A stretch of DNA of 60,001 bases from Streptococcus sanguinis (GTDB taxonomy: Bacteria > Bacillota > Bacilli > Lactobacillales > Streptococcaceae), in NCBI RefSeq assembly GCF_003943655.1, contig NZ_RJMM01000013.1, forward strand, positions 1-60,001, in the 5' to 3' direction. This document shows positions 1 through 60,001 of the stretch, in pieces. The notes beneath the pieces are model-generated. The model had not been told where the DNA came from, ran no database searches, and worked only from the letters and a program-made list of their open reading frames with translations. How positions within the stretch are numbered: the stretch's first letter is position 1; the number at the start of each line of letters is the position of its first letter. Position numbers and translations under genes: made by a program.

Positions 1-1
1 A

Positions 2-328
2 AAGGAGGGGCTGTCTAAAGCTTTGAAGGCAGTCTTTAAAGAGTATGAAAAAAGTACATTTGTCTTTGATACAAAGAATCCTGATTACTTAAACTTTAAT
101 AATAAACTTAGTCTTGAACAGCGACACGAAATTGATGCTCAAACGGCTCGTCTGAATGAAGAAATTTTTTCTCAGTCTTTTCTAAGTTTAAAGATTGATA
201 AGGATTTAGCTATTTCCGTTTTATTTGCAACTATGTCTACCATTACACATAAGGATCAGTTACCTGTTGATATTGAACAAGTTTTTGATTTTATGATTGA
301 AAATTTGGTGGAAGTCATTTTTGAATAA
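2..328 (+). CDS. TetR-family regulator, C-terminal part (5' end outside window)
   Basis: The reading frame is open to the left edge and begins KEGLSKALKAVF, which matches the end of the TetR DNA-binding domain (the usual YFKSKEGL motif at the end of the helix-turn-helix). About 108 residues follow, the helical ligand-binding and dimerisation half, ending in an acidic helix. A TTG at 23 could be read as a start, but the frame continues upstream into the HTH signature, so this is the tail of a longer gene of perhaps 180 residues. Target and ligand cannot be seen. No obvious terminator follows. Family call is from motif position only. Confidence 0.6.
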   Translation, partial: KEGLSKALKAVFKEYEKSTFVFDTKNPDYLNFNNKLSLEQRHEIDAQTARLNEEIFSQSFLSLKIDKDLAISVLFATMSTITHKDQLPVDIEQVFDFMIENLVEVIFE

Positions 329-428
329 AAGCTGAAAGATGGGGCTTTGGCTTGGAAATTCCACCTTCAATATAATAAGAAGTGCTTTCATTTCCTAAGA
401 AATATTTTGTAAGCGAGCCATAAAATTC

Positions 429-457
429 TTGAAAAAGATTTCAAAAGGTGATATAAT
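429..457 (+). promoter_or_regulatory. ptsHI promoter
   Basis: TTGAAA at 429-434 and TATAAT at 452-457 are separated by 17 bases, a near-consensus sigma-A promoter about 60 bases upstream of ptsH. The leader carries a small dyad GTTAT-CACA-ATAAC. The 190-base gap after the TetR gene holds nothing else I recognise. Confidence 0.75.
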
Positions 458-518
458 ATCAACTTGTAAGGGTTATCACAATAACTCAAAAAGAATTATT
501 TAAAAGGAGAGTCTAACT

Positions 519-782
519 ATGGCTTCTAAAGATTTCCACATTGTAGCAGAAACAGGTATTCACGCACGTCCAGCAACTTTGTTGGTTCAAACTGCTAGCA
601 AATTCGCTTCAGACATCACGCTTGAATACAAAGGTAAATCAGTAAACCTGAAATCAATTATGGGTGTTATGAGTCTTGGTGTAGGTCAAGGTGCAGACGT
701 AGTTATCTCAGCTGAAGGTGCAGATGCAGACGATGCCATCGCTGCAATCTCCGAAACAATGGAAAAAGAAGGATTGGCTTAA
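519..782 (+). CDS. ptsH: Phosphocarrier protein HPr
   Basis: HPr carries phosphate from Enzyme I to the sugar-specific EIIA proteins of the PTS in the cytoplasm. Phosphorylated on Ser46 it is the co-repressor of CcpA. The 87-residue protein has the typical Gram-positive length. His15 lies in [10 protein letters not shown] (active-site phosphohistidine) and Ser46 in [11 protein letters not shown] (HPr kinase site). The ATG at 519 follows an AAAGGAGA ribosome site. ptsI starts one base after the stop, so the two are co-transcribed and probably translationally coupled. CcpA-type cre sites found later in this window are plausible downstream targets of HPr-Ser-P. Confidence 0.97.
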
Positions 783-783
783 T

Positions 784-2517
784 ATGACAGAAATGCTTAA
801 AGGAATTGCAGCATCTGACGGTGTTGCCGTTGCTAAGGCATATCTATTAGTTCAACCGGATTTATCATTTGAGACTGTTTCAGTCGAAGATACGAATGCA
901 GAAGAGGCTCGTTTGGATGCAGCTCTTGAAGCTTCACAGAACGAGCTTTCTGTTATCCGTGAGAAAGCAGTAGATAGCCTTGGTGAGGAAGCCGCTCAGG
1001 TATTTGACGCTCACTTAATGGTACTTGCTGACCCTGAAATGGTTGGGCAAATCAAAGAAACAATCCGTGCGAAAAAGACCAATGCAGAAGCTGGTCTGAA
1101 AGAAGTAACGGACATGTTTATCACTCTCTTTGAAAACATGGACGACAATCCATACATGCAGGAACGTGCGGCTGATATCCGCGACGTGACAAAACGTGTT
1201 CTTGCTAACCTTTTGGGCAAGAAATTGCCAAACCCAGCGTCTATCAATGAAGAATCAGTTGTCATTGCTCATGACTTGACTCCTTCTGATACTGCACAGC
1301 TGGACAAGAAATTTGTTAAAGCTTTTGTAACCAATATCGGCGGCCGGACAAGCCACTCTGCTATCATGGCGCGTACGCTTGAAATCGCAGCAGTATTGGG
1401 AACTAATAACATTACTGAGCTTGTAAAAGACGGCGATGTGATTGCAGCTAACGGTATCACTGGTGAAGTGATTATCAACCCAACTGAAGAGCAAATCGCA
1501 GCATTCAAGGCAGCTGGTGAGGCTTATGCTAAGCAAAAAGCTGAATGGGAATTGCTTAAAGATGCTCAGACTGTGACTGCAGATGGCAAGCACTTCGAAT
1601 TGGCTGCCAATATCGGTACGCCAAAAGACGTTGAAGGTGTCAATGCTAACGGTGCAGAAGCAGTTGGACTTTATCGGACTGAGTTCCTTTATATGGATTC
1701 TCAAGACTTCCCGACAGAAGATGAGCAGTATGAAGCTTACAAGGCTGTACTTGAAGGAATGAATGGAAAACCAGTTGTTGTTCGTACTATGGACATCGGT
1801 GGAGATAAGGAGCTTCCTTACTTCGATATGCCGCATGAAATGAACCCATTCCTTGGTTTCCGTGCTTTGCGTATTTCTATCTCTGAAACTGGCGATGCTA
1901 TGTTCCGTACACAAATTCGCGCTCTCTTGCGTGCTTCTGTACATGGACAATTGCGCATCATGTTCCCAATGGTAGCCCTTCTGACAGAATTCCGCAAAGC
2001 TAAAGCGGTTTATGACGAAGAGAAAGCTAAGCTGCAGGCTGAAGGCGTTGCAGTAGCAGACAATATCCAAGTGGGTATCATGATTGAAATTCCAGCAGCA
2101 GCTATGCTGGCGGATCAATTTGCTAAGGAAGTAGACTTCTTCTCTATCGGTACCAACGACTTGATCCAGTACACTATGGCAGCTGACCGGATGAATGAGC
2201 AAGTCTCTTACCTCTATCAACCTTACAACCCATCTATCCTTCGCTTGATCAACAATGTTATCAAGGCAGCTCATGCTGAAGGCAAGTGGGCAGGTATGTG
2301 TGGAGAAATGGCCGGCGACCAAACAGCGGTACCATTGCTCGTAGGTATGGGCTTGGATGAATTCTCTATGAGTGCGACTTCTGTTCTTCGGACTCGTAGC
2401 CTCATGAAGAAGCTGGATACGAAGAAGATGCAAGAACTGGCTCAGCGTGCACTGACTGAATGTGCAACGATGGAAGAAGTTCTTGAGCTTGAAAAAGAAT
2501 ATCTTGACTTCGATTAA
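784..2517 (+). CDS. ptsI: PTS Enzyme I (phosphoenolpyruvate-protein phosphotransferase)
   Basis: Enzyme I autophosphorylates from phosphoenolpyruvate and passes the phosphate to HPr. The chosen ATG at 784 lies one base after the ptsH stop and gives 577 residues, the family norm; a longer in-frame reading would run back into ptsH. The N-terminal HPr-binding domain is followed by the phosphohistidine domain ([13 protein letters not shown], near residue 190). The C-terminal PEP-binding TIM barrel shows [42 protein letters not shown] and the Cys of [10 protein letters not shown]. The ribosome site GAAGGA lies inside the end of ptsH. A terminator follows the gene. Confidence 0.98.
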
Positions 2518-2528
2518 TCTGAAAAATT

Positions 2529-2559
2529 AAGATCAGGAAAAATTTCCTGGTCTTTTTTT
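2529..2559 (+). terminator. Rho-independent terminator after ptsI
   Basis: The stem AAGATCAGGAAA / TTTCCTGGTCTT (one wobble pair) is followed directly by a run of seven T. It ends the ptsHI transcript. Confidence 0.85.
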
Positions 2560-2692
2560 GTTGTAGCTTCATAGTAAGAGGGAGCAAAAAGTGGAAACCA
2601 AAGAAAAAATTGCAAATAAGCAAGTAGAATATGAACAAACTAAGATTATCTATTTAATTTGTGAAAAAATTCCTTAAATTTACGGATTTTAG

Positions 2693-2720
2693 TTGAAATT
2701 TTCAGAAAATTTGGTAAAAT
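2693..2720 (+). promoter_or_regulatory. gapN promoter
   Basis: TTGAAA at 2693-2698, a 16-base spacer and TAAAAT at 2715-2720 sit about 20 bases before the strong GGAGGGG ribosome site of gapN. Confidence 0.55.
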
Positions 2721-2749
2721 AATATTTAATAAAATTTTGGAGGGGACAC

Positions 2750-4174
2750 GTGACACAATATAAAAACTATGTAAATGGAGAGTGGAAAGTTTCTGAAAAT
2801 GAAATTGCCATTTCATCTCCCATCAATAATGAGACTTTAGGAACTGTTCCTGCTATGACTCAGGCAGAGGTTGACTATGCTATGGCGAGCGCTCGTGCGG
2901 CTTTGCCAGCTTGGAGAGCTCTTTCAGCAGTTGAACGTGCAGCTTATTTGCATAAGGTTGCGGATATTTTGGAGCGTGATCAGGAGAAGATTGGTGAAAT
3001 CCTTGCTAAAGAAGTTGCCAAGGGGATCAAAGCGGCAGTCGGAGAGGTAGTCCGGACAGCAGACTTGATTCGCTATGCGGCTGAAGAGGGGATTCGTATT
3101 CACGGTCAGGTTATGGAAGGCGGTGGCTTTGAAGCTGCCAGCAAGAAAAAACTGGCTGTGGTCCGCCGTGAGCCTGTAGGAGTTGTATTGGCTATTGCGC
3201 CATTCAACTATCCAGTTAATCTGTCAGCTTCTAAGATTGCTCCTGCCCTTATCGGCGGAAATGTCGTGATGTTTAAGCCACCTACTCAAGGTTCAATCTC
3301 TGGTTTGCTCTTGGCTCAGGCTTTTGCTGAGGCAGGTCTGCCTGCTGGTGTTTTCAATACCATCACTGGCCGCGGTTCAGAAATCGGGGACTACATCATT
3401 GAGCATAAGGAAGTAAACTACATTAACTTTACTGGCTCCACTCCAATCGGTGAACGCATCGGTAAGTTGGCTGGCATGCGTCCCATTATGTTAGAATTGG
3501 GTGGTAAGGATGCTGCAGTCGTGCTGGAAGATGCTGACTTAGAGCATGCAGCTAAGCAGATTGTTGGTGGGGCATACAGTTATTCCGGCCAGCGCTGTAC
3601 GGCTATTAAACGTGTTATTGTTATGGAGAGCGTAGCAGATAAATTGGCAGCGCTGATTAAGGCAGAGGTAGAGAAACTGACGGTTGGTGATCCCTTTGAT
3701 AATGCGGATATCACACCAGTCATTGATAATGCATCAGCAGATTTCATCTGGGGCTTGATTGAAGATGCTCAAGAAAAAGGAGCGTCAGCCCTGACAGAAA
3801 TCAAACGTGAAGCAAATCTCATCTGGCCTGCCTTGTTTGACCATGTGACACTGGATATGAAAGTAGCTTGGGAAGAGCCATTTGGTCCTGTTCTTCCGAT
3901 TATTCGTGTGACTTCCGTTGAAGAGGCTATCCAAATCTGTAACCAGTCAGAATTTGGTCTTCAATCTTCAGTCTTTACAAATGATTTCCCGAAAGCATTT
4001 GAAATTGCTGAAAAACTGGAAGTGGGTACTGTACATATCAATAATAAGACCCAACGCGGCCCAGATAACTTCCCATTCCTTGGTGTTAAGGGATCTGGAG
4101 CTGGAGTGCAAGGGATTCGTTACAGTATCGAAGCCATGACACAAGTGAAATCCATCGTGTTTGATGTGAAATAA
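2750..4174 (+). CDS. gapN: NADP-dependent non-phosphorylating glyceraldehyde-3-phosphate dehydrogenase
   Basis: GapN oxidises glyceraldehyde-3-phosphate directly to 3-phosphoglycerate and yields NADPH, bypassing the ATP-forming GAPDH/PGK steps; it is a main NADPH source in streptococci that lack the oxidative pentose-phosphate route. The 474-residue aldehyde-dehydrogenase fold shows APFNYPVN, the cofactor region GSTPIGERIG, the general-base Glu in MLELGGKDA (about residue 249) and the catalytic Cys in SYSGQRCTAIKR (about 283). The start is a GTG at 2750, placed 5 bases after GGAGGGG. The gene is monocistronic, with its own promoter and a weak terminator. Confidence 0.95.
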   Translation: MTQYKNYVNGEWKVSENEIAISSPINNETLGTVPAMTQAEVDYAMASARAALPAWRALSAVERAAYLHKVADILERDQEKIGEILAKEVAKGIKAAVGEVVRTADLIRYAAEEGIRIHGQVMEGGGFEAASKKKLAVVRREPVGVVLAIAPFNYPVNLSASKIAPALIGGNVVMFKPPTQGSISGLLLAQAFAEAGLPAGVFNTITGRGSEIGDYIIEHKEVNYINFTGSTPIGERIGKLAGMRPIMLELGGKDAAVVLEDADLEHAAKQIVGGAYSYSGQRCTAIKRVIVMESVADKLAALIKAEVEKLTVGDPFDNADITPVIDNASADFIWGLIEDAQEKGASALTEIKREANLIWPALFDHVTLDMKVAWEEPFGPVLPIIRVTSVEEAIQICNQSEFGLQSSVFTNDFPKAFEIAEKLEVGTVHINNKTQRGPDNFPFLGVKGSGAGVQGIRYSIEAMTQVKSIVFDVK

Positions 4175-4178
4175 TGAG

Positions 4179-4206
4179 AAAGGCGGCTTTGTGCGGCCTT
4201 TTTTCT
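4179..4206 (+). terminator. Probable terminator after gapN
   Basis: The arms AAGGC and GCCTT flank a GC-rich loop and are followed by a T-rich run. The stem is short, so efficiency is uncertain. Confidence 0.5.
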
Positions 4207-4296
4207 TACCTTGATGAACTTGTAAATCTAACAAAGTTATCGAACTATTTGAAAAGGAACCAACTATTTATATTTTTAAGTGCTTATTATTTTAAA

Positions 4297-4340
4297 ATGT
4301 AAATTTACATATTGGTCTATATCTTTATGAAAATTTTCAT
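4297..4340. promoter_or_regulatory. Pair of perfect 14-base palindromes, 30 bases apart
   Basis: ATGTAAATTTACAT at 4297-4310 and ATGAAAATTTTCAT at 4327-4340 are both perfect palindromes of the form ATGWAAATTTWCAT. Their starts are exactly 30 bases apart, about three helical turns. They lie in the 386-base gap between gapN and glgB, about 150 bases upstream of the glg promoter. They look like a tandem operator; no regulator is identified. The remaining sequence of the gap up to 4492 is AT-rich with no gene I can support. Confidence 0.4.
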
Positions 4341-4492
4341 CCTCTGCTTGTTTGGGATAGCTCCTATATTTAGCGAAAAAGGAATTAAAAGATATCGATA
4401 GGCACAAAATGCAGTGGTTTCTATCTTATTTATTACTAATTTCAGCTAATGTTCGGTTCTGGTAATTTTCCGTAAGGATATTTGAAATTTAC

Positions 4493-4543
4493 TTGAAAAA
4501 GATATAAAAATAATGTAGAATAGTATTATAGAAAACGCTTACA
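4493..4543 (+). promoter_or_regulatory. glg operon promoter with CcpA cre site
   Basis: TTGAAA (4493-4498), a 17-base spacer and TAGAAT (4516-4521) form the promoter. A cre-like box AGAAAACGCTTACA (4530-4543) matches TGNAARCGNWWWCA with one mismatch. It begins just downstream of the expected transcription start, the position typical of CcpA repression by blocking RNA polymerase. This fits glycogen synthesis being controlled by the HPr made at 519. Confidence 0.65.
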
Positions 4544-4560
4544 AATAGAAAGGTGATCGC

Positions 4561-6471
4561 ATGGATAAGAACGAAGCATTAAGAACCTTTACAACAGGTG
4601 AAAACTTTCATTTACAGCATTATCTAGGGGCGCATCAGGATGAAGTGGACGGCAAGTCTGGCTATTCTTTCCGCGTTTGGGCGCCTAATGCTCAGAGTGT
4701 CCATTTGATTGGAGATTTCACCAATTGGTATGAAGAGCAGATCCCTATGGTCCGAAATGAAGCGGGCGTTTGGGAAGTCTTCACAGAACTGCCTAAGGAA
4801 GGAGATATTTACAAGTACAATATCAAGCGCAGCAGTGGTCAGGAAATTTTGAAAATTGATCCGCTGGCTATCTATATGGAAGAGCGTCCGGGCACGGGAG
4901 CAGTTATTCGCACTATTCCTGAGAAGAAGTGGAAAGATGGTCTTTGGCTGGCACGCCGGAAGCGTTGGGGTTTCTTCTCTCGGCCAGTCAATATCTATGA
5001 AGTGCATGCCGGCTCGTGGAAACGCAATGAAGACGGCAGTCCTTATAGCTTTGCCCAGTTAAAAGAAGACTTGATTCCTTATCTGGTGGAGATGAACTAC
5101 ACACATGTGGAATTCATGCCGCTTATGGCTCATCCGCTGGGACTTAGCTGGGGCTATCAGCTTATGGGCTACTTCGCCTTTGAGCATACCTATGGAACAC
5201 CAGAGGAATTTCAAGACTTCGTTGAAGAATGTCACTTGAACAATATCGGTGTCATTGTGGACTGGGTACCAGGTCACTTCACTATTAATGATGATGCTTT
5301 GGCCTACTATGATGGGACACCGACTTTCGAGTATCAGGATCACGACCGGGCTCATAACTATGGATGGGGAGCTCTCAACTTTGATTTGGGCAAGAATCAA
5401 GTTCAGTCTTTCTTGATTTCCAGTATTAAATTTTGGATTGATTTTTATCATCTGGATGGGATTCGGGTTGATGCGGTCAGCAATATGCTCTATCTGGACT
5501 ATGACAGTGGTCCATGGCAGCCAAATAAAGATGGCGGCAATCGCAACTATGAAGGCTATTACTTCCTGCAGCGTCTCAATACGGTTATCAAATTAGCTCA
5601 TCCTGATGTCATGATGATTGCAGAGGAAAGCTCCTCAGAAACCAAGATTACTGGTATGAGAGAGCTGGGTGGTCTTGGATTTGACTACAAGTGGAATATG
5701 GGCTGGATGAATGATATCCTTCGCTTCTACGAAGAAGATCCGATTTATCGTAAGTACGATTTTAATCTAGTGACCTTCAGCTTTATGTACGCTTTCTCTG
5801 AAAACTTCCTCCTGCCATTCTCGCATGATGAAGTGGTTCATGGCAAGAAGAGTCTCATGCACAAGATGTGGGGTGACCGTTACAATCAATTTGCGGGGCT
5901 CCGCAACTTGCTGACCTATCAGATCTGTCATCCGGGCAAGAAACTACTCTTTATGGGCTCGGAATTTGGTCAGTTCCTAGAATGGAAGTCAGAAGAGCAG
6001 CTAGAATGGTCTAATCTGGACGATCAGATGAACAAGAAGATGCAGGGCTTTACTGCTGCACTCAATGCCTTCTATAAAGACAATCGTCCGCTTTGGGAAA
6101 TTGATCTGAGCTACGATGGTATCGAAATTATAGATGCGGATAACACCGATCAAAGTGTCCTCTCCTTCATCCGTAAGACGGAAAAAGGAGATATGTTAGT
6201 TTGTGTATTCAATATGGCGCCGGTAGAGCGGAAGAACTTTACCATCGGTGTTCCAGTGGAAGCCATTTATGAAGAAGTATGGAACACGGAATTAGAAGAA
6301 TGGGGAGGTGTTTGGAAGGAACATAACGAAACAGTTCAGTCTCAAGAAGGACTTTGGAAAGATTATCCACAGACCTTGACCTTTACCTTGCCGGCTCTTG
6401 GGGCCAGCATCTGGAAGATCAAGCGTCGGATTGCTCGCAAAAATGTTAAAAAAGATTCCACAAAGGAGTAG
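4561..6471 (+). CDS. glgB: 1,4-alpha-glucan branching enzyme
   Basis: GlgB cuts alpha-1,4 glucan chains and rejoins them as alpha-1,6 branches in glycogen. The 636-residue protein has an N-terminal CBM48-like domain ([21 protein letters not shown]) and a GH13 barrel. Region I is DWVPGHF. The nucleophile is Asp304 in GIRVDAVSN, the acid/base Glu355 in MIAEESSS, and Asp423 is in [11 protein letters not shown]-terminal all-beta domain follows. The ATG is preceded by AAAGGTGAT. It is the first gene of the glg operon; glgC starts 6 bases after the stop. Confidence 0.97.
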
Positions 6472-6477
6472 TAGTCT

Positions 6478-7620
6478 ATGAAGAATGAAATGCTAGCTTT
6501 GATTCTTGCCGGCGGGCAAGGAACTCGTCTTGGAAAGCTCACACAGAGTATCGCAAAACCTGCGGTACAGTTTGGCGGTCGCTATCGTATTATTGACTTC
6601 GCCTTGTCTAACTGTGCCAACTCCGGTATTCACAATGTCGGTGTCATTACTCAATACCAACCACTAGCTCTGAACAGTCATATCGGAAATGGTTCTAGCT
6701 GGGGTCTCGATGGTATAAACTCAGGCGTGTCCATTCTTCAGCCTTATTCTGCGAGCGAAGGAAATCGTTGGTTTGAAGGTACCAGCCATGCGATTTATCA
6801 AAATATCGACTATATCGACAGCATCAATCCTGAGTATGTCCTGATTTTGTCTGGGGACCATATCTATAAGATGGACTATGATGACATGCTTCAATCTCAC
6901 AAGGACAACAATGCCAGCTTGACAGTTGCCGTTCTGGATGTGCCTCTCAAAGAAGCCAGCCGTTTTGGTATCATGAATACAGATGCTAATAATCGGATTG
7001 TTGAATTTGAAGAAAAACCAGAAAATCCTAAGTCCACCAAGGCTTCTATGGGGATTTATATCTTTGACTGGCAGCGTCTGCGCAATATGCTGGTAGCTGC
7101 TGAAAAGAGCAATGTGGATATGTCTGACTTTGGTAAGAATGTTATCCCTAACTACCTTGAATCTGGCGAAAGCGTTTATGCTTATGACTTTGCAGGCTAT
7201 TGGAAAGACGTTGGTACAGTAGAGTCTCTCTGGGAAGCCAACATGGAATACATCAGCCCAGAAAATGCTCTGGATAGCCGCAATCGTCGATGGAAAATTT
7301 ATTCTCGCAACTTGATTTCTCCACCAAACTTCATCAGTGAAAATTCCCACGTGGAAGACTCGCTGGTCGTTGATGGATGTTTCGTTGACGGTACAGTAAA
7401 ACACTCTATCCTTTCTACTGGTGCTCAGGTCAAAAAGGGTGCAGTCATTGAAGACTCTGTCATCATGAGTGGAGCTGTTATTGGCAAAGACGCTAAGATC
7501 AAGCGGGCCATTATCGGCGAAGGTGCGATCATCTCTGATGGTGTAGAGATTGATGGTACAGAGGAAGTATATGTTGTCGGATACAACGAGAAAGTGGGGG
7601 TACCAAAAGATGAAGATTGA
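6478..7620 (+). CDS. glgC: Glucose-1-phosphate adenylyltransferase, catalytic-type subunit
   Basis: GlgC makes ADP-glucose from glucose-1-phosphate and ATP, the committed step of bacterial glycogen synthesis. The 380-residue protein has the nucleotide-binding motif [14 protein letters not shown] near residue 10, the sugar-nucleotide motif [17 protein letters not shown], and [16 protein letters not shown]. The C-terminal third is a left-handed beta helix of hexapeptide-like repeats ([15 protein letters not shown]). The ribosome site AAAGGAG overlaps the end of glgB. The last 11 bases overlap glgD, so the two subunits are translationally coupled, as expected for a hetero-oligomer. Confidence 0.96.
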
Positions 7621-8749
7621 TAAATACTCAGCAATTTTAGGAAACACAGTAGGCTTCCATGATATGTCAACTCTGACAAATCATCGTCCAGTAGCCAGCT
7701 TGCCATTCGGTGGGAAATACCGCTTGATTGACTTCCCGCTTTCAAGTCTTGCCAATGCTGGTATCCGCAGTGTCTTTGGTATCTTCCAACAGGACAATAT
7801 CAGCTCTGTCTTTGACCATATTCGTTCCGGTCGTGAGTGGGGTCTATCTACTTTGCTCAGCCACTATTACTTGGGAATCTACAATACCCGTGTAGAAAGT
7901 TCTACAGTCGGTGAGGAATACTATGACCAGCTTTTGACCTACCTCAAACGTTCTGGTTCCAACCAAACGGTTGCACTTAACTGCGATATCCTGGTTAATA
8001 TTGACCTCAATCAAGTTTTCCATTTGCACAATACAACAGAGCAGCCGATTACAGTTGTCTACAAGAAATTGCATAAGGAAAATATTTCGGATGTGAACGC
8101 TGTCCTAGATATTGACGAGACGGACCATGTCAGAGGACATAAACTCTTTGATGGTCGAGAAGATACTGAGCTCTTCAATATGTCTACAGACATCTTTGTG
8201 GTAGATACTCCATGGCTGATTGAAAAGCTGGAAGAAGAAGCTAAGAAAGAGCATCCGCAAAAACTGCGCTATGTCCTGCGTGATTTAGCAACTCAGGAAG
8301 GGGCATTTGCCTACGAATATACAGGCTATCTAGCTAATATCTATTCTGTAGAGACCTACTACCGTTCCAACATTGATATGCTTGAAAGCAAGAAATTCTA
8401 CTCTCTTTTCAGTCCTAACCAAAAGATTTACACCAAGGTTAAGAATGAGGAGCCAACTTACTATGCTGAGTCTTCGAAAGTAGCTCGCTCCCAATTTGCG
8501 TCAGGAAGCATTGTGGAAGGTGAAGTTATCAATTCTGTGATTTCGCGGAATACCAAGATTAAGACTGGAAGCAGTGTTAAATCCAGTGTTCTCTTCCCTC
8601 GAGTGAAAGTTGGAGAAAATGCAAGTGTTGAGTACGCGATTGTGGACAAGGGAGTTGAAATTGCTGAAGGAGTGGTGATTCGCGGAACAGCAGAAGACCC
8701 AATCGTAGTCAAGAAGGGCCAAAAAGTTACAGAGGACATAATTCGATGA
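7610..8749 (+). CDS. glgD: GlgD, catalytically degenerate ADP-glucose pyrophosphorylase subunit
   Basis: This is a 379-residue paralogue of GlgC that pairs with it in Firmicutes. It keeps the fold ([22 protein letters not shown] and the C-terminal hexapeptide beta helix) but the N-terminal GGxGTRL loop is missing; in its place is [15 protein letters not shown]. By family knowledge such subunits are regulatory and raise GlgC activity. The ATG at 7610 is chosen because it follows GTGGGGG and gives the family start MKIDKYSAI; upstream in-frame starts lie deep inside glgC. The stop overlaps glgA by four bases (ATGA). Confidence 0.94.
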
Positions 8750-10176
8750 AGATTTTATTTGCAGCAGCAGAAGGAGCCCCATTTTCTAAGACAGGTGGTT
8801 TGGGAGACGTTATCGGCGCTCTCCCCAAATCACTGGTCAAGGCTGGCCATGAAGTTGGTGTTATTCTGCCTTACTATGATATGACCCATGCCAAATTTGG
8901 CGACCAAGTGGAAGACCTTTTCTACTTTGAAGTCAGCGTTGGCTGGCGCCGCCAGTACGTTGGGGTCAAGCGACTGGTCTTGAACGGTGTGTCCTTCTAT
9001 TTTATTGACAATCAGCATTATTTCTTCCGCGGCCATGTTTACGGGGATTTTGATGATGGTGAGCGTTTTGCCTACTTCCAGTTAGCAGCCGTAGAGTTGA
9101 TGGAGCGGATTGATTTCATTCCGGATGTTCTGCATGTTCACGATTATCATACAGCTATGATTCCTTTCTTGGTTAAGGAAAAATACCATTGGATTCAAGC
9201 ATATCAGAATATCAAGACTGTCTTAACTATCCATAATCTGGAGTTCCAAGGTCAATTCCCTGACAGCATGCTTTGGGAACTGTTTGGAGTGGGCTATGAG
9301 CGCTATGCAGACGGAACCCTGCGTTGGAATGACTGTCTCAACTGGATGAAGGCTGGTATTCTCTATGCTGATCGAGTGACAACTGTATCACCAAGCTATG
9401 CAGGTGAAATCCGTACACCAGAATTTGGCTGTAATTTGGATCAAATCCTGCGGATGGAGTCCGGTAAGCTGGTCGGAATTGTCAACGGTATCGATACAGA
9501 TATCTATAATCCAGAAACGGATCCACTCTTAGCCCACCACTTTGACAAATCTGACTTATCTGGTAAACTAGAAAACAAGCGGGCTTTGCAAGAGCGAGTT
9601 GGTCTGCCTGTGCGTGACGATGTGCCAGTGGTTGGGATTGTTTCCCGCCTGACGCGTCAGAAAGGCTTTGATTTGGTAGTGGAAGAGCTGCACAATCTCC
9701 TCCAGGAAGATGTGCAGATTATCCTCTTGGGAACAGGCGATCCAGTTTTTGAGCAGGCTTTCGCTTGGTTTGGTCATGCCTATCCTGATAAGCTTTCAGC
9801 TAACATCCTCTTTGATGTGACCTTGGCTCAGGAGATCTATGCTGCCAGCGATATTTTCCTCATGCCAAGCCGCTTCGAGCCTTGTGGCCTGTCACAAATG
9901 ATGGCTATGCGCTACGGAACCTTGCCTTTGGTGCATGAAGTGGGCGGTCTGCGTGATACCGTAGAGCCTTACAATGCCTATACAGGACAGGGAACTGGCT
10001 TTAGCTTTAATAACTTTTCTGGCTACTGGCTGACTTGGACCTTCAAGGAAGCACTCAGGCTTTATGCCGATGACAAGGAAGCTTGGAAATCTCTGCAAGA
10101 GCAGGCCATGGAGAGAGACTTCTCTTGGGATACAGCCAGCCAGGCTTACAGTGATTTATATCAATCACTTCTATAA
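8746..10176 (+). CDS. glgA: Glycogen synthase (ADP-glucose type)
   Basis: GlgA (GT5 family, GT-B fold) transfers glucose from ADP-glucose to the growing alpha-1,4 chain. The 476-residue protein starts [22 protein letters not shown], where the KTGGL motif binds ADP-glucose. It also shows [29 protein letters not shown] and the C-terminal [22 protein letters not shown] acceptor/donor motif. It overlaps glgD by ATGA. A strong hairpin lies 25 bases after the stop, before glgP. Confidence 0.96.
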
Positions 10177-10201
10177 CATTTACTTCGGAATCAGTGTAAA
10201 C

Positions 10202-10236
10202 AAATCCTCTCTTGTCCATGGGACAAGGGAGGATTT
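10202..10236 (+). other. Strong 16-bp hairpin between glgA and glgP
   Basis: The arms AAATCCTCTCTTGTCC and GGACAAGGGAGGATTT pair along all 16 positions (one wobble) around a three-base ATG loop. Only three T belong to the 3' arm and no T run follows, so it is a poor terminator. The GGAGG in its 3' arm is a ribosome site lying 6 bases before a GTG that opens a small reading frame, so the hairpin could hide that site. RNA processing or stabilisation between glgA and glgP is another option. Confidence 0.75.
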
Positions 10237-10238
10237 CC

Positions 10239-10427
10239 GTGAGAATTACATTTTTATATATTATCATACTGTTTTGGAGCTCTGTTTTTAGCTTGTGGCT
10301 GAAGCGAGAGTTTCACATCTTGATTGAAAAAGTATTCCTGCGTTTAAAAACTGTTTCCCGCTATCAAGAAAGGGAGATAACCACCCACCATGGAACTGAC
10401 AAAAGAACGTTTTATTCGAGATTTTAA
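10239..10427 (+). CDS. Possible 62-residue hydrophobic protein overlapping glgP
   Basis: The frame starts with GTG at 10239, 6 bases after a GGAGG that is buried in the 10202-10236 hairpin. It encodes about 20 hydrophobic residues (ITFLYIIILFWSSVFSLWL), then a basic stretch with RLKTVSRYQERE, and ends 38 bases inside glgP in another frame. The membrane-segment character and the ribosome site favour a real product, or a leader peptide whose translation would affect glgP. It resembles no family I know. Chance is possible at this length. Confidence 0.3.
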   Translation: MRITFLYIIILFWSSVFSLWLKREFHILIEKVFLRLKTVSRYQEREITTHHGTDKRTFYSRF

Positions 10428-12786
10428 GGATATTCTACATGAAAGACAGCTGATTAAGGTTGCTGATGCGACTTCAGTGGAGCTGTTTCAGGCTCTGGCC
10501 AGCACTGTCCGCAAGTATATCACGCCCCTTTGGCTGGAGCGCCGCAATCAGTTGATTGAGCAGCAGCAAAAGACAGCTTATTACTTTTCTATCGAGTTTC
10601 TTCCAGGACGCATGCTGGAAACTAATCTGCTCAACTTAGGTATCCTTGATACGGTCAAGGAAGGCTTTGCCGAGTTGGGCGTTGACTTTGAGGATGTTAA
10701 GAATGCTGAGTATGATATGGCCTTGGGGAATGGTGGTCTGGGCCGCTTGGCGGCTGCCTTTATGGACTCGCTGGCAACCACTGGCTATCCAGGATTTGGA
10801 AATGGGATTCGCTATCGCTATGGACTCTTTAAGCAACGCATCGTTGATGGCTATCAGGTAGAAATTCCTGATGCTTGGTTTGGCAGTCTGGGCAATGTCT
10901 GGGAAACCCGTAAGGACCATGATATTGTCGATGTTAAAATTTTCGGAAATGTCTCCCTCCATGCCAATGAAAAAGGTCGGATTGTGCCTCTTTATGAGAA
11001 TTCCAAAATCTTGCGGGCCGTTCCTTACGATGTGCCACAGATTGGCTTTGGCAATGACAATGTCAACAATCTCCGGCTTTGGGATGTTGAAATTCCAGAA
11101 GAGCATGAACTGGACTATCCGACCATTGAAGCTCGTCGCCGGGTGCAAGATATCACTGCCATTCTCTATCCAGACGACTCTAGCTACGAAGGAAAAGAGC
11201 TGCGCTTGATCCAGGAATACTTCATGACCAGTGCAGGTCTGCAGACCATTATCAAATCCTACCTCAAGCAAGGTCGTCCGCTCAAGGATATTCATGAGAA
11301 GGTCTCTGTCCATATCAACGATACCCACCCAGCGGTTGCACCGGCCGAATTTATGCGTCTCTTGATGGATGAGTATGATCTGGAATGGGCTGATGCTTGG
11401 AATGCTACGGTTAAAACCATGAGCTACACCAACCACACCATTCTGTCTGAAGCCTTGGAAAAATGGGATGCAGAGCTCTTTAAGAATGTCCTGCCGCGGG
11501 TTTATCAGATTATCTTAGAGATTGACAACCGCTATGTAGCTGAAATGGCTGGGCGTGGCCTTGATCCGCAAGTCATCGAAAACACTCGGATTGTCAAGGA
11601 TAATCAAATCCACATGGCCCACTTGGCTATTATTGGCGGTCACTCAATCAATGGGGTTGCCAAACTTCACACCGAACTGCTCAAAGAAGATACTTTGCGT
11701 GATTTCTATAGCATTTACCCAGAGAAGTTTAATAACAAGACCAATGGGATTATCCAGCGCCGCTGGCTGCAAATTGCGGATGAGCCTTTATCGGCTGAGA
11801 TTGATAAGCTGATTGGTCAGGGCTGGAGAAGTGATATCCATGAGCTGCGCAAGCTCTTGGAATTCAAGGATGATCCGCAAGTGCTGGGCGATTTCTATCG
11901 AGTGAAGCAAGAAGCTAAGGCTCGACTGGCTGACTTCATCAAGGAATCAACAGGAGTAGAAGTTTCTACAGAAGCCATCTTTGATGTGCAGGTGAAACGC
12001 CTCCACGCTTATAAGCGTCAGCTGCTCAACCTGCTTCATATCATCAAGCTTTACTGGGACCTCAAGGACAATCCTGATAAGGATATGGTGCCACGTGTCT
12101 TTATTTTCGGTGCCAAGGCTGCTCCAGGCTACCACTTTGCCAAGTCGGTTATCAAGCTGATTAATGAAGTAGCCAATCTGGTCAACAAGGATGAAAGCCT
12201 GCAAGGAAAACTCAAGGTTGTCTTCTTGGAAAACTACCGCGTCAGCCTGGCTGAGCTCATCATTCCAGCTGCGGATGTATCAGAGCAGATTTCTCTGGCT
12301 TCCAAGGAAGCTTCTGGTACTTCCAACATGAAGTTCATGATGACAGGTGCCATTACCTTGGCTACTCTGGACGGAGCCAATATCGAAATCAAGGACGAGG
12401 TCGGTGACGACAATATTGTCATCTTTGGGATGGACAAGGACCAAGTTTATGAGCACTATGCCCGCCACGATTACTACTCACGCGGTGTCTATGAGAGCAA
12501 TCCAGACATTCGCCGAGTGGTCGATACCTTTGTCAATGGTACCATTCCAAACGTCCGTGAAGAAGGCTCTGAAATCTACGAGGCCCTCATCACCCACAAT
12601 GATGAATACTTCCTCTTGGAAGACTTCCATGCCTATGTAGAAGCTCAAGAGAAGATTGATGCTCTCTATCGTGATAAAGAAAAATGGGCCCGCATGAGTT
12701 TAATCAACATCGCTACATCTGACAAGTTTACCTCAGATGATACCATTGAGCAATATGCTAAGGAAATCTGGAACTTGGAGAAATAA
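10390..12786 (+). CDS. glgP: Glycogen/maltodextrin phosphorylase
   Basis: This PLP enzyme (GT35) releases glucose-1-phosphate from alpha-1,4 glucans. The 798-residue protein shows FSIEFLPGRML, LGNGGLGRLAAAFMDSLAT, the VKRLHAYKRQLLN stretch, and the PLP-binding lysine at about residue 648 in EASGTSNMKFMMTGA. The position behind glgA argues for glycogen breakdown; a maltodextrin phosphorylase paralogue cannot be excluded by sequence alone. The ribosome site GGGAG is unusually far (13 bases) from the ATG. It lies about 210 bases after glgA, behind a hairpin. Confidence 0.95.
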   Translation: MELTKERFIRDFKDILHERQLIKVADATSVELFQALASTVRKYITPLWLERRNQLIEQQQKTAYYFSIEFLPGRMLETNLLNLGILDTVKEGFAELGVDFEDVKNAEYDMALGNGGLGRLAAAFMDSLATTGYPGFGNGIRYRYGLFKQRIVDGYQVEIPDAWFGSLGNVWETRKDHDIVDVKIFGNVSLHANEKGRIVPLYENSKILRAVPYDVPQIGFGNDNVNNLRLWDVEIPEEHELDYPTIEARRRVQDITAILYPDDSSYEGKELRLIQEYFMTSAGLQTIIKSYLKQGRPLKDIHEKVSVHINDTHPAVAPAEFMRLLMDEYDLEWADAWNATVKTMSYTNHTILSEALEKWDAELFKNVLPRVYQIILEIDNRYVAEMAGRGLDPQVIENTRIVKDNQIHMAHLAIIGGHSINGVAKLHTELLKEDTLRDFYSIYPEKFNNKTNGIIQRRWLQIADEPLSAEIDKLIGQGWRSDIHELRKLLEFKDDPQVLGDFYRVKQEAKARLADFIKESTGVEVSTEAIFDVQVKRLHAYKRQLLNLLHIIKLYWDLKDNPDKDMVPRVFIFGAKAAPGYHFAKSVIKLINEVANLVNKDESLQGKLKVVFLENYRVSLAELIIPAADVSEQISLASKEASGTSNMKFMMTGAITLATLDGANIEIKDEVGDDNIVIFGMDKDQVYEHYARHDYYSRGVYESNPDIRRVVDTFVNGTIPNVREEGSEIYEALITHNDEYFLLEDFHAYVEAQEKIDALYRDKEKWARMSLINIATSDKFTSDDTIEQYAKEIWNLEK

Positions 12787-12808
12787 TCCTCTTCAGAAAA
12801 CATGAACA

Positions 12809-12842
12809 ATAAGAGATTGGGGCTTGGGTCTCGGTCTCTTTT
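12809..12842 (+). terminator. Probable terminator after glgP
   Basis: AAGAGA and TCTCTT pair around a G-rich loop and are followed by TTT. It closes the glycogen block. Confidence 0.5.
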
Positions 12843-12872
12843 GCTATCTATCTACCATCTTGTCTAGAAATA

Positions 12873-12881
12873 TGCTATAGT
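12873..12881 (+). promoter_or_regulatory. Extended -10 before the PAP2 gene
   Basis: TGCTATAGT is an extended -10 (TGn plus TATAGT) about 48 bases before the start; no good -35 hexamer is visible. Confidence 0.45.
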
Positions 12882-12928
12882 AGAGAAAGTATGAGAGTTC
12901 AACTTTTAGAAAAGCAGGGTAAGCAAGC

Positions 12929-13429
12929 ATGAAAGACTACACCATTTTTTATCAACAATTAATAGCTCCCTTTAGCAGTCGTCCTCAGTGGCTGAAGGGG
13001 CTGGTTTACTTTAATAGGGGAATGACCCTGTTCATACCTATTGTTTATGGTCTCGTTCTAATCAGTTCTTTTCTGACGGAAGGCTGGAAAGGGCTGCTTA
13101 CTTTTTTCTTCTTACCAGCTATCGGATTCGGTCTGTTGTCAGCTATTCGTAAACGGCTGAATCAGCCACGCCCTTACGAAAAATGGCCAATTCAGCCCTT
13201 GTTGGCCAAGGATACATCAGGCAAGTCCATGCCCAGCCGCCATGTCTTTTCGGCGACAGTGATTTCCATGTGCCTGCTCTACTTTTTCTGGTTGCCGGGA
13301 CTCTTCTGCCTCTTGCTTTCAGTAGGGCTGGCCGCAGTGCGCGTGATTGGCGGAGTGCACTATCCAAAGGATGTGCTGGTCGGCTATCTTTGCGGCATTT
13401 GCTGGGGAGCTTTACTCTTTTTATTATAA
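12929..13429 (+). CDS. PAP2-family membrane phosphatase
   Basis: The 166-residue membrane protein has about five hydrophobic segments and the three PAP2 phosphatase motifs: K-x6-RP as RKRLNQPRPYE near residue 72, PSRH near 102, and RVIGGVHYPKDV near 137. Family members dephosphorylate lipid phosphates such as undecaprenyl pyrophosphate or phosphatidylglycerol phosphate on the outer membrane face. The actual substrate is not visible. The ribosome site (CAGGG) is weak. It stands alone between glgP and manA, on the same strand. Confidence 0.88.
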   Translation: MKDYTIFYQQLIAPFSSRPQWLKGLVYFNRGMTLFIPIVYGLVLISSFLTEGWKGLLTFFFLPAIGFGLLSAIRKRLNQPRPYEKWPIQPLLAKDTSGKSMPSRHVFSATVISMCLLYFFWLPGLFCLLLSVGLAAVRVIGGVHYPKDVLVGYLCGICWGALLFLL

Positions 13430-13451
13430 AGGACCTGTTTTCGGCAGAGAG

Positions 13452-13481
13452 TAGACAAAGAACCTCCAGCTATATTATAAT
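13452..13481 (+). promoter_or_regulatory. manA promoter
   Basis: TAGACA (13452-13457) and TATAAT (13476-13481) with an 18-base spacer, about 70 bases before the start codon. Confidence 0.6.
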
Positions 13482-13554
13482 AGAAGCAGCAACAACCGTT
13501 TCGACACCAAGGGCTATTCCTTGCTGGATGTAAAAAATATTTAAGGAGAATACT

Positions 13555-14496
13555 ATGTCAGAACCATTATTTCTACAGTCTGTGATGCAGGAAAAGATCT
13601 GGGGCGGCACCAAGCTGCGCGATGTCTTTGGCTATGAAATTCCCAGCGACCATGTAGGGGAGTACTGGGCTATCTCGGCTCATCCCAATGGTGTGTCAAC
13701 CGTCAAGAACGGACGATTTGCCGGTCAGAAGTTAGATGCGCTCTATGCCGAGCACCGTGAACTTTTTGGCAATCGTTCGGAACCTGTCTTTCCACTTTTG
13801 ACCAAGATTTTAGATGCCAATGACTGGCTCAGTGTTCAGGTCCATCCTGATGATGCCTATGGACTGGAGCACGAAGGGGAGCTTGGTAAGACTGAATGCT
13901 GGTATGTCATTGCTGCAGACGAAGGAGCAGAGATTATCTATGGTCACAATGCAAAGAGCAAGGAAGAGCTGCGCCAGCAGATTGAGAGCAAAGACTGGGA
14001 CCGTCTCCTGACCAAAATTCCGGTCAAGGCTGGTGATTTCTTCTATGTACCAAGTGGCACCATGCATGCTATTGGCTCAGGGATCCTGATTTTGGAAACT
14101 CAGCAGTCCAGTGACACAACCTATCGTGTGTATGACTTTGATCGCAAGGACGATGCTGGCAATCTTCGCGAGCTGCATTTGGAGCAGTCTATTGATGTTT
14201 TGACTATTGGTAAGCCTGCTAATAGCCGTCCTGTTACCATTCAGGCAGATAGTTTGACTTCTACTCTTTTAGTGGCCAATGACTTCTTTGCTGTTTACAA
14301 GTGGGATATTGCCGGTTCAGTTAATTTTAAAAAGACAGCAGATTATAGCTTGGTCAGTGTCTTGGAAGGTCTTGGTGAGCTGGAAGTTGATGGAGCTGTC
14401 TACGCACTTGAAAAAGGGGAGCATTTCATCCTGCCAAGCGATGTCACAGAATGGACCTTGTCTGGAGATTTGCAGCTGATTGTCAGCCATCCATAA
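13555..14496 (+). CDS. manA: Mannose-6-phosphate isomerase, class I
   Basis: ManA interconverts mannose-6-phosphate and fructose-6-phosphate, feeding PTS-imported mannose into glycolysis. The 313-residue cupin-type zinc enzyme shows the metal-binding region LSVQVHPDDAYG, GKTECWYVI, PSGTMHAIGSGILILETQQSSDTTYRVYDFDR and an N-terminal KIWGGTKLRD. Length matches the short Firmicute form. The ATG follows AAGGAG. It has its own promoter and a clear terminator, so it is monocistronic. Confidence 0.95.
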   Translation: MSEPLFLQSVMQEKIWGGTKLRDVFGYEIPSDHVGEYWAISAHPNGVSTVKNGRFAGQKLDALYAEHRELFGNRSEPVFPLLTKILDANDWLSVQVHPDDAYGLEHEGELGKTECWYVIAADEGAEIIYGHNAKSKEELRQQIESKDWDRLLTKIPVKAGDFFYVPSGTMHAIGSGILILETQQSSDTTYRVYDFDRKDDAGNLRELHLEQSIDVLTIGKPANSRPVTIQADSLTSTLLVANDFFAVYKWDIAGSVNFKKTADYSLVSVLEGLGELEVDGAVYALEKGEHFILPSDVTEWTLSGDLQLIVSHP

Positions 14497-14509
14497 TCGT
14501 AGAAAAATC

Positions 14510-14540
14510 AAGAGCAAATAATCACTTTGCTCTTTTTTCT
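14510..14540 (+). terminator. Terminator after manA
   Basis: AAGAGCAAA and TTTGCTCTT form a perfect 9-bp stem with a 7-base loop, followed by a T run. Confidence 0.9.
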
Positions 14541-14667
14541 TTTAAAAATATCGGAAATAAGTAAAATTCTAGACAGTTTCTTCTTATTTATATAGCAGAA
14601 TAGTTTGTATGTTGATAATTATTTAATTGCTTTTGGTAAAAAATTTTATATAACAAAAGAAAAAAAT

Positions 14668-14723
14668 AAAAAACGCTTACAAGTGTGTAAAAGATTGACT
14701 ATTCGATATTTTAGGAGTAAACT
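14668..14723 (+). promoter_or_regulatory. atp operon promoter with upstream cre-like site
   Basis: TTGACT (14695-14700), a 17-base spacer and TAAACT (14718-14723) form the promoter. AAAAAACGCTTACA at 14668-14681 shares the CGCTTACA half with the glgB cre but has a poorer left half. It is centred near -55, upstream of the -35, where CcpA sites are usually activating. Confidence 0.55.
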
Positions 14724-14759
14724 AAGGAAGTAATTTAAAAATATTAAGGAGAAGTCATC

Positions 14760-14960
14760 ATGAATTTAACATATTTAGGACTTTGTTTTGCCTGCTTTGG
14801 CGTATCAATTGCTGAAGGTTTGATTATGAGTAATTTATTTAAGGCAGCGTCTCGTCAGCCAGAAATGATTGGTCAATTGAGAAGCCTCCTAATCTTGGGA
14901 ATTGCCTTTGTCGAAGGTACTTTCTTTGTAACGCTGGCTATGGCCTTTGTTATCAAATAA
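14760..14960 (+). CDS. atpE: F0F1 ATP synthase subunit c
   Basis: The c subunit forms the membrane rotor ring. The 66-residue hairpin of two membrane helices carries the proton-binding carboxylate at Glu52 in AFVEGTFFV. The polar loop RQPEM is present, and atpE as first gene is the streptococcal arrangement. In streptococci the enzyme mainly hydrolyses ATP to pump protons out. Helix 1 is unusual: it contains two cysteines (CFACFG, residues 9 and 12) and SIAEG where relatives have a glycine-richer SLGEG. The start ATG follows AAGGAG. Confidence 0.95.
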
Positions 14961-14995
14961 GAAAGAATTCTCTTTAGAAAAGGGGGTGTCATCTG

Positions 14996-15712
14996 TTGGA
15001 AGAAAGTATCAATCCAACTATCAATGTCGGTCCTGTGACCTTTGATTTGACCCTGCTGGCCATGACTCTGCTGACGGTGTTTGTAACTTTTGGACTTGTT
15101 TATTGGGCAAGTCGAAAGATGACGATTAAGCCGTCAAGAAAGCAGAATGCTTTGGAATATATCTATGATTTTGTCATTGATTTTACCAAGGGAAACGTTG
15201 GCGAGCATTATATGAAGAATTACTCGCTTTTTCTATTCTCCCTCTTTCTTTTCGTGGCTGTGGCGAATAACTTGGGATTGATGGCTAAGGTTCAGACAAC
15301 CAATGGTTTCAATCTCTGGACATCGCCAACAGCTAATCTGGCTTTTGACTTGGGATTCTCTCTTTTGGTGACGATTTTCTGTCATGTGGAAGGAGTCCGA
15401 CGTCAAGGGATAAAAGGATATCTAAAAGGTTTTGTGACTCCGGGTATCATGACACCCATGAATATCTTGGAAGAATTTACCAATTTTGCTTCTCTAGCCT
15501 TGCGGATTTATGGAAACATTTTTGCAGGTGAAGTACTGGCTGGTTTGCTCCTCATGTGGGCAAATCAAGCGGCTTATTGGTATCCGATTGCCTTTATTAT
15601 GAACATGGTTTGGACTGGTTTTTCCATCTTTATTTCCTGTATCCAAGCCTATGTTTTTACCATGCTAACATCTATGTATCTTGGTAAAAAGATTAATGGT
15701 GGGGAAGAATAA
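14996..15712 (+). CDS. atpB: F0F1 ATP synthase subunit a
   Basis: Subunit a forms the proton half-channels against the c ring. The 238-residue multi-pass membrane protein carries the essential Arg in [13 protein letters not shown] and the conserved [18 protein letters not shown] in the last helix. The start is TTG at 14996, supported by AAGGGGGTG upstream and by MEESINP at the start of the family. Spacing of 35 bases after atpE. Confidence 0.96.
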
Positions 15713-15730
15713 AAAGAAAGGATAGATAAA

Positions 15731-16225
15731 ATGAATATAACCATAGGTGAAATTATTGGCAACTTTATCCTGATTGCCGGCTCCTTTCTTCTTTTAGTAT
15801 TTCTCATTAAGAAGTTTGCTTGGGGCAATATTATCGGGATTTTAGACCAGCGTGCTCAAAAGATTTCAGACGATATTGATGGAGCAGAATCTGCTCGCAA
15901 AAAGGCAGAAGATTTAGCGCAAAAGCGCGAGGAAGCTCTGGCAGGAAGTCGTGCGGAAGCAGTTGCTATTGTTGAGACAGCTAAGGAGACAGCTGAGAAG
16001 AACAAGGCTGGAATCCTAGCTAATGCAGCAGAAGAAGCAGGACGTCTGAAGGTTAAAGCGAATCAGGAAATTGCCCAAAACAAGGCAGAGGCTATGAGTA
16101 GCATCAAAGGAGAAGTGGCTGACTTGACAGTGACTCTGGCTAGTAAGATTCTGAGTCAGGAGCTAGACAAGGAAGCTCAGAGCGATCTCATTGACCGCTA
16201 TATCAAACAGTTAGGAGATGCCTGA
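15731..16225 (+). CDS. atpF: F0F1 ATP synthase subunit b
   Basis: Subunit b is the peripheral stalk. The 164-residue protein has one N-terminal membrane helix (about residues 8-27) followed by a long charged, Ala/Glu/Lys-rich coiled coil typical of the b dimer. The stop TGA shares one base with the ATG of atpH, so the two are coupled. Confidence 0.95.
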
Positions 16226-16761
16226 TGGATAAGAAGCAATATGCAATCATTGAGAAATATGCTTTGCCTTTTGTTCAGACGGTCTTTGAAAAAGGTCAGC
16301 AAGAAGATGTTTTTGAAAAACTGAGTCAGATTAAGGCTGTTTTCGCGGAGACCGGCCTTGCTGACTTTTTGTCACATATCGGCATCAGTGACCATGAGAA
16401 AGAGAAGAGTCTGAGACTCTTTCAAAACTCAGGTTCGCAATTGCTTGATAATCTGATTGAAATTGTCATTCTCAATCATCGTGAGGACCTCTTTTATGAG
16501 ATTGTGCTGGAGAGTCAGCACCAGCTTGAAAAGATCAGCAATGAGTTTGAGGTGACGCTGCGCTCTGTTCAGCCTTTGACAGCCAGTCAGAAGGAGAAGA
16601 TTCGGCCGATTATTGAGCAGAAGATGGGCCTAAAGGTCCGCTCGCTCAAGGAAGAATTGGACAGCAGCTTGATTGGCGGCTTTGTCATCTCTGCCAATAA
16701 CAAAACAATTGATGCAAGTATAAAACGTCAATTGCAAGTCGTAAAAGAAAAATTGAAATAG
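16225..16761 (+). CDS. atpH: F0F1 ATP synthase subunit delta
   Basis: Delta joins the b stalk to the top of the alpha3beta3 hexamer. The 178-residue protein has the N-terminal helical bundle and the C-terminal GGFVISANNKTIDASIKRQL signature. It starts in the last base of the atpF stop codon. Sequence is more divergent than the rest of the operon, as is usual for this subunit. Confidence 0.94.
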   Translation: MDKKQYAIIEKYALPFVQTVFEKGQQEDVFEKLSQIKAVFAETGLADFLSHIGISDHEKEKSLRLFQNSGSQLLDNLIEIVILNHREDLFYEIVLESQHQLEKISNEFEVTLRSVQPLTASQKEKIRPIIEQKMGLKVRSLKEELDSSLIGGFVISANNKTIDASIKRQLQVVKEKLK

Positions 16762-16773
16762 AAAGTGGTGTGA

Positions 16774-18282
<1,509 letters not shown>

Positions 18283-18297
18283 GAATCGAGGTGTCAG

Positions 18298-19179
18298 ATG
18301 GCAGTTTCATTAAATGATATTAAAAATAAAATTGCGTCCACGAAAAACACCAGTCAAATCACCAATGCCATGCAGATGGTTTCTGCTGCTAAGCTGGGAA
18401 AGTCTGAGGAAGCAGCTAAGAACTTTCAGGTCTATGCCCAGAAAGTGCGTAAGTTAGTTACGGATATGCTGCATGGCCACGAGGCAGAAAATGCCCGTCA
18501 TCACTCGATGTTAATCAGTCGGCCAGTTAAGAAATCAGCCTATATCGTCATTACTTCTGACCGCGGTCTGGTTGGCGGCTATAATGCGACCATTCTCAAG
18601 GCTTTGATGGAGCTGAAAGCTGAGTACCATCCGACGGGAGAGGACTTTGAAGTCATCTGTATCGGAAGTGTCGGTGCTGATTTCTTCCGAGCTCGGGGCA
18701 TTCAGCCAGTTTATGAGCTGCGTGGTCTAGCCGACCAGCCTAGTTTTGATGAGGTTCGTAAAATCATTAGCAAGACCATTGAGATGTATCAGAATGAGCT
18801 CTTCGATGAGCTCTATGTCTGCTATAACCACCATGTCAACAGTCTGACCAGTCAGATGCGGGTGGAGCAGATGCTGCCAATCATTGACTTGGACCCTAAT
18901 GAAGCTGATGAAGATTATACGCTGAATCTGGAACTGGAGTCCAGTCGGGATTCTATCTTGGACCAACTGCTGCCCCAGTTTGCGGAGAGTATGATTTACG
19001 GTGCCATTATTGATGCCAAAACAGCTGAGAATGCTGCTGGTATGACTGCTATGCAGACAGCGACAGACAATGCTAAAAAAGTCATCAGTGATTTGACTAT
19101 TCAGTACAACCGCGCTCGGCAGGCTGCCATTACGCAGGAAATTACTGAAATCGTGGCGGGTGCAAGTGCCCTGGAATAA
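18298..19179 (+). CDS. atpG: F0F1 ATP synthase subunit gamma
   Basis: Gamma is the central rotor shaft. The 293-residue protein begins [33 protein letters not shown] and ends with the paired helix [42 protein letters not shown], both conserved. Fifteen bases after atpA, ribosome site GAGGTG. Confidence 0.97.
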
Positions 19180-19196
19180 GGCCACAAATGAATTAG

Positions 19197-20624
<1,428 letters not shown>

Positions 20625-20634
20625 GAGGTGAATG

Positions 20635-21054
20635 ATGGCTCAAATGACAGTACAAATCGTGACACCGGATGGTCTTATTTATGATCACCATGCTGCATTT
20701 GTTTCCGTAAAGACCATTGATGGTGAGCTGGGGATTTTGCCCCGCCATATCAATACCATCGCTGTTTTAGAAGTGGATCAGGTTAAGGTGCGCCGGGTTG
20801 ATGATGACAAGCATATCGACTGGATTGCGGTCAACGGCGGAATCATTGAAATTGCAGACAATGTCATTACCATTGTGGCGGATTCGGCTGAGCGTGCGCG
20901 TGATATCGACATTAGCCGGGCTGAGAGAGCTAAGCTCCGAGCTGAGCAAGAAATCGAAGAAGCCCATGATAAGCACTTGATTGACCAAGAACGCCGGGCT
21001 AAGATCGCCCTGCAGCGGGCAATCAACCGGATCAATGTCGGAACAAGAATCTAA
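20635..21054 (+). CDS. atpC: F0F1 ATP synthase subunit epsilon
   Basis: Epsilon is the inhibitory rotor subunit. The 139-residue protein has an N-terminal beta sandwich ([34 protein letters not shown]) and a C-terminal helix pair rich in Arg and Glu ([17 protein letters not shown]). Two ATG codons are adjacent (20632 and 20635). The second is preferred because it lies 6 bases after GAGG and gives the family start MAQMTVQ. Confidence 0.96.
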
Positions 21055-21131
21055 GAAGCTATTCTTGCCTAGAGATAGAAGTCATCCTTCATCTGACGAG
21101 ACTTGGCTTCATGAATACAAACTGAACACGC

Positions 21132-21164
21132 AAAACTGGGGCAGGAATGTCTCAGTTTTCTTTT
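21132..21164 (+). terminator. Probable terminator of the atp operon
   Basis: AAAACTG and CAGTTTT pair, extended by GG wobble pairs, followed by CTTTT. It lies about 80 bases after atpC. Confidence 0.55.
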
Positions 21165-21213
21165 CCAAAGAAAAAGGGCAGGACTGTTTAGTTCGTCCCT
21201 GACTGGAGTCTTG

Positions 21214-21222
21214 TGGTATAAT
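21214..21222 (+). promoter_or_regulatory. Extended -10 before the DUF1146 gene
   Basis: TGGTATAAT, an extended -10 located only 8 bases before the start codon at 21230. The leader would be a few bases at most, with no ribosome site visible. Confidence 0.5.
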
Positions 21223-21229
21223 AAAAGTT

Positions 21230-21460
21230 ATGGTAGAAGTTATTTTTAAATTATGCAGTCATTTGCTCTTTATTTTCTTTGCCTTTCATCTGCTGTCAAC
21301 GGTTGTTGAGTGGGAGAGGTTTTTCAAGGTTAATGCCGATAATGCGATGAAGATTCGCTTTTTGATTCTCTTGTTTAGTATCGCCTTAGGCTATTTAGTC
21401 AGCCTTTTCTTCATTGGTATTTACGATATGAGCCGGGCGATTTTTAACGGTACTTTATAA
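21230..21460 (+). CDS. DUF1146 small membrane protein (YwzB-like)
   Basis: The 76-residue protein has two hydrophobic segments (residues about 5-22 and 42-63) and the family's WERFFKVN between them. By family knowledge the gene lies next to murA or atp genes in Firmicutes; its function is unknown. Here it sits between atpC and murA, 67 bases upstream of murA. The promoter -10 lies so close to the ATG that the mRNA may have almost no leader. Confidence 0.8.
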   Translation: MVEVIFKLCSHLLFIFFAFHLLSTVVEWERFFKVNADNAMKIRFLILLFSIALGYLVSLFFIGIYDMSRAIFNGTL

Positions 21461-21527
21461 GGTCATATTTTTGATTTTATGGTATGATAGTATGGATGAT
21501 TTTAAAAATTTAGAGTAAGGAATCGGT

Positions 21528-22808
21528 ATGGAAAAAATTATTATTCAAGGTGGAGATAATCGCTTGGTCGGAAAGGTCAAGATTGAAGGAGCAAAAAATG
21601 CGGTCCTGCCTCTTTTAGCAGCGACAGTATTGGCCAGCGAGGGCCAGTCAGTTTTGAAAAATGTTCCGGTCTTGTCTGATGTCTTTACCATGAACAATGT
21701 GGTCCGCGGTTTAAACACTCAGGTGGATTTTAATCAGGAAGAAAATACAGTTGTTGTGGATGCCACCCAGACCTTGTCTGAGGAGGCACCTTACAAATAC
21801 GTCAGCAAAATGCGGGCGTCTATCGTTGTTTTGGGTCCAGTCCTGGCTCGTAATGGCCATGCTAAGGTTTCCATGCCAGGGGGCTGTACGATTGGCAGTC
21901 GGCCTATTGACTTGCACCTGAAGGGCTTAGAAGCCATGGGAGCTAAGATTACCCAAACAGCGGGTTACATCGAAGCGAAGGCAGAGCGGCTCAAGGGTGC
22001 CCACATTTACATGGACTTTCCCAGTGTGGGAGCAACGCAAAACATCATGATGGCTGCAACGCTGGCTCAAGGCACGACAGTGATTGAAAATGCTGCTCGG
22101 GAGCCTGAAATTGTTGACCTAGCTCTCTTTTTAAATGAAATGGGAGCCAAGGTCAGAGGAGCAGGTACCGAAACTTTGACCATTGTCGGAGTGGATCAGC
22201 TGCGAGGTGCCAAGCATAATGTGGTTCAAGACCGTATCGAAGCAGGAACTTTTATGGTTGCTGCGGCTATGACCAGCGGTGACCTGCTGATTGAGGATGC
22301 CATTTGGGAGCACAATCGTCCCTTGCTTTCCAAAATGCAGGAAATGGGAGTGGAAGTGACAGAGGAAGATGAAGGGATTCGGATTCGTTCCGATGTTTCG
22401 AAGCTCAGACCGGTTTCGGTCAAGACCCTTCCTTATCCGGGCTTCCCTACCGACATGCAGGCTCAGTTTACGGCGCTCATGGCTATGGCCAAGGGCGAGT
22501 CTACGATGATTGAGACTGTTTTTGAGAACCGTTTCCAGCATCTGGAGGAAATGCGTCGGATGGGGTTGCACTCTGATATCATGCGTGACACAGCTCGCAT
22601 CTGGGGTGGCGGCAGTCTTCAGGGAGCTGAAGTCATGTCAACAGACCTCCGAGCTAGTGCGACTTTGATTCTGATGGGCTTGATTGCCGAAGGCGAGACC
22701 AAGGTCAGCAAGCTGGTACACTTAGACCGAGGCTACTATAAATTCCATGAGAAATTGGCAGCCTTGGGAGCCAAAGTGAAGCGTGTAAAGGAAGAAGACG
22801 ATGAGTGA
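21528..22808 (+). CDS. murA: UDP-N-acetylglucosamine 1-carboxyvinyltransferase
   Basis: MurA transfers enolpyruvate from PEP to UDP-GlcNAc, the first committed step of peptidoglycan synthesis and the target of fosfomycin. The 426-residue protein carries the active-site Cys at about residue 120 in [18 protein letters not shown], the N-terminal [12 protein letters not shown] and the C-terminal [32 protein letters not shown]. Streptococci usually have two MurA paralogues; the DUF1146-murA-epuA-endA context is the murA1 type. Its last 8 bases overlap epuA. Confidence 0.97.
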
Positions 22809-22983
22809 AAATCTTAAATATTTAGGCCGGCAGATTGGCCTTGTTTTACTGGTTCTCCTGGTAGCTGTGATTCTCTTTTTTGTGGCTTTGATGATTGGTT
22901 ATAATGTTATCGGAAACGGTAAGGGATCTATCTGGTCACCAGAAACCTGGCAAGAATTAATCGGGAAGTTTACTGGAAACTAG
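22801..22983 (+). CDS. epuA: EpuA-type small membrane protein
   Basis: This 60-residue protein has one membrane helix (about residues 12-35) and a short outer tail with [13 protein letters not shown]. Size, composition and position between murA and endA match streptococcal EpuA, a small membrane protein encoded just upstream of the DNA-entry nuclease; its molecular role is not established. The start overlaps the end of murA by 8 bases, so it is co-transcribed. Confidence 0.85.
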
Positions 22984-23041
22984 CTCCTAGTCGAAAAGAC
23001 TGGCTGAAATGAATCCAGTTTGCTAAGTTGAAAGAAAGAAG

Positions 23042-23902
23042 ATGAAAAGAAAGACTAGTCAGAAAAGGAATTCTAAGAGCTTGCAAGGCTGGGCTGGGCT
23101 GACTCTGGCCTTGATTTTAGCTCTGGCTGGCTATTTCTGGGGACAGGATGGTCAGCAGCCACTTCAGAGTCCAAATTCAGAAATTAGAGTTGGGCAAGTC
23201 CAAGATCAGGGCACCCCTAGTCAGGAACTGGCTGAGAGTGTTCTGACGGATGCTGTCCGAGCTCAGCTCAAAGGTAGCATTGAATGGAACGGGGCTGGCG
23301 CCTTTATCGTGAATGGGAATAAGACGGATTTGGATGCGGGGATTTCTAGTAAGCCCTACGCTGACAATAAGACCAAGCTTGTTCAAGGGAAAACCCTTCC
23401 GACGGTGGCGAATGCCTTTTTATCGAAGTCTACCCGCCAGTACAAAAAACGGGAAGAAACTGGAAATGCCAACACTTCATGGGTACCGGCAGGTTGGCAT
23501 CAACTCAAGAACCTCCCTGGTGAGTACAATCATGCTGTGGACCGCGGACATCTCTTGGCCTATTCGCTGATCGGTGGTTTGAAGGGCTTTGATGCCTCTA
23601 CCAGCAATCCTGCCAATATTGCTGTGCAGACGGCTTGGTCCAACCAAGCCAATGAAGCGGATTCAACAGGGCAGAATTACTATGAGACAAAGATCCGGAA
23701 GGCTTTGGATAAGAACAAGCGGGTGCGCTACCGGGTAACCTTGATTTATGCTACCGAGACTGATTTAGTGCCGGTTGGGTCACATTTAGAGGCCAAGTCC
23801 AGTGATGGCAGTCTGGAATTCAATGTCTTTATCCCGAATGTGCAAAAAGGGATTCGCCTAGACTATAATAGTGGCAGGGTCAGTCTGGATAGAGGTTCTT
23901 AA
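23042..23902 (+). CDS. endA: Membrane-anchored DNA-entry nuclease
   Basis: EndA is the non-specific nuclease that degrades one strand during DNA uptake in transformation and can also degrade extracellular DNA. The 286-residue protein has a basic N-terminus, an uncleaved signal anchor (about residues 17-32) and a beta-beta-alpha-metal nuclease domain. The catalytic DRGH motif is in [17 protein letters not shown] and the metal-binding Asn in [18 protein letters not shown]. It follows epuA by 58 bases with only a weak AAAGAAAG ribosome site. Confidence 0.93.
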
Positions 23903-24079
23903 TTTTATACTCAAAAATGGATTTGCAAAGAGTATTCATTAGAATGAAAAGAAATGGTTGCAGATTTGTAGTCATTTTCTTTTATACTAATAGATAGAAA
24001 GAAGTCGGACTTTTCAGTCTTCTTTAAGAAAGCGGTGGTAAAATCAACGTTCTCTTACAATCTAGTAAAGGAGGTTGCA

Positions 24080-24799
24080 ATGGGACTTATTTTTAAAAGT
24101 ATCCGGTTCCTCATGCGTCTGATTGGGCGCGTGGTTTGGGGGCTTGCCTGGTCCTTTGTCCTGAGCTTTATGGTTATTGTCGGAATTTTCTATTTTACCA
24201 CTTCGACAGAACCGGGTACAGAGGGACTGACGCAGGCTGTTCAGACAGCTGTTGGCAGAGTGGATCAATTTTTAAATCACCAAGGCATTTCCACGGGGCT
24301 TCACAGCAGTGAGGAGACGCAGACGGATCAGCTGACAGATGAGCATGCAACAACAGGGGCTCGTTGGGATCAGCCAAGCGCCACGATTTATATCGATACA
24401 AATAATGAAACCTTCCGTTCAGCCTATAAGGAGGCCATTGATTCTTGGAATCAAACAGGTGCCTTCACCTTTCAAATCATCAATGACAAAGACAAGGCGG
24501 ACATTGTCGCGACGGAGATGAACGATGGCAACATCAGTGCAGCTGGTGAAGCTGAGTCGCAGACCAATCTTCTAACCAAGCGGTTTACCCATGTCACGGT
24601 TCGCCTTAATAGTTACTACCTGCTGGACAGTCGTTATGCTTATTCTCATGAGCGGATTGTCAATACAGCAGCGCACGAATTGGGCCATGCTATCGGATTA
24701 GACCATAATGAGGAGGAATCAGTAATGCAGTCAGCAGGCTCATTTTACAGTATCCAGCCGACAGATATCCAGGCTGTAAAAGACTTGTATCAATCGTAA
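24080..24799 (+). CDS. Membrane-anchored matrixin-like zinc metalloprotease
   Basis: The start at 24080 is chosen for the perfect AAAGGAGG five bases upstream; it gives 239 residues. An N-terminal membrane segment (about 18-38) is followed by an outer linker and a metzincin domain. The zinc motif HELGHAIGLDH has His199, Glu200, His203 and His209, and a Met-turn follows in EESVMQSAG. The closest family is the matrixin-like (M10-type) proteases, which lack a recognised propeptide here. Substrate unknown. A small membrane protein gene starts 4 bases after its stop. Confidence 0.85.
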   Translation: MGLIFKSIRFLMRLIGRVVWGLAWSFVLSFMVIVGIFYFTTSTEPGTEGLTQAVQTAVGRVDQFLNHQGISTGLHSSEETQTDQLTDEHATTGARWDQPSATIYIDTNNETFRSAYKEAIDSWNQTGAFTFQIINDKDKADIVATEMNDGNISAAGEAESQTNLLTKRFTHVTVRLNSYYLLDSRYAYSHERIVNTAAHELGHAIGLDHNEEESVMQSAGSFYSIQPTDIQAVKDLYQS

Positions 24800-24803
24800 G
24801 CCT

Positions 24804-25169
24804 ATGTTAAAATCTATTTTTTACTTGATTCGACACTTTCCAGAGCAAGTTTTTCTCTTTGTTTTTAACTCAGGAATCTTTGTCTGGCTATGGAAAAGCG
24901 GCAATGAGATTGCCAACCAGCTAGGAGTGACAGCGGCTTGGGAAAATCATGTTCCGGCGCCCATTCAGCTCTTCTTCGGCCAGAATATTGAGGCAGTTCA
25001 GGGATTTTTTCACAATTCCGCCTTTATGTGGCTAGTCGGGTCCATGATTATCCTTCTGGTTATTCGTCTAATCAAGGGAATGATTAAATTTGTTGTCTTT
25101 GCGGTTCTGATTCTGCTGGGAATTTATCTGATTTTGCAGAATCAATCTATTCTCAATAGTTTTATGTAG
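24804..25169 (+). CDS. Small multi-pass membrane protein paired with the protease
   Basis: The 121-residue protein has hydrophobic stretches at about residues 13-31, 71-88 and 91-111, with a short soluble middle part (AAWENHVPAPIQLFFGQNIEA). I do not recognise a family. It starts 4 bases after the metalloprotease stop, so the two are coupled. It could hold the protease in place, control it, or be its substrate; that is inference from position only. Confidence 0.7.
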   Translation: MLKSIFYLIRHFPEQVFLFVFNSGIFVWLWKSGNEIANQLGVTAAWENHVPAPIQLFFGQNIEAVQGFFHNSAFMWLVGSMIILLVIRLIKGMIKFVVFAVLILLGIYLILQNQSILNSFM

Positions 25170-25345
25170 AGGCTGGGACAAAAGTCCTAGCCTCTCAATT
25201 GTCTTTGTATTGTCAAGCAAGACGCAGTGGTTGAGTGGGCTCTACTACGCTGATTTCATCAGCTTTTACAGCCCTACTCAACTGTGCGGAGGTGGGACGA
25301 CGAAATCGAATTCTAACGAATTACCGATTTCTGTCCCACTCTCTT
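25168..25345. repeat. Composite intergenic repeat with three hairpins
   Basis: Three dyads follow one another. First, GAGGCTGGGAC / GTCCTAGCCTC around AAAA. Second, GTTGAGTGGGC pairing with GCCCTACTCAAC. Third, a long GTGGGAC...GTCCCAC stem containing CGAAATCG/CGATTTC. The last is followed by TCTCTTTTTCTTTT and should act as a terminator for the upstream genes. The first hairpin has a relative at 40869-40897, so this is part of a dispersed family. Confidence 0.6.
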
Positions 25346-25406
25346 TTTCTTTTGGGAAGCTGAGTTCGCTTTCTCTTGAATTCTGATAGCTGTGCTTCTG
25401 GAAATC

Positions 25407-25415
25407 TGCTATAAT
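25407..25415 (+). promoter_or_regulatory. Extended -10 placing transcription start at the ATG
   Basis: TGCTATAAT ends 6 bases before the ATG at 25422, so the expected first transcribed base is the A of the start codon. No Shine-Dalgarno sequence lies between. Confidence 0.55.
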
Positions 25416-25421
25416 GGTCTT

Positions 25422-27317
25422 ATGATTATTTTACAAGCAAGCAAGATTGAGCGCTCTTTTGCAGGGGAGCTTCTTTTTGACAATATTAACCTGCAAGTGG
25501 ATGAGGGTGATCGGATTGCTCTCGTCGGTAAAAATGGAGCTGGCAAGTCAACCCTGCTCAAGATTTTGGTGGGCGAGGAAGAGCCTACTTCTGGTCAAAT
25601 CAATAAAAAACGAGACCTGTCTCTGTCCTATCTGGCTCAGGATAGCCGCTTTGAGTCGGAGAATACTATCTACGATGAGATGCTGCTAGTCTTTGATAGT
25701 CTGCGTCAGCAAGAAAAACGCTTGCGGCAGATGGAGCTGCAAATGGGAGAATTGTCAGGGGAAGACCTGACTGCTCTCATGACCCTGTACGACCAGCTGT
25801 CAGAGGACTTTCGCCAGAAAGGTGGTTTTACCTACGAGGCCGATATTCGAGCTATTTTGAATGGCTTCAAGTTTGACCAGTCCATGTGGCAGATGAAGAT
25901 TTCTGAGCTTTCAGGTGGGCAGAATACCCGTCTAGCTCTGGCTAAGATGCTTTTGGAAAAGCCAGAACTGCTGGTCCTGGACGAGCCGACCAACCACTTG
26001 GATATCGAGACCATTGCCTGGCTAGAGACTTACTTAGTCAACTACAGCGGTGCCTTGATCATTGTCAGTCACGACCGCTATTTCCTAGACAAGGTTGTGA
26101 CCATCACGCTGGATTTGACCAAGCATTCCTTGGACCGCTATGCGGGCAATTACTCTAGCTTTGTGGTCCAAAAGGAGCAGAAGCTGGTCACTGAAGCCAA
26201 GAACTATGAAAAGCAACAGAAAGAAATCGCTGCTTTGGAGGACTTTGTCAATCGCAATCTGGTCCGGGCCTCCACTACCAAGCGAGCTCAGTCCCGCCGT
26301 AAGCAGCTGGAAAAGATGGAGCGTTTGGACAGACCCGAAACCGGCGGTCGCTCGGCCAATATGACTTTCAAAGCCGATAAAGTTTCAGGAAATGTCGTTC
26401 TGACTCTGGAAGATGCAGCTATTGGCTACGGAGAGGAAGTCCTGTCGGAGCCGATTAACCTCGACATTCGCAAGTTCAATGCGGTAGCTATTGTCGGACC
26501 AAATGGGATTGGAAAGACGACCTTAATTAAGTCACTAATCGGTCAAGTGCCCTTCATCAGAGGCAAGGAGCAGCTGGGAGCTAATGTGGAAGTGGGCTAC
26601 TATGACCAGACCCAGAGCAAACTGACTGCCAGCAATACGGTACTTGACGAGCTATGGAATGACTTCAAGTTGACGCCAGAGGTCGAAATTCGCAATCGCT
26701 TAGGCGCTTTCCTCTTCTCGGGAGACGATGTCAAGAAGTCTGTCGGCATGCTATCGGGTGGAGAGCGGGCGCGGTTGCTTCTAGCCAAGCTGTCTATGGA
26801 AAACAACAACTTCCTCATCCTGGACGAGCCGACCAACCACCTGGACATTGACAGCAAGGAAGTGCTGGAAAATGCCCTGATTGACTTTGACGGCACCCTG
26901 CTCTTTGTCAGCCACGACCGTTACTTTATCAATCGCGTAGCCACCCAGATCATCGAGCTTTCTGAGACAGGCTCCACCCTTTATCTGGGTGATTATGACT
27001 ACTATTTGGAGAAAAAGGCAGAGCAGGAAGCCTTGCGTGAGGAAACAGAGCAGACTAGTCTTGACAAACCTGCCCCGGCCAATGACTATCAGCTTCAAAA
27101 GGAAAACCAGAAAGAACAGCGCCGGCTGGCCCGCCGCCTAGAACAACTGGAAGCGCAAATCGAGGACTTGGACAGCCAGATCAGTCAGCTTCAGGAAGCC
27201 ATGCAGGCCACTAATGACGCTGCCGAACTCATGGAGAGCCAGCAGCAAATTGACCAGCTGACTGCTGCCCAAGAAGAAGCCATGCTAGAATGGGAAGAAC
27301 TGGCGGAGAAGGTGTAG
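25422..27317 (+). CDS. ABC-F family ATPase (translation-associated, YdiF/Uup type)
   Basis: ABC-F proteins have two ATPase domains and no membrane part, and act on ribosomes. The 631-residue protein shows Walker A GKNGAGKST (about 38) and GPNGIGKTT (about 360). Both halves have the signature (LSGGQNTRLALAKMLLEKPELLVLDEPTNHLD; LSGGERARLLLAKLSMENNNFLILDEPTNHLD). The inter-domain linker is charged (KRAQSRRKQLEKMERLDRPE), and a C-terminal coiled coil follows. The start at 25422 (MIILQASKIERSF) fits the family; earlier in-frame codons would lie upstream of the promoter -10. Known resistance subfamilies cannot be assigned from sequence by eye. Confidence 0.92.
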   Translation: MIILQASKIERSFAGELLFDNINLQVDEGDRIALVGKNGAGKSTLLKILVGEEEPTSGQINKKRDLSLSYLAQDSRFESENTIYDEMLLVFDSLRQQEKRLRQMELQMGELSGEDLTALMTLYDQLSEDFRQKGGFTYEADIRAILNGFKFDQSMWQMKISELSGGQNTRLALAKMLLEKPELLVLDEPTNHLDIETIAWLETYLVNYSGALIIVSHDRYFLDKVVTITLDLTKHSLDRYAGNYSSFVVQKEQKLVTEAKNYEKQQKEIAALEDFVNRNLVRASTTKRAQSRRKQLEKMERLDRPETGGRSANMTFKADKVSGNVVLTLEDAAIGYGEEVLSEPINLDIRKFNAVAIVGPNGIGKTTLIKSLIGQVPFIRGKEQLGANVEVGYYDQTQSKLTASNTVLDELWNDFKLTPEVEIRNRLGAFLFSGDDVKKSVGMLSGGERARLLLAKLSMENNNFLILDEPTNHLDIDSKEVLENALIDFDGTLLFVSHDRYFINRVATQIIELSETGSTLYLGDYDYYLEKKAEQEALREETEQTSLDKPAPANDYQLQKENQKEQRRLARRLEQLEAQIEDLDSQISQLQEAMQATNDAAELMESQQQIDQLTAAQEEAMLEWEELAEKV

Positions 27318-27363
27318 AAGGAGCCAATCGAACCTGCGCAAAGATGCCTAGTTTCCATGTAAA

Positions 27364-27383
27364 ATGAGCTCCCCAGAGCTCAT
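27364..27383 (+). other. Perfect 8-bp hairpin after the ABC-F gene
   Basis: ATGAGCTC and GAGCTCAT pair around CCCA. No T run follows, so termination is uncertain. It lies inside a wider inverted repeat, CATGTAAAA at 27357 and TTTTACATG near 27434. Confidence 0.5.
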
Positions 27384-27479
27384 AATACTTAATTCACATG
27401 TGAAATCAGCTAAAAAAGAGTAAAAAACGAATTTTTACATGTGCTCTGAGATTTTTTCGAGGAAAAGAAAGCATTCTTC

Positions 27480-27642
27480 ATGCAATCTAAGTTCTTTTAA
27501 AGACAAGTCAGTCCGTCAGATTTTCTGAAAAGCTATTTTGGAGCAAAATGACTCTGTCAGATTTTCTGACAGTTGGTCTGAGAGCAAATCCCGAACTTTC
27601 TATTTTCTGACGAGTTCTTTTAGCAGAATCTGCCTTTTCTGA
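27480..27642. repeat. Degenerate 41-base tandem repeats upstream of rgg
   Basis: TTTTCTGA starts at 27521, 27562 and 27603, exactly 41 bases apart, and again at 27635. Other positions also repeat in register. GAGCAAA lies 20 bases into the units at 27521 and 27562, AGTTCTTTTA lies 10 bases into the units at 27480 and 27603, and GTCAGA closes two units. A perfect hairpin CTGTCAGA-TTT-TCTGACAG lies at 27554-27572. Since 41 is not a multiple of three, the array is unlikely to be coding. The rest of the 458-base gap shows no supported gene. Confidence 0.6.
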
Positions 27643-27775
27643 TTTTCAGTCGATAAGATTTTGACGAAAAGAGCCTCGTCTGAAAATAAAATCCGAACAA
27701 GGGGCGGTGAAGATAGTTTTGAAAGAGCGACTAGGAAAGCGAAACAGCAATTAAAGGAATTGAAGTGGTAAACAA

Positions 27776-28639
27776 ATGGAAAATTTAGGCAAAGTTTTTC
27801 GCGATTTTCGTTTAAATGGACATTATTCTTTGAAGGAAGCAGCTGGTCAGGTTTGCTCGACTTCTCAGCTGTCTCGTTTTGAGCTGGGTGAGTCGGATAT
27901 GACTCTCTCGAAATTTTTAGATCTCTTGGATAATATCCATATGACTCTTGAAAATTTTATGGACAAGGCACGGAATTTCCAGCAGCATGAGCACGTGTCC
28001 ATGATGGGTCAGATTATCCCTCTTTACTACTCAAATGACATCAAGGGATTTCAAGACTTGCAAGCAGAGCAGTTGGAAAAGGCCAAGGCCAGTAACACGC
28101 CTCTTTACTATGAGCTGAATTGGATTTTGATGCAGGGCTTGATTTGTCAGCGAGACAGCCAGTTTTGTATGAGGCAAGAGGATTTAGATAAGGTGGCCGA
28201 TTATCTCTTTCAAGCGGAAGATTGGACCATGTACGAGCTTATCCTCTTTGGCAATCTCTATAGTTTCTATGATGTGGACTACGTCTACCGTCTGGGCAAG
28301 GAAGTCATGGAGCGGGAGGACTACTACCAAGAAATCGGTCGCCATAAGAGGCTAGTCTTGATTATAGCGCTCAATTGTTACCAGCATTGTTTGGAAAGTC
28401 GTTCTTTTGATAAGGCTAGTTATTTTGAGGCTTACGTGGAGAAAATCATTGGCAAGGACATTAAACTCTATGAACGCAATGTGTTCCTCTATCTCAAGGG
28501 GTTTGCTGCTTATCAGAAGGAGCAGAAGAAGCAGGGCATCAAGCAAATGCAGGAAGCCATGCATATCTTTGAAGTGCTGGAACTACCTGAGCAAGTCGAC
28601 TATTATCAAGATCATTTCCATAAGTTTGTAAAAGTATGA
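27776..28639 (+). CDS. Rgg/GadR/MutR-family transcriptional regulator
   Basis: The 287-residue protein has an N-terminal XRE-type helix-turn-helix (GKVFRDFRLNGHYSLKEAAGQVCSTSQLSRFELGESDMTLSKFLDLLDNIHMTL, residues about 5-60). A long all-helical, TPR-like domain with repeated Tyr/Leu-rich helices follows. Length and layout match stand-alone Rgg regulators, several of which bind short secreted peptides. No SHP-type peptide gene was found next to it. Downstream is an MFS exporter with an activator-type promoter, the likely target. The promoter of rgg itself is not clear. Confidence 0.88.
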   Translation: MENLGKVFRDFRLNGHYSLKEAAGQVCSTSQLSRFELGESDMTLSKFLDLLDNIHMTLENFMDKARNFQQHEHVSMMGQIIPLYYSNDIKGFQDLQAEQLEKAKASNTPLYYELNWILMQGLICQRDSQFCMRQEDLDKVADYLFQAEDWTMYELILFGNLYSFYDVDYVYRLGKEVMEREDYYQEIGRHKRLVLIIALNCYQHCLESRSFDKASYFEAYVEKIIGKDIKLYERNVFLYLKGFAAYQKEQKKQGIKQMQEAMHIFEVLELPEQVDYYQDHFHKFVKV

Positions 28640-28640
28640 T

Positions 28641-28689
28641 TTCCCAAATATGGGAAAAACAAAGAACCTCTCTCCATTCCTGATACAAT
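28641..28689 (+). promoter_or_regulatory. Dyad and extended -10 before the MFS gene
   Basis: TTCCCA-AATA-TGGGAA (28641-28656) is a 6-bp dyad centred about 47 bases before the expected start. TGATACAAT (28681-28689) is an extended -10, while the -35 position (AAAGAA) is poor. This is the layout of a promoter needing an activator; Rgg encoded just upstream is the obvious candidate (inference). Confidence 0.5.
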
Positions 28690-28717
28690 AGTTTCAGAAA
28701 TGGAAGGAGGTATTTTT

Positions 28718-29899
28718 ATGAATCGACAGGCAGTACAGCTGATTACACGGGCTGCTATTAATAAAATTGGAAACATGCTTTATGACTATGGAAACAGCAT
28801 CTGGCTTGCTTCTTTAGGAGCTCTGGGGCAGACGGTGCTGGGCATTTACCAGATATCGGAGCTAGTCACTTCCATCTTATTCAATCCTTTTGGGGGAGCC
28901 ATTACGGACCGCTTTTCCAGGCGTAAGGTTTTGATGGTAACAGATTTGATTTGTGCTGGTCTTTGTCTGCTGATTTCTTTTATATCTAATGACCAGCTCA
29001 TGATTGGAGCACTGATTTTTGCCAATGTGGTTCAGGCTATAGCCTTTGCTTTTTCTAGGCCAGCTAATAAGTCTTATATTACCGAAATTGTGGACAAGGA
29101 AGACATCGTGGCCTACAATTCTCATCTGGAACTGGCCTTGCAGGTTATCAGTGTTTCAGCTCCAGTTTTGTCTTTTATCGTGATGCAGTATGCAAATCTT
29201 CGCGTGACTCTTCAGCTGGATGCGCTGAGCTTCTTTCTGGCTTTTGCCCTGGTTTATTTTCTGCCTAATCATGAGCCAAGCAAGCAAAAGTCGCCCATCA
29301 ATCTTGGAAATATCCTGAGAGATATCAAGGAAGGTTTAGTTTATATCCGTCAGCAAAAAGAAATTTTCTTTCTGCTCTTGGTAGCTTCTGCAGTCAACTT
29401 TTTCTTTGCGGCCTTTAATTATCTATTGCCTTTTACCAATCAGCTCTATGAAAAGACGGGATCTTATGCAAGCATTCTGAGTTTGGGTGCTATAGGCTCA
29501 ATCATTGGAGCCATTCTAGCCAGCAAGGTTAAGGCCAGTATGGGCAACTTACTTGTAGCCCTGCTATTGACCGGTGTTGGAGTTGCAGTCATGGGCGTCT
29601 CTGCCTTGCTACCGGTTCATCCATATTTTTCTTATTCTGGTAATCTTATCTGTGAGCTCTTTATGACTGTTTTCAACATTCATTTCTTCAGCCAGGTTCA
29701 GACTAAGGTGGACAAGCAGTACCTAGGAAGAGTTTTCTCGACTATCTACACGCTAGCAATTCTTTTCATGCCTCCTGCGACGTTTCTGATGACTCTTCTG
29801 CCGAGTGTCCACACCCTTTCCTTTCTTCTGATTGGTTTCGGAGTGATGGGATTGGCTTTGATTTCCTACCTTTATCAAAAGAAAATAGAAAAAAACTAG
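28718..29899 (+). CDS. MFS transporter, DHA3 / Mef-like drug exporter type
   Basis: The 393-residue protein has about 12 membrane helices. The MFS motif GGAITDRFSRRKVLMVTD lies between helices 2 and 3, and FANVVQAIAFAFSRPANKSYITEIVDKEDIVAYNS is typical of DHA3 exporters related to macrolide efflux proteins. Start ATG 28718 follows AAGGAGG by 7 bases. Substrate cannot be told from sequence. The gene lies 78 bases after rgg, and its stop codon lies inside a bidirectional terminator. Confidence 0.87.
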   Translation: MNRQAVQLITRAAINKIGNMLYDYGNSIWLASLGALGQTVLGIYQISELVTSILFNPFGGAITDRFSRRKVLMVTDLICAGLCLLISFISNDQLMIGALIFANVVQAIAFAFSRPANKSYITEIVDKEDIVAYNSHLELALQVISVSAPVLSFIVMQYANLRVTLQLDALSFFLAFALVYFLPNHEPSKQKSPINLGNILRDIKEGLVYIRQQKEIFFLLLVASAVNFFFAAFNYLLPFTNQLYEKTGSYASILSLGAIGSIIGAILASKVKASMGNLLVALLLTGVGVAVMGVSALLPVHPYFSYSGNLICELFMTVFNIHFFSQVQTKVDKQYLGRVFSTIYTLAILFMPPATFLMTLLPSVHTLSFLLIGFGVMGLALISYLYQKKIEKN

Positions 29900-29925
29900 G
29901 CTGGAGTGATTTCCAACCTAGTTTT
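29892..29925. terminator. Bidirectional terminator containing both stop codons
   Basis: AAAACTAGG and CCTAGTTTT form a 9-bp stem with A and T runs on both sides. The TAG of the MFS gene (plus) and the TAG of the lapA-like gene (minus) are each formed by the CTAG of one arm. Confidence 0.8.
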
Positions 29926-30175
29926 CTGTATGGGAATTTTTAAGTGCTTCTTTGGTTTTCTTAAGCTCTTTTTTCAGTGAGAAATTTTTCACCATGCTGA
30001 TGAGAAAAGTCGTGACAGAACCCAGGAGCACTGAAATTAAAATCAATATAATCAAGGGTAGTTTGAAGCTGAACAAGATAAAGCTAACATTGACACTCTG
30101 CATATTGGCCAAGGAAATACTGGCCACCAATAGAATGGTAATTAAAAGCAGAATATAGTGCAATTTTTCTTTCAT
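29918..30175 (-). CDS. LapA/DUF1049-like small membrane protein
   Basis: The 85-residue protein has two membrane helices (about 6-24 and 37-61) with SVNVSFILFSFKLPLIILILISVLLGS between and a basic C-terminal coil (KKELKKTKEALKN), the DUF1049 (LapA) pattern. Function in Gram-positives is unknown. It starts 18 bases after the gatD stop with an AGGAG site, so it is the last gene of a murT-gatD operon, hinting at an envelope role. Confidence 0.75.
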   Translation of the reverse strand: MKEKLHYILLLITILLVASISLANMQSVNVSFILFSFKLPLIILILISVLLGSVTTFLISMVKNFSLKKELKKTKEALKNSHTEN

Positions 30176-30193
30176 AGTGATTCTCCTGTTTAT

Positions 30194-30979
30194 TTATTCA
30201 AACTCTGCCTTGCTTTTGATATCTCCGTATTCTTCTGGGATTTCTTGGGCTAGGATATCTTCATAAGCCGCCAGTTCAATATCTGAGCCATATTTGTTTT
30301 TCAGAGCGGTGGTCACCAGACGGTAGGCCAAGTTCGCATTGCGGGACAAGATGGGACCATGGAAGTAGGAGCCAAAGACATTTTTATAATGAACACCCTC
30401 GCAACCATCCTCTTGATTGTTGCCATTTCCATAGACAACTTTGCCCAGAGGTTTCTCGTCGTCCGAGAGGAAAGTCCGTCCTTGGTGATTTTCAAAGCCG
30501 TAGTAGGTCTCATCGAATTCATCATTATGAATCTTAATATCACCAATATAGCGATTATTGGTCTGGTTGAGGGTATAGTGACCCATGATGCCCAGACCTT
30601 CAATTCGACGGCCAGAAGCTTCGATATAGTATTGGCCTAAGAGTTGGAAGCCACCACAGATGGCTAGCACTACGCCGTTTTCATTAATAAAGCTTTCCAA
30701 AGCTTCTTTTTTAGCTGGCAGGTCACGAGCCACGATCGTTTGCTCATAGTCTTGACCTCCGCCAAAGAAGACGATGTCGTAGCTGTCCTTTTCAAAGTCA
30801 TCTTCTAGAGAAACGATATCGACTTTAACTCTAGCGCCTAGCTTTTCAGCCACATACTTGAGCATGAGGACATTGCCATTGTCGCCGTAGGTATTCATGA
30901 GATTGCCATAGAGGTGGGCAATCTTTACTTCGTAGCGATAGTCCTGGTTTTCAGGAGAAGTGAGGGATCTGTATACCAT
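30194..30979 (-). CDS. gatD: Lipid II isoglutaminyl synthase, glutaminase subunit
   Basis: GatD supplies ammonia from glutamine to MurT, which amidates the D-Glu of lipid II to iso-Gln, a modification needed for crosslinking in streptococci. The 261-residue class I (CobB/CobQ-type) amidotransferase has the nucleophile Cys in [13 protein letters not shown] (about residue 108) and the His in [12 protein letters not shown]. Its ATG shares one base with the murT stop, so the two are coupled as expected for an obligate complex. Confidence 0.95.
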
Positions 30980-32322
30980 TAGTTCATCTCCTTTCTGACC
31001 ACTTGTCGTTCTGCCAGCAACTCACGGAATTCCAGCATGGCAGTATAAGTTGCTAAGATATAGGCATGCTTGGTTTCTTGCTGTTCAATGGCCTTAAAGA
31101 CTGCTTCCAAATCTTTGACTTCGGTAATCTGATCTGCTGGATAGCCCGTTACCCGCAGTCGACGAGCAATCTCAGAGTGGCGGACACCGCCAGCAATGAC
31201 ATGAGGGATCTCCATCTCTAAAATCCTCTCAAAATCAGCATCCCAGATCCAGCTGGTATCAATGCCGTCTGCATAGTTTGCATTGAGCAGAACGGACAAG
31301 CTAAAGTCAAAAGGTGCCAGTCCAATCATATCCAGTGCTTGGGTCGCCCCAACCGGATTTTTAATCAAGACTAAGGTACATTCCTTATCGCCGATTTTGA
31401 AAGTTTCCTGACGGCCAAAGACAGCTCGGCTCTTGTCAAAGCCAGCCTTAATAGTAGCCGGCTCGACATCAAAGAACTGAGCTACTGATACAGCGGCTAA
31501 GGCATTGTAGATATTATAAAGGCCACCGATATTGATTTGATAGTCTTGACCATCAATGGTAAAGGCAGAGCGGTTATGCTCAAGCGTTTTTAGAGCGGTC
31601 AGGCTGTAGTCAAGCTTAGGACGCTTGAAGCCGCAGTCCTCACAGATATAAGCTCCCAGATTGGCATAGGTGTTGAGCTCATACTTTAGGATATGCTCGC
31701 ACTTGGGACAGAGGATGCCCTCTGTATTGTAGTGAGCCAGCTGAGCCTGGCCTTTCTCGGTATCAAATCCATAGTAGCGGACAGGATTTTTCAGGCTGAC
31801 CGAGTTAAAGAGAGGGCTGTCACCATTCATCAGTACAGTTGCTTCAGGTACTTTAGCTGCAGCATCCAGAATCATCTGGTAGGTCGTGTAGATCTCACCA
31901 TAGCGGTCCATTTGGTCGCGGAAAATATTGGTGAAGACGAAGAGGCTGGGCTTGATATAATCACAAATCCGAGATAGGCTGGCTTCATCTATTTCCAGCA
32001 CAGCGATATGTTTGCCAGATTTGCCTTTCTTAGCGGTCAGGAAGGTTGTGGTAATCCCCGTAATCATGTTGGCACCGCTAGGATTGGTCACCACTTCTCC
32101 AAAGGCTTCCTTGAGAATACCCACTGTCAGAGCTGTAGTCAGAGTTTTACCATTGGTTCCGGTAACAACCACAACCTCATAGTTCTTTGCTAGGTTTTGT
32201 AAAATATTTTTATCAAATGTCAGGGCAACTTTCCCTGGCAGGGTCGATCCACGCCCCATTTTGCTGAGAACAAAGTGGGAGGACTTGCCTGCCAAGAGGC
32301 CCAAGGCTGTATTTATCTTCAT
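30979..32322 (-). CDS. murT: Lipid II isoglutaminyl synthase, Mur-ligase subunit
   Basis: MurT activates the D-Glu alpha-carboxyl group of lipid II for amidation. The 447-residue protein has the Mur-ligase P-loop [16 protein letters not shown] (about 52-67), EIDEASL, and the characteristic Cys4 zinc ribbon ([10 protein letters not shown]...[11 protein letters not shown], near 205-231). The C-terminal MurT domain includes [14 protein letters not shown]. The start [20 protein letters not shown] matches the family, yet no Shine-Dalgarno precedes it and a -10 lies only 8 bases upstream, suggesting a leaderless mRNA. Confidence 0.95.
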
Positions 32323-32329
32323 AAGAAAT

Positions 32330-32338
32330 ATTTTATCA
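32330..32338 (-). promoter_or_regulatory. Extended -10 of murT, close to the ATG
   Basis: On the minus strand TGATAAAAT (TGn plus TAAAAT) ends 7 bases before the ATG at 32322, so transcription would begin at or within two bases of the start codon. Confidence 0.45.
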
Positions 32339-32378
32339 TAAAAAAGTAAAGAAGGTTACAGAAAAATATTGACAAACG

Positions 32379-32387
32379 TGATATAAT
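32379..32387 (+). promoter_or_regulatory. Extended -10 for cdaA
   Basis: TGATATAAT is a good extended -10. The nearby TTGACA (32369) is too close to act as its -35. A small dyad GTCTT-taagcatt-AAGAC follows in the leader (32399-32415). The remaining leader up to 32554 shows nothing else. Confidence 0.5.
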
Positions 32388-32554
32388 GGGTTGGTAAGTC
32401 TTTAAGCATTAAGACCCACTGTAAAATAAAAAGAGAGAAGTTAATTGAGTAAACTCTAAGTGCAAGATAAAATCAGGCTGTTATAAGATTTAATAAGTTC
32501 GATTTGTTGCTACAGCTGTTGGACTTTGCTTGTAGAGGAGTAGGAAGTCTAAGT

Positions 32555-33403
32555 ATGAATTTTCAACAACTAACCAATCTCCAATATTGGGCCAGTTTGT
32601 TTTCTGACCCTTGGAGGATTGTAATTAATATTATTGACGTCGCTATCGTCGCATGGATTCTATATTATCTAATCAAGGCCATTGCCGGTACCAAGATCAT
32701 GATTTTGGTCCGCGGGGTGCTCTTCTTTATCTTGGCACAGTTTTTTGCCAATATCATCGGCTTGACCACCATTTCTTGGTTGATCAATCAGGTCATCACC
32801 TACGGGGTCATTGCGACCGTGGTGATTTTCTCGCCTGAGATTCGAGCAGGATTGGAAAAGCTGGGCCGGGCAACAGATATTTTTTCTACAACGCCCATCA
32901 GTAACGAAGAAAAAATGGTTCAGGCCTTTGTCAAGTCTGTTGCCTATATGAGTCCGCGGAAAATCGGGGCTTTGGTGGCCATTCAGGGAACCCGCACCTT
33001 GCAAGAGTACATTGCGACAGGGATTCCCTTGGATGCAGATGTGTCCGGAGAGCTGCTAATCAACATTTTTATCCCCAATACGCCATTGCACGATGGAGCA
33101 GTCATTATAAAAAACAATAAGATTGCGGCTTCCTGTGCCTACCTGCCTCTGACCGAAAGCAGCGGTATCTCTAAGGAGTTTGGAACCCGGCACCGCGCAG
33201 CTATTGGCCTTTCTGAAGTATCAGATGCGTTTACTTTTGTCGTTTCAGAAGAAACCGGTGGGATTTCCACCACGCACAATGGAATTTTCAAGCATGATTT
33301 GACTTTGGATGAGTTTGAGATAGAGCTGAGAAAGGTCTTCTTATCAGAGCAGGACAAGCCAGCGGGTTTGAAAAAACGCTTCATGGGAGGATGGAAGAAA
33401 TGA
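32555..33403 (+). CDS. cdaA: Diadenylate cyclase (c-di-AMP synthase)
   Basis: CdaA makes the second messenger c-di-AMP from two ATP at the membrane; c-di-AMP controls potassium and osmolyte transport and wall balance. Three N-terminal membrane helices (about residues 25-95) precede the DAC domain with its DGA motif (PLHDGAVII) and RHR motif (GTRHRAAIGLSE). The start at 32555 (MNFQQLTNLQYW) is chosen over upstream codons because it follows GAGGAG/AGGAAG and gives 282 residues, the family size. It overlaps cdaR by ATGA. Confidence 0.95.
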   Translation: MNFQQLTNLQYWASLFSDPWRIVINIIDVAIVAWILYYLIKAIAGTKIMILVRGVLFFILAQFFANIIGLTTISWLINQVITYGVIATVVIFSPEIRAGLEKLGRATDIFSTTPISNEEKMVQAFVKSVAYMSPRKIGALVAIQGTRTLQEYIATGIPLDADVSGELLINIFIPNTPLHDGAVIIKNNKIAASCAYLPLTESSGISKEFGTRHRAAIGLSEVSDAFTFVVSEETGGISTTHNGIFKHDLTLDEFEIELRKVFLSEQDKPAGLKKRFMGGWKK

Positions 33404-34155
33404 AAAAACGTAAAAAAATTCTTTATATCATCTCTTCGTTTTTCTTTGCCCTAGTGCTTTTTGTCTATGCAACCTCCAGCAGTTATCAAAACAATACTGG
33501 AGTTCGACAGGTCACATCTGAAACTTATACCAATACGGTTTCCAATGTGCCGATTGACATCAAATATGACAGTGAGAATTACTTTATCAGCGGTTTCACT
33601 TCTGAAGTTTCCGTCGCTCTGACAGGCTCCAACCGGGTCAATCTAGCCAGTGAAATGCAGGAAAGCACTCGAAAATTTCGAGTCGTTGCTGATCTTTCCA
33701 AGGCTACAGAAGGCACAGTAGAAATTCCGCTAAAGGTTGAAAACCTGCCAAGCGGTCTGACTGCTACAGTGACTCCGCAGAAGATTTCGGTTAAGATTGG
33801 TAAAAAGGCTAGCAAGAAGGTTGAAGTCCGCTACCTCATCACAGACAGCCAGGTGGCTGAAAATGTGTCTATCAGTGGTGTGACCTTGGAAAATAAGGAA
33901 GCTACTGTAACTAGTGACGAGGAGACCCTTTCTAAGATTGAGTCTGTCGTAGCTATTCTCCCGACTAATGTCATTATCACTGGTAACTACAGCGGGACAG
34001 CGCCGCTGCAGGCGGTTGATGGACAGGGAAATGTTATGCCAAGCGTGGTGACACCATTTGAAACGACTATGCGTGTCAACACTAAAACAGCAGACAGCTC
34101 AGGCTCGTCCTCCTCTAATAGCAGCTCAAATACGAGCTCATCAAATAAAAACTAA
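33400..34155 (+). CDS. cdaR: CdaA regulator, YbbR-domain protein
   Basis: CdaR is the membrane-bound partner that modulates CdaA. The 251-residue protein has one N-terminal signal anchor (residues about 7-24), YbbR-type beta repeats outside the cell, and a Ser/Asn-rich tail (GSSSSNSSSNTSSS). The ATG at 33400 lies 9 bases after GGGAGG and overlaps the cdaA stop; the ATG at 33391 touches the ribosome site and is less likely. The cdaA-cdaR-glmM order is the conserved Firmicute operon. Confidence 0.93.
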   Translation: MKKRKKILYIISSFFFALVLFVYATSSSYQNNTGVRQVTSETYTNTVSNVPIDIKYDSENYFISGFTSEVSVALTGSNRVNLASEMQESTRKFRVVADLSKATEGTVEIPLKVENLPSGLTATVTPQKISVKIGKKASKKVEVRYLITDSQVAENVSISGVTLENKEATVTSDEETLSKIESVVAILPTNVIITGNYSGTAPLQAVDGQGNVMPSVVTPFETTMRVNTKTADSSGSSSSNSSSNTSSSNKN

Positions 34156-34249
34156 ATAAAATTTTGAAAATAAACTTGGATGAAGTCAGTCTGTCTTGCT
34201 TGCAGCCTAAATCTTTACATCCAGGTCTTATGAAAGGAAACTATTTATA

Positions 34250-35602
34250 ATGGGTAAATACTTTGGAACCGATGGTGTTCGCGGAGAAGCAAATGTGGAA
34301 TTAACGCCGGAATTGGCCTTTAAACTCGGTCGCTTTGGTGGTTATGTTCTGAGTCAGCACGAAAGTGAAGTTCCTCGGGTCTTTGTTGGCCGTGATACTC
34401 GAATTTCAGGAGAAATGCTGGAAAGCGCCTTGGTTGCAGGACTTTTGTCCGTTGGGATTCATGTCTATAAATTGGGTGTCATTGCAACGCCTGGTGTGGC
34501 TTATCTGGTCAAGTCAGAGAAAGCCAGCGCCGGAGTTATGATTTCTGCCAGCCACAATCCAGCTTTGGATAATGGTATCAAATTCTTTGGTGGTGACGGC
34601 TATAAACTGGATGATGAGCGTGAGTTGGAAATCGAAGCTTTGCTGGACGCAGCGGAAGACACCTTGCCACGTCCAAGCGCCGAAGGTTTGGGTGACTTGG
34701 TGGACTATCCAGAAGGGCTGCGCAAGTACCAACAATACTTGGTTTCAACTGGCTTAGAACTAGAAGGAATGCATGTGGCCTTAGATACGGCCAACGGTGC
34801 GGCTTCTACCAGCGCTCGTCAGATTTTTGCGGACCTTGGCGCTCAGTTGACCATTATCGGAGAAAATCCAGACGGCCTTAATATCAATCTGAATGTCGGC
34901 TCTACGCATCCAGAAGCTTTGCAGGAGGTTGTCCGTGAGTCTGGTGCAGCGATTGGTCTGGCCTTTGATGGAGATAGCGATCGCCTCATTGCCGTGGATG
35001 AAAATGGTGAGCTGGTAGATGGTGACAAGATTATGTACATCATCGGTAAGTACCTGTCTGAAAAAGGCGAGCTGGCACAGAATACCATTGTTACGACCGT
35101 CATGTCTAACCTAGGCTTCCATAAGGCTTTGGATCGTGAAGGTATCCAAAAGGCTGTGACAGCAGTTGGTGACCGCTATGTAGTAGAGGAAATGCGCAAG
35201 AATGGCTATAATCTAGGTGGCGAGCAGTCTGGACATGTTATCATCATGGACTACAATACGACAGGTGACGGTCAGCTTTCAGCTGTGCAATTGACCAAGG
35301 TCATGCAGGAAACTGGTAAGAAACTATCTGAATTGGCTTCTGAAGTAACCATCTATCCGCAGAAACTGGTCAATATTCGTGTGGAAAATAGCATGAAAAA
35401 TAAGGCGATGGAAGTCCTAGCTATCAAGACAGTGATTGAGAGAATGGAAGCCGAAATGGCTGGTAATGGACGGATTTTGGTTCGTCCGAGCGGAACAGAG
35501 CCTTTGCTGAGGGTCATGGCTGAAGCACCAACTGACGAAGAAGTAAATTATTATGTAGATACCATTGCTAATGTTGTTCGAGCTGAAATTGGGATAGACT
35601 AA
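34250..35602 (+). CDS. glmM: Phosphoglucosamine mutase
   Basis: GlmM converts glucosamine-6-phosphate to glucosamine-1-phosphate for UDP-GlcNAc. The 450-residue enzyme has the phosphoserine loop in [18 protein letters not shown] (about residue 100), the metal loop [12 protein letters not shown], the sugar-binding GGEQSGHVI and the phosphate-binding [12 protein letters not shown]. In relatives GlmM binds and inhibits CdaA, which explains the shared operon. It starts 95 bases after cdaR with AAAGGAAA upstream. Confidence 0.97.
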
Positions 35603-35614
35603 TAAATGTAAAGA

Positions 35615-35642
35615 AACTGAGACATAATGTCTTGGTTTTTTT
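35615..35642 (+). terminator. Terminator after glmM
   Basis: AACTGAGACAT and TGTCTTGGTT pair (with G-U pairs) around AA, followed by a long T run. Confidence 0.75.
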
Positions 35643-35680
35643 ATATTCGTATGAATTTTTAAACACTTTGAATAAAAATG

Positions 35681-35709
35681 TTGATAAATTGCAATACTCT
35701 TGGTATAAT
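35681..35709 (+). promoter_or_regulatory. Promoter of the LPXTG adhesin
   Basis: TTGATA (35681-35686), a 17-base spacer and TATAAT (35704-35709) preceded by TGG: a strong extended-type sigma-A promoter 21 bases before the ATG. Confidence 0.75.
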
Positions 35710-35730
35710 AAGCTACGAAAGGAGAAAAAG

Positions 35731-37440
35731 ATGAAAAATAAAAATACAATTATTTTTAAAATTCTTATCTTATTAACAGCTATTGTTACAGGTTTAGGTT
35801 TTGCTGCTCGAACTCAGGCTTCTGAAGTAACTGAATACAGTCAGCAAACCAGCATTACTAAGGATGGTGAGCCATTAACAAGTGACTCAACTGTTAAGAC
35901 TAATGAAACCTTGTCTGTAACAACCAACTTCACATTTCCTGCGGCTCAAACGATCGCTGAAGGGGATACCCTGACTTTTAAACTTCCGGAAGAATTAAGT
36001 CTGATTACTGCCTTAAACTTCGATGTCTATGATGTTGTTAATCATACGGGAGAGTTAGTCGGTACAGCTCAAACTGACCCGGCGACTCAGTCAGTTACAG
36101 TGACTTTCAGTAACTACTTTACAAACTATACCCAAAAGAAAGAGCTATCTTTGGGCTTTAATGTTCGTATCAATAACGAAAAAGTCAAAGAAACAGGTCC
36201 TGTTTCCTTCAAATTTGGCCAGACAGACTTTTCTTTCCAATACCAGAAAGAAGAAGGAACTGCTGGTGAGTATGAAATGAAATATGGTTACCAGGACAGC
36301 ACTGATCCGAGTATTGTTAAATGGCGCATTATCCTGAATGCAAGACAGGACATGCTTCGCAACATGGTGATTTCAGACACCTTTGGTGATGGTCTGACCT
36401 TGGTTCCTGGTACGCTGCGGGCGGTTCGTTATGCTCCAGTTGCTGGTGGTATCCGCAATGAAGCTCATATCCTGACGCTGCCTGTTGCTGATAACTTTAC
36501 TAACAAAGCAGTCCTAACCCAAAACGCTAATGGCGATGCTAACGGTTTTACCATTAACTTTGGCGATAACTACAACTGGCCAATGTACATCGAGTACTCT
36601 ACTCGCGTACCAGAAGGTACTAAAGTGGGTGATGTGGTTAACAACAAGTTATCATGGACAGCTAAAGGATTCCCAGAACGCACTATTACTAAGTCAGTCC
36701 GCTTGGAAGAGGGCTCTGGTAAAGGAAGCGCTGTGCTAGCAAAAGATGTGAAGATTCAGGCACAGAAAAAACTTGTTAATAAAGTGTTAGAGAAGGGTCA
36801 ATTTACCTTTGGTCTCTTTGACGAAAACGGTGTTTTACTTCAAACAGCTACCAATGAAGCTGATGGTTCTATCAATTTCAAAGCCTTGAACTATAATGCA
36901 GCTGGTGACTACCGCTACAGCATTAAGGAAATTCCGGGCAATGATGCTAACTACATCTATGATGACAAGGAAGCTCAGCTGACAGTTACTGTTAAAGATG
37001 TGAATGGTGAGTTTTTGGGCTCTGTTAAATATGATTTGGATCCTGTCTTTACAAATACCTATAGAGGTAATGATCCAGGCAAGGCAGTTCAGCCACCTAA
37101 CCCTGGAAATAACAACAATCCAAACAATCCAAATAACAACCCTAACAATAACCCAAATAATAATCCAAATAACAATCCAAATAACAATCCAAATAATACC
37201 CCAGGCAATGGTAACAATACCCCTAGTAACAGTTCCGACAATCCAAAGGGTGGAACAGACAATCCAGGGAATGGAAATAACAATTCAAACAATGGTACCA
37301 ATGATCCGGGTGCTGCAGGAGGCAACAAAAAAGTTCTGCCTAAGACTGGTCAAGAAACGACACTTTGGCTGTCAGTTGCAGGTTTGGCAATCTTAGTTGG
37401 CTTTGGAAGCTATGTCTTTCTTCAAAAAAAGACTAGATAA
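35731..37440 (+). CDS. LPXTG-anchored surface adhesin with collagen-binding-like and pilin-isopeptide domains
   Basis: The 569-residue precursor has a signal peptide (cleavage near TQA-SEV, residue 30). A region of about 300 residues follows, resembling the tandem Ig-like folds of Cna/SdrG-type adhesins. A domain at about residues 345-450 (AKDVKIQAQKKLVNKVLEKGQFTFGLFDENG to VFTNTY) has the pattern of FctA/Spy0128-type isopeptide domains. Then come an Asn/Pro repeat stalk (NNNP units) and a sortase signal LPKTG (536-540) with hydrophobic segment and KKTR tail. The ATG 35731 follows AAAGGAG. Ligand unknown; collagen or a host glycoprotein is a guess from fold. Confidence 0.88.
   Translation: MKNKNTIIFKILILLTAIVTGLGFAARTQASEVTEYSQQTSITKDGEPLTSDSTVKTNETLSVTTNFTFPAAQTIAEGDTLTFKLPEELSLITALNFDVYDVVNHTGELVGTAQTDPATQSVTVTFSNYFTNYTQKKELSLGFNVRINNEKVKETGPVSFKFGQTDFSFQYQKEEGTAGEYEMKYGYQDSTDPSIVKWRIILNARQDMLRNMVISDTFGDGLTLVPGTLRAVRYAPVAGGIRNEAHILTLPVADNFTNKAVLTQNANGDANGFTINFGDNYNWPMYIEYSTRVPEGTKVGDVVNNKLSWTAKGFPERTITKSVRLEEGSGKGSAVLAKDVKIQAQKKLVNKVLEKGQFTFGLFDENGVLLQTATNEADGSINFKALNYNAAGDYRYSIKEIPGNDANYIYDDKEAQLTVTVKDVNGEFLGSVKYDLDPVFTNTYRGNDPGKAVQPPNPGNNNNPNNPNNNPNNNPNNNPNNNPNNNPNNTPGNGNNTPSNSSDNPKGGTDNPGNGNNNSNNGTNDPGAAGGNKKVLPKTGQETTLWLSVAGLAILVGFGSYVFLQKKTR
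37111..37200 (+). repeat. 12-base tandem repeats encoding NNNP units
   Basis: Repeats of the AATAACAATCCA type encode about seven NNNP/NNPN tetrapeptides in the wall-spanning stalk. The number of units is likely to vary between strains. Confidence 0.85.
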
Positions 37441-37445
37441 AATTC

Positions 37446-37480
37446 AAAGGTTTTAAGAGTTTTCTCTTAAAGCCTTTTTG
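37446..37480 (+). terminator. Terminator after the adhesin gene
   Basis: AAGGTTTTAAGAG pairs with CTCTTAAAGCCTT around TTTT and is followed by TTT. Confidence 0.8.
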
Positions 37481-37493
37481 CATACTTTTCCAT

Positions 37494-37522
37494 TTGAAAA
37501 AACGGAGCAATCGTGTTAGAAT
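37494..37522 (+). promoter_or_regulatory. Promoter of the DUF4044 gene
   Basis: TTGAAA (37494-37499) and TAGAAT (37517-37522) with a 17-base spacer. Confidence 0.65.
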
Positions 37523-37557
37523 AGACCTAGTAATTTTTAAAGGATAGAGGTGTTATC

Positions 37558-37686
37558 GTGGCTTTTGGAGATAACGGACAACGCAAAAAAACAGGATTTG
37601 AAAAATTGACGATGCTGGTCGTGATTATCATGCTCATCGTGACAGTTGGAGCAATCTTTGCTTCCGCTCTCAGCGCAATCTTTTAA
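37558..37686 (+). CDS. DUF4044-type 42-residue membrane protein
   Basis: A GTG start after AGAGGTG gives a 42-residue protein: a charged head (GDNGQRKKTGFEKLT) and a single membrane helix (about residues 19-38). It has its own promoter and terminator, which argues that it is real. The sequence matches the small DUF4044 family of streptococci, function unknown. It lies upstream of obgE, separated from it by a terminator hairpin. Confidence 0.8.
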   Translation: MAFGDNGQRKKTGFEKLTMLVVIIMLIVTVGAIFASALSAIF

Positions 37687-37689
37687 TCC

Positions 37690-37711
37690 AAACGCTTCAG
37701 GGCGTTTTTTT
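37690..37711 (+). terminator. Terminator between the DUF4044 gene and obgE
   Basis: AAACGC and GCGTTT pair around six bases, followed by TTTT. It lies only 26 bases before the obgE start, so it may act as a partial terminator. Confidence 0.75.
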
Positions 37712-37736
37712 AGACTAGAAAAAGAGAATAGAAAAA

Positions 37737-39047
37737 ATGAGTATGTTTTTAGATACGGCCAAGATTCAAGTTAAGGCTGGCAATGGTGGCGATGGCATGG
37801 TGGCCTTTCGCCGTGAAAAATATGTTCCTAATGGCGGTCCTTGGGGCGGCGATGGCGGTCGTGGTGGCAATGTTGTTTTTGTCGTAGACGAGGGTCTTCG
37901 TACCCTGATGGATTTTCGCTACAATCGCCATTTCAAGGCTCAGTCTGGTGAAAAGGGCATGACTAAGGGCATGCATGGCCGAGGGGCTGAGGACTTGATT
38001 GTTCGAGTGCCGCAGGGGACGACGGTTCGTGATGCGGAGACTGGCAAGGTGCTGACGGACTTGGTAGAAAACTGTCAAGAATTTATCGTAGCGCGTGGTG
38101 GCCGAGGCGGTCGTGGAAATATTCGCTTTGCGACGCCTAAAAATCCTGCTCCTGAGATTTCTGAGAATGGAGAACCGGGTCAAGAGCGTGAGCTTCTGCT
38201 GGAACTCAAGGTCCTAGCAGACGTTGGTCTGGTCGGCTTCCCTTCTGTCGGGAAATCCACTCTGCTCAGCGTCATTACAGCGGCTAAGCCTAAGATTGGT
38301 GCTTATCATTTCACGACCATCGTGCCTAATCTAGGCATGGTTCGCACTCACTCTGGAGAATCCTTTGCAGTAGCAGATCTACCAGGTTTGATTGAGGGGG
38401 CCAGCCAAGGGGTTGGACTGGGAACCCAGTTTCTCCGTCATATTGAGCGGACACGGGTTATCCTGCATGTCATCGATATGTCAGCAAGTGAGGGACGTGA
38501 CCCTTATGAGGACTATCTAGCTATCAATAAAGAGTTGGAATCCTACAATCTTCGTCTCATGGAGCGCCCGCAGATTATTGTCGCTAACAAGATGGATATG
38601 CCGGAAAGTGCTGAAAATCTCAAGGTATTCAAAGAGAAATTAGTGGCTAATTATGACGAATTTGCGGAACTACCGCAAATCTTCCCGATTTCCAGTCTGA
38701 CCAAGCAGGGGCTTGCGACCCTCTTGGATGCGACCGCAGAATTATTAGATAAAACGCCTGAGTTCTTGCTTTATGATGAGTCTGAAATGGAAGAAGAAGC
38801 TTACTATGGCTTTGACGAAGAAGCACCAGCTTTTGAAATCTCTCGTGATGATGATGCGACTTGGGTGCTGTCAGGTGATAAGCTTGAGAAACTCTTTAAT
38901 ATGACCAACTTTGATCGAGATGAGGCAGTTATGAAATTTGCCCGTCAGCTGCGTGGTATGGGCGTTGATGAAGCCCTTCGTGCTCGCGGAGCCAAGGATG
39001 GGGATCTGGTCCGCATCGGCAAGTTTGAGTTTGAATTCGTTGACTAA
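37737..39047 (+). CDS. obgE: Obg-family GTPase
   Basis: Obg is an essential GTPase involved in ribosome assembly and stress control. The 436-residue protein has the glycine-rich N-terminal Obg fold ([32 protein letters not shown]), the G domain with [11 protein letters not shown] (about 165), [16 protein letters not shown] and NKMD, and the C-terminal OCT domain ([16 protein letters not shown] to FEFEFVD). The start codon may be at 37737 or two codons later (MFLDTAK); the difference is trivial. Confidence 0.97.
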
Positions 39048-39058
39048 GGAGGATTGCA

Positions 39059-39220
39059 ATGGGTGATAAACCAATATCCTTCCGCGATGAAAATGGAAAC
39101 TTTGTCTCTGCAGCCAACGTCTGGAATGCAGAAAAGCTAGAAGAGCTCTTTAATAAACTCAACCCCAAACGCAAGCTGCGTCTGGAAAGAGAAGCATTAG
39201 CGAAAGCAGAGGAGGAATAA
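39059..39220 (+). CDS. Small conserved protein (53 residues) behind obgE
   Basis: The ATG at 39059 follows AAGGAGG by 6 bases. The 53-residue product is soluble and charged: GDKPISFRDENGNFVSAANVWNAEK, then a helix ending in AKAEEE. I know no function. The strong ribosome site, the 11-base gap to obgE and the terminator right after its stop show that it is the second gene of the obgE transcript. Confidence 0.82.
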   Translation: MGDKPISFRDENGNFVSAANVWNAEKLEELFNKLNPKRKLRLEREALAKAEEE

Positions 39221-39225
39221 GATAA

Positions 39226-39268
39226 AAAGCAGCTGAGCAGGAAATAATCCTACTCAGCTGCTTTTTTT
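39226..39268 (+). terminator. Strong terminator after the obgE operon
   Basis: AAAGCAGCTGAG pairs with CTCAGCTGCTTT, extended by AGG/CCT, followed by seven T. The minus-strand ECF gene ends 40 bases further. Confidence 0.92.
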
Positions 39269-39307
39269 GCGCTAAAGATGTATTCGTTAAGGTAATTAAT
39301 CTTTGTT

Positions 39308-39859
39308 TTAAGCAAAGATTTTAGGACTGACTGCTTTTATTCGAGGGAGAGCAGCTAGGCAGACACCTAGAACGATAAGCTTGTCTGCATAATCAGTCAG
39401 TATTTGGACGAGGACGATACTAAGGACGGGGTTGACTCCCATTCCCCGCAGGGCTTGGACTATGAGGCTGGACCCGCTGGATGTTATGCCTCCGAAGAGC
39501 AGGACAGTGATTGCAGAGGCTACTAGGGTACCTGGAAGGGCTACCAATAGGGTTTTCCAGAGAAGACTGAGCTTTAAGCTTCCTTTTTCTTTAAAAAACC
39601 AAGCTGCTGAAAGAGCAATGATGATAGCGGCTGGCGAGTAGTAGAGAGAAAAGATATCGGTTGTCATCCAGCCAATGAGGGCGCTGAGAAACGCAACGCC
39701 AGCCCCAGCAAGAGGCCCTAAGGTTAAGCTAGCTAGAATCGTTCCAAAGGTATCTAGATAGATAGGTAATTTCAGAAAAAGTGCAATATTAGCTCCCACA
39801 TAGTTAAGAGCGATACAGATAGACAAGAAGCTTAGGATAAGGGGTGTCGATTTTTTCAT
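39308..39859 (-). CDS. ECF transporter S component (substrate-binding membrane subunit)
   Basis: The 183-residue membrane protein has about six hydrophobic segments. Its pattern (LNYVGANIALFLKLPIYLDTFGTILASLTLGPLAGAGVAFLSALIG) is typical of S components of energy-coupling-factor vitamin transporters, which use a shared EcfAA'T module encoded elsewhere. The start at 39859 follows GAGGAAAA. It is 13 bases behind a nucleoside hydrolase gene, suggesting a nucleoside or nucleobase-containing substrate; that is inference only. Confidence 0.75.
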   Translation of the reverse strand: MKKSTPLILSFLSICIALNYVGANIALFLKLPIYLDTFGTILASLTLGPLAGAGVAFLSALIGWMTTDIFSLYYSPAAIIIALSAAWFFKEKGSLKLSLLWKTLLVALPGTLVASAITVLLFGGITSSGSSLIVQALRGMGVNPVLSIVLVQILTDYADKLIVLGVCLAALPRIKAVSPKIFA

Positions 39860-39872
39860 GATAAAATTTTCC

Positions 39873-40844
39873 TCATAAAAGTGATGATAGGTCTTGAGCA
39901 ATCGTTTCCTTAGGCTGATTCAGGAGGATAGCTAAGAAGTCTTGGAAGAAGAGTGAGGGACTGACTTGAGTTGCAATATAGGCATTGGCTGGTTTATGAT
40001 AGAAGTCATAAGCATCAACCACAGTCTGTCCAAGAGCAATGCCTTCGGTTACGACTTCAACATAGGAGTCGAAGCCCATACAAAGGTCCTCATGCAGAAA
40101 ATGAGCAATAGCCAGGGGATCATTGATAACACAGCCGATGATGTGTTCATATTCCCAGTGGAAGTCCCAGTAGAAACGCGTGATACGGCCGACAAACTCA
40201 GCTACTTCTGGCTGTAGGAAACGCATGTACTCTAATAGATTGGGGGTGAGGACGATGGCGCGTGTGACATCCAGTCCCACCATCTCGATTTTTCGGCCTA
40301 ACTTTTGATAGACAAATTGAGCGGCGTGTGGGTCACACCAGTAGTTATACTCGGCTACAGGTGAGCAGTTGCCATGAGATTTGTAGCTGCCGCCCATGCT
40401 GACAAAGCGTTTGATATGTTTTCCAATTTGGGGATTTTGCTTTATAGCCATTGCTAGATTAGTCAATGGTCCTAAGGTGATAAGGGAAGTGTCCTGAGTC
40501 TTCTGGAAATAGGTAGCCAGAAATTCAGAGGCTTTCTGAGATTGGGGCTGACAATTGCTTGTCCGATTGATTCTGCTCTCGCCTAAACCATCCATACCGT
40601 GGGTATCTTGAGCTGAAACGAAGTTACGGACTAGAGGCTTGTCTGCACCTGCATAGACTGGGATATCTAACCGATTCAGTTTTTCTAATATTTTAAAGGC
40701 ATTTTCAACACCAAGGTCTACTGGGACATTTCCAGCAACGATGGTTAGTGCTACTACTTCTAGATCGGGATGTTGAATGGCATAGATTAGGGCTAGACTA
40801 TCATCTATACCAGGGTCACAGTCGATAATGATTTTTCTTTTCAT
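39873..40844 (-). CDS. Nucleoside hydrolase (inosine-uridine preferring type)
   Basis: The 323-residue enzyme splits ribonucleosides into base and ribose. It carries the calcium-binding N-terminal signature KIIIDCDPGIDDSLAL and the conserved THGMDGLG loop. A second Asp-containing region is in the C-terminal part (HIIGCVINDPLAIAHFL). The start at 40844 follows AAGGAGA; the longer in-frame reading lacks a ribosome site. With the ECF S component it forms a salvage pair: uptake and cleavage (inference). Confidence 0.92.
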   Translation of the reverse strand: MKRKIIIDCDPGIDDSLALIYAIQHPDLEVVALTIVAGNVPVDLGVENAFKILEKLNRLDIPVYAGADKPLVRNFVSAQDTHGMDGLGESRINRTSNCQPQSQKASEFLATYFQKTQDTSLITLGPLTNLAMAIKQNPQIGKHIKRFVSMGGSYKSHGNCSPVAEYNYWCDPHAAQFVYQKLGRKIEMVGLDVTRAIVLTPNLLEYMRFLQPEVAEFVGRITRFYWDFHWEYEHIIGCVINDPLAIAHFLHEDLCMGFDSYVEVVTEGIALGQTVVDAYDFYHKPANAYIATQVSPSLFFQDFLAILLNQPKETIAQDLSSLL

Positions 40845-40868
40845 GAGTTCTCCTTTGCATATATAAAA

Positions 40869-40897
40869 ATGAGGCTGAGACAATCGGTCTCAACCTC
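40869..40897. repeat. Second copy of the GAGGCTG hairpin element
   Basis: GAGGCTGAGAC and GTCTCAACCTC pair around AATCG. It resembles the first hairpin at 25168. A further dyad CTGTCT...AGACAG (40901-40925) and TTTATAT-ACA-ATATAAA (near 40950) follow. The rest of this 297-base gap is AT-rich without a supported gene. Confidence 0.55.
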
Positions 40898-41103
40898 TTA
40901 ACTGTCTGCCTAATCGATTAGACAGCAAAAAAACTATGCGCAAGACATTTTATATACAATATAAAGGCACTTAGTTTTTTATTCTGGGAAGTTTTCGAAC
41001 CAGTCCAAAACCGAGGTTTTGATTTCTCTATTTTTCTATCATAAATAAAAATAAGGAAAAAGTCAATGGGAGTAAGCCTAACATGGTCACCCCCATCTTT
41101 TTA

Positions 41104-41112
41104 TGGTATAAT
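41104..41112 (+). promoter_or_regulatory. Extended -10 of ridA
   Basis: TGGTATAAT, about 30 bases before the ATG; a weak TGGTCA lies at the -35 distance. Confidence 0.55.
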
Positions 41113-41141
41113 GAAAAAAATAAGTAGGAGAAGTGATAATT

Positions 41142-41522
41142 ATGGCAAAAACGATTCATACAGACAAAGCACCAGCAGCGATTGGACCTTATGTTCAAGG
41201 AAAAATTGTGGGCAATCTTTTATTTGCGAGCGGGCAGATTCCTTTGTCTCCTGAAACTGGAGAAATCATTGGGACAACTATTGAAGAGCAAACCCAGCAG
41301 GTACTGAAAAATGTTTCAGCCATTTTGGAAGCTGCTGGAACAGACTTTGACCATGTAGTCAAGGCTACTTGCTTCTTGAGCGATATCGATGATTTTGTGG
41401 CATTTAATGAAGTTTATAAAACAGCTTTTACAGAAGCATTTCCAGCTCGCTCGGCAGTAGAAGTGGCTCGCCTACCTAAGGATGTGAAGATTGAGATTGA
41501 GGTTATTGCCGAGATTCTCTAA
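41142..41522 (+). CDS. ridA: RidA family enamine/imine deaminase
   Basis: RidA hydrolyses reactive 2-aminoacrylate and other enamines released by PLP enzymes. The 126-residue protein has the family motifs GPYVQGKIV, LFASGQIPLSPETGEI, and the substrate-binding Arg in PARSAVEVARLP (about residue 105). Start 41142 (MAKTIHTDKAPAAIGP) is chosen over a GTG at 41133 that touches the GGAGAA site. A short GCTG/CAGC hairpin with a T run follows before rapZ and may reduce read-through. Confidence 0.95.
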   Translation: MAKTIHTDKAPAAIGPYVQGKIVGNLLFASGQIPLSPETGEIIGTTIEEQTQQVLKNVSAILEAAGTDFDHVVKATCFLSDIDDFVAFNEVYKTAFTEAFPARSAVEVARLPKDVKIEIEVIAEIL

Positions 41523-41576
41523 AAAGTGCTGGAGAAAACAGCTTTTTGACGGATTCTATCTGATGAAAGGATTATT

Positions 41577-42467
41577 ATGTCTGAGAAGAAAATTCAGCTT
41601 GTCATTGTGACTGGAATGAGCGGGGCGGGGAAAACCGTAGCCATCCAGTCCTTTGAAGACTTAGGTTATTTTACCATTGATAATATGCCGCCAACTCTGG
41701 TGCCGAAGTTCTTGCAGCTGGTCGAAGGGACTACTGACAATGATAAATTGGCTCTGGTTGTCGATATGCGCAGCCGTTCCTTCTTTATGCAAATCCAGCC
41801 TGTTTTGGATGAATTAGAGCAAAATGAGAACATTGATTTTAAGATTCTTTTCCTAGATGCGGCGGATAAGGAGTTAGTAGCTCGTTACAAGGAAACGCGT
41901 CGCAGCCATCCGCTTGCAGCTGATGGACGGATTTTAGATGGGATTAAACTGGAGCGCGAACTCTTAGCACCTCTGAAAAATCTTAGTCAGAATGTTGTGG
42001 ACACAACAGATTTGACACCACGGGAGCTCAGAAAGACCATCTCTGAGCAATTCTCAAATCAGGACGAGATGCACAGTTTCCGCATTGAGGTCATGAGTTT
42101 TGGTTTCAAATATGGTCTGCCTTTGGATGCAGACTTGGTCTTTGATGTGCGCTTTCTGCCAAATCCCTACTATAAACCTGAGCTGCGCAATCAAACTGGC
42201 TTGGACAAGGATGTCTTTGATTATGTCATGAACCATGCCGAGTCAGAAGAATTTTACCAGCATCTGCTGGGCTTGATTGAGCCAATCTTGCCGGGCTATC
42301 AGAAGGAAGGCAAGTCTATCCTGACCATTGCAGTGGGCTGTACGGGCGGTCAGCACCGCAGTGTAGCCTTTGCTCAGCGTTTAGCAGATGATTTGGCTAA
42401 AAATTGGCCGGTCAATGCCAGTCACCGCGACAAAAACCGACGGAAAGAAACGGTGAACCGCTCATGA
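41577..42467 (+). CDS. rapZ: RapZ/YvcJ nucleotide-binding protein
   Basis: The 296-residue P-loop protein has Walker [13 protein letters not shown] near residue 13 and the C-terminal [20 protein letters not shown] motif. In enteric bacteria RapZ directs RNase E to the GlmZ small RNA; in Firmicutes the partner is unknown and links to competence and the cell wall have been described. It overlaps yvcK by ATGA. The rapZ-yvcK-whiA order is conserved across Gram-positives. Confidence 0.95.
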
Positions 42468-43441
42468 GAAAGCCAAGAATTACAGTCATCGGCGGTGGAA
42501 CAGGGATTTCTGTTATTTTAGACAGCCTGCGTAAAAAAGACGTAGAGATTACAGCTATTGTCACAGTAGCAGATGATGGAGGCAGTTCTGGTGAGCTGAG
42601 GAAAAACATCCAGCAGCTGACACCGCCGGGTGATTTGCGAAATGTCTTAGTAGCCATGTCCGATATGCCAAAGTTCTATGAGAAGGTCTTCCAGTATCGC
42701 TTTGCAGAAGGAGACGGCGTTCTAGCGGGGCATCCTTTGGGCAATCTGATTATTGCCGGTATTTCCGAAATGCAGGGCTCAACCTATAATGCCATGCAGC
42801 TTTTGACCAAGTTCTTCCATACGACAGGAAAAATCTACCCTTCTAGCGATACCCCTCTAACTCTGCATGCTGTGTTTGCAGATGGGACGGAAGTTGTAGG
42901 TGAGAGCAATCTGACCAGCAAGAGCGGGATGATTGAGCGGGTTTATGTGACCAATACCTATGATGACAAGAAGCCTGCTGCCAGTAAAAAGGTAGTCGAG
43001 AGCATCTTAGAGAGCGATATGGTGGTTCTGGGACCGGGTTCTCTATTTACCTCTATCTTGCCTAATCTCGTTATCGAGGAAATTGGCCAGGCTCTTCTAG
43101 ACACCAAAGCAGAAGTGGCCTATGTCTGCAATATCATGACCCAGCGCGGCGAAACAGAGCATTTTTCGGACAGCGACCACGTCCAAGTCCTGCACCGTCA
43201 TTTAGGCAGGAATTTTGTAGATACAGTCTTGGTTAATATCGAACCTGTCCCTCATGAGTATATGGACAGTAACCAGTTTGACGAATATCTGGTACAGGTA
43301 GAGCATGATTTTCAGGGGTTACAAGAGCAGGTTCCGCGCGTTATTTCTTCGAACTTTCTTCGTTTGGAAAATGGCGGAGCTTTCCATGACGGCGAGCTAG
43401 TCGTTGACGAATTGATGCAGATTATACAGGTACGCAAATGA
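42464..43441 (+). CDS. yvcK: YvcK/CofD-like gluconeogenesis and morphology factor
   Basis: The 325-residue protein begins [19 protein letters not shown], a CofD-like nucleotide-sugar-binding fold, with [12 protein letters not shown] and [10 protein letters not shown]. In Bacillus the homologue binds UDP-GlcNAc and is needed for cell shape on gluconeogenic carbon. The ATG at 42464 overlaps the rapZ stop, and the gene overlaps whiA by ATGA, so all three are coupled. Confidence 0.94.
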
Positions 43442-44349
43442 GTTTTACAGTAAAAGTAAAAGAAGAACTGCTGAGTCTGGCAAGCAGAGATAAAAATGAG
43501 CTGTCAGCCATGATCAAGATGTCTGGCAGTCTGGGCTTGGCCAGCAGTGGTTTGACCCTGTCTGTCACAACAGAAAATGCCAAGATTGCTCGCCATCTCT
43601 ATGAGTTGCTGTCGGACCTTTATCAGGTCAAGTCAGAAATCCGCCACCATCAGAAGACCAATCTGCGCAAGAACCGTGTATACACAGTATTTCTGGATCA
43701 GAAAGTGGAAGAAATACTTTCGGACCTGCACTTGGCTGACTCCTTTTTTGGTATCGAGGCAGGGATTGACCAGGCCATTTTGTCAGATGACGAAGCCAGC
43801 CGAGCCTACCTACGGGGAGCCTTCCTCTCAAATGGCAGCATGCGGGAGCCTGACTCAGGTAAGTACCAGCTGGAAATCCTGTCCGTTTATCTGGATCATG
43901 CTGAGGATTTGGCTGCCTTGATGCGCCGTTTTCTGCTGGATGCCAAGACCATCGAGCGCAAGAAAGGAGCTGTTACTTATCTGCAGCGGGCTGAGGACAT
44001 CATGGATTTTCTCATTGTCATCGGTGCTATGGAAGCCATGGCTGAGTTTGAATCTCTTAAGCTTATGCGGGAAGCGCGCAATGACCTCAATCGTGCCAAT
44101 AATGCGGAGACAGCAAACATCGCTCGAACAGTCACAGCCAGTATGAAAACCATCAATAATATTGCCAAAATCAGCGATAATATTGGCATTGAGAGTCTAC
44201 CTGTAGACCTGCAGGAGGTTGCCCAGCTTCGCATCCAGCATCCAGACTACTCCATCCAGCAGCTAGCTGATAGTCTGAGCCGGCCACTGACCAAGAGCGG
44301 AGTCAATCATCGCTTGAGAAAAATCAATAAAATCGCAGATGAATTATAA
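43438..44349 (+). CDS. whiA: WhiA-type DNA-binding protein
   Basis: The 303-residue protein combines an N-terminal LAGLIDADG-like fold without nuclease function ([45 protein letters not shown]) and a C-terminal helix-turn-helix ([42 protein letters not shown]). Known roles are sporulation control in Streptomyces and cell division or chromosome segregation in Bacillus. Last gene of the rapZ operon, with a terminator directly after. Confidence 0.95.
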
Positions 44350-44350
44350 A

Positions 44351-44384
44351 AGCTGCTGAGCTTGAGCTCGGCAGCTGTTTTTTT
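44351..44384. terminator. Bidirectional terminator between whiA and the FNR-type gene
   Basis: AGCTGCTGAGCT pairs with AGCTCGGCAGCT around TG, with a T run on the plus side and AAAA (TTTT on the minus strand) on the other. The minus-strand gene's stop lies at its edge. Confidence 0.85.
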
Positions 44385-45351
44385 ATAGGCTTGTAGAATG
44401 TTTGGGTTGGACTTTTTGCTCAGGATAGATATGGTTAATGGCATTGTTGACAGCAGTAGGTGCCTCACCTAGCCCAGTCGCAATCAGGTCAATCTTCCCC
44501 TCGTAGCTGCAGCAGTCACCAGCTGCATAGATACCTGGCACAGAAGTTTCTTGCTTGCTATTGACCAAAATCTTGTGACGGTTGAGCTCCAGGCCCCAAT
44601 TTTTAAGATTGCCGACAGAGGATTTAAAACCGTAGTTGACAAAGAGGTGATCCAGAGGCAGAAGCTGACTTTCCTCTCCCTTGACTTGGCTGATTTCCAA
44701 GTGGGTTATCTTGCCATTTTCGCCGACCAATCGACTCGGAACAAAAGGTGTCTTAATCTCAACGCTAGAAGCCTTGAGTTCTTCTACGCTATGCTCCAAA
44801 GCTCGGAAGTTGTCCCGACGATGAACCAGACTGGTGTCTGCAATTTTTTCAAAAGCTAGCGACCAGTCAACAGCCGAGTCGCCGCCGCCCAGAACAACCA
44901 CCTTTTTCCCAGCGTACTGGCTGATGTTTGAAACATGATAGTGGAGGTTGCTGTAGCTTTCAGCATCGTCTAACTCCAAAGCTCTCGGTTTGAAGGCGCC
45001 ACCTCCCATTGCGATGATGATGGTTTTGGTCTGATGCTGGGCTTGAGAAGTCGTGATGGTGAAGCCATCATCAGATTTAGTGATATCCAGAACTGTTTCA
45101 TTGAGGCAAATCTCAGTCTGGAAAGTTTCCAGCTGCTCAATCAGACGCTGTGTCAGCTCTTCGCCACTTAGATTGGTAAAGCCCGGCACATCCAGAATCT
45201 TCTTCTCTGGATAGAGAATGGCTGGCTGACCGCCCAGTTGAGGCAGGGAATCAATGATTTTAACCTTGGCTTGGCGCAGATGGGCGTAAAAAGCTGCGAA
45301 TAGGCCAACCGGACCGCCACCGACTATCGTAATATCATACAGTTCAGACAT
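44383..45351 (-). CDS. Ferredoxin/flavodoxin-NADP+ reductase, thioredoxin-reductase-like type
   Basis: The 322-residue flavoprotein has the FAD site ITIVGGGPVGLFAAFYAHLRQ, the NADP site VVVLGGGDSAVDWSLAF and the C-terminal FAD motif GIYAAGDCCSYEGKIDLIATGLGEAPTAVNNA. It lacks the CxxC redox pair of thioredoxin reductase, which places it in the TrxR-like FNR group (YumC type). The ATG at 45351 follows GAGGAAG; an earlier in-frame start has no ribosome site. The minus-strand promoter -10 TACAAT lies at 45387-45392. Confidence 0.92.
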   Translation of the reverse strand: MSELYDITIVGGGPVGLFAAFYAHLRQAKVKIIDSLPQLGGQPAILYPEKKILDVPGFTNLSGEELTQRLIEQLETFQTEICLNETVLDITKSDDGFTITTSQAQHQTKTIIIAMGGGAFKPRALELDDAESYSNLHYHVSNISQYAGKKVVVLGGGDSAVDWSLAFEKIADTSLVHRRDNFRALEHSVEELKASSVEIKTPFVPSRLVGENGKITHLEISQVKGEESQLLPLDHLFVNYGFKSSVGNLKNWGLELNRHKILVNSKQETSVPGIYAAGDCCSYEGKIDLIATGLGEAPTAVNNAINHIYPEQKVQPKHSTSL

Positions 45352-45436
45352 AATCTTCCTCAATCTTTTTAAAATAAACTAGCATTATTGTACCACAAAA
45401 GGGGGTTGAAATGTAAGCAAATGTTTTAAAGACATC

Positions 45437-45458
45437 TAAAAAGCCCCATTAGGGGCTT
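45437..45458 (-). terminator. Terminator after the RclA-like gene
   Basis: On the minus strand AAGCCCC-TAAT-GGGGCTT is followed by TTT. The sequence is symmetrical, with A and T tails on both sides. Confidence 0.85.
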
Positions 45459-45462
45459 AAAA

Positions 45463-46779
45463 TTAGATAGCAAATAAATCATTAAGGTTTTCAGCCAGCG
45501 TTGGGTGGGTGAAGATTTGCTTGCTCAAGTAGGTGTAAGGAATCTTATTATCCATGGCTACAGTCAGGATATTGATAATTTCCTGAGCTCCAGCTGAGAA
45601 GATAGTTGCCCCGACAATTTCCTTGGTTTCAGTGTTGACAACAGCCTTGAAAGCACCGCGTAAGTCAGCATTGACATGTCCACGAGGCATTGCTGCGACT
45701 GGAATCTCCTTCACTGCAATCGGCAGTCCTTGCTCTTGGGCTTCCTTTTCAGTCAATCCGATTTGAGCCAAAGGTGGTGTGATGAACATGCTGGTAGGGA
45801 CGTTTTTACGGTCTTCCAGTGTGTAGCTGCCATCGCCAGCCAGATAGCTATAAAGGATACGGAAGTCATCCAGTGAAATATATGTGAACTGCAGACCGCC
45901 ATTGACATCGCCCGCTGCAAATACGCCAGGTACAGATGTTTCCAAGTGCTTGTTGACCTTGATAGCTCCGCGCTCTGTCAGCTCGATATCTGTATTTTCC
46001 AACTGCAATGGCTCAACATTGGGCTTACGGCCGGTAGCATAGAGCAGGGCGTCAAAACGAAACTCTCCATCCTCTGTCACAACGACAACTTCATCACCAT
46101 CATTTTTGACCTGTGTGGTGCGTACATTTTGTAAGAGCTGGATTCCGTCTTCTTCCATGTATTGCTTAGCTAGAGCAGCGATAGAAGGCTCAACTCGAGG
46201 GAGAAAGACAGGAGCAGCATCCAGCACAGTCACCTGACTGCCCAATTTGTTGTAGAGTCCAGCGAATTCTAGTCCGATGTTACCGCCGCCCAGAACTCCT
46301 AAACGTTTAGGAAGTTCCTTCAGATTTTGGATGCCAGTTGAGTCATATACGTGCTCGGTTTCAGTCAGTCCTGGAATTGGCAGGACATTGGAAACAGCAC
46401 CAGTATTGATGACAATAGTTTCAGCAGTCAGTTCCTCTTTCTCATCGCCAGCTGTGATTTCGATGACTTTATTGGAAAGGAAATGAGCTTCCGCATCGAT
46501 GATGTCAACACCAGCACCACTGATTGCTGCATAGTTCTTCCCGTTGAGACGGCTGGTTACAGCATTCTTTTCAGCCATGACTTGGTCGAAATCCAGGCCT
46601 TTTTCAGCTGCGACAAGCAGGGTCTTGGTTGGGATGCAGGCTATATTGATACAGGTTCCCCCGTACATAGCCTTGCTTCGCTCAATCAAAGCAACTTTTT
46701 TTCCTTGAGCCGCCATTTTGGCTGCCAATGTTTTACCGGCCTTCCCAAAGCCGATGACAATTAAATCATAGGTTAACAT
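45463..46779 (-). CDS. Pyridine nucleotide-disulfide oxidoreductase (RclA/mercuric-reductase-like)
   Basis: The 438-residue flavoprotein has the FAD site LIVIGFGKAGKTLAAKMAA and the redox-active CxxxxC pair in YGGTCINIACIPTK. The NAD(P) site is LGVLGGGNIGLEFAGLYNKLG, followed by FAAGDVNGGLQFTY and a dimerisation domain ending IFTHPTLAENLNDLF. It resembles RclA, the reactive-chlorine and copper-linked reductase, more than lipoamide or glutathione reductases; no lipoyl partner is nearby. A 7-bp dyad (CAGAAAT...ATTTCTG, 46822-46840) covers its -35 region and may be an operator. Confidence 0.85.
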   Translation of the reverse strand: MLTYDLIVIGFGKAGKTLAAKMAAQGKKVALIERSKAMYGGTCINIACIPTKTLLVAAEKGLDFDQVMAEKNAVTSRLNGKNYAAISGAGVDIIDAEAHFLSNKVIEITAGDEKEELTAETIVINTGAVSNVLPIPGLTETEHVYDSTGIQNLKELPKRLGVLGGGNIGLEFAGLYNKLGSQVTVLDAAPVFLPRVEPSIAALAKQYMEEDGIQLLQNVRTTQVKNDGDEVVVVTEDGEFRFDALLYATGRKPNVEPLQLENTDIELTERGAIKVNKHLETSVPGVFAAGDVNGGLQFTYISLDDFRILYSYLAGDGSYTLEDRKNVPTSMFITPPLAQIGLTEKEAQEQGLPIAVKEIPVAAMPRGHVNADLRGAFKAVVNTETKEIVGATIFSAGAQEIINILTVAMDNKIPYTYLSKQIFTHPTLAENLNDLFAI

Positions 46780-46804
46780 AATTTACCTCCATTTTTCAAA
46801 AAAG

Positions 46805-46840
46805 ATTGTATCATATCTAGTCAGAAATTGCTGATTTCTG
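46805..46840 (-). promoter_or_regulatory. Promoter and dyad of the RclA-like gene
   Basis: On the minus strand TGATACAAT gives an extended -10 (TACAAT at 46805-46810). The perfect dyad CAGAAAT-5-ATTTCTG at 46822-46840 covers the -35 position, as expected for a redox-responsive repressor or activator site. The regulator is unknown. Confidence 0.45.
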
Positions 46841-46928
46841 CTACGCTTTTTTTCTTCAGTATTTTTAGTCTTGTTTTTATACAGAATGTCCATTTTTGAG
46901 CAAGATTTTCGCAGTTCCAGTCAGTCTG

Positions 46929-46937
46929 TGTTATACT
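46929..46937 (+). promoter_or_regulatory. Extended -10 of the DUF1304 gene
   Basis: TGTTATACT about 30 bases before the ATG; no clear -35. Confidence 0.4.
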
Positions 46938-46967
46938 GAGTTTCGTTATATATTTTAGGGGGTTAAA

Positions 46968-47324
46968 ATGTCTATTATTACACTTATTTTGGCAAGCTTG
47001 GTTGCCTTGGAATTTTTCTATATCCTCTACCTGGAGACCATTGCAACGACTTCTGCAGCGACAGCTCGGGTTTTCGGTATGTCACAAGAGGAGTTGGAGC
47101 AGCAGTCAGTCAATACTCTTTTCAAAAATCAAGGAGTATACAACGGGCTGATAGCTGTTTTAGTGCTGATTGCGGCCTTTGTGCAGTCTAGTCCGGTTTG
47201 GCTGGGAATTTTTATGCTTTATATTATCTTGGTAGCAGCTTACGGTGCAGTGACCAGTGATCCCAAAATCCTGTTCAAACAGGGAGGGCTGGCTATGCTG
47301 ACCCTGCTTAGTTTATTTTTCTAA
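46968..47324 (+). CDS. DUF1304 membrane protein
   Basis: The 118-residue protein has four hydrophobic segments and the DUF1304 pattern (VALEFFYILYLETI; FGMSQEELEQQSVNTLFKNQGVYNGLIAV; AAYGAVTSDPKILFKQGGLAMLTLL). Function is unknown. The ATG is preceded by TAGGGGG. It is transcribed toward blaI but separated by about 115 bases that carry the blaI promoter. Confidence 0.82.
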   Translation: MSIITLILASLVALEFFYILYLETIATTSAATARVFGMSQEELEQQSVNTLFKNQGVYNGLIAVLVLIAAFVQSSPVWLGIFMLYIILVAAYGAVTSDPKILFKQGGLAMLTLLSLFF

Positions 47325-47369
47325 ATATAGTGAGGAAAATTGATTTCCCACTCTTTTTTTATATAATGA

Positions 47370-47398
47370 TTGACTTTTGTGTTAGACAAGTGTAGAAT
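47370..47398 (+). promoter_or_regulatory. blaI-like promoter with overlapping repressor dyad
   Basis: TTGACT (47370-47375), a 17-base spacer and TAGAAT (47393-47398). The dyad ACA-AG-TGT (47386-47393) ends on the first T of the -10. BlaI/MecI repressors recognise TACA-NN-TGTA type sites, so autoregulation is likely. The same geometry recurs at 49484-49512. Confidence 0.6.
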
Positions 47399-47439
47399 GA
47401 AATTAGAAATAGCATTAATTTAGAAAGCGCGTGGGAACG

Positions 47440-47817
47440 ATGAAAAGATCTATTAAACGTTTGCCAGACGGGGAATTTACTATTTTAAAGGTAATTTGGC
47501 AGCTGCCTACCCCGACGACCTCTGCCCGTATCATGGAAAAGCTGGGACCAGACAATCACTGGAAGCCCCAGACTTTGCTGACAGTCTTGGCTCGCTTAAC
47601 AGAAAAGGGCTTTTTAGAAAGTGTCCGCAAGGGGCGTGAAAGGCAGTATACAGTCTTGATCTCAGAAGATGAGTATCTGGAAGTTGAGGCTTCGGATTTC
47701 TTGAAGCGTCACAGCGGCCGTTCTATGGGCGGGTTTGTCAAAACACTCTTTTCTTCTAACTCCTTTTCGGAAAATGAATTGGATGAGCTGCGTAGTTTGC
47801 TCAACCAAGGAAAGTAG
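47440..47817 (+). CDS. blaI: BlaI/MecI/CopY-family repressor
   Basis: The 125-residue protein has the winged helix typical of BlaI (LPDGEFTILKVIWQLPTPTTSARIMEKL, then NHWKPQTLLTVLARLTEKGFLESVRKGRERQYTVL) and a C-terminal dimerisation helix. BlaI proteins bind dyads in promoters and are removed after proteolysis triggered by a membrane M56 protease. That protease is encoded 15 bases downstream. The ATG at 47440 is preferred to a GTG at 47431, which forms part of the GTGGGA ribosome site. The target is probably not a beta-lactamase: none is nearby. The symbol denotes family, not function. Confidence 0.88.
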   Translation: MKRSIKRLPDGEFTILKVIWQLPTPTTSARIMEKLGPDNHWKPQTLLTVLARLTEKGFLESVRKGRERQYTVLISEDEYLEVEASDFLKRHSGRSMGGFVKTLFSSNSFSENELDELRSLLNQGK

Positions 47818-47832
47818 GATGGAGGGATAAGC

Positions 47833-49290
47833 ATGAAACAATTCCTTCTTTCTTTTCTGCTGACCAGTTTGTCAACTTCCATTTTGGTGCTTTTGCTTAG
47901 TCTGCTTTTTATGGCCTTTAAGACTAAGATTTCGGTCAGAGTGAAGTATTTTATTTGGTTTCTGATATTGCTGAGTTTTCTGTTTCCGTTCCGTCCCCAA
48001 TTTGGCTCAGGCCTGATTCGGCTGAATACAGGATCGGTAGTTCAGACAGCAGTGACTGCCACCCAGACAGGTGGAACGCAGGGCGCCTCTCAAACTGTTG
48101 AAAAGGCTGCCCAGACAAATCTGTGGGAGGCTTTTCTAAACCTGCCTTGGTTTGAAATTCTCTTTACCATCTGGCTGATTGGCTTTGTCTTTAGCATAGG
48201 AAGATACGCCTATTCTTATATTCGCTTCAGAAAGATGCTGAAGCGCTGGGGCACGGAGTTTCAGGACGAAGAAGCGATGGCTCAGCTGCGGGCTGTTCAG
48301 CAGGAGATGGGAGTTAAGGGCCGGATTCGTCTGCTCCACTATCCTATGTCCCAAAGTCCTATGCTGCTAGGTTTCAGAGATATTTTAATCGTGCTGCCAG
48401 AGTTGGACTACACAGAAGAAGAGCTGCAGCTGATTTTCAAGCATGAGCTGACTCACTATAAGCACCGCGATGTTTTAGTTAATCTTTTGGGAATTTTTGC
48501 CAAGAGTCTGCACTGGTTTAACCCGGTTGTCCGCTTTGCCTGCCGGGAAACCCAGGAAGCAGGAGAAATGTACTGTGACTACGATGTTCTGAGCAGTAGA
48601 GATACAGAGTATCGGACTTTCTACGGTGAAACGATTTTGACCATGATAGACCGCAGTAAGAAGACCCCAATTGCTCTGACGACCTGCTTTTACTCTGACA
48701 AGTTTAATCTCAAGCGGCGGATTGTTGGTATTATGGATAACCGCCTGCCTAAGAGGTTTCTGTCTGCTGCTTTTGTAGTGGCCGTTCCTCTCCTTTTGCT
48801 TTTGACTAGCTCGGTCTTTGCTCTAGAAAGTCCAGCTGCTCAACAAAGCAGACCTGTTGAAGGGCAAAAACAGTCTCAAGGGCTCAGTCAACGTCAGGCT
48901 CTAGCGTCCGTCTTAAAAGAGCTGTCTCTTTCTGAAAAAGATATTAAAGATTTACAAATTTCGCGTGAAAAAGATACCTATAACATTCGCTTCTCACACG
49001 GTCAAACAGCTCATGAAACCATTGTCAATGCTAAGGATGGAAAACTAATCCAATCCAAGCAGCATACCATTGTCGAAAAGACGGTAACGGTTGAAAAAGA
49101 AGTCAGTCCATCCTCGTCTGCTGCATCAACTCCAGCTGATAACAGCTCTACTGCAGGTACAGGAAATACGGGAGCAGCGGGCTCTACAGGGGCTAGTACA
49201 GCGACAGTTCAAACTCCGTCTCAGAACAGTTCCTCTCATACGACAGACACCGATGATTCGGAAGATGATGATGACCATGATGACGATTAA
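47833..49290 (+). CDS. BlaR1-like M56 membrane metalloprotease with PepSY-like sensor and acidic tail
   Basis: The 485-residue protein has membrane helices at about residues 5-28, 35-50, 97-120 and 318-335. The zinc protease motif HELTH (His204, Glu205, His208) lies in the cytoplasmic loop before the fourth, with GEMYCDYDVLS further on. After the last helix the outer part is not a penicillin-binding domain. It is a PepSY-like segment (SQRQALASVLKELSLSEKDIKDLQISREKDTYNIRF to NAKDGKLIQSK, about 355-420), then a Ser/Thr linker and an Asp/His-rich end (DDSEDDDDHDDD). It likely senses something other than beta-lactams; cations are one possibility (inference). Confidence 0.85.
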   Translation: MKQFLLSFLLTSLSTSILVLLLSLLFMAFKTKISVRVKYFIWFLILLSFLFPFRPQFGSGLIRLNTGSVVQTAVTATQTGGTQGASQTVEKAAQTNLWEAFLNLPWFEILFTIWLIGFVFSIGRYAYSYIRFRKMLKRWGTEFQDEEAMAQLRAVQQEMGVKGRIRLLHYPMSQSPMLLGFRDILIVLPELDYTEEELQLIFKHELTHYKHRDVLVNLLGIFAKSLHWFNPVVRFACRETQEAGEMYCDYDVLSSRDTEYRTFYGETILTMIDRSKKTPIALTTCFYSDKFNLKRRIVGIMDNRLPKRFLSAAFVVAVPLLLLLTSSVFALESPAAQQSRPVEGQKQSQGLSQRQALASVLKELSLSEKDIKDLQISREKDTYNIRFSHGQTAHETIVNAKDGKLIQSKQHTIVEKTVTVEKEVSPSSSAASTPADNSSTAGTGNTGAAGSTGASTATVQTPSQNSSSHTTDTDDSEDDDDHDDD

Positions 49291-49297
49291 ATAAAGG

Positions 49298-49344
49298 ATT
49301 CTGCCAGTTTAAGTTTCTTAAAAGCTTAGACTGGTAGAATTTTA
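49298..49344 (+). terminator. Terminator after the M56 gene
   Basis: ATTCTGCCAGT pairs with ACTGGTAGAAT, with an inner TAAG/CTTA pair, and is followed by TTTATT. It separates the regulator pair from the VTC operon, which therefore needs its own promoter. Confidence 0.8.
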
Positions 49345-49483
49345 TTATCTTCTCAAAGGGAGATTTAGAAATCCTCCAAGAGCAGTTAGTCATCAGTTTA
49401 TCTTTATTTTAGGACGATTTTGCTTACAGTTTGCATTTCGTTTCCTAATGCTAAAAAAGCTGAAAGATTATTTATCTTTTTTC

Positions 49484-49538
49484 TTGACATTCACAAACGA
49501 CAATTGTAGAATATATTTATAAACTACATTTGTAGAAT
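49484..49538 (+). promoter_or_regulatory. VTC operon promoter with two BlaI-type dyads
   Basis: TTGACA (49484-49489), a 17-base spacer and TAGAAT (49507-49512) form the promoter. ACA-AT-TGT (49500-49507) ends on the first T of the -10, exactly as in the blaI promoter. A second dyad CTACA-TT-TGTAG (49524-49535), followed by AAT, lies just downstream of the expected transcription start. Confidence 0.65.
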
Positions 49539-49634
49539 GTTTTTGAAAAATACTGCTTGGAAGGGAGAAGAAAGTAAAGCTTATCCAGACGCTTGTAGGA
49601 TGCAGAGCGGAAGCTCTATTTCTTTTAAAAGCAT

Positions 49635-49652
49635 AAACTACATTTGTAGAAT
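49635..49652 (+). promoter_or_regulatory. Third BlaI-type dyad next to the VTC ribosome site
   Basis: CTACA-TT-TGTAG (49638-49649) is embedded in a 20-base stretch identical to that around 49524. It sits 4 bases before AAAGGAG, so a bound repressor would block elongation. The 100 bases between the second and third dyads hold only a short frame from 49600 ending in the VTC start (ATGA). Confidence 0.6.
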
Positions 49653-49667
49653 CAAAGGAGAATTCAA

Positions 49668-50399
49668 ATGAAACAAAAGCAAATCCAAACAAATTTCCAA
49701 CGAATCGAAACGAAGTATATTCTTGACCGGGCAATGCTAGCTCGTCTTGAAGCTGACATGAGACCTTACCTCACCGCAGATGATTATGCGACATCAACCA
49801 TTTCCAATGTGTATTTTGATAATGATGAGTTCCAGATGATCCAGGATTCCATTGCTAGAAAAGGCGGTCGCGAAAAAATGCGGATGCGGACTTATGCTGA
49901 GCAGCCGAATGATGATAGTCAAGTTTTCTTGGAAATCAAGAAGAAACGGGATGAAGTAGGCTTTAAATACCGTTTGGTTTCGAATCCTCTCTCTGTGACC
50001 AACTATATTGTGAACGGTGTGGCAGACCATACTATTTCCGATGACCGGGTCAAGGCGGAAGTAGAGCAGTTGCAGGAGCGCTATATAGACTTGAAGCCAA
50101 AAATGGTGATTAGCTATGACCGCTACTCTATGAGAGGCTTGGAAGATAAAAAGGTACGTGTGACAGTTGATTCCAACATCCGTTATCGAGATTATGATGT
50201 AGACTTGGCTTTAGGCCGCTATGGACTGCCCTTGCTGGATGACGACAAGGTAATTATGGAAATCAAGGTTCCTGGTCAATATCCTCAGTGGTTGGCTGAT
50301 ATTCTAAATAAATACGGTCTTGAAGACCAGTCCTTCTCAAAATACGGCAATGCCTACCTGAAAACTAAAGAAAGGCTGACTCGAACAGTCAAGGCCTAA
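49668..50399 (+). CDS. VTC-domain protein (polyphosphate polymerase fold)
   Basis: The 243-residue protein has the tunnel-fold signature of VTC/CYTH-type enzymes: RIETKYIL, REKMRMRTY, VFLEIKKKRDEVGFKYR, KPKMVISYDRYSM, VRVTVDSNIRYRDYD, VIMEIKVPGQYP and FSKYGNAYL. The alternating Arg, Lys and Glu residues line the tunnel where yeast Vtc4 makes polyphosphate from ATP. Whether bacterial members synthesise polyphosphate or another phosphate polymer is not settled. It is coupled to a DUF4956 membrane protein and lies behind three BlaI-type dyads. Confidence 0.85.
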   Translation: MKQKQIQTNFQRIETKYILDRAMLARLEADMRPYLTADDYATSTISNVYFDNDEFQMIQDSIARKGGREKMRMRTYAEQPNDDSQVFLEIKKKRDEVGFKYRLVSNPLSVTNYIVNGVADHTISDDRVKAEVEQLQERYIDLKPKMVISYDRYSMRGLEDKKVRVTVDSNIRYRDYDVDLALGRYGLPLLDDDKVIMEIKVPGQYPQWLADILNKYGLEDQSFSKYGNAYLKTKERLTRTVKA

Positions 50400-50410
50400 G
50401 GAGGTAGTCT

Positions 50411-51094
50411 ATGATCAATCAGTTATTTAACAGTATCTACTCCTCTACGGAAGTCAAGATAAATCCTTTAGCATTGATTTTTTCACTAGCAACTAGTGTG
50501 GTTTTAGGAATTATCTTGGCCAAGGTCTATAAGCGCCAAACCATTTATACCAAGGAATTTGTCGTCACCCTCTCCCTTTTGCCAGCCATTATTTCCATTA
50601 TCATCTTCTTGGTTAATGGAAATCTGGGTACGAGTGTCGCCGTAGCAGGGACTTTCAGCTTGATTCGCTTCCGGTCAGCTGCAGGTGGCTCCAAGGAGCT
50701 TCTAGCCATCTTTATGGCGACGGCTATCGGGATTACAACGGGGATGGGCTTTGTAGCACTGGGAATTGTTTTTACTCTAGCTATTTCAGGCATCTGGATG
50801 CTCTTTGAAAAGATGAGCTTTACTTCAGTCAGTCCGACCAGACGTTATGTCCAGGTTCAGGTTCCAGCTGACTTTGACTACGAAGTACTCTTTGATGCTA
50901 TCTTTGAAACGACTTGTAAATCGGCTGAACTGACATCTCTCAAGTCGGCTGAAAAGAAGTCTATCAAGCTGGACTATGTTGTTGACTTGAATCCTGACAT
51001 GAGCGACAGAGAGCTCATTCAGCAGTTCCTGTTCTATGATAAGGTGCAGGACATTTCCCTTTCCAAAGCTGCTAAGAAGCGTAAAACCCTCTAA
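50411..51094 (+). CDS. DUF4956 membrane protein
   Basis: The 227-residue protein has about four membrane helices (residues about 20-38, 48-68, 70-90, 98-135) with the conserved loop GTFSLIRFRSAAGGSKELLAIFMATAIGI. A soluble C-terminal domain of about 90 residues with an alpha-beta, ACT-like look follows. DUF4956 genes commonly lie next to VTC-domain genes in bacteria; here the gap is 11 bases with AAGGAGG. A joint membrane complex that makes or exports a polymer is plausible (inference). Confidence 0.83.
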   Translation: MINQLFNSIYSSTEVKINPLALIFSLATSVVLGIILAKVYKRQTIYTKEFVVTLSLLPAIISIIIFLVNGNLGTSVAVAGTFSLIRFRSAAGGSKELLAIFMATAIGITTGMGFVALGIVFTLAISGIWMLFEKMSFTSVSPTRRYVQVQVPADFDYEVLFDAIFETTCKSAELTSLKSAEKKSIKLDYVVDLNPDMSDRELIQQFLFYDKVQDISLSKAAKKRKTL

Positions 51095-51098
51095 GCAA

Positions 51099-51137
51099 AA
51101 GAAGACCAGCTGCAGCAGAGCAGTTGGTCTTCTTGTT
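51099..51137 (+). terminator. Terminator of the VTC operon
   Basis: AAGAAGACCA-GCTGC pairs with GCAGT-TGGTCTTCTT around AGCAGA, followed by GTTT. Confidence 0.8.
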
Positions 51138-51178
51138 TGTATCATAAAAAGGGGATACATCATACTTACAGAAAATAC

Positions 51179-51207
51179 TTGACACTCTTTTCTATATGTG
51201 GTATGAT
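51179..51207 (+). promoter_or_regulatory. rpsU promoter
   Basis: TTGACA (51179-51184), a 17-base spacer and TATGAT (51202-51207) preceded by TGG: near-consensus and strong. Confidence 0.8.
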
Positions 51208-51241
51208 TATATAGATTTTGGACTTGAAGGGAGTGAAAAAA

Positions 51242-51418
51242 ATGTCAAAAACAGTAGTACGCAAGAATGAATCACTTGATGATGCACTTCGTCGTTTCAA
51301 ACGTGCGGTTACTAAAGCTGGTACTCTTCAAGAAACACGCAAACGTGAATTCTATGAAAAACCTTCTGTAAAACGCAAACGCAAATCAGAAGCAGCTCGT
51401 AAACGTAAAAAATTCTAA
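51242..51418 (+). CDS. rpsU: Ribosomal protein bS21
   Basis: The 58-residue, very basic protein of the 30S subunit starts [21 protein letters not shown] and ends in [15 protein letters not shown]. The ATG at 51242 follows GAAGGGAGTG. In many bacteria rpsU, dnaG and rpoD form one operon; here rpsU has its own terminator and mscL is inserted in opposite orientation before dnaG. Confidence 0.97.
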
Positions 51419-51424
51419 TTGAAC

Positions 51425-51455
51425 AAAAAAGCAGACTCCGGTCTGTTTTTTGTTT
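51425..51455 (+). terminator. Terminator after rpsU
   Basis: CAGAC-TCCG-GTCTG flanked by AAAAAA and TTTTTT. Confidence 0.85.
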
Positions 51456-51498
51456 TCACTCTTTGGAGAGAAGGGGATGATTGTGAGCAATAGGCAAG

Positions 51499-51523
51499 AA
51501 AAAAACACTGATTTTCATCAGTG
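51499..51523 (-). terminator. Terminator after mscL
   Basis: On the minus strand CACTGAT-GAAA-ATCAGTG followed by seven T; a stable GAAA tetraloop hairpin. Confidence 0.9.
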
Positions 51524-51531
51524 AATTCTCT

Positions 51532-51915
51532 TTATTTTTTCTCAGCCAACAAAGCTTTGATTTCTTGCAGGACTTCCAATTCAGTTGGTCCAGCTGGCGC
51601 TTCTTCAGCTTCTTCCTTCTTCTTAGCAAGGCTTTGTGCTTTTTCAGCAGACTTAACGATGAAGAAGAGAACAGTACCGATTACCAAGAAGTTAATTACA
51701 GCGCTCAAGAAGTTACCATAGGCAATCCCGTTCCATTTCAGATCAGCAATTTGATTCAAGTGTGCAGCATCCAAAATTGGTTTGAGGAAGAGAGGAGTGA
51801 TTACGTCAGTAATCAATGAAGTGACGATTGCTCCAAAAGCGTTGGCGATGATCACACCGACTGCCAAATCAATCACGTTCCCGCGCAGCAAGAATTCTTT
51901 AAGATCCTTTAACAT
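51532..51915 (-). CDS. mscL: Large-conductance mechanosensitive channel
   Basis: MscL opens under membrane tension to release solutes on hypo-osmotic shock. The 127-residue protein has the N-terminal amphipathic helix (MLKDLKEFLLRGNVIDLAVGVIIANAFGAIVTSLITDVITP), a second membrane helix (NFLSAVINFLVIGTVLFFIVK) and a charged C-terminal helix bundle (KKKEEAEEAPAGPTELEVLQEIKALL). On the minus strand TATAAT at 51953-51958 and TTGTAG at 51976-51981 form its promoter, divergent from dnaG. Confidence 0.96.
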   Translation of the reverse strand: MLKDLKEFLLRGNVIDLAVGVIIANAFGAIVTSLITDVITPLFLKPILDAAHLNQIADLKWNGIAYGNFLSAVINFLVIGTVLFFIVKSAEKAQSLAKKKEEAEEAPAGPTELEVLQEIKALLAEKK

Positions 51916-52008
51916 TCTTTCTTTCCTTTCAAGAATTTATTAATGAGATTATATTATAGCTTATTTATATGACATCTACAAGATATTTGTTTGTCAAATA
52001 TTTTACAT

Positions 52009-52037
52009 TTGCTTCATTTTAGTATAAAATATAGAAT
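52009..52037 (+). promoter_or_regulatory. dnaG-rpoD promoter
   Basis: TTGCTT (52009-52014), a 17-base spacer and TAGAAT (52032-52037), 33 bases before the TTG start. Confidence 0.6.
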
Positions 52038-52069
52038 GATATTCTATGATAAATTGGAGGTATTGTCTC

Positions 52070-53854
52070 TTGATTGATAAAGAAATCATTTCTGAAATTA
52101 AAAACAGCGTCAATATCGTCGATGTCATAGGAGAAACGGTGGCCTTGACCAAGGCTGGGCGGAATTTCCTGGGACTCTGTCCCTTTCATGGCGAAAAGAC
52201 GCCCTCTTTTAACGTTGTAGAGGACAAGCAGTTTTATCACTGTTTTGGCTGCGGCAAGTCGGGCGATGTCTTCAAATTCATTGAGGATTATCGAGGCGTT
52301 TCCTTTATGGATGCTGTGCAGATTGTAGCAGATCGGGCAGGGATTCCCTTGGCTGTAGAGACAGCGGGCAATGACCGACTGAGACAAAGCCATCCGCACC
52401 AGGCTCTCTACGATATCCATACCGAGGCAGCGAAATTTTATCATGCGGTTCTGATGACGACCAAGATGGGAGAGGAAGCGCGGGCTTATCTCTACCAGCG
52501 GGGTCTGACAGATGATGTTCTTAAGCATTTTCAAATCGGCCTGGCTCCAAATGAAGGCAATTATCTTCATAAGAGTATGGCTGGAAAGTTTGATGAGAAT
52601 ACCATCATGAACTCGGGCCTCTTCAATCTGGCGGAGAATAATCTGGTCTATGATGCCTTTCAGAATCGGATTATGTTTCCCCTGACCAATGACAGTGGGC
52701 AGGTTGTGGCTTTTTCCGGACGGATTTGGCAGGCAGTGGCTACTGATGGCCATCAGGCCAAGTACAAAAACAGTCGCAGCACCGCTATTTTCAATAAAAG
52801 CTACGAGCTCTATCATCTGGATAAGGCCAAGCCGGTTATCAAGAAGAGCCATGAGGTTTATCTGATGGAGGGTTTCATGGATGTGATTGCGGCTTATCGG
52901 GCCGGAATTGAAAATGCGGTTGCCTCGATGGGAACAGCTCTGACGCCTGAGCATGTTCAGCATCTGAGCAAGTATTGCAAGAAGATTATCCTGTCTTACG
53001 ATGGAGATCGGGCAGGGCAGGCAGCGACTGCTAAGGCTTTGGATGAGCTGGGAGATATGACGGTGGAAATTGTTCGGATTCCGGATAATTTGGATCCGGA
53101 TGAGTTTCTCGCTAAAAATTCTGAGGAAGATTTGCAGCATTTACTGAGCAAAACGCGAATAAGTAATGTGGAGTTTCTGCTGCATCATCTGAAACCAGAT
53201 AATATTGAAAATCTACAGGCTCAGATTGAGTTTGTAGAGAAGATGGCACCGATTATTGCGAAGACCAAGTCCATCACAGCTCAGAACTCCTATATTTACA
53301 TGCTGGCTGAGCTGCTGCCTGACTTTGACTATCAGCAGGTGGAGCAGACGGTAAATAACAGCCGACTGGCTGAGCGCTCTAGTCGCAGTCAGGAGGCGCC
53401 CACTCAGCAGTCTCAACCAGTCGTTATGCAGTTTTCGCCTTCGAACCGGCTGAATCGTCTCATGAGGGCGGAAAATCATATCTTCCACCGCATGATACAT
53501 CATCCTTTGATATTGAACCAATATAGGTTAAGAGAAGACTTTGTCTTTGACTCGGAGGACTTGCAGGCCTTGTATGAGATTTTGCTGGCAAATGGTGAGG
53601 TGACACCGCAGGACTTGTCCCAGCTGCCAGATCATGTCCAGCAGGCTTGGTACCGCGTTTTAGAAGAAGACTTGCCTGATGAGGTTTTGGAAGATGAATT
53701 GAAAGAAGTGGAAGAAACAAGAGAGCGGGAGATTTTGCGCAAGCATAATCAGTTTATTAGTAAGAAGATTCGAGAAGCCTCTCACAGCGGAGATACGGAT
53801 ACAGCCCTGTCCGAGTTGGAGCGCTTGATTGAGCAAAAAAGAAGAATGGAGTAG
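52070..53854 (+). CDS. dnaG: DNA primase
   Basis: DnaG makes RNA primers at the replication fork. The start is taken as TTG at 52070, 9 bases after TTGGAGG; an in-frame ATG at 52046 lies upstream of that ribosome site. The 594-residue protein has the zinc-binding domain ([13 protein letters not shown]...[12 protein letters not shown]), the RNA-polymerase domain, the TOPRIM motifs ([29 protein letters not shown]) and a C-terminal DnaB-binding domain. The stop is 2 bases before the rpoD start. Confidence 0.95.
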
Positions 53855-53856
53855 GA

Positions 53857-54969
53857 ATGGCTACAAAACAAAAAGAAGTAACAACATTAGACGTTCAAAT
53901 TGCAGAATTTATCCGTAACCACAAGCAGACAGGAGTTGCGACAGATGATGAAATCAATGACCAACTGGTCATTCCTTTCACTTTGGACGCCGATGGGATT
54001 GAGGATTTGCTGCAGCGTATCCAGGATGCTGGCATCTCAATTACAGATAAGGAAGGAAATCCCAGCGCGCGCGTCTTGAATACTGAAGAGGAAGAAGCGG
54101 AGCTGACGGATGAAGAGCTCTTGGGCAGCAATTCAGCCAAGGTTAATGACCCAGTCCGCATGTATCTGAAAGAAATTGGGGTTGTGCCCCTTCTCAGCAA
54201 TGAAGAAGAGCAGGAGCTGGCTATCTTGGTAGAACAGGGAGACTTGGAAGCCAAGCAGCGTCTGGCTGAGGCCAACCTTCGTCTGGTTGTTTCCATTGCT
54301 AAGCGCTATGTCGGCCGTGGCATGCAGTTCCTTGACTTGATTCAAGAAGGAAATATGGGGTTGATGAAGGCTGTTGATAAGTTTGACTACACCAAAGGAT
54401 TTAAGTTCTCAACTTATGCGACTTGGTGGATTCGTCAAGCCATTACCCGTGCGATTGCTGACCAAGCTCGGACTATTCGGATTCCGGTCCATATGGTGGA
54501 AACCATTAACAAGCTGGTCCGCGAGCAACGTAATCTCTTGCAGGAATTAGGGCAAGACCCAACACCAGAGCAAATCGCTGAGCGGATGGATATGACACCT
54601 GACAAGGTTCGTGAGATTCTCAAGATTGCTCAAGAGCCAGTATCCTTGGAAACACCTATCGGTGAGGAAGATGACAGTCATCTGGGAGACTTTATCGAAG
54701 ACGAAGTGATTGAAAATCCAGTTGACTATACAACTCGTGTCGTTCTTCGTGAGCAGCTGGATGAGGTCTTGGATACGCTGACAGACCGCGAGGAAAACGT
54801 CTTGCGTCTGCGCTTTGGTCTGGACGATGGAAAAATGCGGACACTGGAAGATGTCGGCAAGGTCTTCAATGTCACTCGCGAGCGGATTCGCCAGATTGAA
54901 GCCAAGGCCCTGCGTAAACTCCGCCATCCAAGCCGCAGCAAACCACTCAGAGATTTTATCGAAGATTAA
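53857..54969 (+). CDS. rpoD: Primary sigma factor (SigA/RpoD)
   Basis: The housekeeping sigma factor directs RNA polymerase to -10/-35 promoters like those listed here. The 370-residue protein has region 1.1, region 1.2 ([18 protein letters not shown]), region 2 ([54 protein letters not shown]), region 3 and region 4 ([20 protein letters not shown]). The many TGn-extended -10 elements in this window match the region 3.0 interaction common in streptococci. It is translationally coupled to dnaG. Confidence 0.98.
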
Positions 54970-54986
54970 GAAATGAAAAGCAGCGT

Positions 54987-55042
54987 GGGGGCAGAGCAGG
55001 GAAGCGTCAAGTCGGCAGTCCTAGCTGAAAGCAAAAGCCCCC
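54987..55042 (+). other. Possible long hairpin between rpoD and the MIP18 gene
   Basis: GGGGGC (54987-54992) and GCCCCC (55037-55042) could close a 56-base loop-rich structure. No T run follows. It may be a weak terminator or leader structure; function unknown. Confidence 0.3.
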
Positions 55043-55088
55043 TCGAGCTAACTTGAAATTTCTGCTATATCTATAAGGAGGATATTGC

Positions 55089-55427
55089 ATGTCAGAACAA
55101 AAATACAGCCCTGAAGAAGTTGAAAAAATCAAAACGCGTATTTTAGAGAGCTTGGAGCAGGTCATCGACCCAGAGTTGGGGATTGATATTGTTAATCTAG
55201 GTCTAATCTATGAAATCCGTTTTGACGAGACCAATGGGGAAACGGAAATCGATATGACACTAACAACCATGGGATGCCCTCTGGCGGATCTTCTGACTGA
55301 CCAAATCTATGATGCTATGTCAGATGTTCCAGAGGTTACCAAGACGGATGTTAAGTTGGTTTGGTACCCAGCTTGGACGGTGGAAAAGATGAGCCGTTAT
55401 GCTCGGATTGCTTTGGGGATTCGCTAA
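55089..55427 (+). CDS. MIP18-family (DUF59) iron-sulfur assembly factor
   Basis: The 112-residue protein has the MIP18/SufT signature: VIDPELGIDIVNLGLIYEI and the Cys-containing LTTMGCPLADLLTDQI, then VKLVWYPAWTVEKMSRYARIALGI. Relatives help deliver or mature Fe-S clusters. No suf genes are next to it. The ATG follows AAGGAGG by 7 bases, and a terminator follows the stop. Confidence 0.9.
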   Translation: MSEQKYSPEEVEKIKTRILESLEQVIDPELGIDIVNLGLIYEIRFDETNGETEIDMTLTTMGCPLADLLTDQIYDAMSDVPEVTKTDVKLVWYPAWTVEKMSRYARIALGIR

Positions 55428-55445
55428 GAACTTATAGTAAGTACT

Positions 55446-55477
55446 AGCCTGCTGCGTGCAGGCTTTTGCTTTTTTTA
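55446..55477 (+). terminator. Terminator before ssrA
   Basis: AGCCTGC and GCAGGCT pair around TGCGT, followed by TTTGCTTTTTTT. The same T-rich stretch also supplies the ssrA -35 (TTGCTT). Confidence 0.85.
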
Positions 55478-55494
55478 GTAGATTCTGTTATAAT
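55466..55494 (+). promoter_or_regulatory. ssrA promoter
   Basis: TTGCTT (55466-55471), a 17-base spacer and TATAAT (55489-55494) preceded by TGT. Confidence 0.65.
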
Positions 55495-55508
55495 GTTCCT
55501 ATTGTCTT

Positions 55509-55854
55509 GGGGTCGTTACGGATTCGACAGGCATTATGAGGCACATTTTGCAACCCATCTAGCGGATGTAAAACGCCAGTTAAATATAACTGCAAAAAAT
55601 AACAATTCTTACGCTGTAGCTGCCTAAAAACCAGCCAGCGTGACCCGATTCGGATTGCTTGTGTCTGATGATAGGTCTTATTATGAGCAAGCTACGGCAA
55701 AATCTGGTCTAGGGATTTTGTAAGAGAATTATAGACTCGCTTGACTTGGGCTTGAGCTATGTGTCAAAGTTAAGTTAAATCAATACATAGCCTATGGTTG
55801 TAGACAAATGTGTTAGCAGGTGTTTGGACGTGGGTTCGACTCCCACCGGCTCCA
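55509..55854 (+). ncRNA. ssrA: tmRNA (ssrA)
   Basis: tmRNA rescues stalled ribosomes. The 5' GGGGTCG pairs with the 3' CGGCTCC, with A as discriminator; the CCA is not encoded. The tRNA-like T arm is GGGTTCGACTCCC. The tag frame starts at GCA 55592 and reads A-K-N-N-N-S-Y-A-V-A-A, ending at TAA 55625-55627, a streptococcal-type degradation tag with the AVAA end recognised by Clp proteases. Length of 346 bases is usual for the group. Confidence 0.97.
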
Positions 55855-55872
55855 TTATTTTAAAGTCTTTCT

Positions 55873-55898
55873 AAAACGTTGAGAAATCAGCGTTTTTT
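55873..55898 (+). terminator. Terminator after ssrA
   Basis: AAAACG-TTGA and TCAG-CGTTTT pair around GAAA, followed by further T. Confidence 0.85.
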
Positions 55899-56023
55899 GC
55901 TTTTACGATGTTCAGGAAATCTTGATTTCTATCTGAAAAAGTAATACAATGATGTTAGTGATGACAAAGGAAATATTTGTATTTCTATTGGGTTGATTTC
56001 ATAAGTATTAAGGGAAGTTGGAT

Positions 56024-56872
56024 ATGAGTTTTTTTAAGAATCTGTTTGGTAAGAAACAAGAGCAAGAGGAAGAGAAAGTAGAAAAGGTGGAAGAATCAGC
56101 AGTGCTTGATATGCCTTCTGAAGATCCTTTTCCGAGTGAGTGGGGATCTTTCTCGACCTATATAGATGACAAGTTGGCTAGTATCCGTCTGAATCTAGCT
56201 CTTGCTGATGAGGCACCCTATCCTCTATACGCCTATGCTATGAGGCTTAAGATTTCGCTCCTCCAGTACGATGGGGAGACAGGTTTTCCATCTAGCAGCG
56301 AGTTTGAAGAGCTGAATGTGATTGAGGATCGGCTTTCTGAGGCTTTAGGGCAAGTCGGTGGCATTCATGTTGGTGTGATTACAACAGATGGAAATATTGA
56401 GTTTTATTACTATTTGCAAGACAAGAAAAGCCATCTGGAGCCAATTGCCGAAGTGATGCGCGACTTTCCAGACCGCCGCTATGACTCGGCAACCCTGGAA
56501 GACGAGGAATGGAATCAGTACTTTGATTTTCTCTATCCTAATGAATACGAGTATCAGACCATTCTCAACCAGCGGGTCTGGTACCAGCTGGAGCAGGACG
56601 GCGATGACCATAGTCAGGAGCGCGAGATTGACCATTGGGCCTATTTCGCGTCAGAGGAAGACCGAGATGGTTTCCTAAAGGAAGTCGAAGAACTGGGTTA
56701 TAGCCTCGTATCGGCTGAAAAGATAGAAGATGCTGACAAACCATATCAGCTGCATGTGATTCGTATGGATACGACAGAAATCTTTGATTTGAACCAGAAT
56801 GTTTGGACTTTGGTTGAATTTGTGAAAAAATTTAACGGAAACTATGGCGGTTGGGGCTGTAATGTGGTATAA
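56024..56872 (+). CDS. DUF695 / RraB-like two-domain protein
   Basis: The 282-residue soluble protein starts with a short basic and then acidic head (FFKNLFGKKQEQEEEKVEKVEE). A DUF695-like domain follows (WGSFSTYIDDKLASIRLNLALADEAPYPLYAYAMRLKI, about 40-160). A C-terminal domain with the pattern of RraB (regulator of RNase E inhibition) follows: DHWAYFASEEDRDGFLKEVEELGYSL and a terminal NGNYGGWGCNVV. The role in a bacterium without RNase E is unclear. ATG 56024 follows AAGGGAAG; a TTG two codons earlier touches that site. The tRNA-Ser promoter -10 overlaps its stop codon. Confidence 0.78.
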   Translation: MSFFKNLFGKKQEQEEEKVEKVEESAVLDMPSEDPFPSEWGSFSTYIDDKLASIRLNLALADEAPYPLYAYAMRLKISLLQYDGETGFPSSSEFEELNVIEDRLSEALGQVGGIHVGVITTDGNIEFYYYLQDKKSHLEPIAEVMRDFPDRRYDSATLEDEEWNQYFDFLYPNEYEYQTILNQRVWYQLEQDGDDHSQEREIDHWAYFASEEDRDGFLKEVEELGYSLVSAEKIEDADKPYQLHVIRMDTTEIFDLNQNVWTLVEFVKKFNGNYGGWGCNVV

Positions 56873-56873
56873 T
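56865..56873 (+). promoter_or_regulatory. Promoter -10 of tRNA-Ser
   Basis: TGGTATAAT; its TAA is the stop codon of the preceding gene. No good -35 is seen. Confidence 0.5.
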
Positions 56874-56910
56874 GGTTAAAGTTTTGAGAAAGCTGGGCTT
56901 TCTCTTTTGT

Positions 56911-56998
56911 GGAAGATTACTCAAGAGGCTTAAGAGGCTGTGTTGGAAACGCAGTAGGCGTGTAAAAGCGTGCGTGGGTTCGAATCCCATGTCTTCCG
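56911..56998 (+). tRNA. tRNA-Ser (anticodon GGA)
   Basis: The 88-base class II tRNA has acceptor GGAAGAT pairing with GTCTTCC and discriminator G. The anticodon stem is CTGTG/CGCAG around TTGGAAA (anticodon GGA, reads UCU and UCC). A long variable arm and the T arm GTGGGTTCGAATCCCAT follow. CCA is not encoded. It is a serine tRNA placed directly upstream of a gene with extreme serine content. Confidence 0.95.
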
Positions 56999-57012
56999 TC
57001 ATAAGTTGCAAG

Positions 57013-57033
57013 AAACGCTGTTTGGCGTTTTTT
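57013..57033 (+). terminator. Terminator after tRNA-Ser
   Basis: AAACGC and GCGTTT pair around TGTTTG, followed by TTT. Confidence 0.85.
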
Positions 57034-57131
57034 CTATTTGAAAAATGTTATGAAAGAAAGGCGATTCTTTTTGAAAATGAGTTTTTTGGAAATGCTTGAA
57101 AACAATTTCAGCAAAAAAAATAAGTAAATTA

Positions 57132-57162
57132 TTGTTCATTTTATATAATAGTGTGGTAAAAT
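57132..57162 (+). promoter_or_regulatory. Likely promoter region of the srpA-like gene
   Basis: Two -10 candidates lie here: TATAAT at 57144-57149 and TGG-TAAAAT at 57154-57162. The only -35-like element, TTGTTC at 57132, is 19 bases from the second. The exact start is unresolved. Confidence 0.45.
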
Positions 57163-57207
57163 GGGATTAATGGATTTTTAAAAAGGATATAAATTAAAGG
57201 GAGAATT

Positions 57208-60001
57208 ATGTTTTTTAAACGTCAAAAAGGTAAGTACCACGAAGTAGAGCGTGTGACTCGTTTTAAGCTGATTAAATCGGGTAAGCATTGGCTGCGTGCT
57301 GCGACATCACAGTTCGGCCTTTTTAGATCAATGAAGGGGGGAGGCCTTTCATCGATCGAGCTTAAGGTAACGGAAGAACAAGTTACCGATAAAAAGAGCG
57401 GCATAGACTTTTTGAGGGGCATTGTCGCCACGGGAGCCGTGCTGGGTGGAGCTGTTGTGACAAGCACAACTGTCCATGCAGAAGAAGGTCAGGCTCTGGA
57501 AAAGGTCATTGACACGACAGACGTTTTAGCGACACGTGGTGAAACAGTTTTAGGAGAAGAAAGCAGTGCTGCTGAAGCAGCAACCGCAACGGCAAGCTCA
57601 CATACTGAGTCAGAGTCTGTATCAGATACATCTTCAGCCAGTGCCAGTGCTTCTGTCAGTGCATCTATCTCAGCCAGCATCTCAGCTTCAGAGTCAATGT
57701 CACAGTCTAGCTCTGCTTCTATCAGTGCCAGCACATCTCAAGCAGTCTCAGATTCCTTAAGTGTATCTGAGTCTCTTTCAGTGTCTTCAAGTACATCTGA
57801 TTCGATTAGTGCATCTCAGCCAGCATCTACCTCAGCTAGCTCCAAGTCAGAATCTACTGTAAATAGTCAAAGCGCATCATCTGAAACCAACAGATCTTCG
57901 ACTAATAATGGTTCAAACAATGCCTCAAGTGAAACGGCTCGTGTTCGGAAACGTCGTGATGTGGCAAATGCTGTTGATACAGAGAGACCTGTCGTTGATT
58001 TTCCAGGGGAAATAACTGTTTATCGTGGTGAAAGTTTCGAATTTATTGCGACAGCGACAGATAATTCTAATGCTTTCGATATCGATAAGACGTATGTTCG
58101 TTGGTATAACGGTACTGATTCTGGTAAGGGAACTGAATGGATTCAAAAAACTGTCACTCAAGAAGGTAATCAGCTAAAGATTCAAGTTCATGGAAATGTT
58201 CCAGTAAATACAGTTATTGGTGACTATACTCGTTATGTTATGGTTACTGATGCAGCAGGGAACCAAAACGTTTCTAATGAGGAATTTTCAGCTGCTGTTG
58301 CAAACAAGGACAGAATTCTTAATGGTCAGTTTAGGATTGTCATTCGATACAGACCAAATCTTCCGGAGAATACTGTATTAGTCAACAACCCAAATCAATT
58401 ATCAGAAACTGAAAAAAATCAGGTCAGAGAAGCAATTAAGCAGAGTAATCCAAACTTAAGACCACAAGATGTTGCAGGTAACAATTTAAATACTGCTATT
58501 TCCGTCTCTAATAATGGTACGACTACTATAACATTCAGAGATAGGCGGACGGCTACTGTTGAGGGCAATAAGTTGGTAGATACAAGAGAAGGAAGTACTT
58601 CCAAATCTGCAAGCACCTCCGCATCCGTCAGTGCCTCTACCTCAACAATCGAATCTATTGCGGAAAGTAAGTCAGCTTCTGCTAGTGCCTCAACTTCAGC
58701 AAGCAGTTCCGCCTCTACAAGTGCTTCTGTATCAATTAAGACCTCAGCGTCCACGAGTGCATCAGTAAGTGCAAGTACGTCTGCATCGACAAGTGCTTCA
58801 GTGAGCGCAAGTACGTCTGCGTCCACGAGTGCTTCAGTATCAGCAAGCACATCCGCATCAACCAGTGCATCAGTTTCAGCAAGTACGTCAGCCTCAACAA
58901 GTGCATCAGTTTCAGCCAGCACTTCAGCGTCGACAAGTGCGTCCGTGAGCGCCAGCACGTCCGCCTCGACAAGTGCATCTGTAAGCGCAAGTACGTCAGC
59001 CTCAACGAGCGCGTCAGTGTCAGCAAGCACGTCCGCTTCAACGAGCGCGTCAGTAAGTGCAAGTACGTCAGCGTCTACTAGCGCGTCAGTGAGCGCAAGT
59101 ACGTCAGCCTCAACAAGTGCCTCAGTATCAGCCAGCACGTCTGCCTCGACGAGTGCGTCTGTAAGTGCAAGTACGTCCGCGTCCACTAGCGCGTCCGTAT
59201 CAGCAAGTATATCAGCGTCGACAAGTGCGTCCGTTTCAGCAAGCACGTCCGCGTCGACAAGTGCATCAGTGAGTGCAAGTACGTCAGCCTCAACGAGTGC
59301 ATCAGTATCAGCCAGCACATCCGCATCGACGAGTGCATCAGTGAGCGCAAGTACGTCCGCGTCCACAAGTGCATCCGTGAGCGCAAGCACGTCCGCATCG
59401 ACGAGTGCATCAGTAAGTGCAAGTACCTCCGCATCGACCAGCGCATCAGTTTCAGCAAGCACCTCAGCGTCCACCAGCGCCTCAGTTTCAGCAAGCACCT
59501 CAGCGTCCACGAGCGCATCCGTATCCGCAAGTACGTCCGCGTCAACGAGTGCGTCCGTAAGTGCCAGCACGTCTGCCTCAACGAGTGCATCCGTATCCGC
59601 AAGTACGTCTGCATCCACGAGTGCATCTGTATCAGCAAGTACGTCTGCCTCAACGAGTGCATCTGTATCAGCAAGTACGTCTGCATCGACCAGCGCGTCA
59701 GTAAGCGCAAGCACATCGGCTTCAACAAGTGCCTCTGTTTCTGCAAGTACCTCAGCCTCGACCAGCGCGTCAGTAAGTGCAAGTACGTCCGCTTCAACGA
59801 GCGCATCAGTGAGCGCAAGTACCTCAGCGTCCACGAGCGCCTCAGTAAGCGCAAGCACCTCAGCGTCCACGAGTGCGTCCGTTTCAGCAAGTACGTCTGC
59901 ATCCACGAGTGCATCAGTAAGTGCAAGTACATCCGCGTCGACAAGTGCGTCAGTTTCAGCAAGTACGTCCGCGTCGACAAGTGCATCAGTAAGTGCAAGT
60001 A
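57208..60001 (+). CDS. srpA: Serine-rich-repeat sialoglycan adhesin, SrpA-like (3' end outside window)
   Basis: The frame opens at ATG 57208, after AAAGGGAGAA, and has no stop for 931 codons to the window edge. It has a long SRR-type signal peptide ([12 protein letters not shown] near 24; hydrophobic core; cleavage near VHA-EE, residue 91) used by the accessory Sec system. A short first Ser-rich region (about 120-225) and a basic linker RVRKRRD follow. A Siglec-like domain (about 257-365) has the sialic-acid motif YTRY with Arg342, and a Unique-type domain (about 365-460) follows. Then comes the second Ser-rich region. One Siglec plus Unique pair without a Cna-like domain matches SrpA better than GspB or Hsa. 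By family knowledge it is glycosylated, wall-anchored and binds platelet GPIb. Confidence 0.9.
58747..60001 (+). repeat. 36-base tandem repeats encoding SASTSASV-type units
   Basis: A 12-residue unit [12 protein letters not shown] repeats 34 full times plus a partial copy, running past the window edge. The peptide is almost invariant (one Thr to Ile at 59209), while serine and alanine codons vary freely between copies (TCA, TCC, TCG, TCT, AGT, AGC). Each unit offers many O-glycosylation sites. Confidence 0.93.

What the first reader, a model, noticed from the sequence alone, without database searches (positions are those of the whole stretch)
47370..51094. A BlaI/M56-protease pair that probably controls a VTC-DUF4956 operon
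Seen: the blaI-like promoter and the VTC promoter share the same build, TTGAC(A/T)-17-TAGAAT, with an ACA-NN-TGT dyad whose last T is the first T of the -10. Two more perfect CTACA-TT-TGTAG dyads precede the VTC gene. Known: BlaI-type repressors bind TACA-NN-TGTA dyads and are relieved by a BlaR1-type M56 protease. Inference: this is a self-contained signal-response system whose output is a VTC-fold (polyphosphate-like polymer) enzyme and a DUF4956 membrane protein, not antibiotic resistance. I know of no described system of this composition.
Basis: partly seen in the sequence, partly recalled or inferred. Interest (0 to 1): 0.72.

Follow-up and report, generated by a model that had tools for sequence, protein, structure and literature searches.

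The report
Protease-relieved switch for a polyphosphate-type enzyme
In mouth streptococci and relatives, a repressor and a membrane protease of the kind known from antibiotic resistance appear instead to control genes for a polyphosphate-making type of enzyme and a partner membrane protein, plus a surface lipoprotein.

Summary
blaI and VTC promoters are both TTGAC(A/T)-17-TAGAAT with a KACANNTGTA dyad overlapping the -10; two more dyads precede VTC. The window is Streptococcus sanguinis-like. Of 247 Streptococcus genomes, the same 36 hold M56 and close BlaI; VTC follows M56 in 30. Within 350 bp of VTC an exact dyad stands in 28 of 29 counted loci, two or more in 19, versus 0 of 40 VTC upstreams from genomes lacking the pair. 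Two genomes of another family carry the same cassette and dyads; one genome that lost the pair has decayed dyads.
New here: a third target, a DUF3642 lipoprotein (both dyads in 21 of 23 orthologues, none in 7 homologues elsewhere); a PepSY-like domain and Asp-rich tail (33 of 33; 1 of 11 unlinked M56) outside the membrane on M56; a secreted PepSY-repeat gene in a sister clade's operon.
Binding, cleavage, signal and product are inferred. A new variant of BlaI/BlaR1-type control; my searches found no description.

The parts
47370..47398 (+). blaI promoter, TTGACT-17-TAGAAT
47385..47394 (+). operator-like dyad GACAAGTGTA over the blaI -10
   Evidence: an exact KACANNTGTA dyad before blaI in 34 of 36 genomes
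47440..47817 (+). BlaI/MecI-type repressor (GTG at 47431 is the mechanical start), no cysteine
   Evidence: PF03965 2.8e-24; closest solved sequences: BlaI, MecI
47833..49290 (+). M56 membrane metalloprotease, HELTH at 48442-48456
   Evidence: PF05569 5.9e-48; alignment
48874..49065 (+). extracytoplasmic PepSY-like domain of M56 (residues 348-411)
   Evidence: hhalign E 3.7e-10 to secreted PepSY repeats; pLDDT about 80 for residues 350-412 and VIA Z 9.2 to YpeB C-terminal domain
49228..49287 (+). Asp-rich C-terminal tail of M56
   Evidence: 33 of 33 full-length M56 of this type, 1 of 11 unlinked M56
49296..49342 (+). terminator-like hairpin after M56
   Evidence: a remnant stands in G070
49484..49512 (+). 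VTC promoter, TTGACA-17-TAGAAT
49499..49508 (+). dyad 1, GACAATTGTA, over the -10
49525..49534 (+). dyad 2, TACATTTGTA, 26 bp downstream
49604..49617 (+). short stem-loop with T-rich tail between dyads 2 and 3 (role unknown)
49639..49648 (+). dyad 3, TACATTTGTA, at -29 from the VTC start
49668..50399 (+). VTC-domain (polyphosphate polymerase-type) enzyme
   Evidence: PF09359 4.9e-48; catalytic residues kept
50411..51094 (+). DUF4956 membrane protein
   Evidence: PF16316 7.2e-16; weak MgtC likeness below cut-offs

Best explanation
A BlaI-type repressor dimer sits on KACANNTGTA dyads over the -10 of its own promoter, over the -10 and just downstream in the VTC-DUF4956 promoter (with a third site before the ribosome-binding site), and on a two-dyad promoter of a DUF3642 lipoprotein elsewhere. 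The M56 protease, with a PepSY-like domain and an acidic tail outside the membrane, is the sensor. When it is triggered, the repressor is cleaved or otherwise removed, and all three units are expressed. The output is a VTC-fold enzyme with a Vtc4-type active site, probably making polyphosphate at the membrane with DUF4956 as its membrane partner, plus a surface lipoprotein. Shown by sequence: the genes, their families, the shared promoter build, co-occurrence, operator conservation and decay. Inferred: DNA binding, proteolytic relief, the signal (envelope or cation-related) and the product. The confidence given is for the regulatory link; that the product is polyphosphate I hold at about even odds.
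For: Same 36 of 247 genomes hold M56 and close BlaI. VTC adjacent in 30 of 36 (29 plus frameshifted G184). Exact dyads: within 350 bp of VTC at least one in 28 of 29 and at least two in 19 of 29; in the whole M56-VTC gap (up to 1300 bp) at least two in 28 of 29; 0 of 40 controls, each about 350 bp. Same cassette and dyad spacing (26 bp; third at -28) in two genomes of another family, in another chromosomal setting. G070 lost BlaI/M56 and has no exact dyad left, although the trace of the M56 terminator remains. Lipoprotein promoter: two dyads in 21 of 23, one in 2 of 23; 0 of 7 homologues in other genomes. All five genomes with a broken M56 lack an intact VTC at this locus. This genome has two matches to this BlaI at E 1e-5 or better; the second place is not listed there and is presumably the CopY-like gene. 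Vtc4 K200, R264, R266, K281 and R361 align well, and E426 and K458 by a weak second segment, to residues invariant in the 9-sequence alignment.
Against: No binding or expression data. The bare dyad is at background genome-wide. CopY of streptococci uses KACANNTGTA. The MecI cleavage site Asn-Phe (recalled) aligns with Thr-Leu here. G213 and G214 lack an exact dyad at blaI. G130 has one exact dyad before VTC, and G126 has none within 350 bp of VTC (its three stand before the PepSY gene). G017 keeps BlaI and a full-length M56 without VTC. G035 has a frameshifted BlaI but keeps VTC and all dyads. The 40 control VTC genes are at most 61% identical to this one, so they are not close orthologues. 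Genomes within a clade are not independent.
Confidence: 0.8

Rival explanations
1. The dyads before VTC are cop boxes: CopY, the copper repressor, controls VTC-DUF4956, and the BlaI/M56 pair is a bystander.
For: CopY operator is KACANNTGTA, extended RNYKACANNTGTMRNY; some CopY proteins bind operators of other species (PMC7253601, passages). In G000 a gene that I read as copY, not scanned against a family library, has two TACATTTGTA boxes upstream and stands beside what reads as a copper-type ATPase.
Against: BlaI-family homologues occur in 242 of 247 genomes, yet VTC upstreams without the close BlaI/M56 have no dyads, 0 of 40. The VTC dyads end ...TGTAGAAT and miss the last pyrimidine of the 16-base cop site; the blaI dyad misses more. 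In G070, dyads decayed where BlaI/M56 are lost. The dyads go with BlaI/M56 in another family.
Confidence: 0.1
2. BlaI/M56 regulate only themselves; similarity of the VTC promoter is inherited promoter sequence without operator function.
For: No binding data. The bare dyad is common by chance.
Against: Dyads with fixed spacing are kept while the sequence between them changes. The lipoprotein promoter is unlinked and has the same pair.
Confidence: 0.07
3. Regulation is as described, but the VTC enzyme makes or cuts something other than polyphosphate (for example acting on a cell-envelope polymer), as association with Pel and CotH clusters could suggest.
For: A poly-phosphate polymerase and DUF4956 are accessory genes of streptococcal and clostridial Pel operons (PMC7112168, passages). 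The second VTC here is followed by a Cthe_2159 carbohydrate-binding protein gene.
Against: Vtc4 catalytic set kept; no PPK1-family gene found in this genome, so the role of polyphosphate polymerase is open.
Confidence: 0.35

Closest known systems
Staphylococcal BlaI-BlaR1 / MecI-MecR1
   Same: Repressor and M56 membrane protease side by side under a promoter with its own dyad; TACA/TGTA dyads over promoters (the staphylococcal details are recalled, in part)
   Different: No penicillin-binding sensor domain; PepSY-like domain and Asp-rich tail instead; likely targets are VTC-DUF4956 and a lipoprotein, not blaZ or mecA
CopY/CopR copper repressors
   Same: Relatives of BlaI/MecI, KACANNTGTA operator
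   Different: TIGR02698 68.8 bits against a cut-off of 121.95; no cysteine, so no CXC metal site, in 34 of 36 homologues; paired with a protease
Yeast Vtc4 / VTC complex
   Same: VTC domain with the same catalytic residues
   Different: No SPX domain in this 243-residue protein and a separate DUF4956 membrane protein; control apparently by transcription
CotH - poly-phosphate polymerase - DUF4956 accessory genes of streptococcal Pel operons (PMC7112168)
   Same: Poly-phosphate polymerase gene with a DUF4956 gene (passages)
   Different: Here no CotH or Pel genes among the neighbours listed; BlaI/M56 stand beside it

Membership tests
BlaI/MecI repressor family | Penicillinase_R winged helix and dimerisation domain | tested here: met
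   PF03965 2.8e-24, cut-off passed; MecI 1okr over residues 11-126
BlaI/MecI repressor family | binds TACA-NN-TGTA operators | not testable with these tools
   dyads present at its own and target promoters, binding not shown
BlaI/MecI repressor family | cleaved at Asn-Phe by the partner (site recalled) | tested here: inconclusive
   Thr-Leu aligns there
BlaR1/MecR1 beta-lactam sensor | M56 metalloprotease domain with HExxH | tested here: met
   PF05569 5.9e-48; HELTH
BlaR1/MecR1 beta-lactam sensor | extracellular penicillin-binding domain | tested here: not met
   no such Pfam hit; blaR1_generic 151.6 bits against cut-off 400, residues 7-334 only; PepSY-like fold there instead
CopY/TcrY copper repressor | NCBIfam TIGR02698 above cut-off | tested here: not met
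   68.8 against 121.95 bits
CopY/TcrY copper repressor | C-terminal CXC metal motif | tested here: not met
   no cysteine in the window protein; only G213 and G214 of 36 have any
PepSY domain (M56 outer part) | Pfam PepSY model hit | tested here: not met
   no PF03413 hit on the window M56 or its C-terminal piece
PepSY domain (M56 outer part) | profile and fold likeness to PepSY domains | tested here: met
   profile-profile E 3.7e-10 to PepSY repeats of the sister clade; Z 9.2 to 5boi, rmsd 2.2, 62 aligned, though a designed cystatin-like fold also reaches Z 8.0 there
VTC polyphosphate polymerase | VTC domain with Vtc4 catalytic residues | tested here: met
   PF09359 4.9e-48; seven residues correspond, two of them (E426, K458) only in a weak segment of the alignment; R264, R266 and E426 named as inactivating sites in PMC9911596 (passages), the others recalled
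VTC polyphosphate polymerase | makes polyphosphate | not testable with these tools
   none
MgtC family (for DUF4956) | MgtC models above cut-off | tested here: not met
   two homologues hit PF02308 at E about 0.1, below cut-off; NCBIfam MgtC/SapB 20.7 of 214 bits

The most novel reading that the evidence does not exclude
A distinct sensor class: M56 proteases with PepSY domains and an Asp-rich tail outside the membrane sense an envelope signal (cations, cationic peptides or an extracellular protease) and switch on polyanion synthesis (VTC) with an MgtC-like membrane protein. The co-regulated secreted PepSY-repeat protein of the sister clade resembles the sensor itself and would compete for its ligand, giving negative feedback. 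This would be a one-protein counterpart of PhoQ-type sensing in Gram-positive bacteria.
Probability: 0.2. Interest if true: 0.8.

Novelty: new variant of a known kind. Interest (0 to 1): 0.62.

Why it matters
It gives a concrete transcriptional control to a bacterial VTC-DUF4956 pair. In the open-licence library DUF4956 is named in only three papers: one on Pel operons (passages), one transcriptome table (passages) and one that I did not open. It moves BlaI/M56 signalling away from antibiotics, and it offers a defined regulon through which the natural inducer can be found and the function of bacterial VTC enzymes tested.

Tried and rejected
CopY as owner of the dyads: considered, weakened. A conserved terminator or attenuator between dyads 2 and 3: a stem-loop is visible near -64 in sanguinis, cristatus and the second family, but my strict scan with a T-rich tail found it in 7 of the 20 upstreams tested (16 before VTC, 4 before the PepSY gene) and in none of the 11 of the sister clade; left as an observation. 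Whole-protein folding of M56 was poor (mean pLDDT 46; residues 350-412 about 80), and of DUF4956 too (51). Foldseek on DUF4956 gave common ferredoxin-like folds for its C-terminal part, so MgtC kinship stays a lead. Pfam PepSY was not found directly in the window M56. Literature searches, of which I saw listings unless said otherwise, showed no paper on a BlaI-VTC link.

Rows dropped and limits of counts: the PepSY profile used 27 M56 of 36 genomes (five broken, three remote, and G184 missed by my pattern). One search counted VTC in 29 of 36, missing frameshifted G184 (three dyads within 350 bp) and G214, whose VTC lies on another contig. The 40 control upstreams were chosen down the list, not all of them. 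The M56 search covered 71 chosen VTC-bearing genomes, 6 of them Streptococcus; of the 67 VTC-bearing genomes outside the genus I gave it 65. Of 21 M56 places there that are not beside VTC, 11 were fetched; three not fetched (in G324, G434, G445) have frames of 646-651 aa like the one with an acidic tail, so 1 of 11 may understate that type. The lipoprotein paralogues inside the BlaI-bearing genomes were not checked for dyads. In one search the list of places was cut off, the counts were not.
Full report
WHAT IS THERE. The window belongs to a Streptococcus sanguinis-like genome, G000, contig 13: its VTC protein is 97-100% identical to the seven named S. sanguinis loci found. Four genes in a row on the + strand encode a BlaI/MecI-family repressor, an M56 membrane protease, a VTC-domain enzyme and a DUF4956 membrane protein. 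The 377-bp gap before VTC holds three exact KACANNTGTA; 20,000 dinucleotide shuffles average 0.0046.

RESULT AGAINST, STATED FIRST. The plain TACANNTGTA motif is not enriched in the genome: 27 sites against 23 of the reversed pattern. A count of bare motifs would therefore prove nothing. The extended form KACANNTGTAGAA, which joins the dyad to the -10, is enriched. It gives 10 hits against 4 in G000; over the 37 genomes the columns sum to 259 against 75 (summed). In G000 six of the ten lie in three promoters: blaI, VTC and one more.

CO-OCCURRENCE. In 247 Streptococcus genomes the M56 protein is found in 36. Close BlaI homologues (E below 1e-30; the next hits are near 1e-15) are found in the same 36. 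VTC relatives occur in 149 of 247, so most VTC genes live without this pair. VTC follows M56 in 30 of the 36: 29 by the script, plus G184 with a frameshifted VTC. In G214 the contig ends soon after M56. In G008, G017, G102, G147 and G168 VTC is gone from this place, with DUF4956 remnants in four of them.

OPERATORS. An exact dyad stands before blaI in 34 of 36 genomes; G213 and G214 lack an exact one. For VTC, 28 of 29 counted loci have at least one exact dyad within 350 bp, and 19 at least two. Over the whole M56-VTC gap, up to 1300 bp, 28 of 29 have at least two; in the sister clade described below most of those stand before the extra gene. G126 has none within 350 bp and G130 has only one. 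In the sanguinis and sinensis group the sites are at about -169/-143/-29, in cristatus about -143/-117/-29, in G056 -120/-94/-29: the 26-bp spacing and the -29 site stay while the stretch between changes length. None of 40 VTC upstream regions (about 350 bp each) from genomes without the pair has an exact dyad; those VTC proteins are at most 61% identical to this one.

TRANSFER AND LOSS. In 295 genomes of the order, 101 have VTC. Of 71 such genomes that I searched for M56, 19 have one. In two of them outside the genus, G342 and G403 of another family, it stands beside VTC: BlaI (70% identical to the window's), M56, VTC and DUF4956 in the same order, with dyads at -110, -84 and -28 and one before blaI, in a different chromosomal setting. 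In the opposite direction, G070 has a 73%-identical VTC but no M56 or close BlaI. A trace of the M56 terminator is still readable there, and what is left of a dyad is one base short. All five genomes with a broken M56 (G008, G027, G102, G147, G168) also lack an intact VTC at this locus. These are close relatives, so this is few independent events.

THIRD TARGET. At G000:C31:13828-13866 the same promoter, with two dyads 26 bp apart, precedes a 156-residue lipoprotein with a DUF3642 domain (PF12182, 8.5e-14). Of 23 high-identity copies (72-100%), all in genomes with this BlaI, 21 have both dyads and two (G158, G102) have one. Seven homologues of 46-51% identity from genomes without the pair have none. 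Four genomes that lost VTC (G008, G017, G147, G168) still keep this target with both dyads, which may explain why BlaI stays.

SISTER CLADE. In nine relatives (G006, G023, G064, G112, G122, G124, G126, G157, G215; VTC 55-57% identical) the gap holds an extra gene. It encodes a secreted-looking protein with PepSY repeats (PF03413, 2.1e-12 and 1.8e-10 for the two scanned). Dyads stand before it in all nine, and directly before VTC in eight, not in G126.

THE SENSOR. M56 has no penicillin-binding domain by Pfam or NCBIfam. Its outer part is not hit by Pfam PepSY, but it matches the secreted PepSY repeats in profile-profile comparison (E 3.7e-10, 27 sequences; sanguinis-type alone 5.1e-9, 13 sequences). 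Six control segments (three of M56, two of VTC, one of DUF4956) gave 0.026 to 0.79. The whole AlphaFold model is poor, but residues 350-412 are predicted at pLDDT about 80. They align with the YpeB C-terminal domain (Z 9.2, rmsd 2.2, 62 residues), a vibriolysin propeptide (8.7) and YpmB (7.9); a designed cystatin-like protein also reaches 8.0, so the fold alone would not settle it. G130, G213 and G214 lack the domain in the alignment. After a Ser/Thr-rich linker every full-length protein of this type ends in an acidic tail: 10 to 18 acidic residues in the last 20, in 33 of 33. Of 11 M56 proteins not linked to VTC, one has such a tail, and that one carries three Pfam PepSY domains. So PepSY plus acidic tail looks like a sensor type of its own.

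THE OUTPUT. The VTC profile aligns with yeast Vtc4 (E 5.5e-10). Vtc4 K200, R264, R266, K281 and R361 correspond to K16, R72, R74, K91 and R152. E426 and K458 correspond to E198 and K225 in a second segment that has almost no score of its own. All seven are invariant in the 9-sequence alignment. R264/R266/E426 were used to inactivate Vtc4 (PMC9911596, passages); the role of the others I recall. No PPK1-family gene is found in this genome; PPK2 was not tested. A second VTC (C9:4732-5445) is followed by a Cthe_2159 carbohydrate-binding protein gene. In Pel operons of streptococci and clostridia a poly-phosphate polymerase and DUF4956 are accessory genes (PMC7112168, passages). DUF4956 has helices in its first part and a ferredoxin-like C-terminal part in a low-confidence model, and weak MgtC likeness below cut-offs.

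HOW IT LIKELY WORKS. BlaI covers the -10 elements; dyad 2 and the dyad before the ribosome-binding site would strengthen the block. A signal at the PepSY/acidic outer part activates the protease, BlaI is removed, and its own operon, VTC-DUF4956 and the lipoprotein are expressed. Binding, cleavage, signal and product are inferences. The MecI cleavage site (recalled) is not conserved in letters.

KNOWN OR NEW. The parts are known families. PMC7253601 (passages, abstract included) warns that KACANNTGTA alone is not enough for CopY binding; the same caution holds here, and it is why co-occurrence, controls and loss were used. My searches showed no paper linking BlaI/M56 to VTC or DUF4956; the library holds open-licence papers only.

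Noticed in passing
G000:C31:13344-13866 (L113): DUF3642 lipoprotein with the same two-dyad promoter; likely third member of the regulon, outside the window.
   Followed up: yes
L079 (G035) 1647-2032: BlaI is frameshifted while M56, VTC, DUF4956 and all dyads remain: a possible natural derepressed strain.
   Followed up: no
L215 (G070) 4200-4400: VTC without BlaI/M56; trace of the old M56 terminator and one shortened dyad remain upstream.
   Followed up: partly
L272 (G405) 124-2037: Unlinked 637-aa M56 with three PepSY domains and an Asp/Tyr-rich tail in another genus; its gene neighbourhood was not worked out.
   Followed up: partly
window 49604-49617: Short stem-loop with T-rich tail near -64 before VTC; stems of other sequence stand near the same place in some relatives.
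   Followed up: partly
G000:C9:4732-6724 (L214): Second VTC gene followed by a Cthe_2159 carbohydrate-binding protein gene; its promoter was not examined.
   Followed up: no
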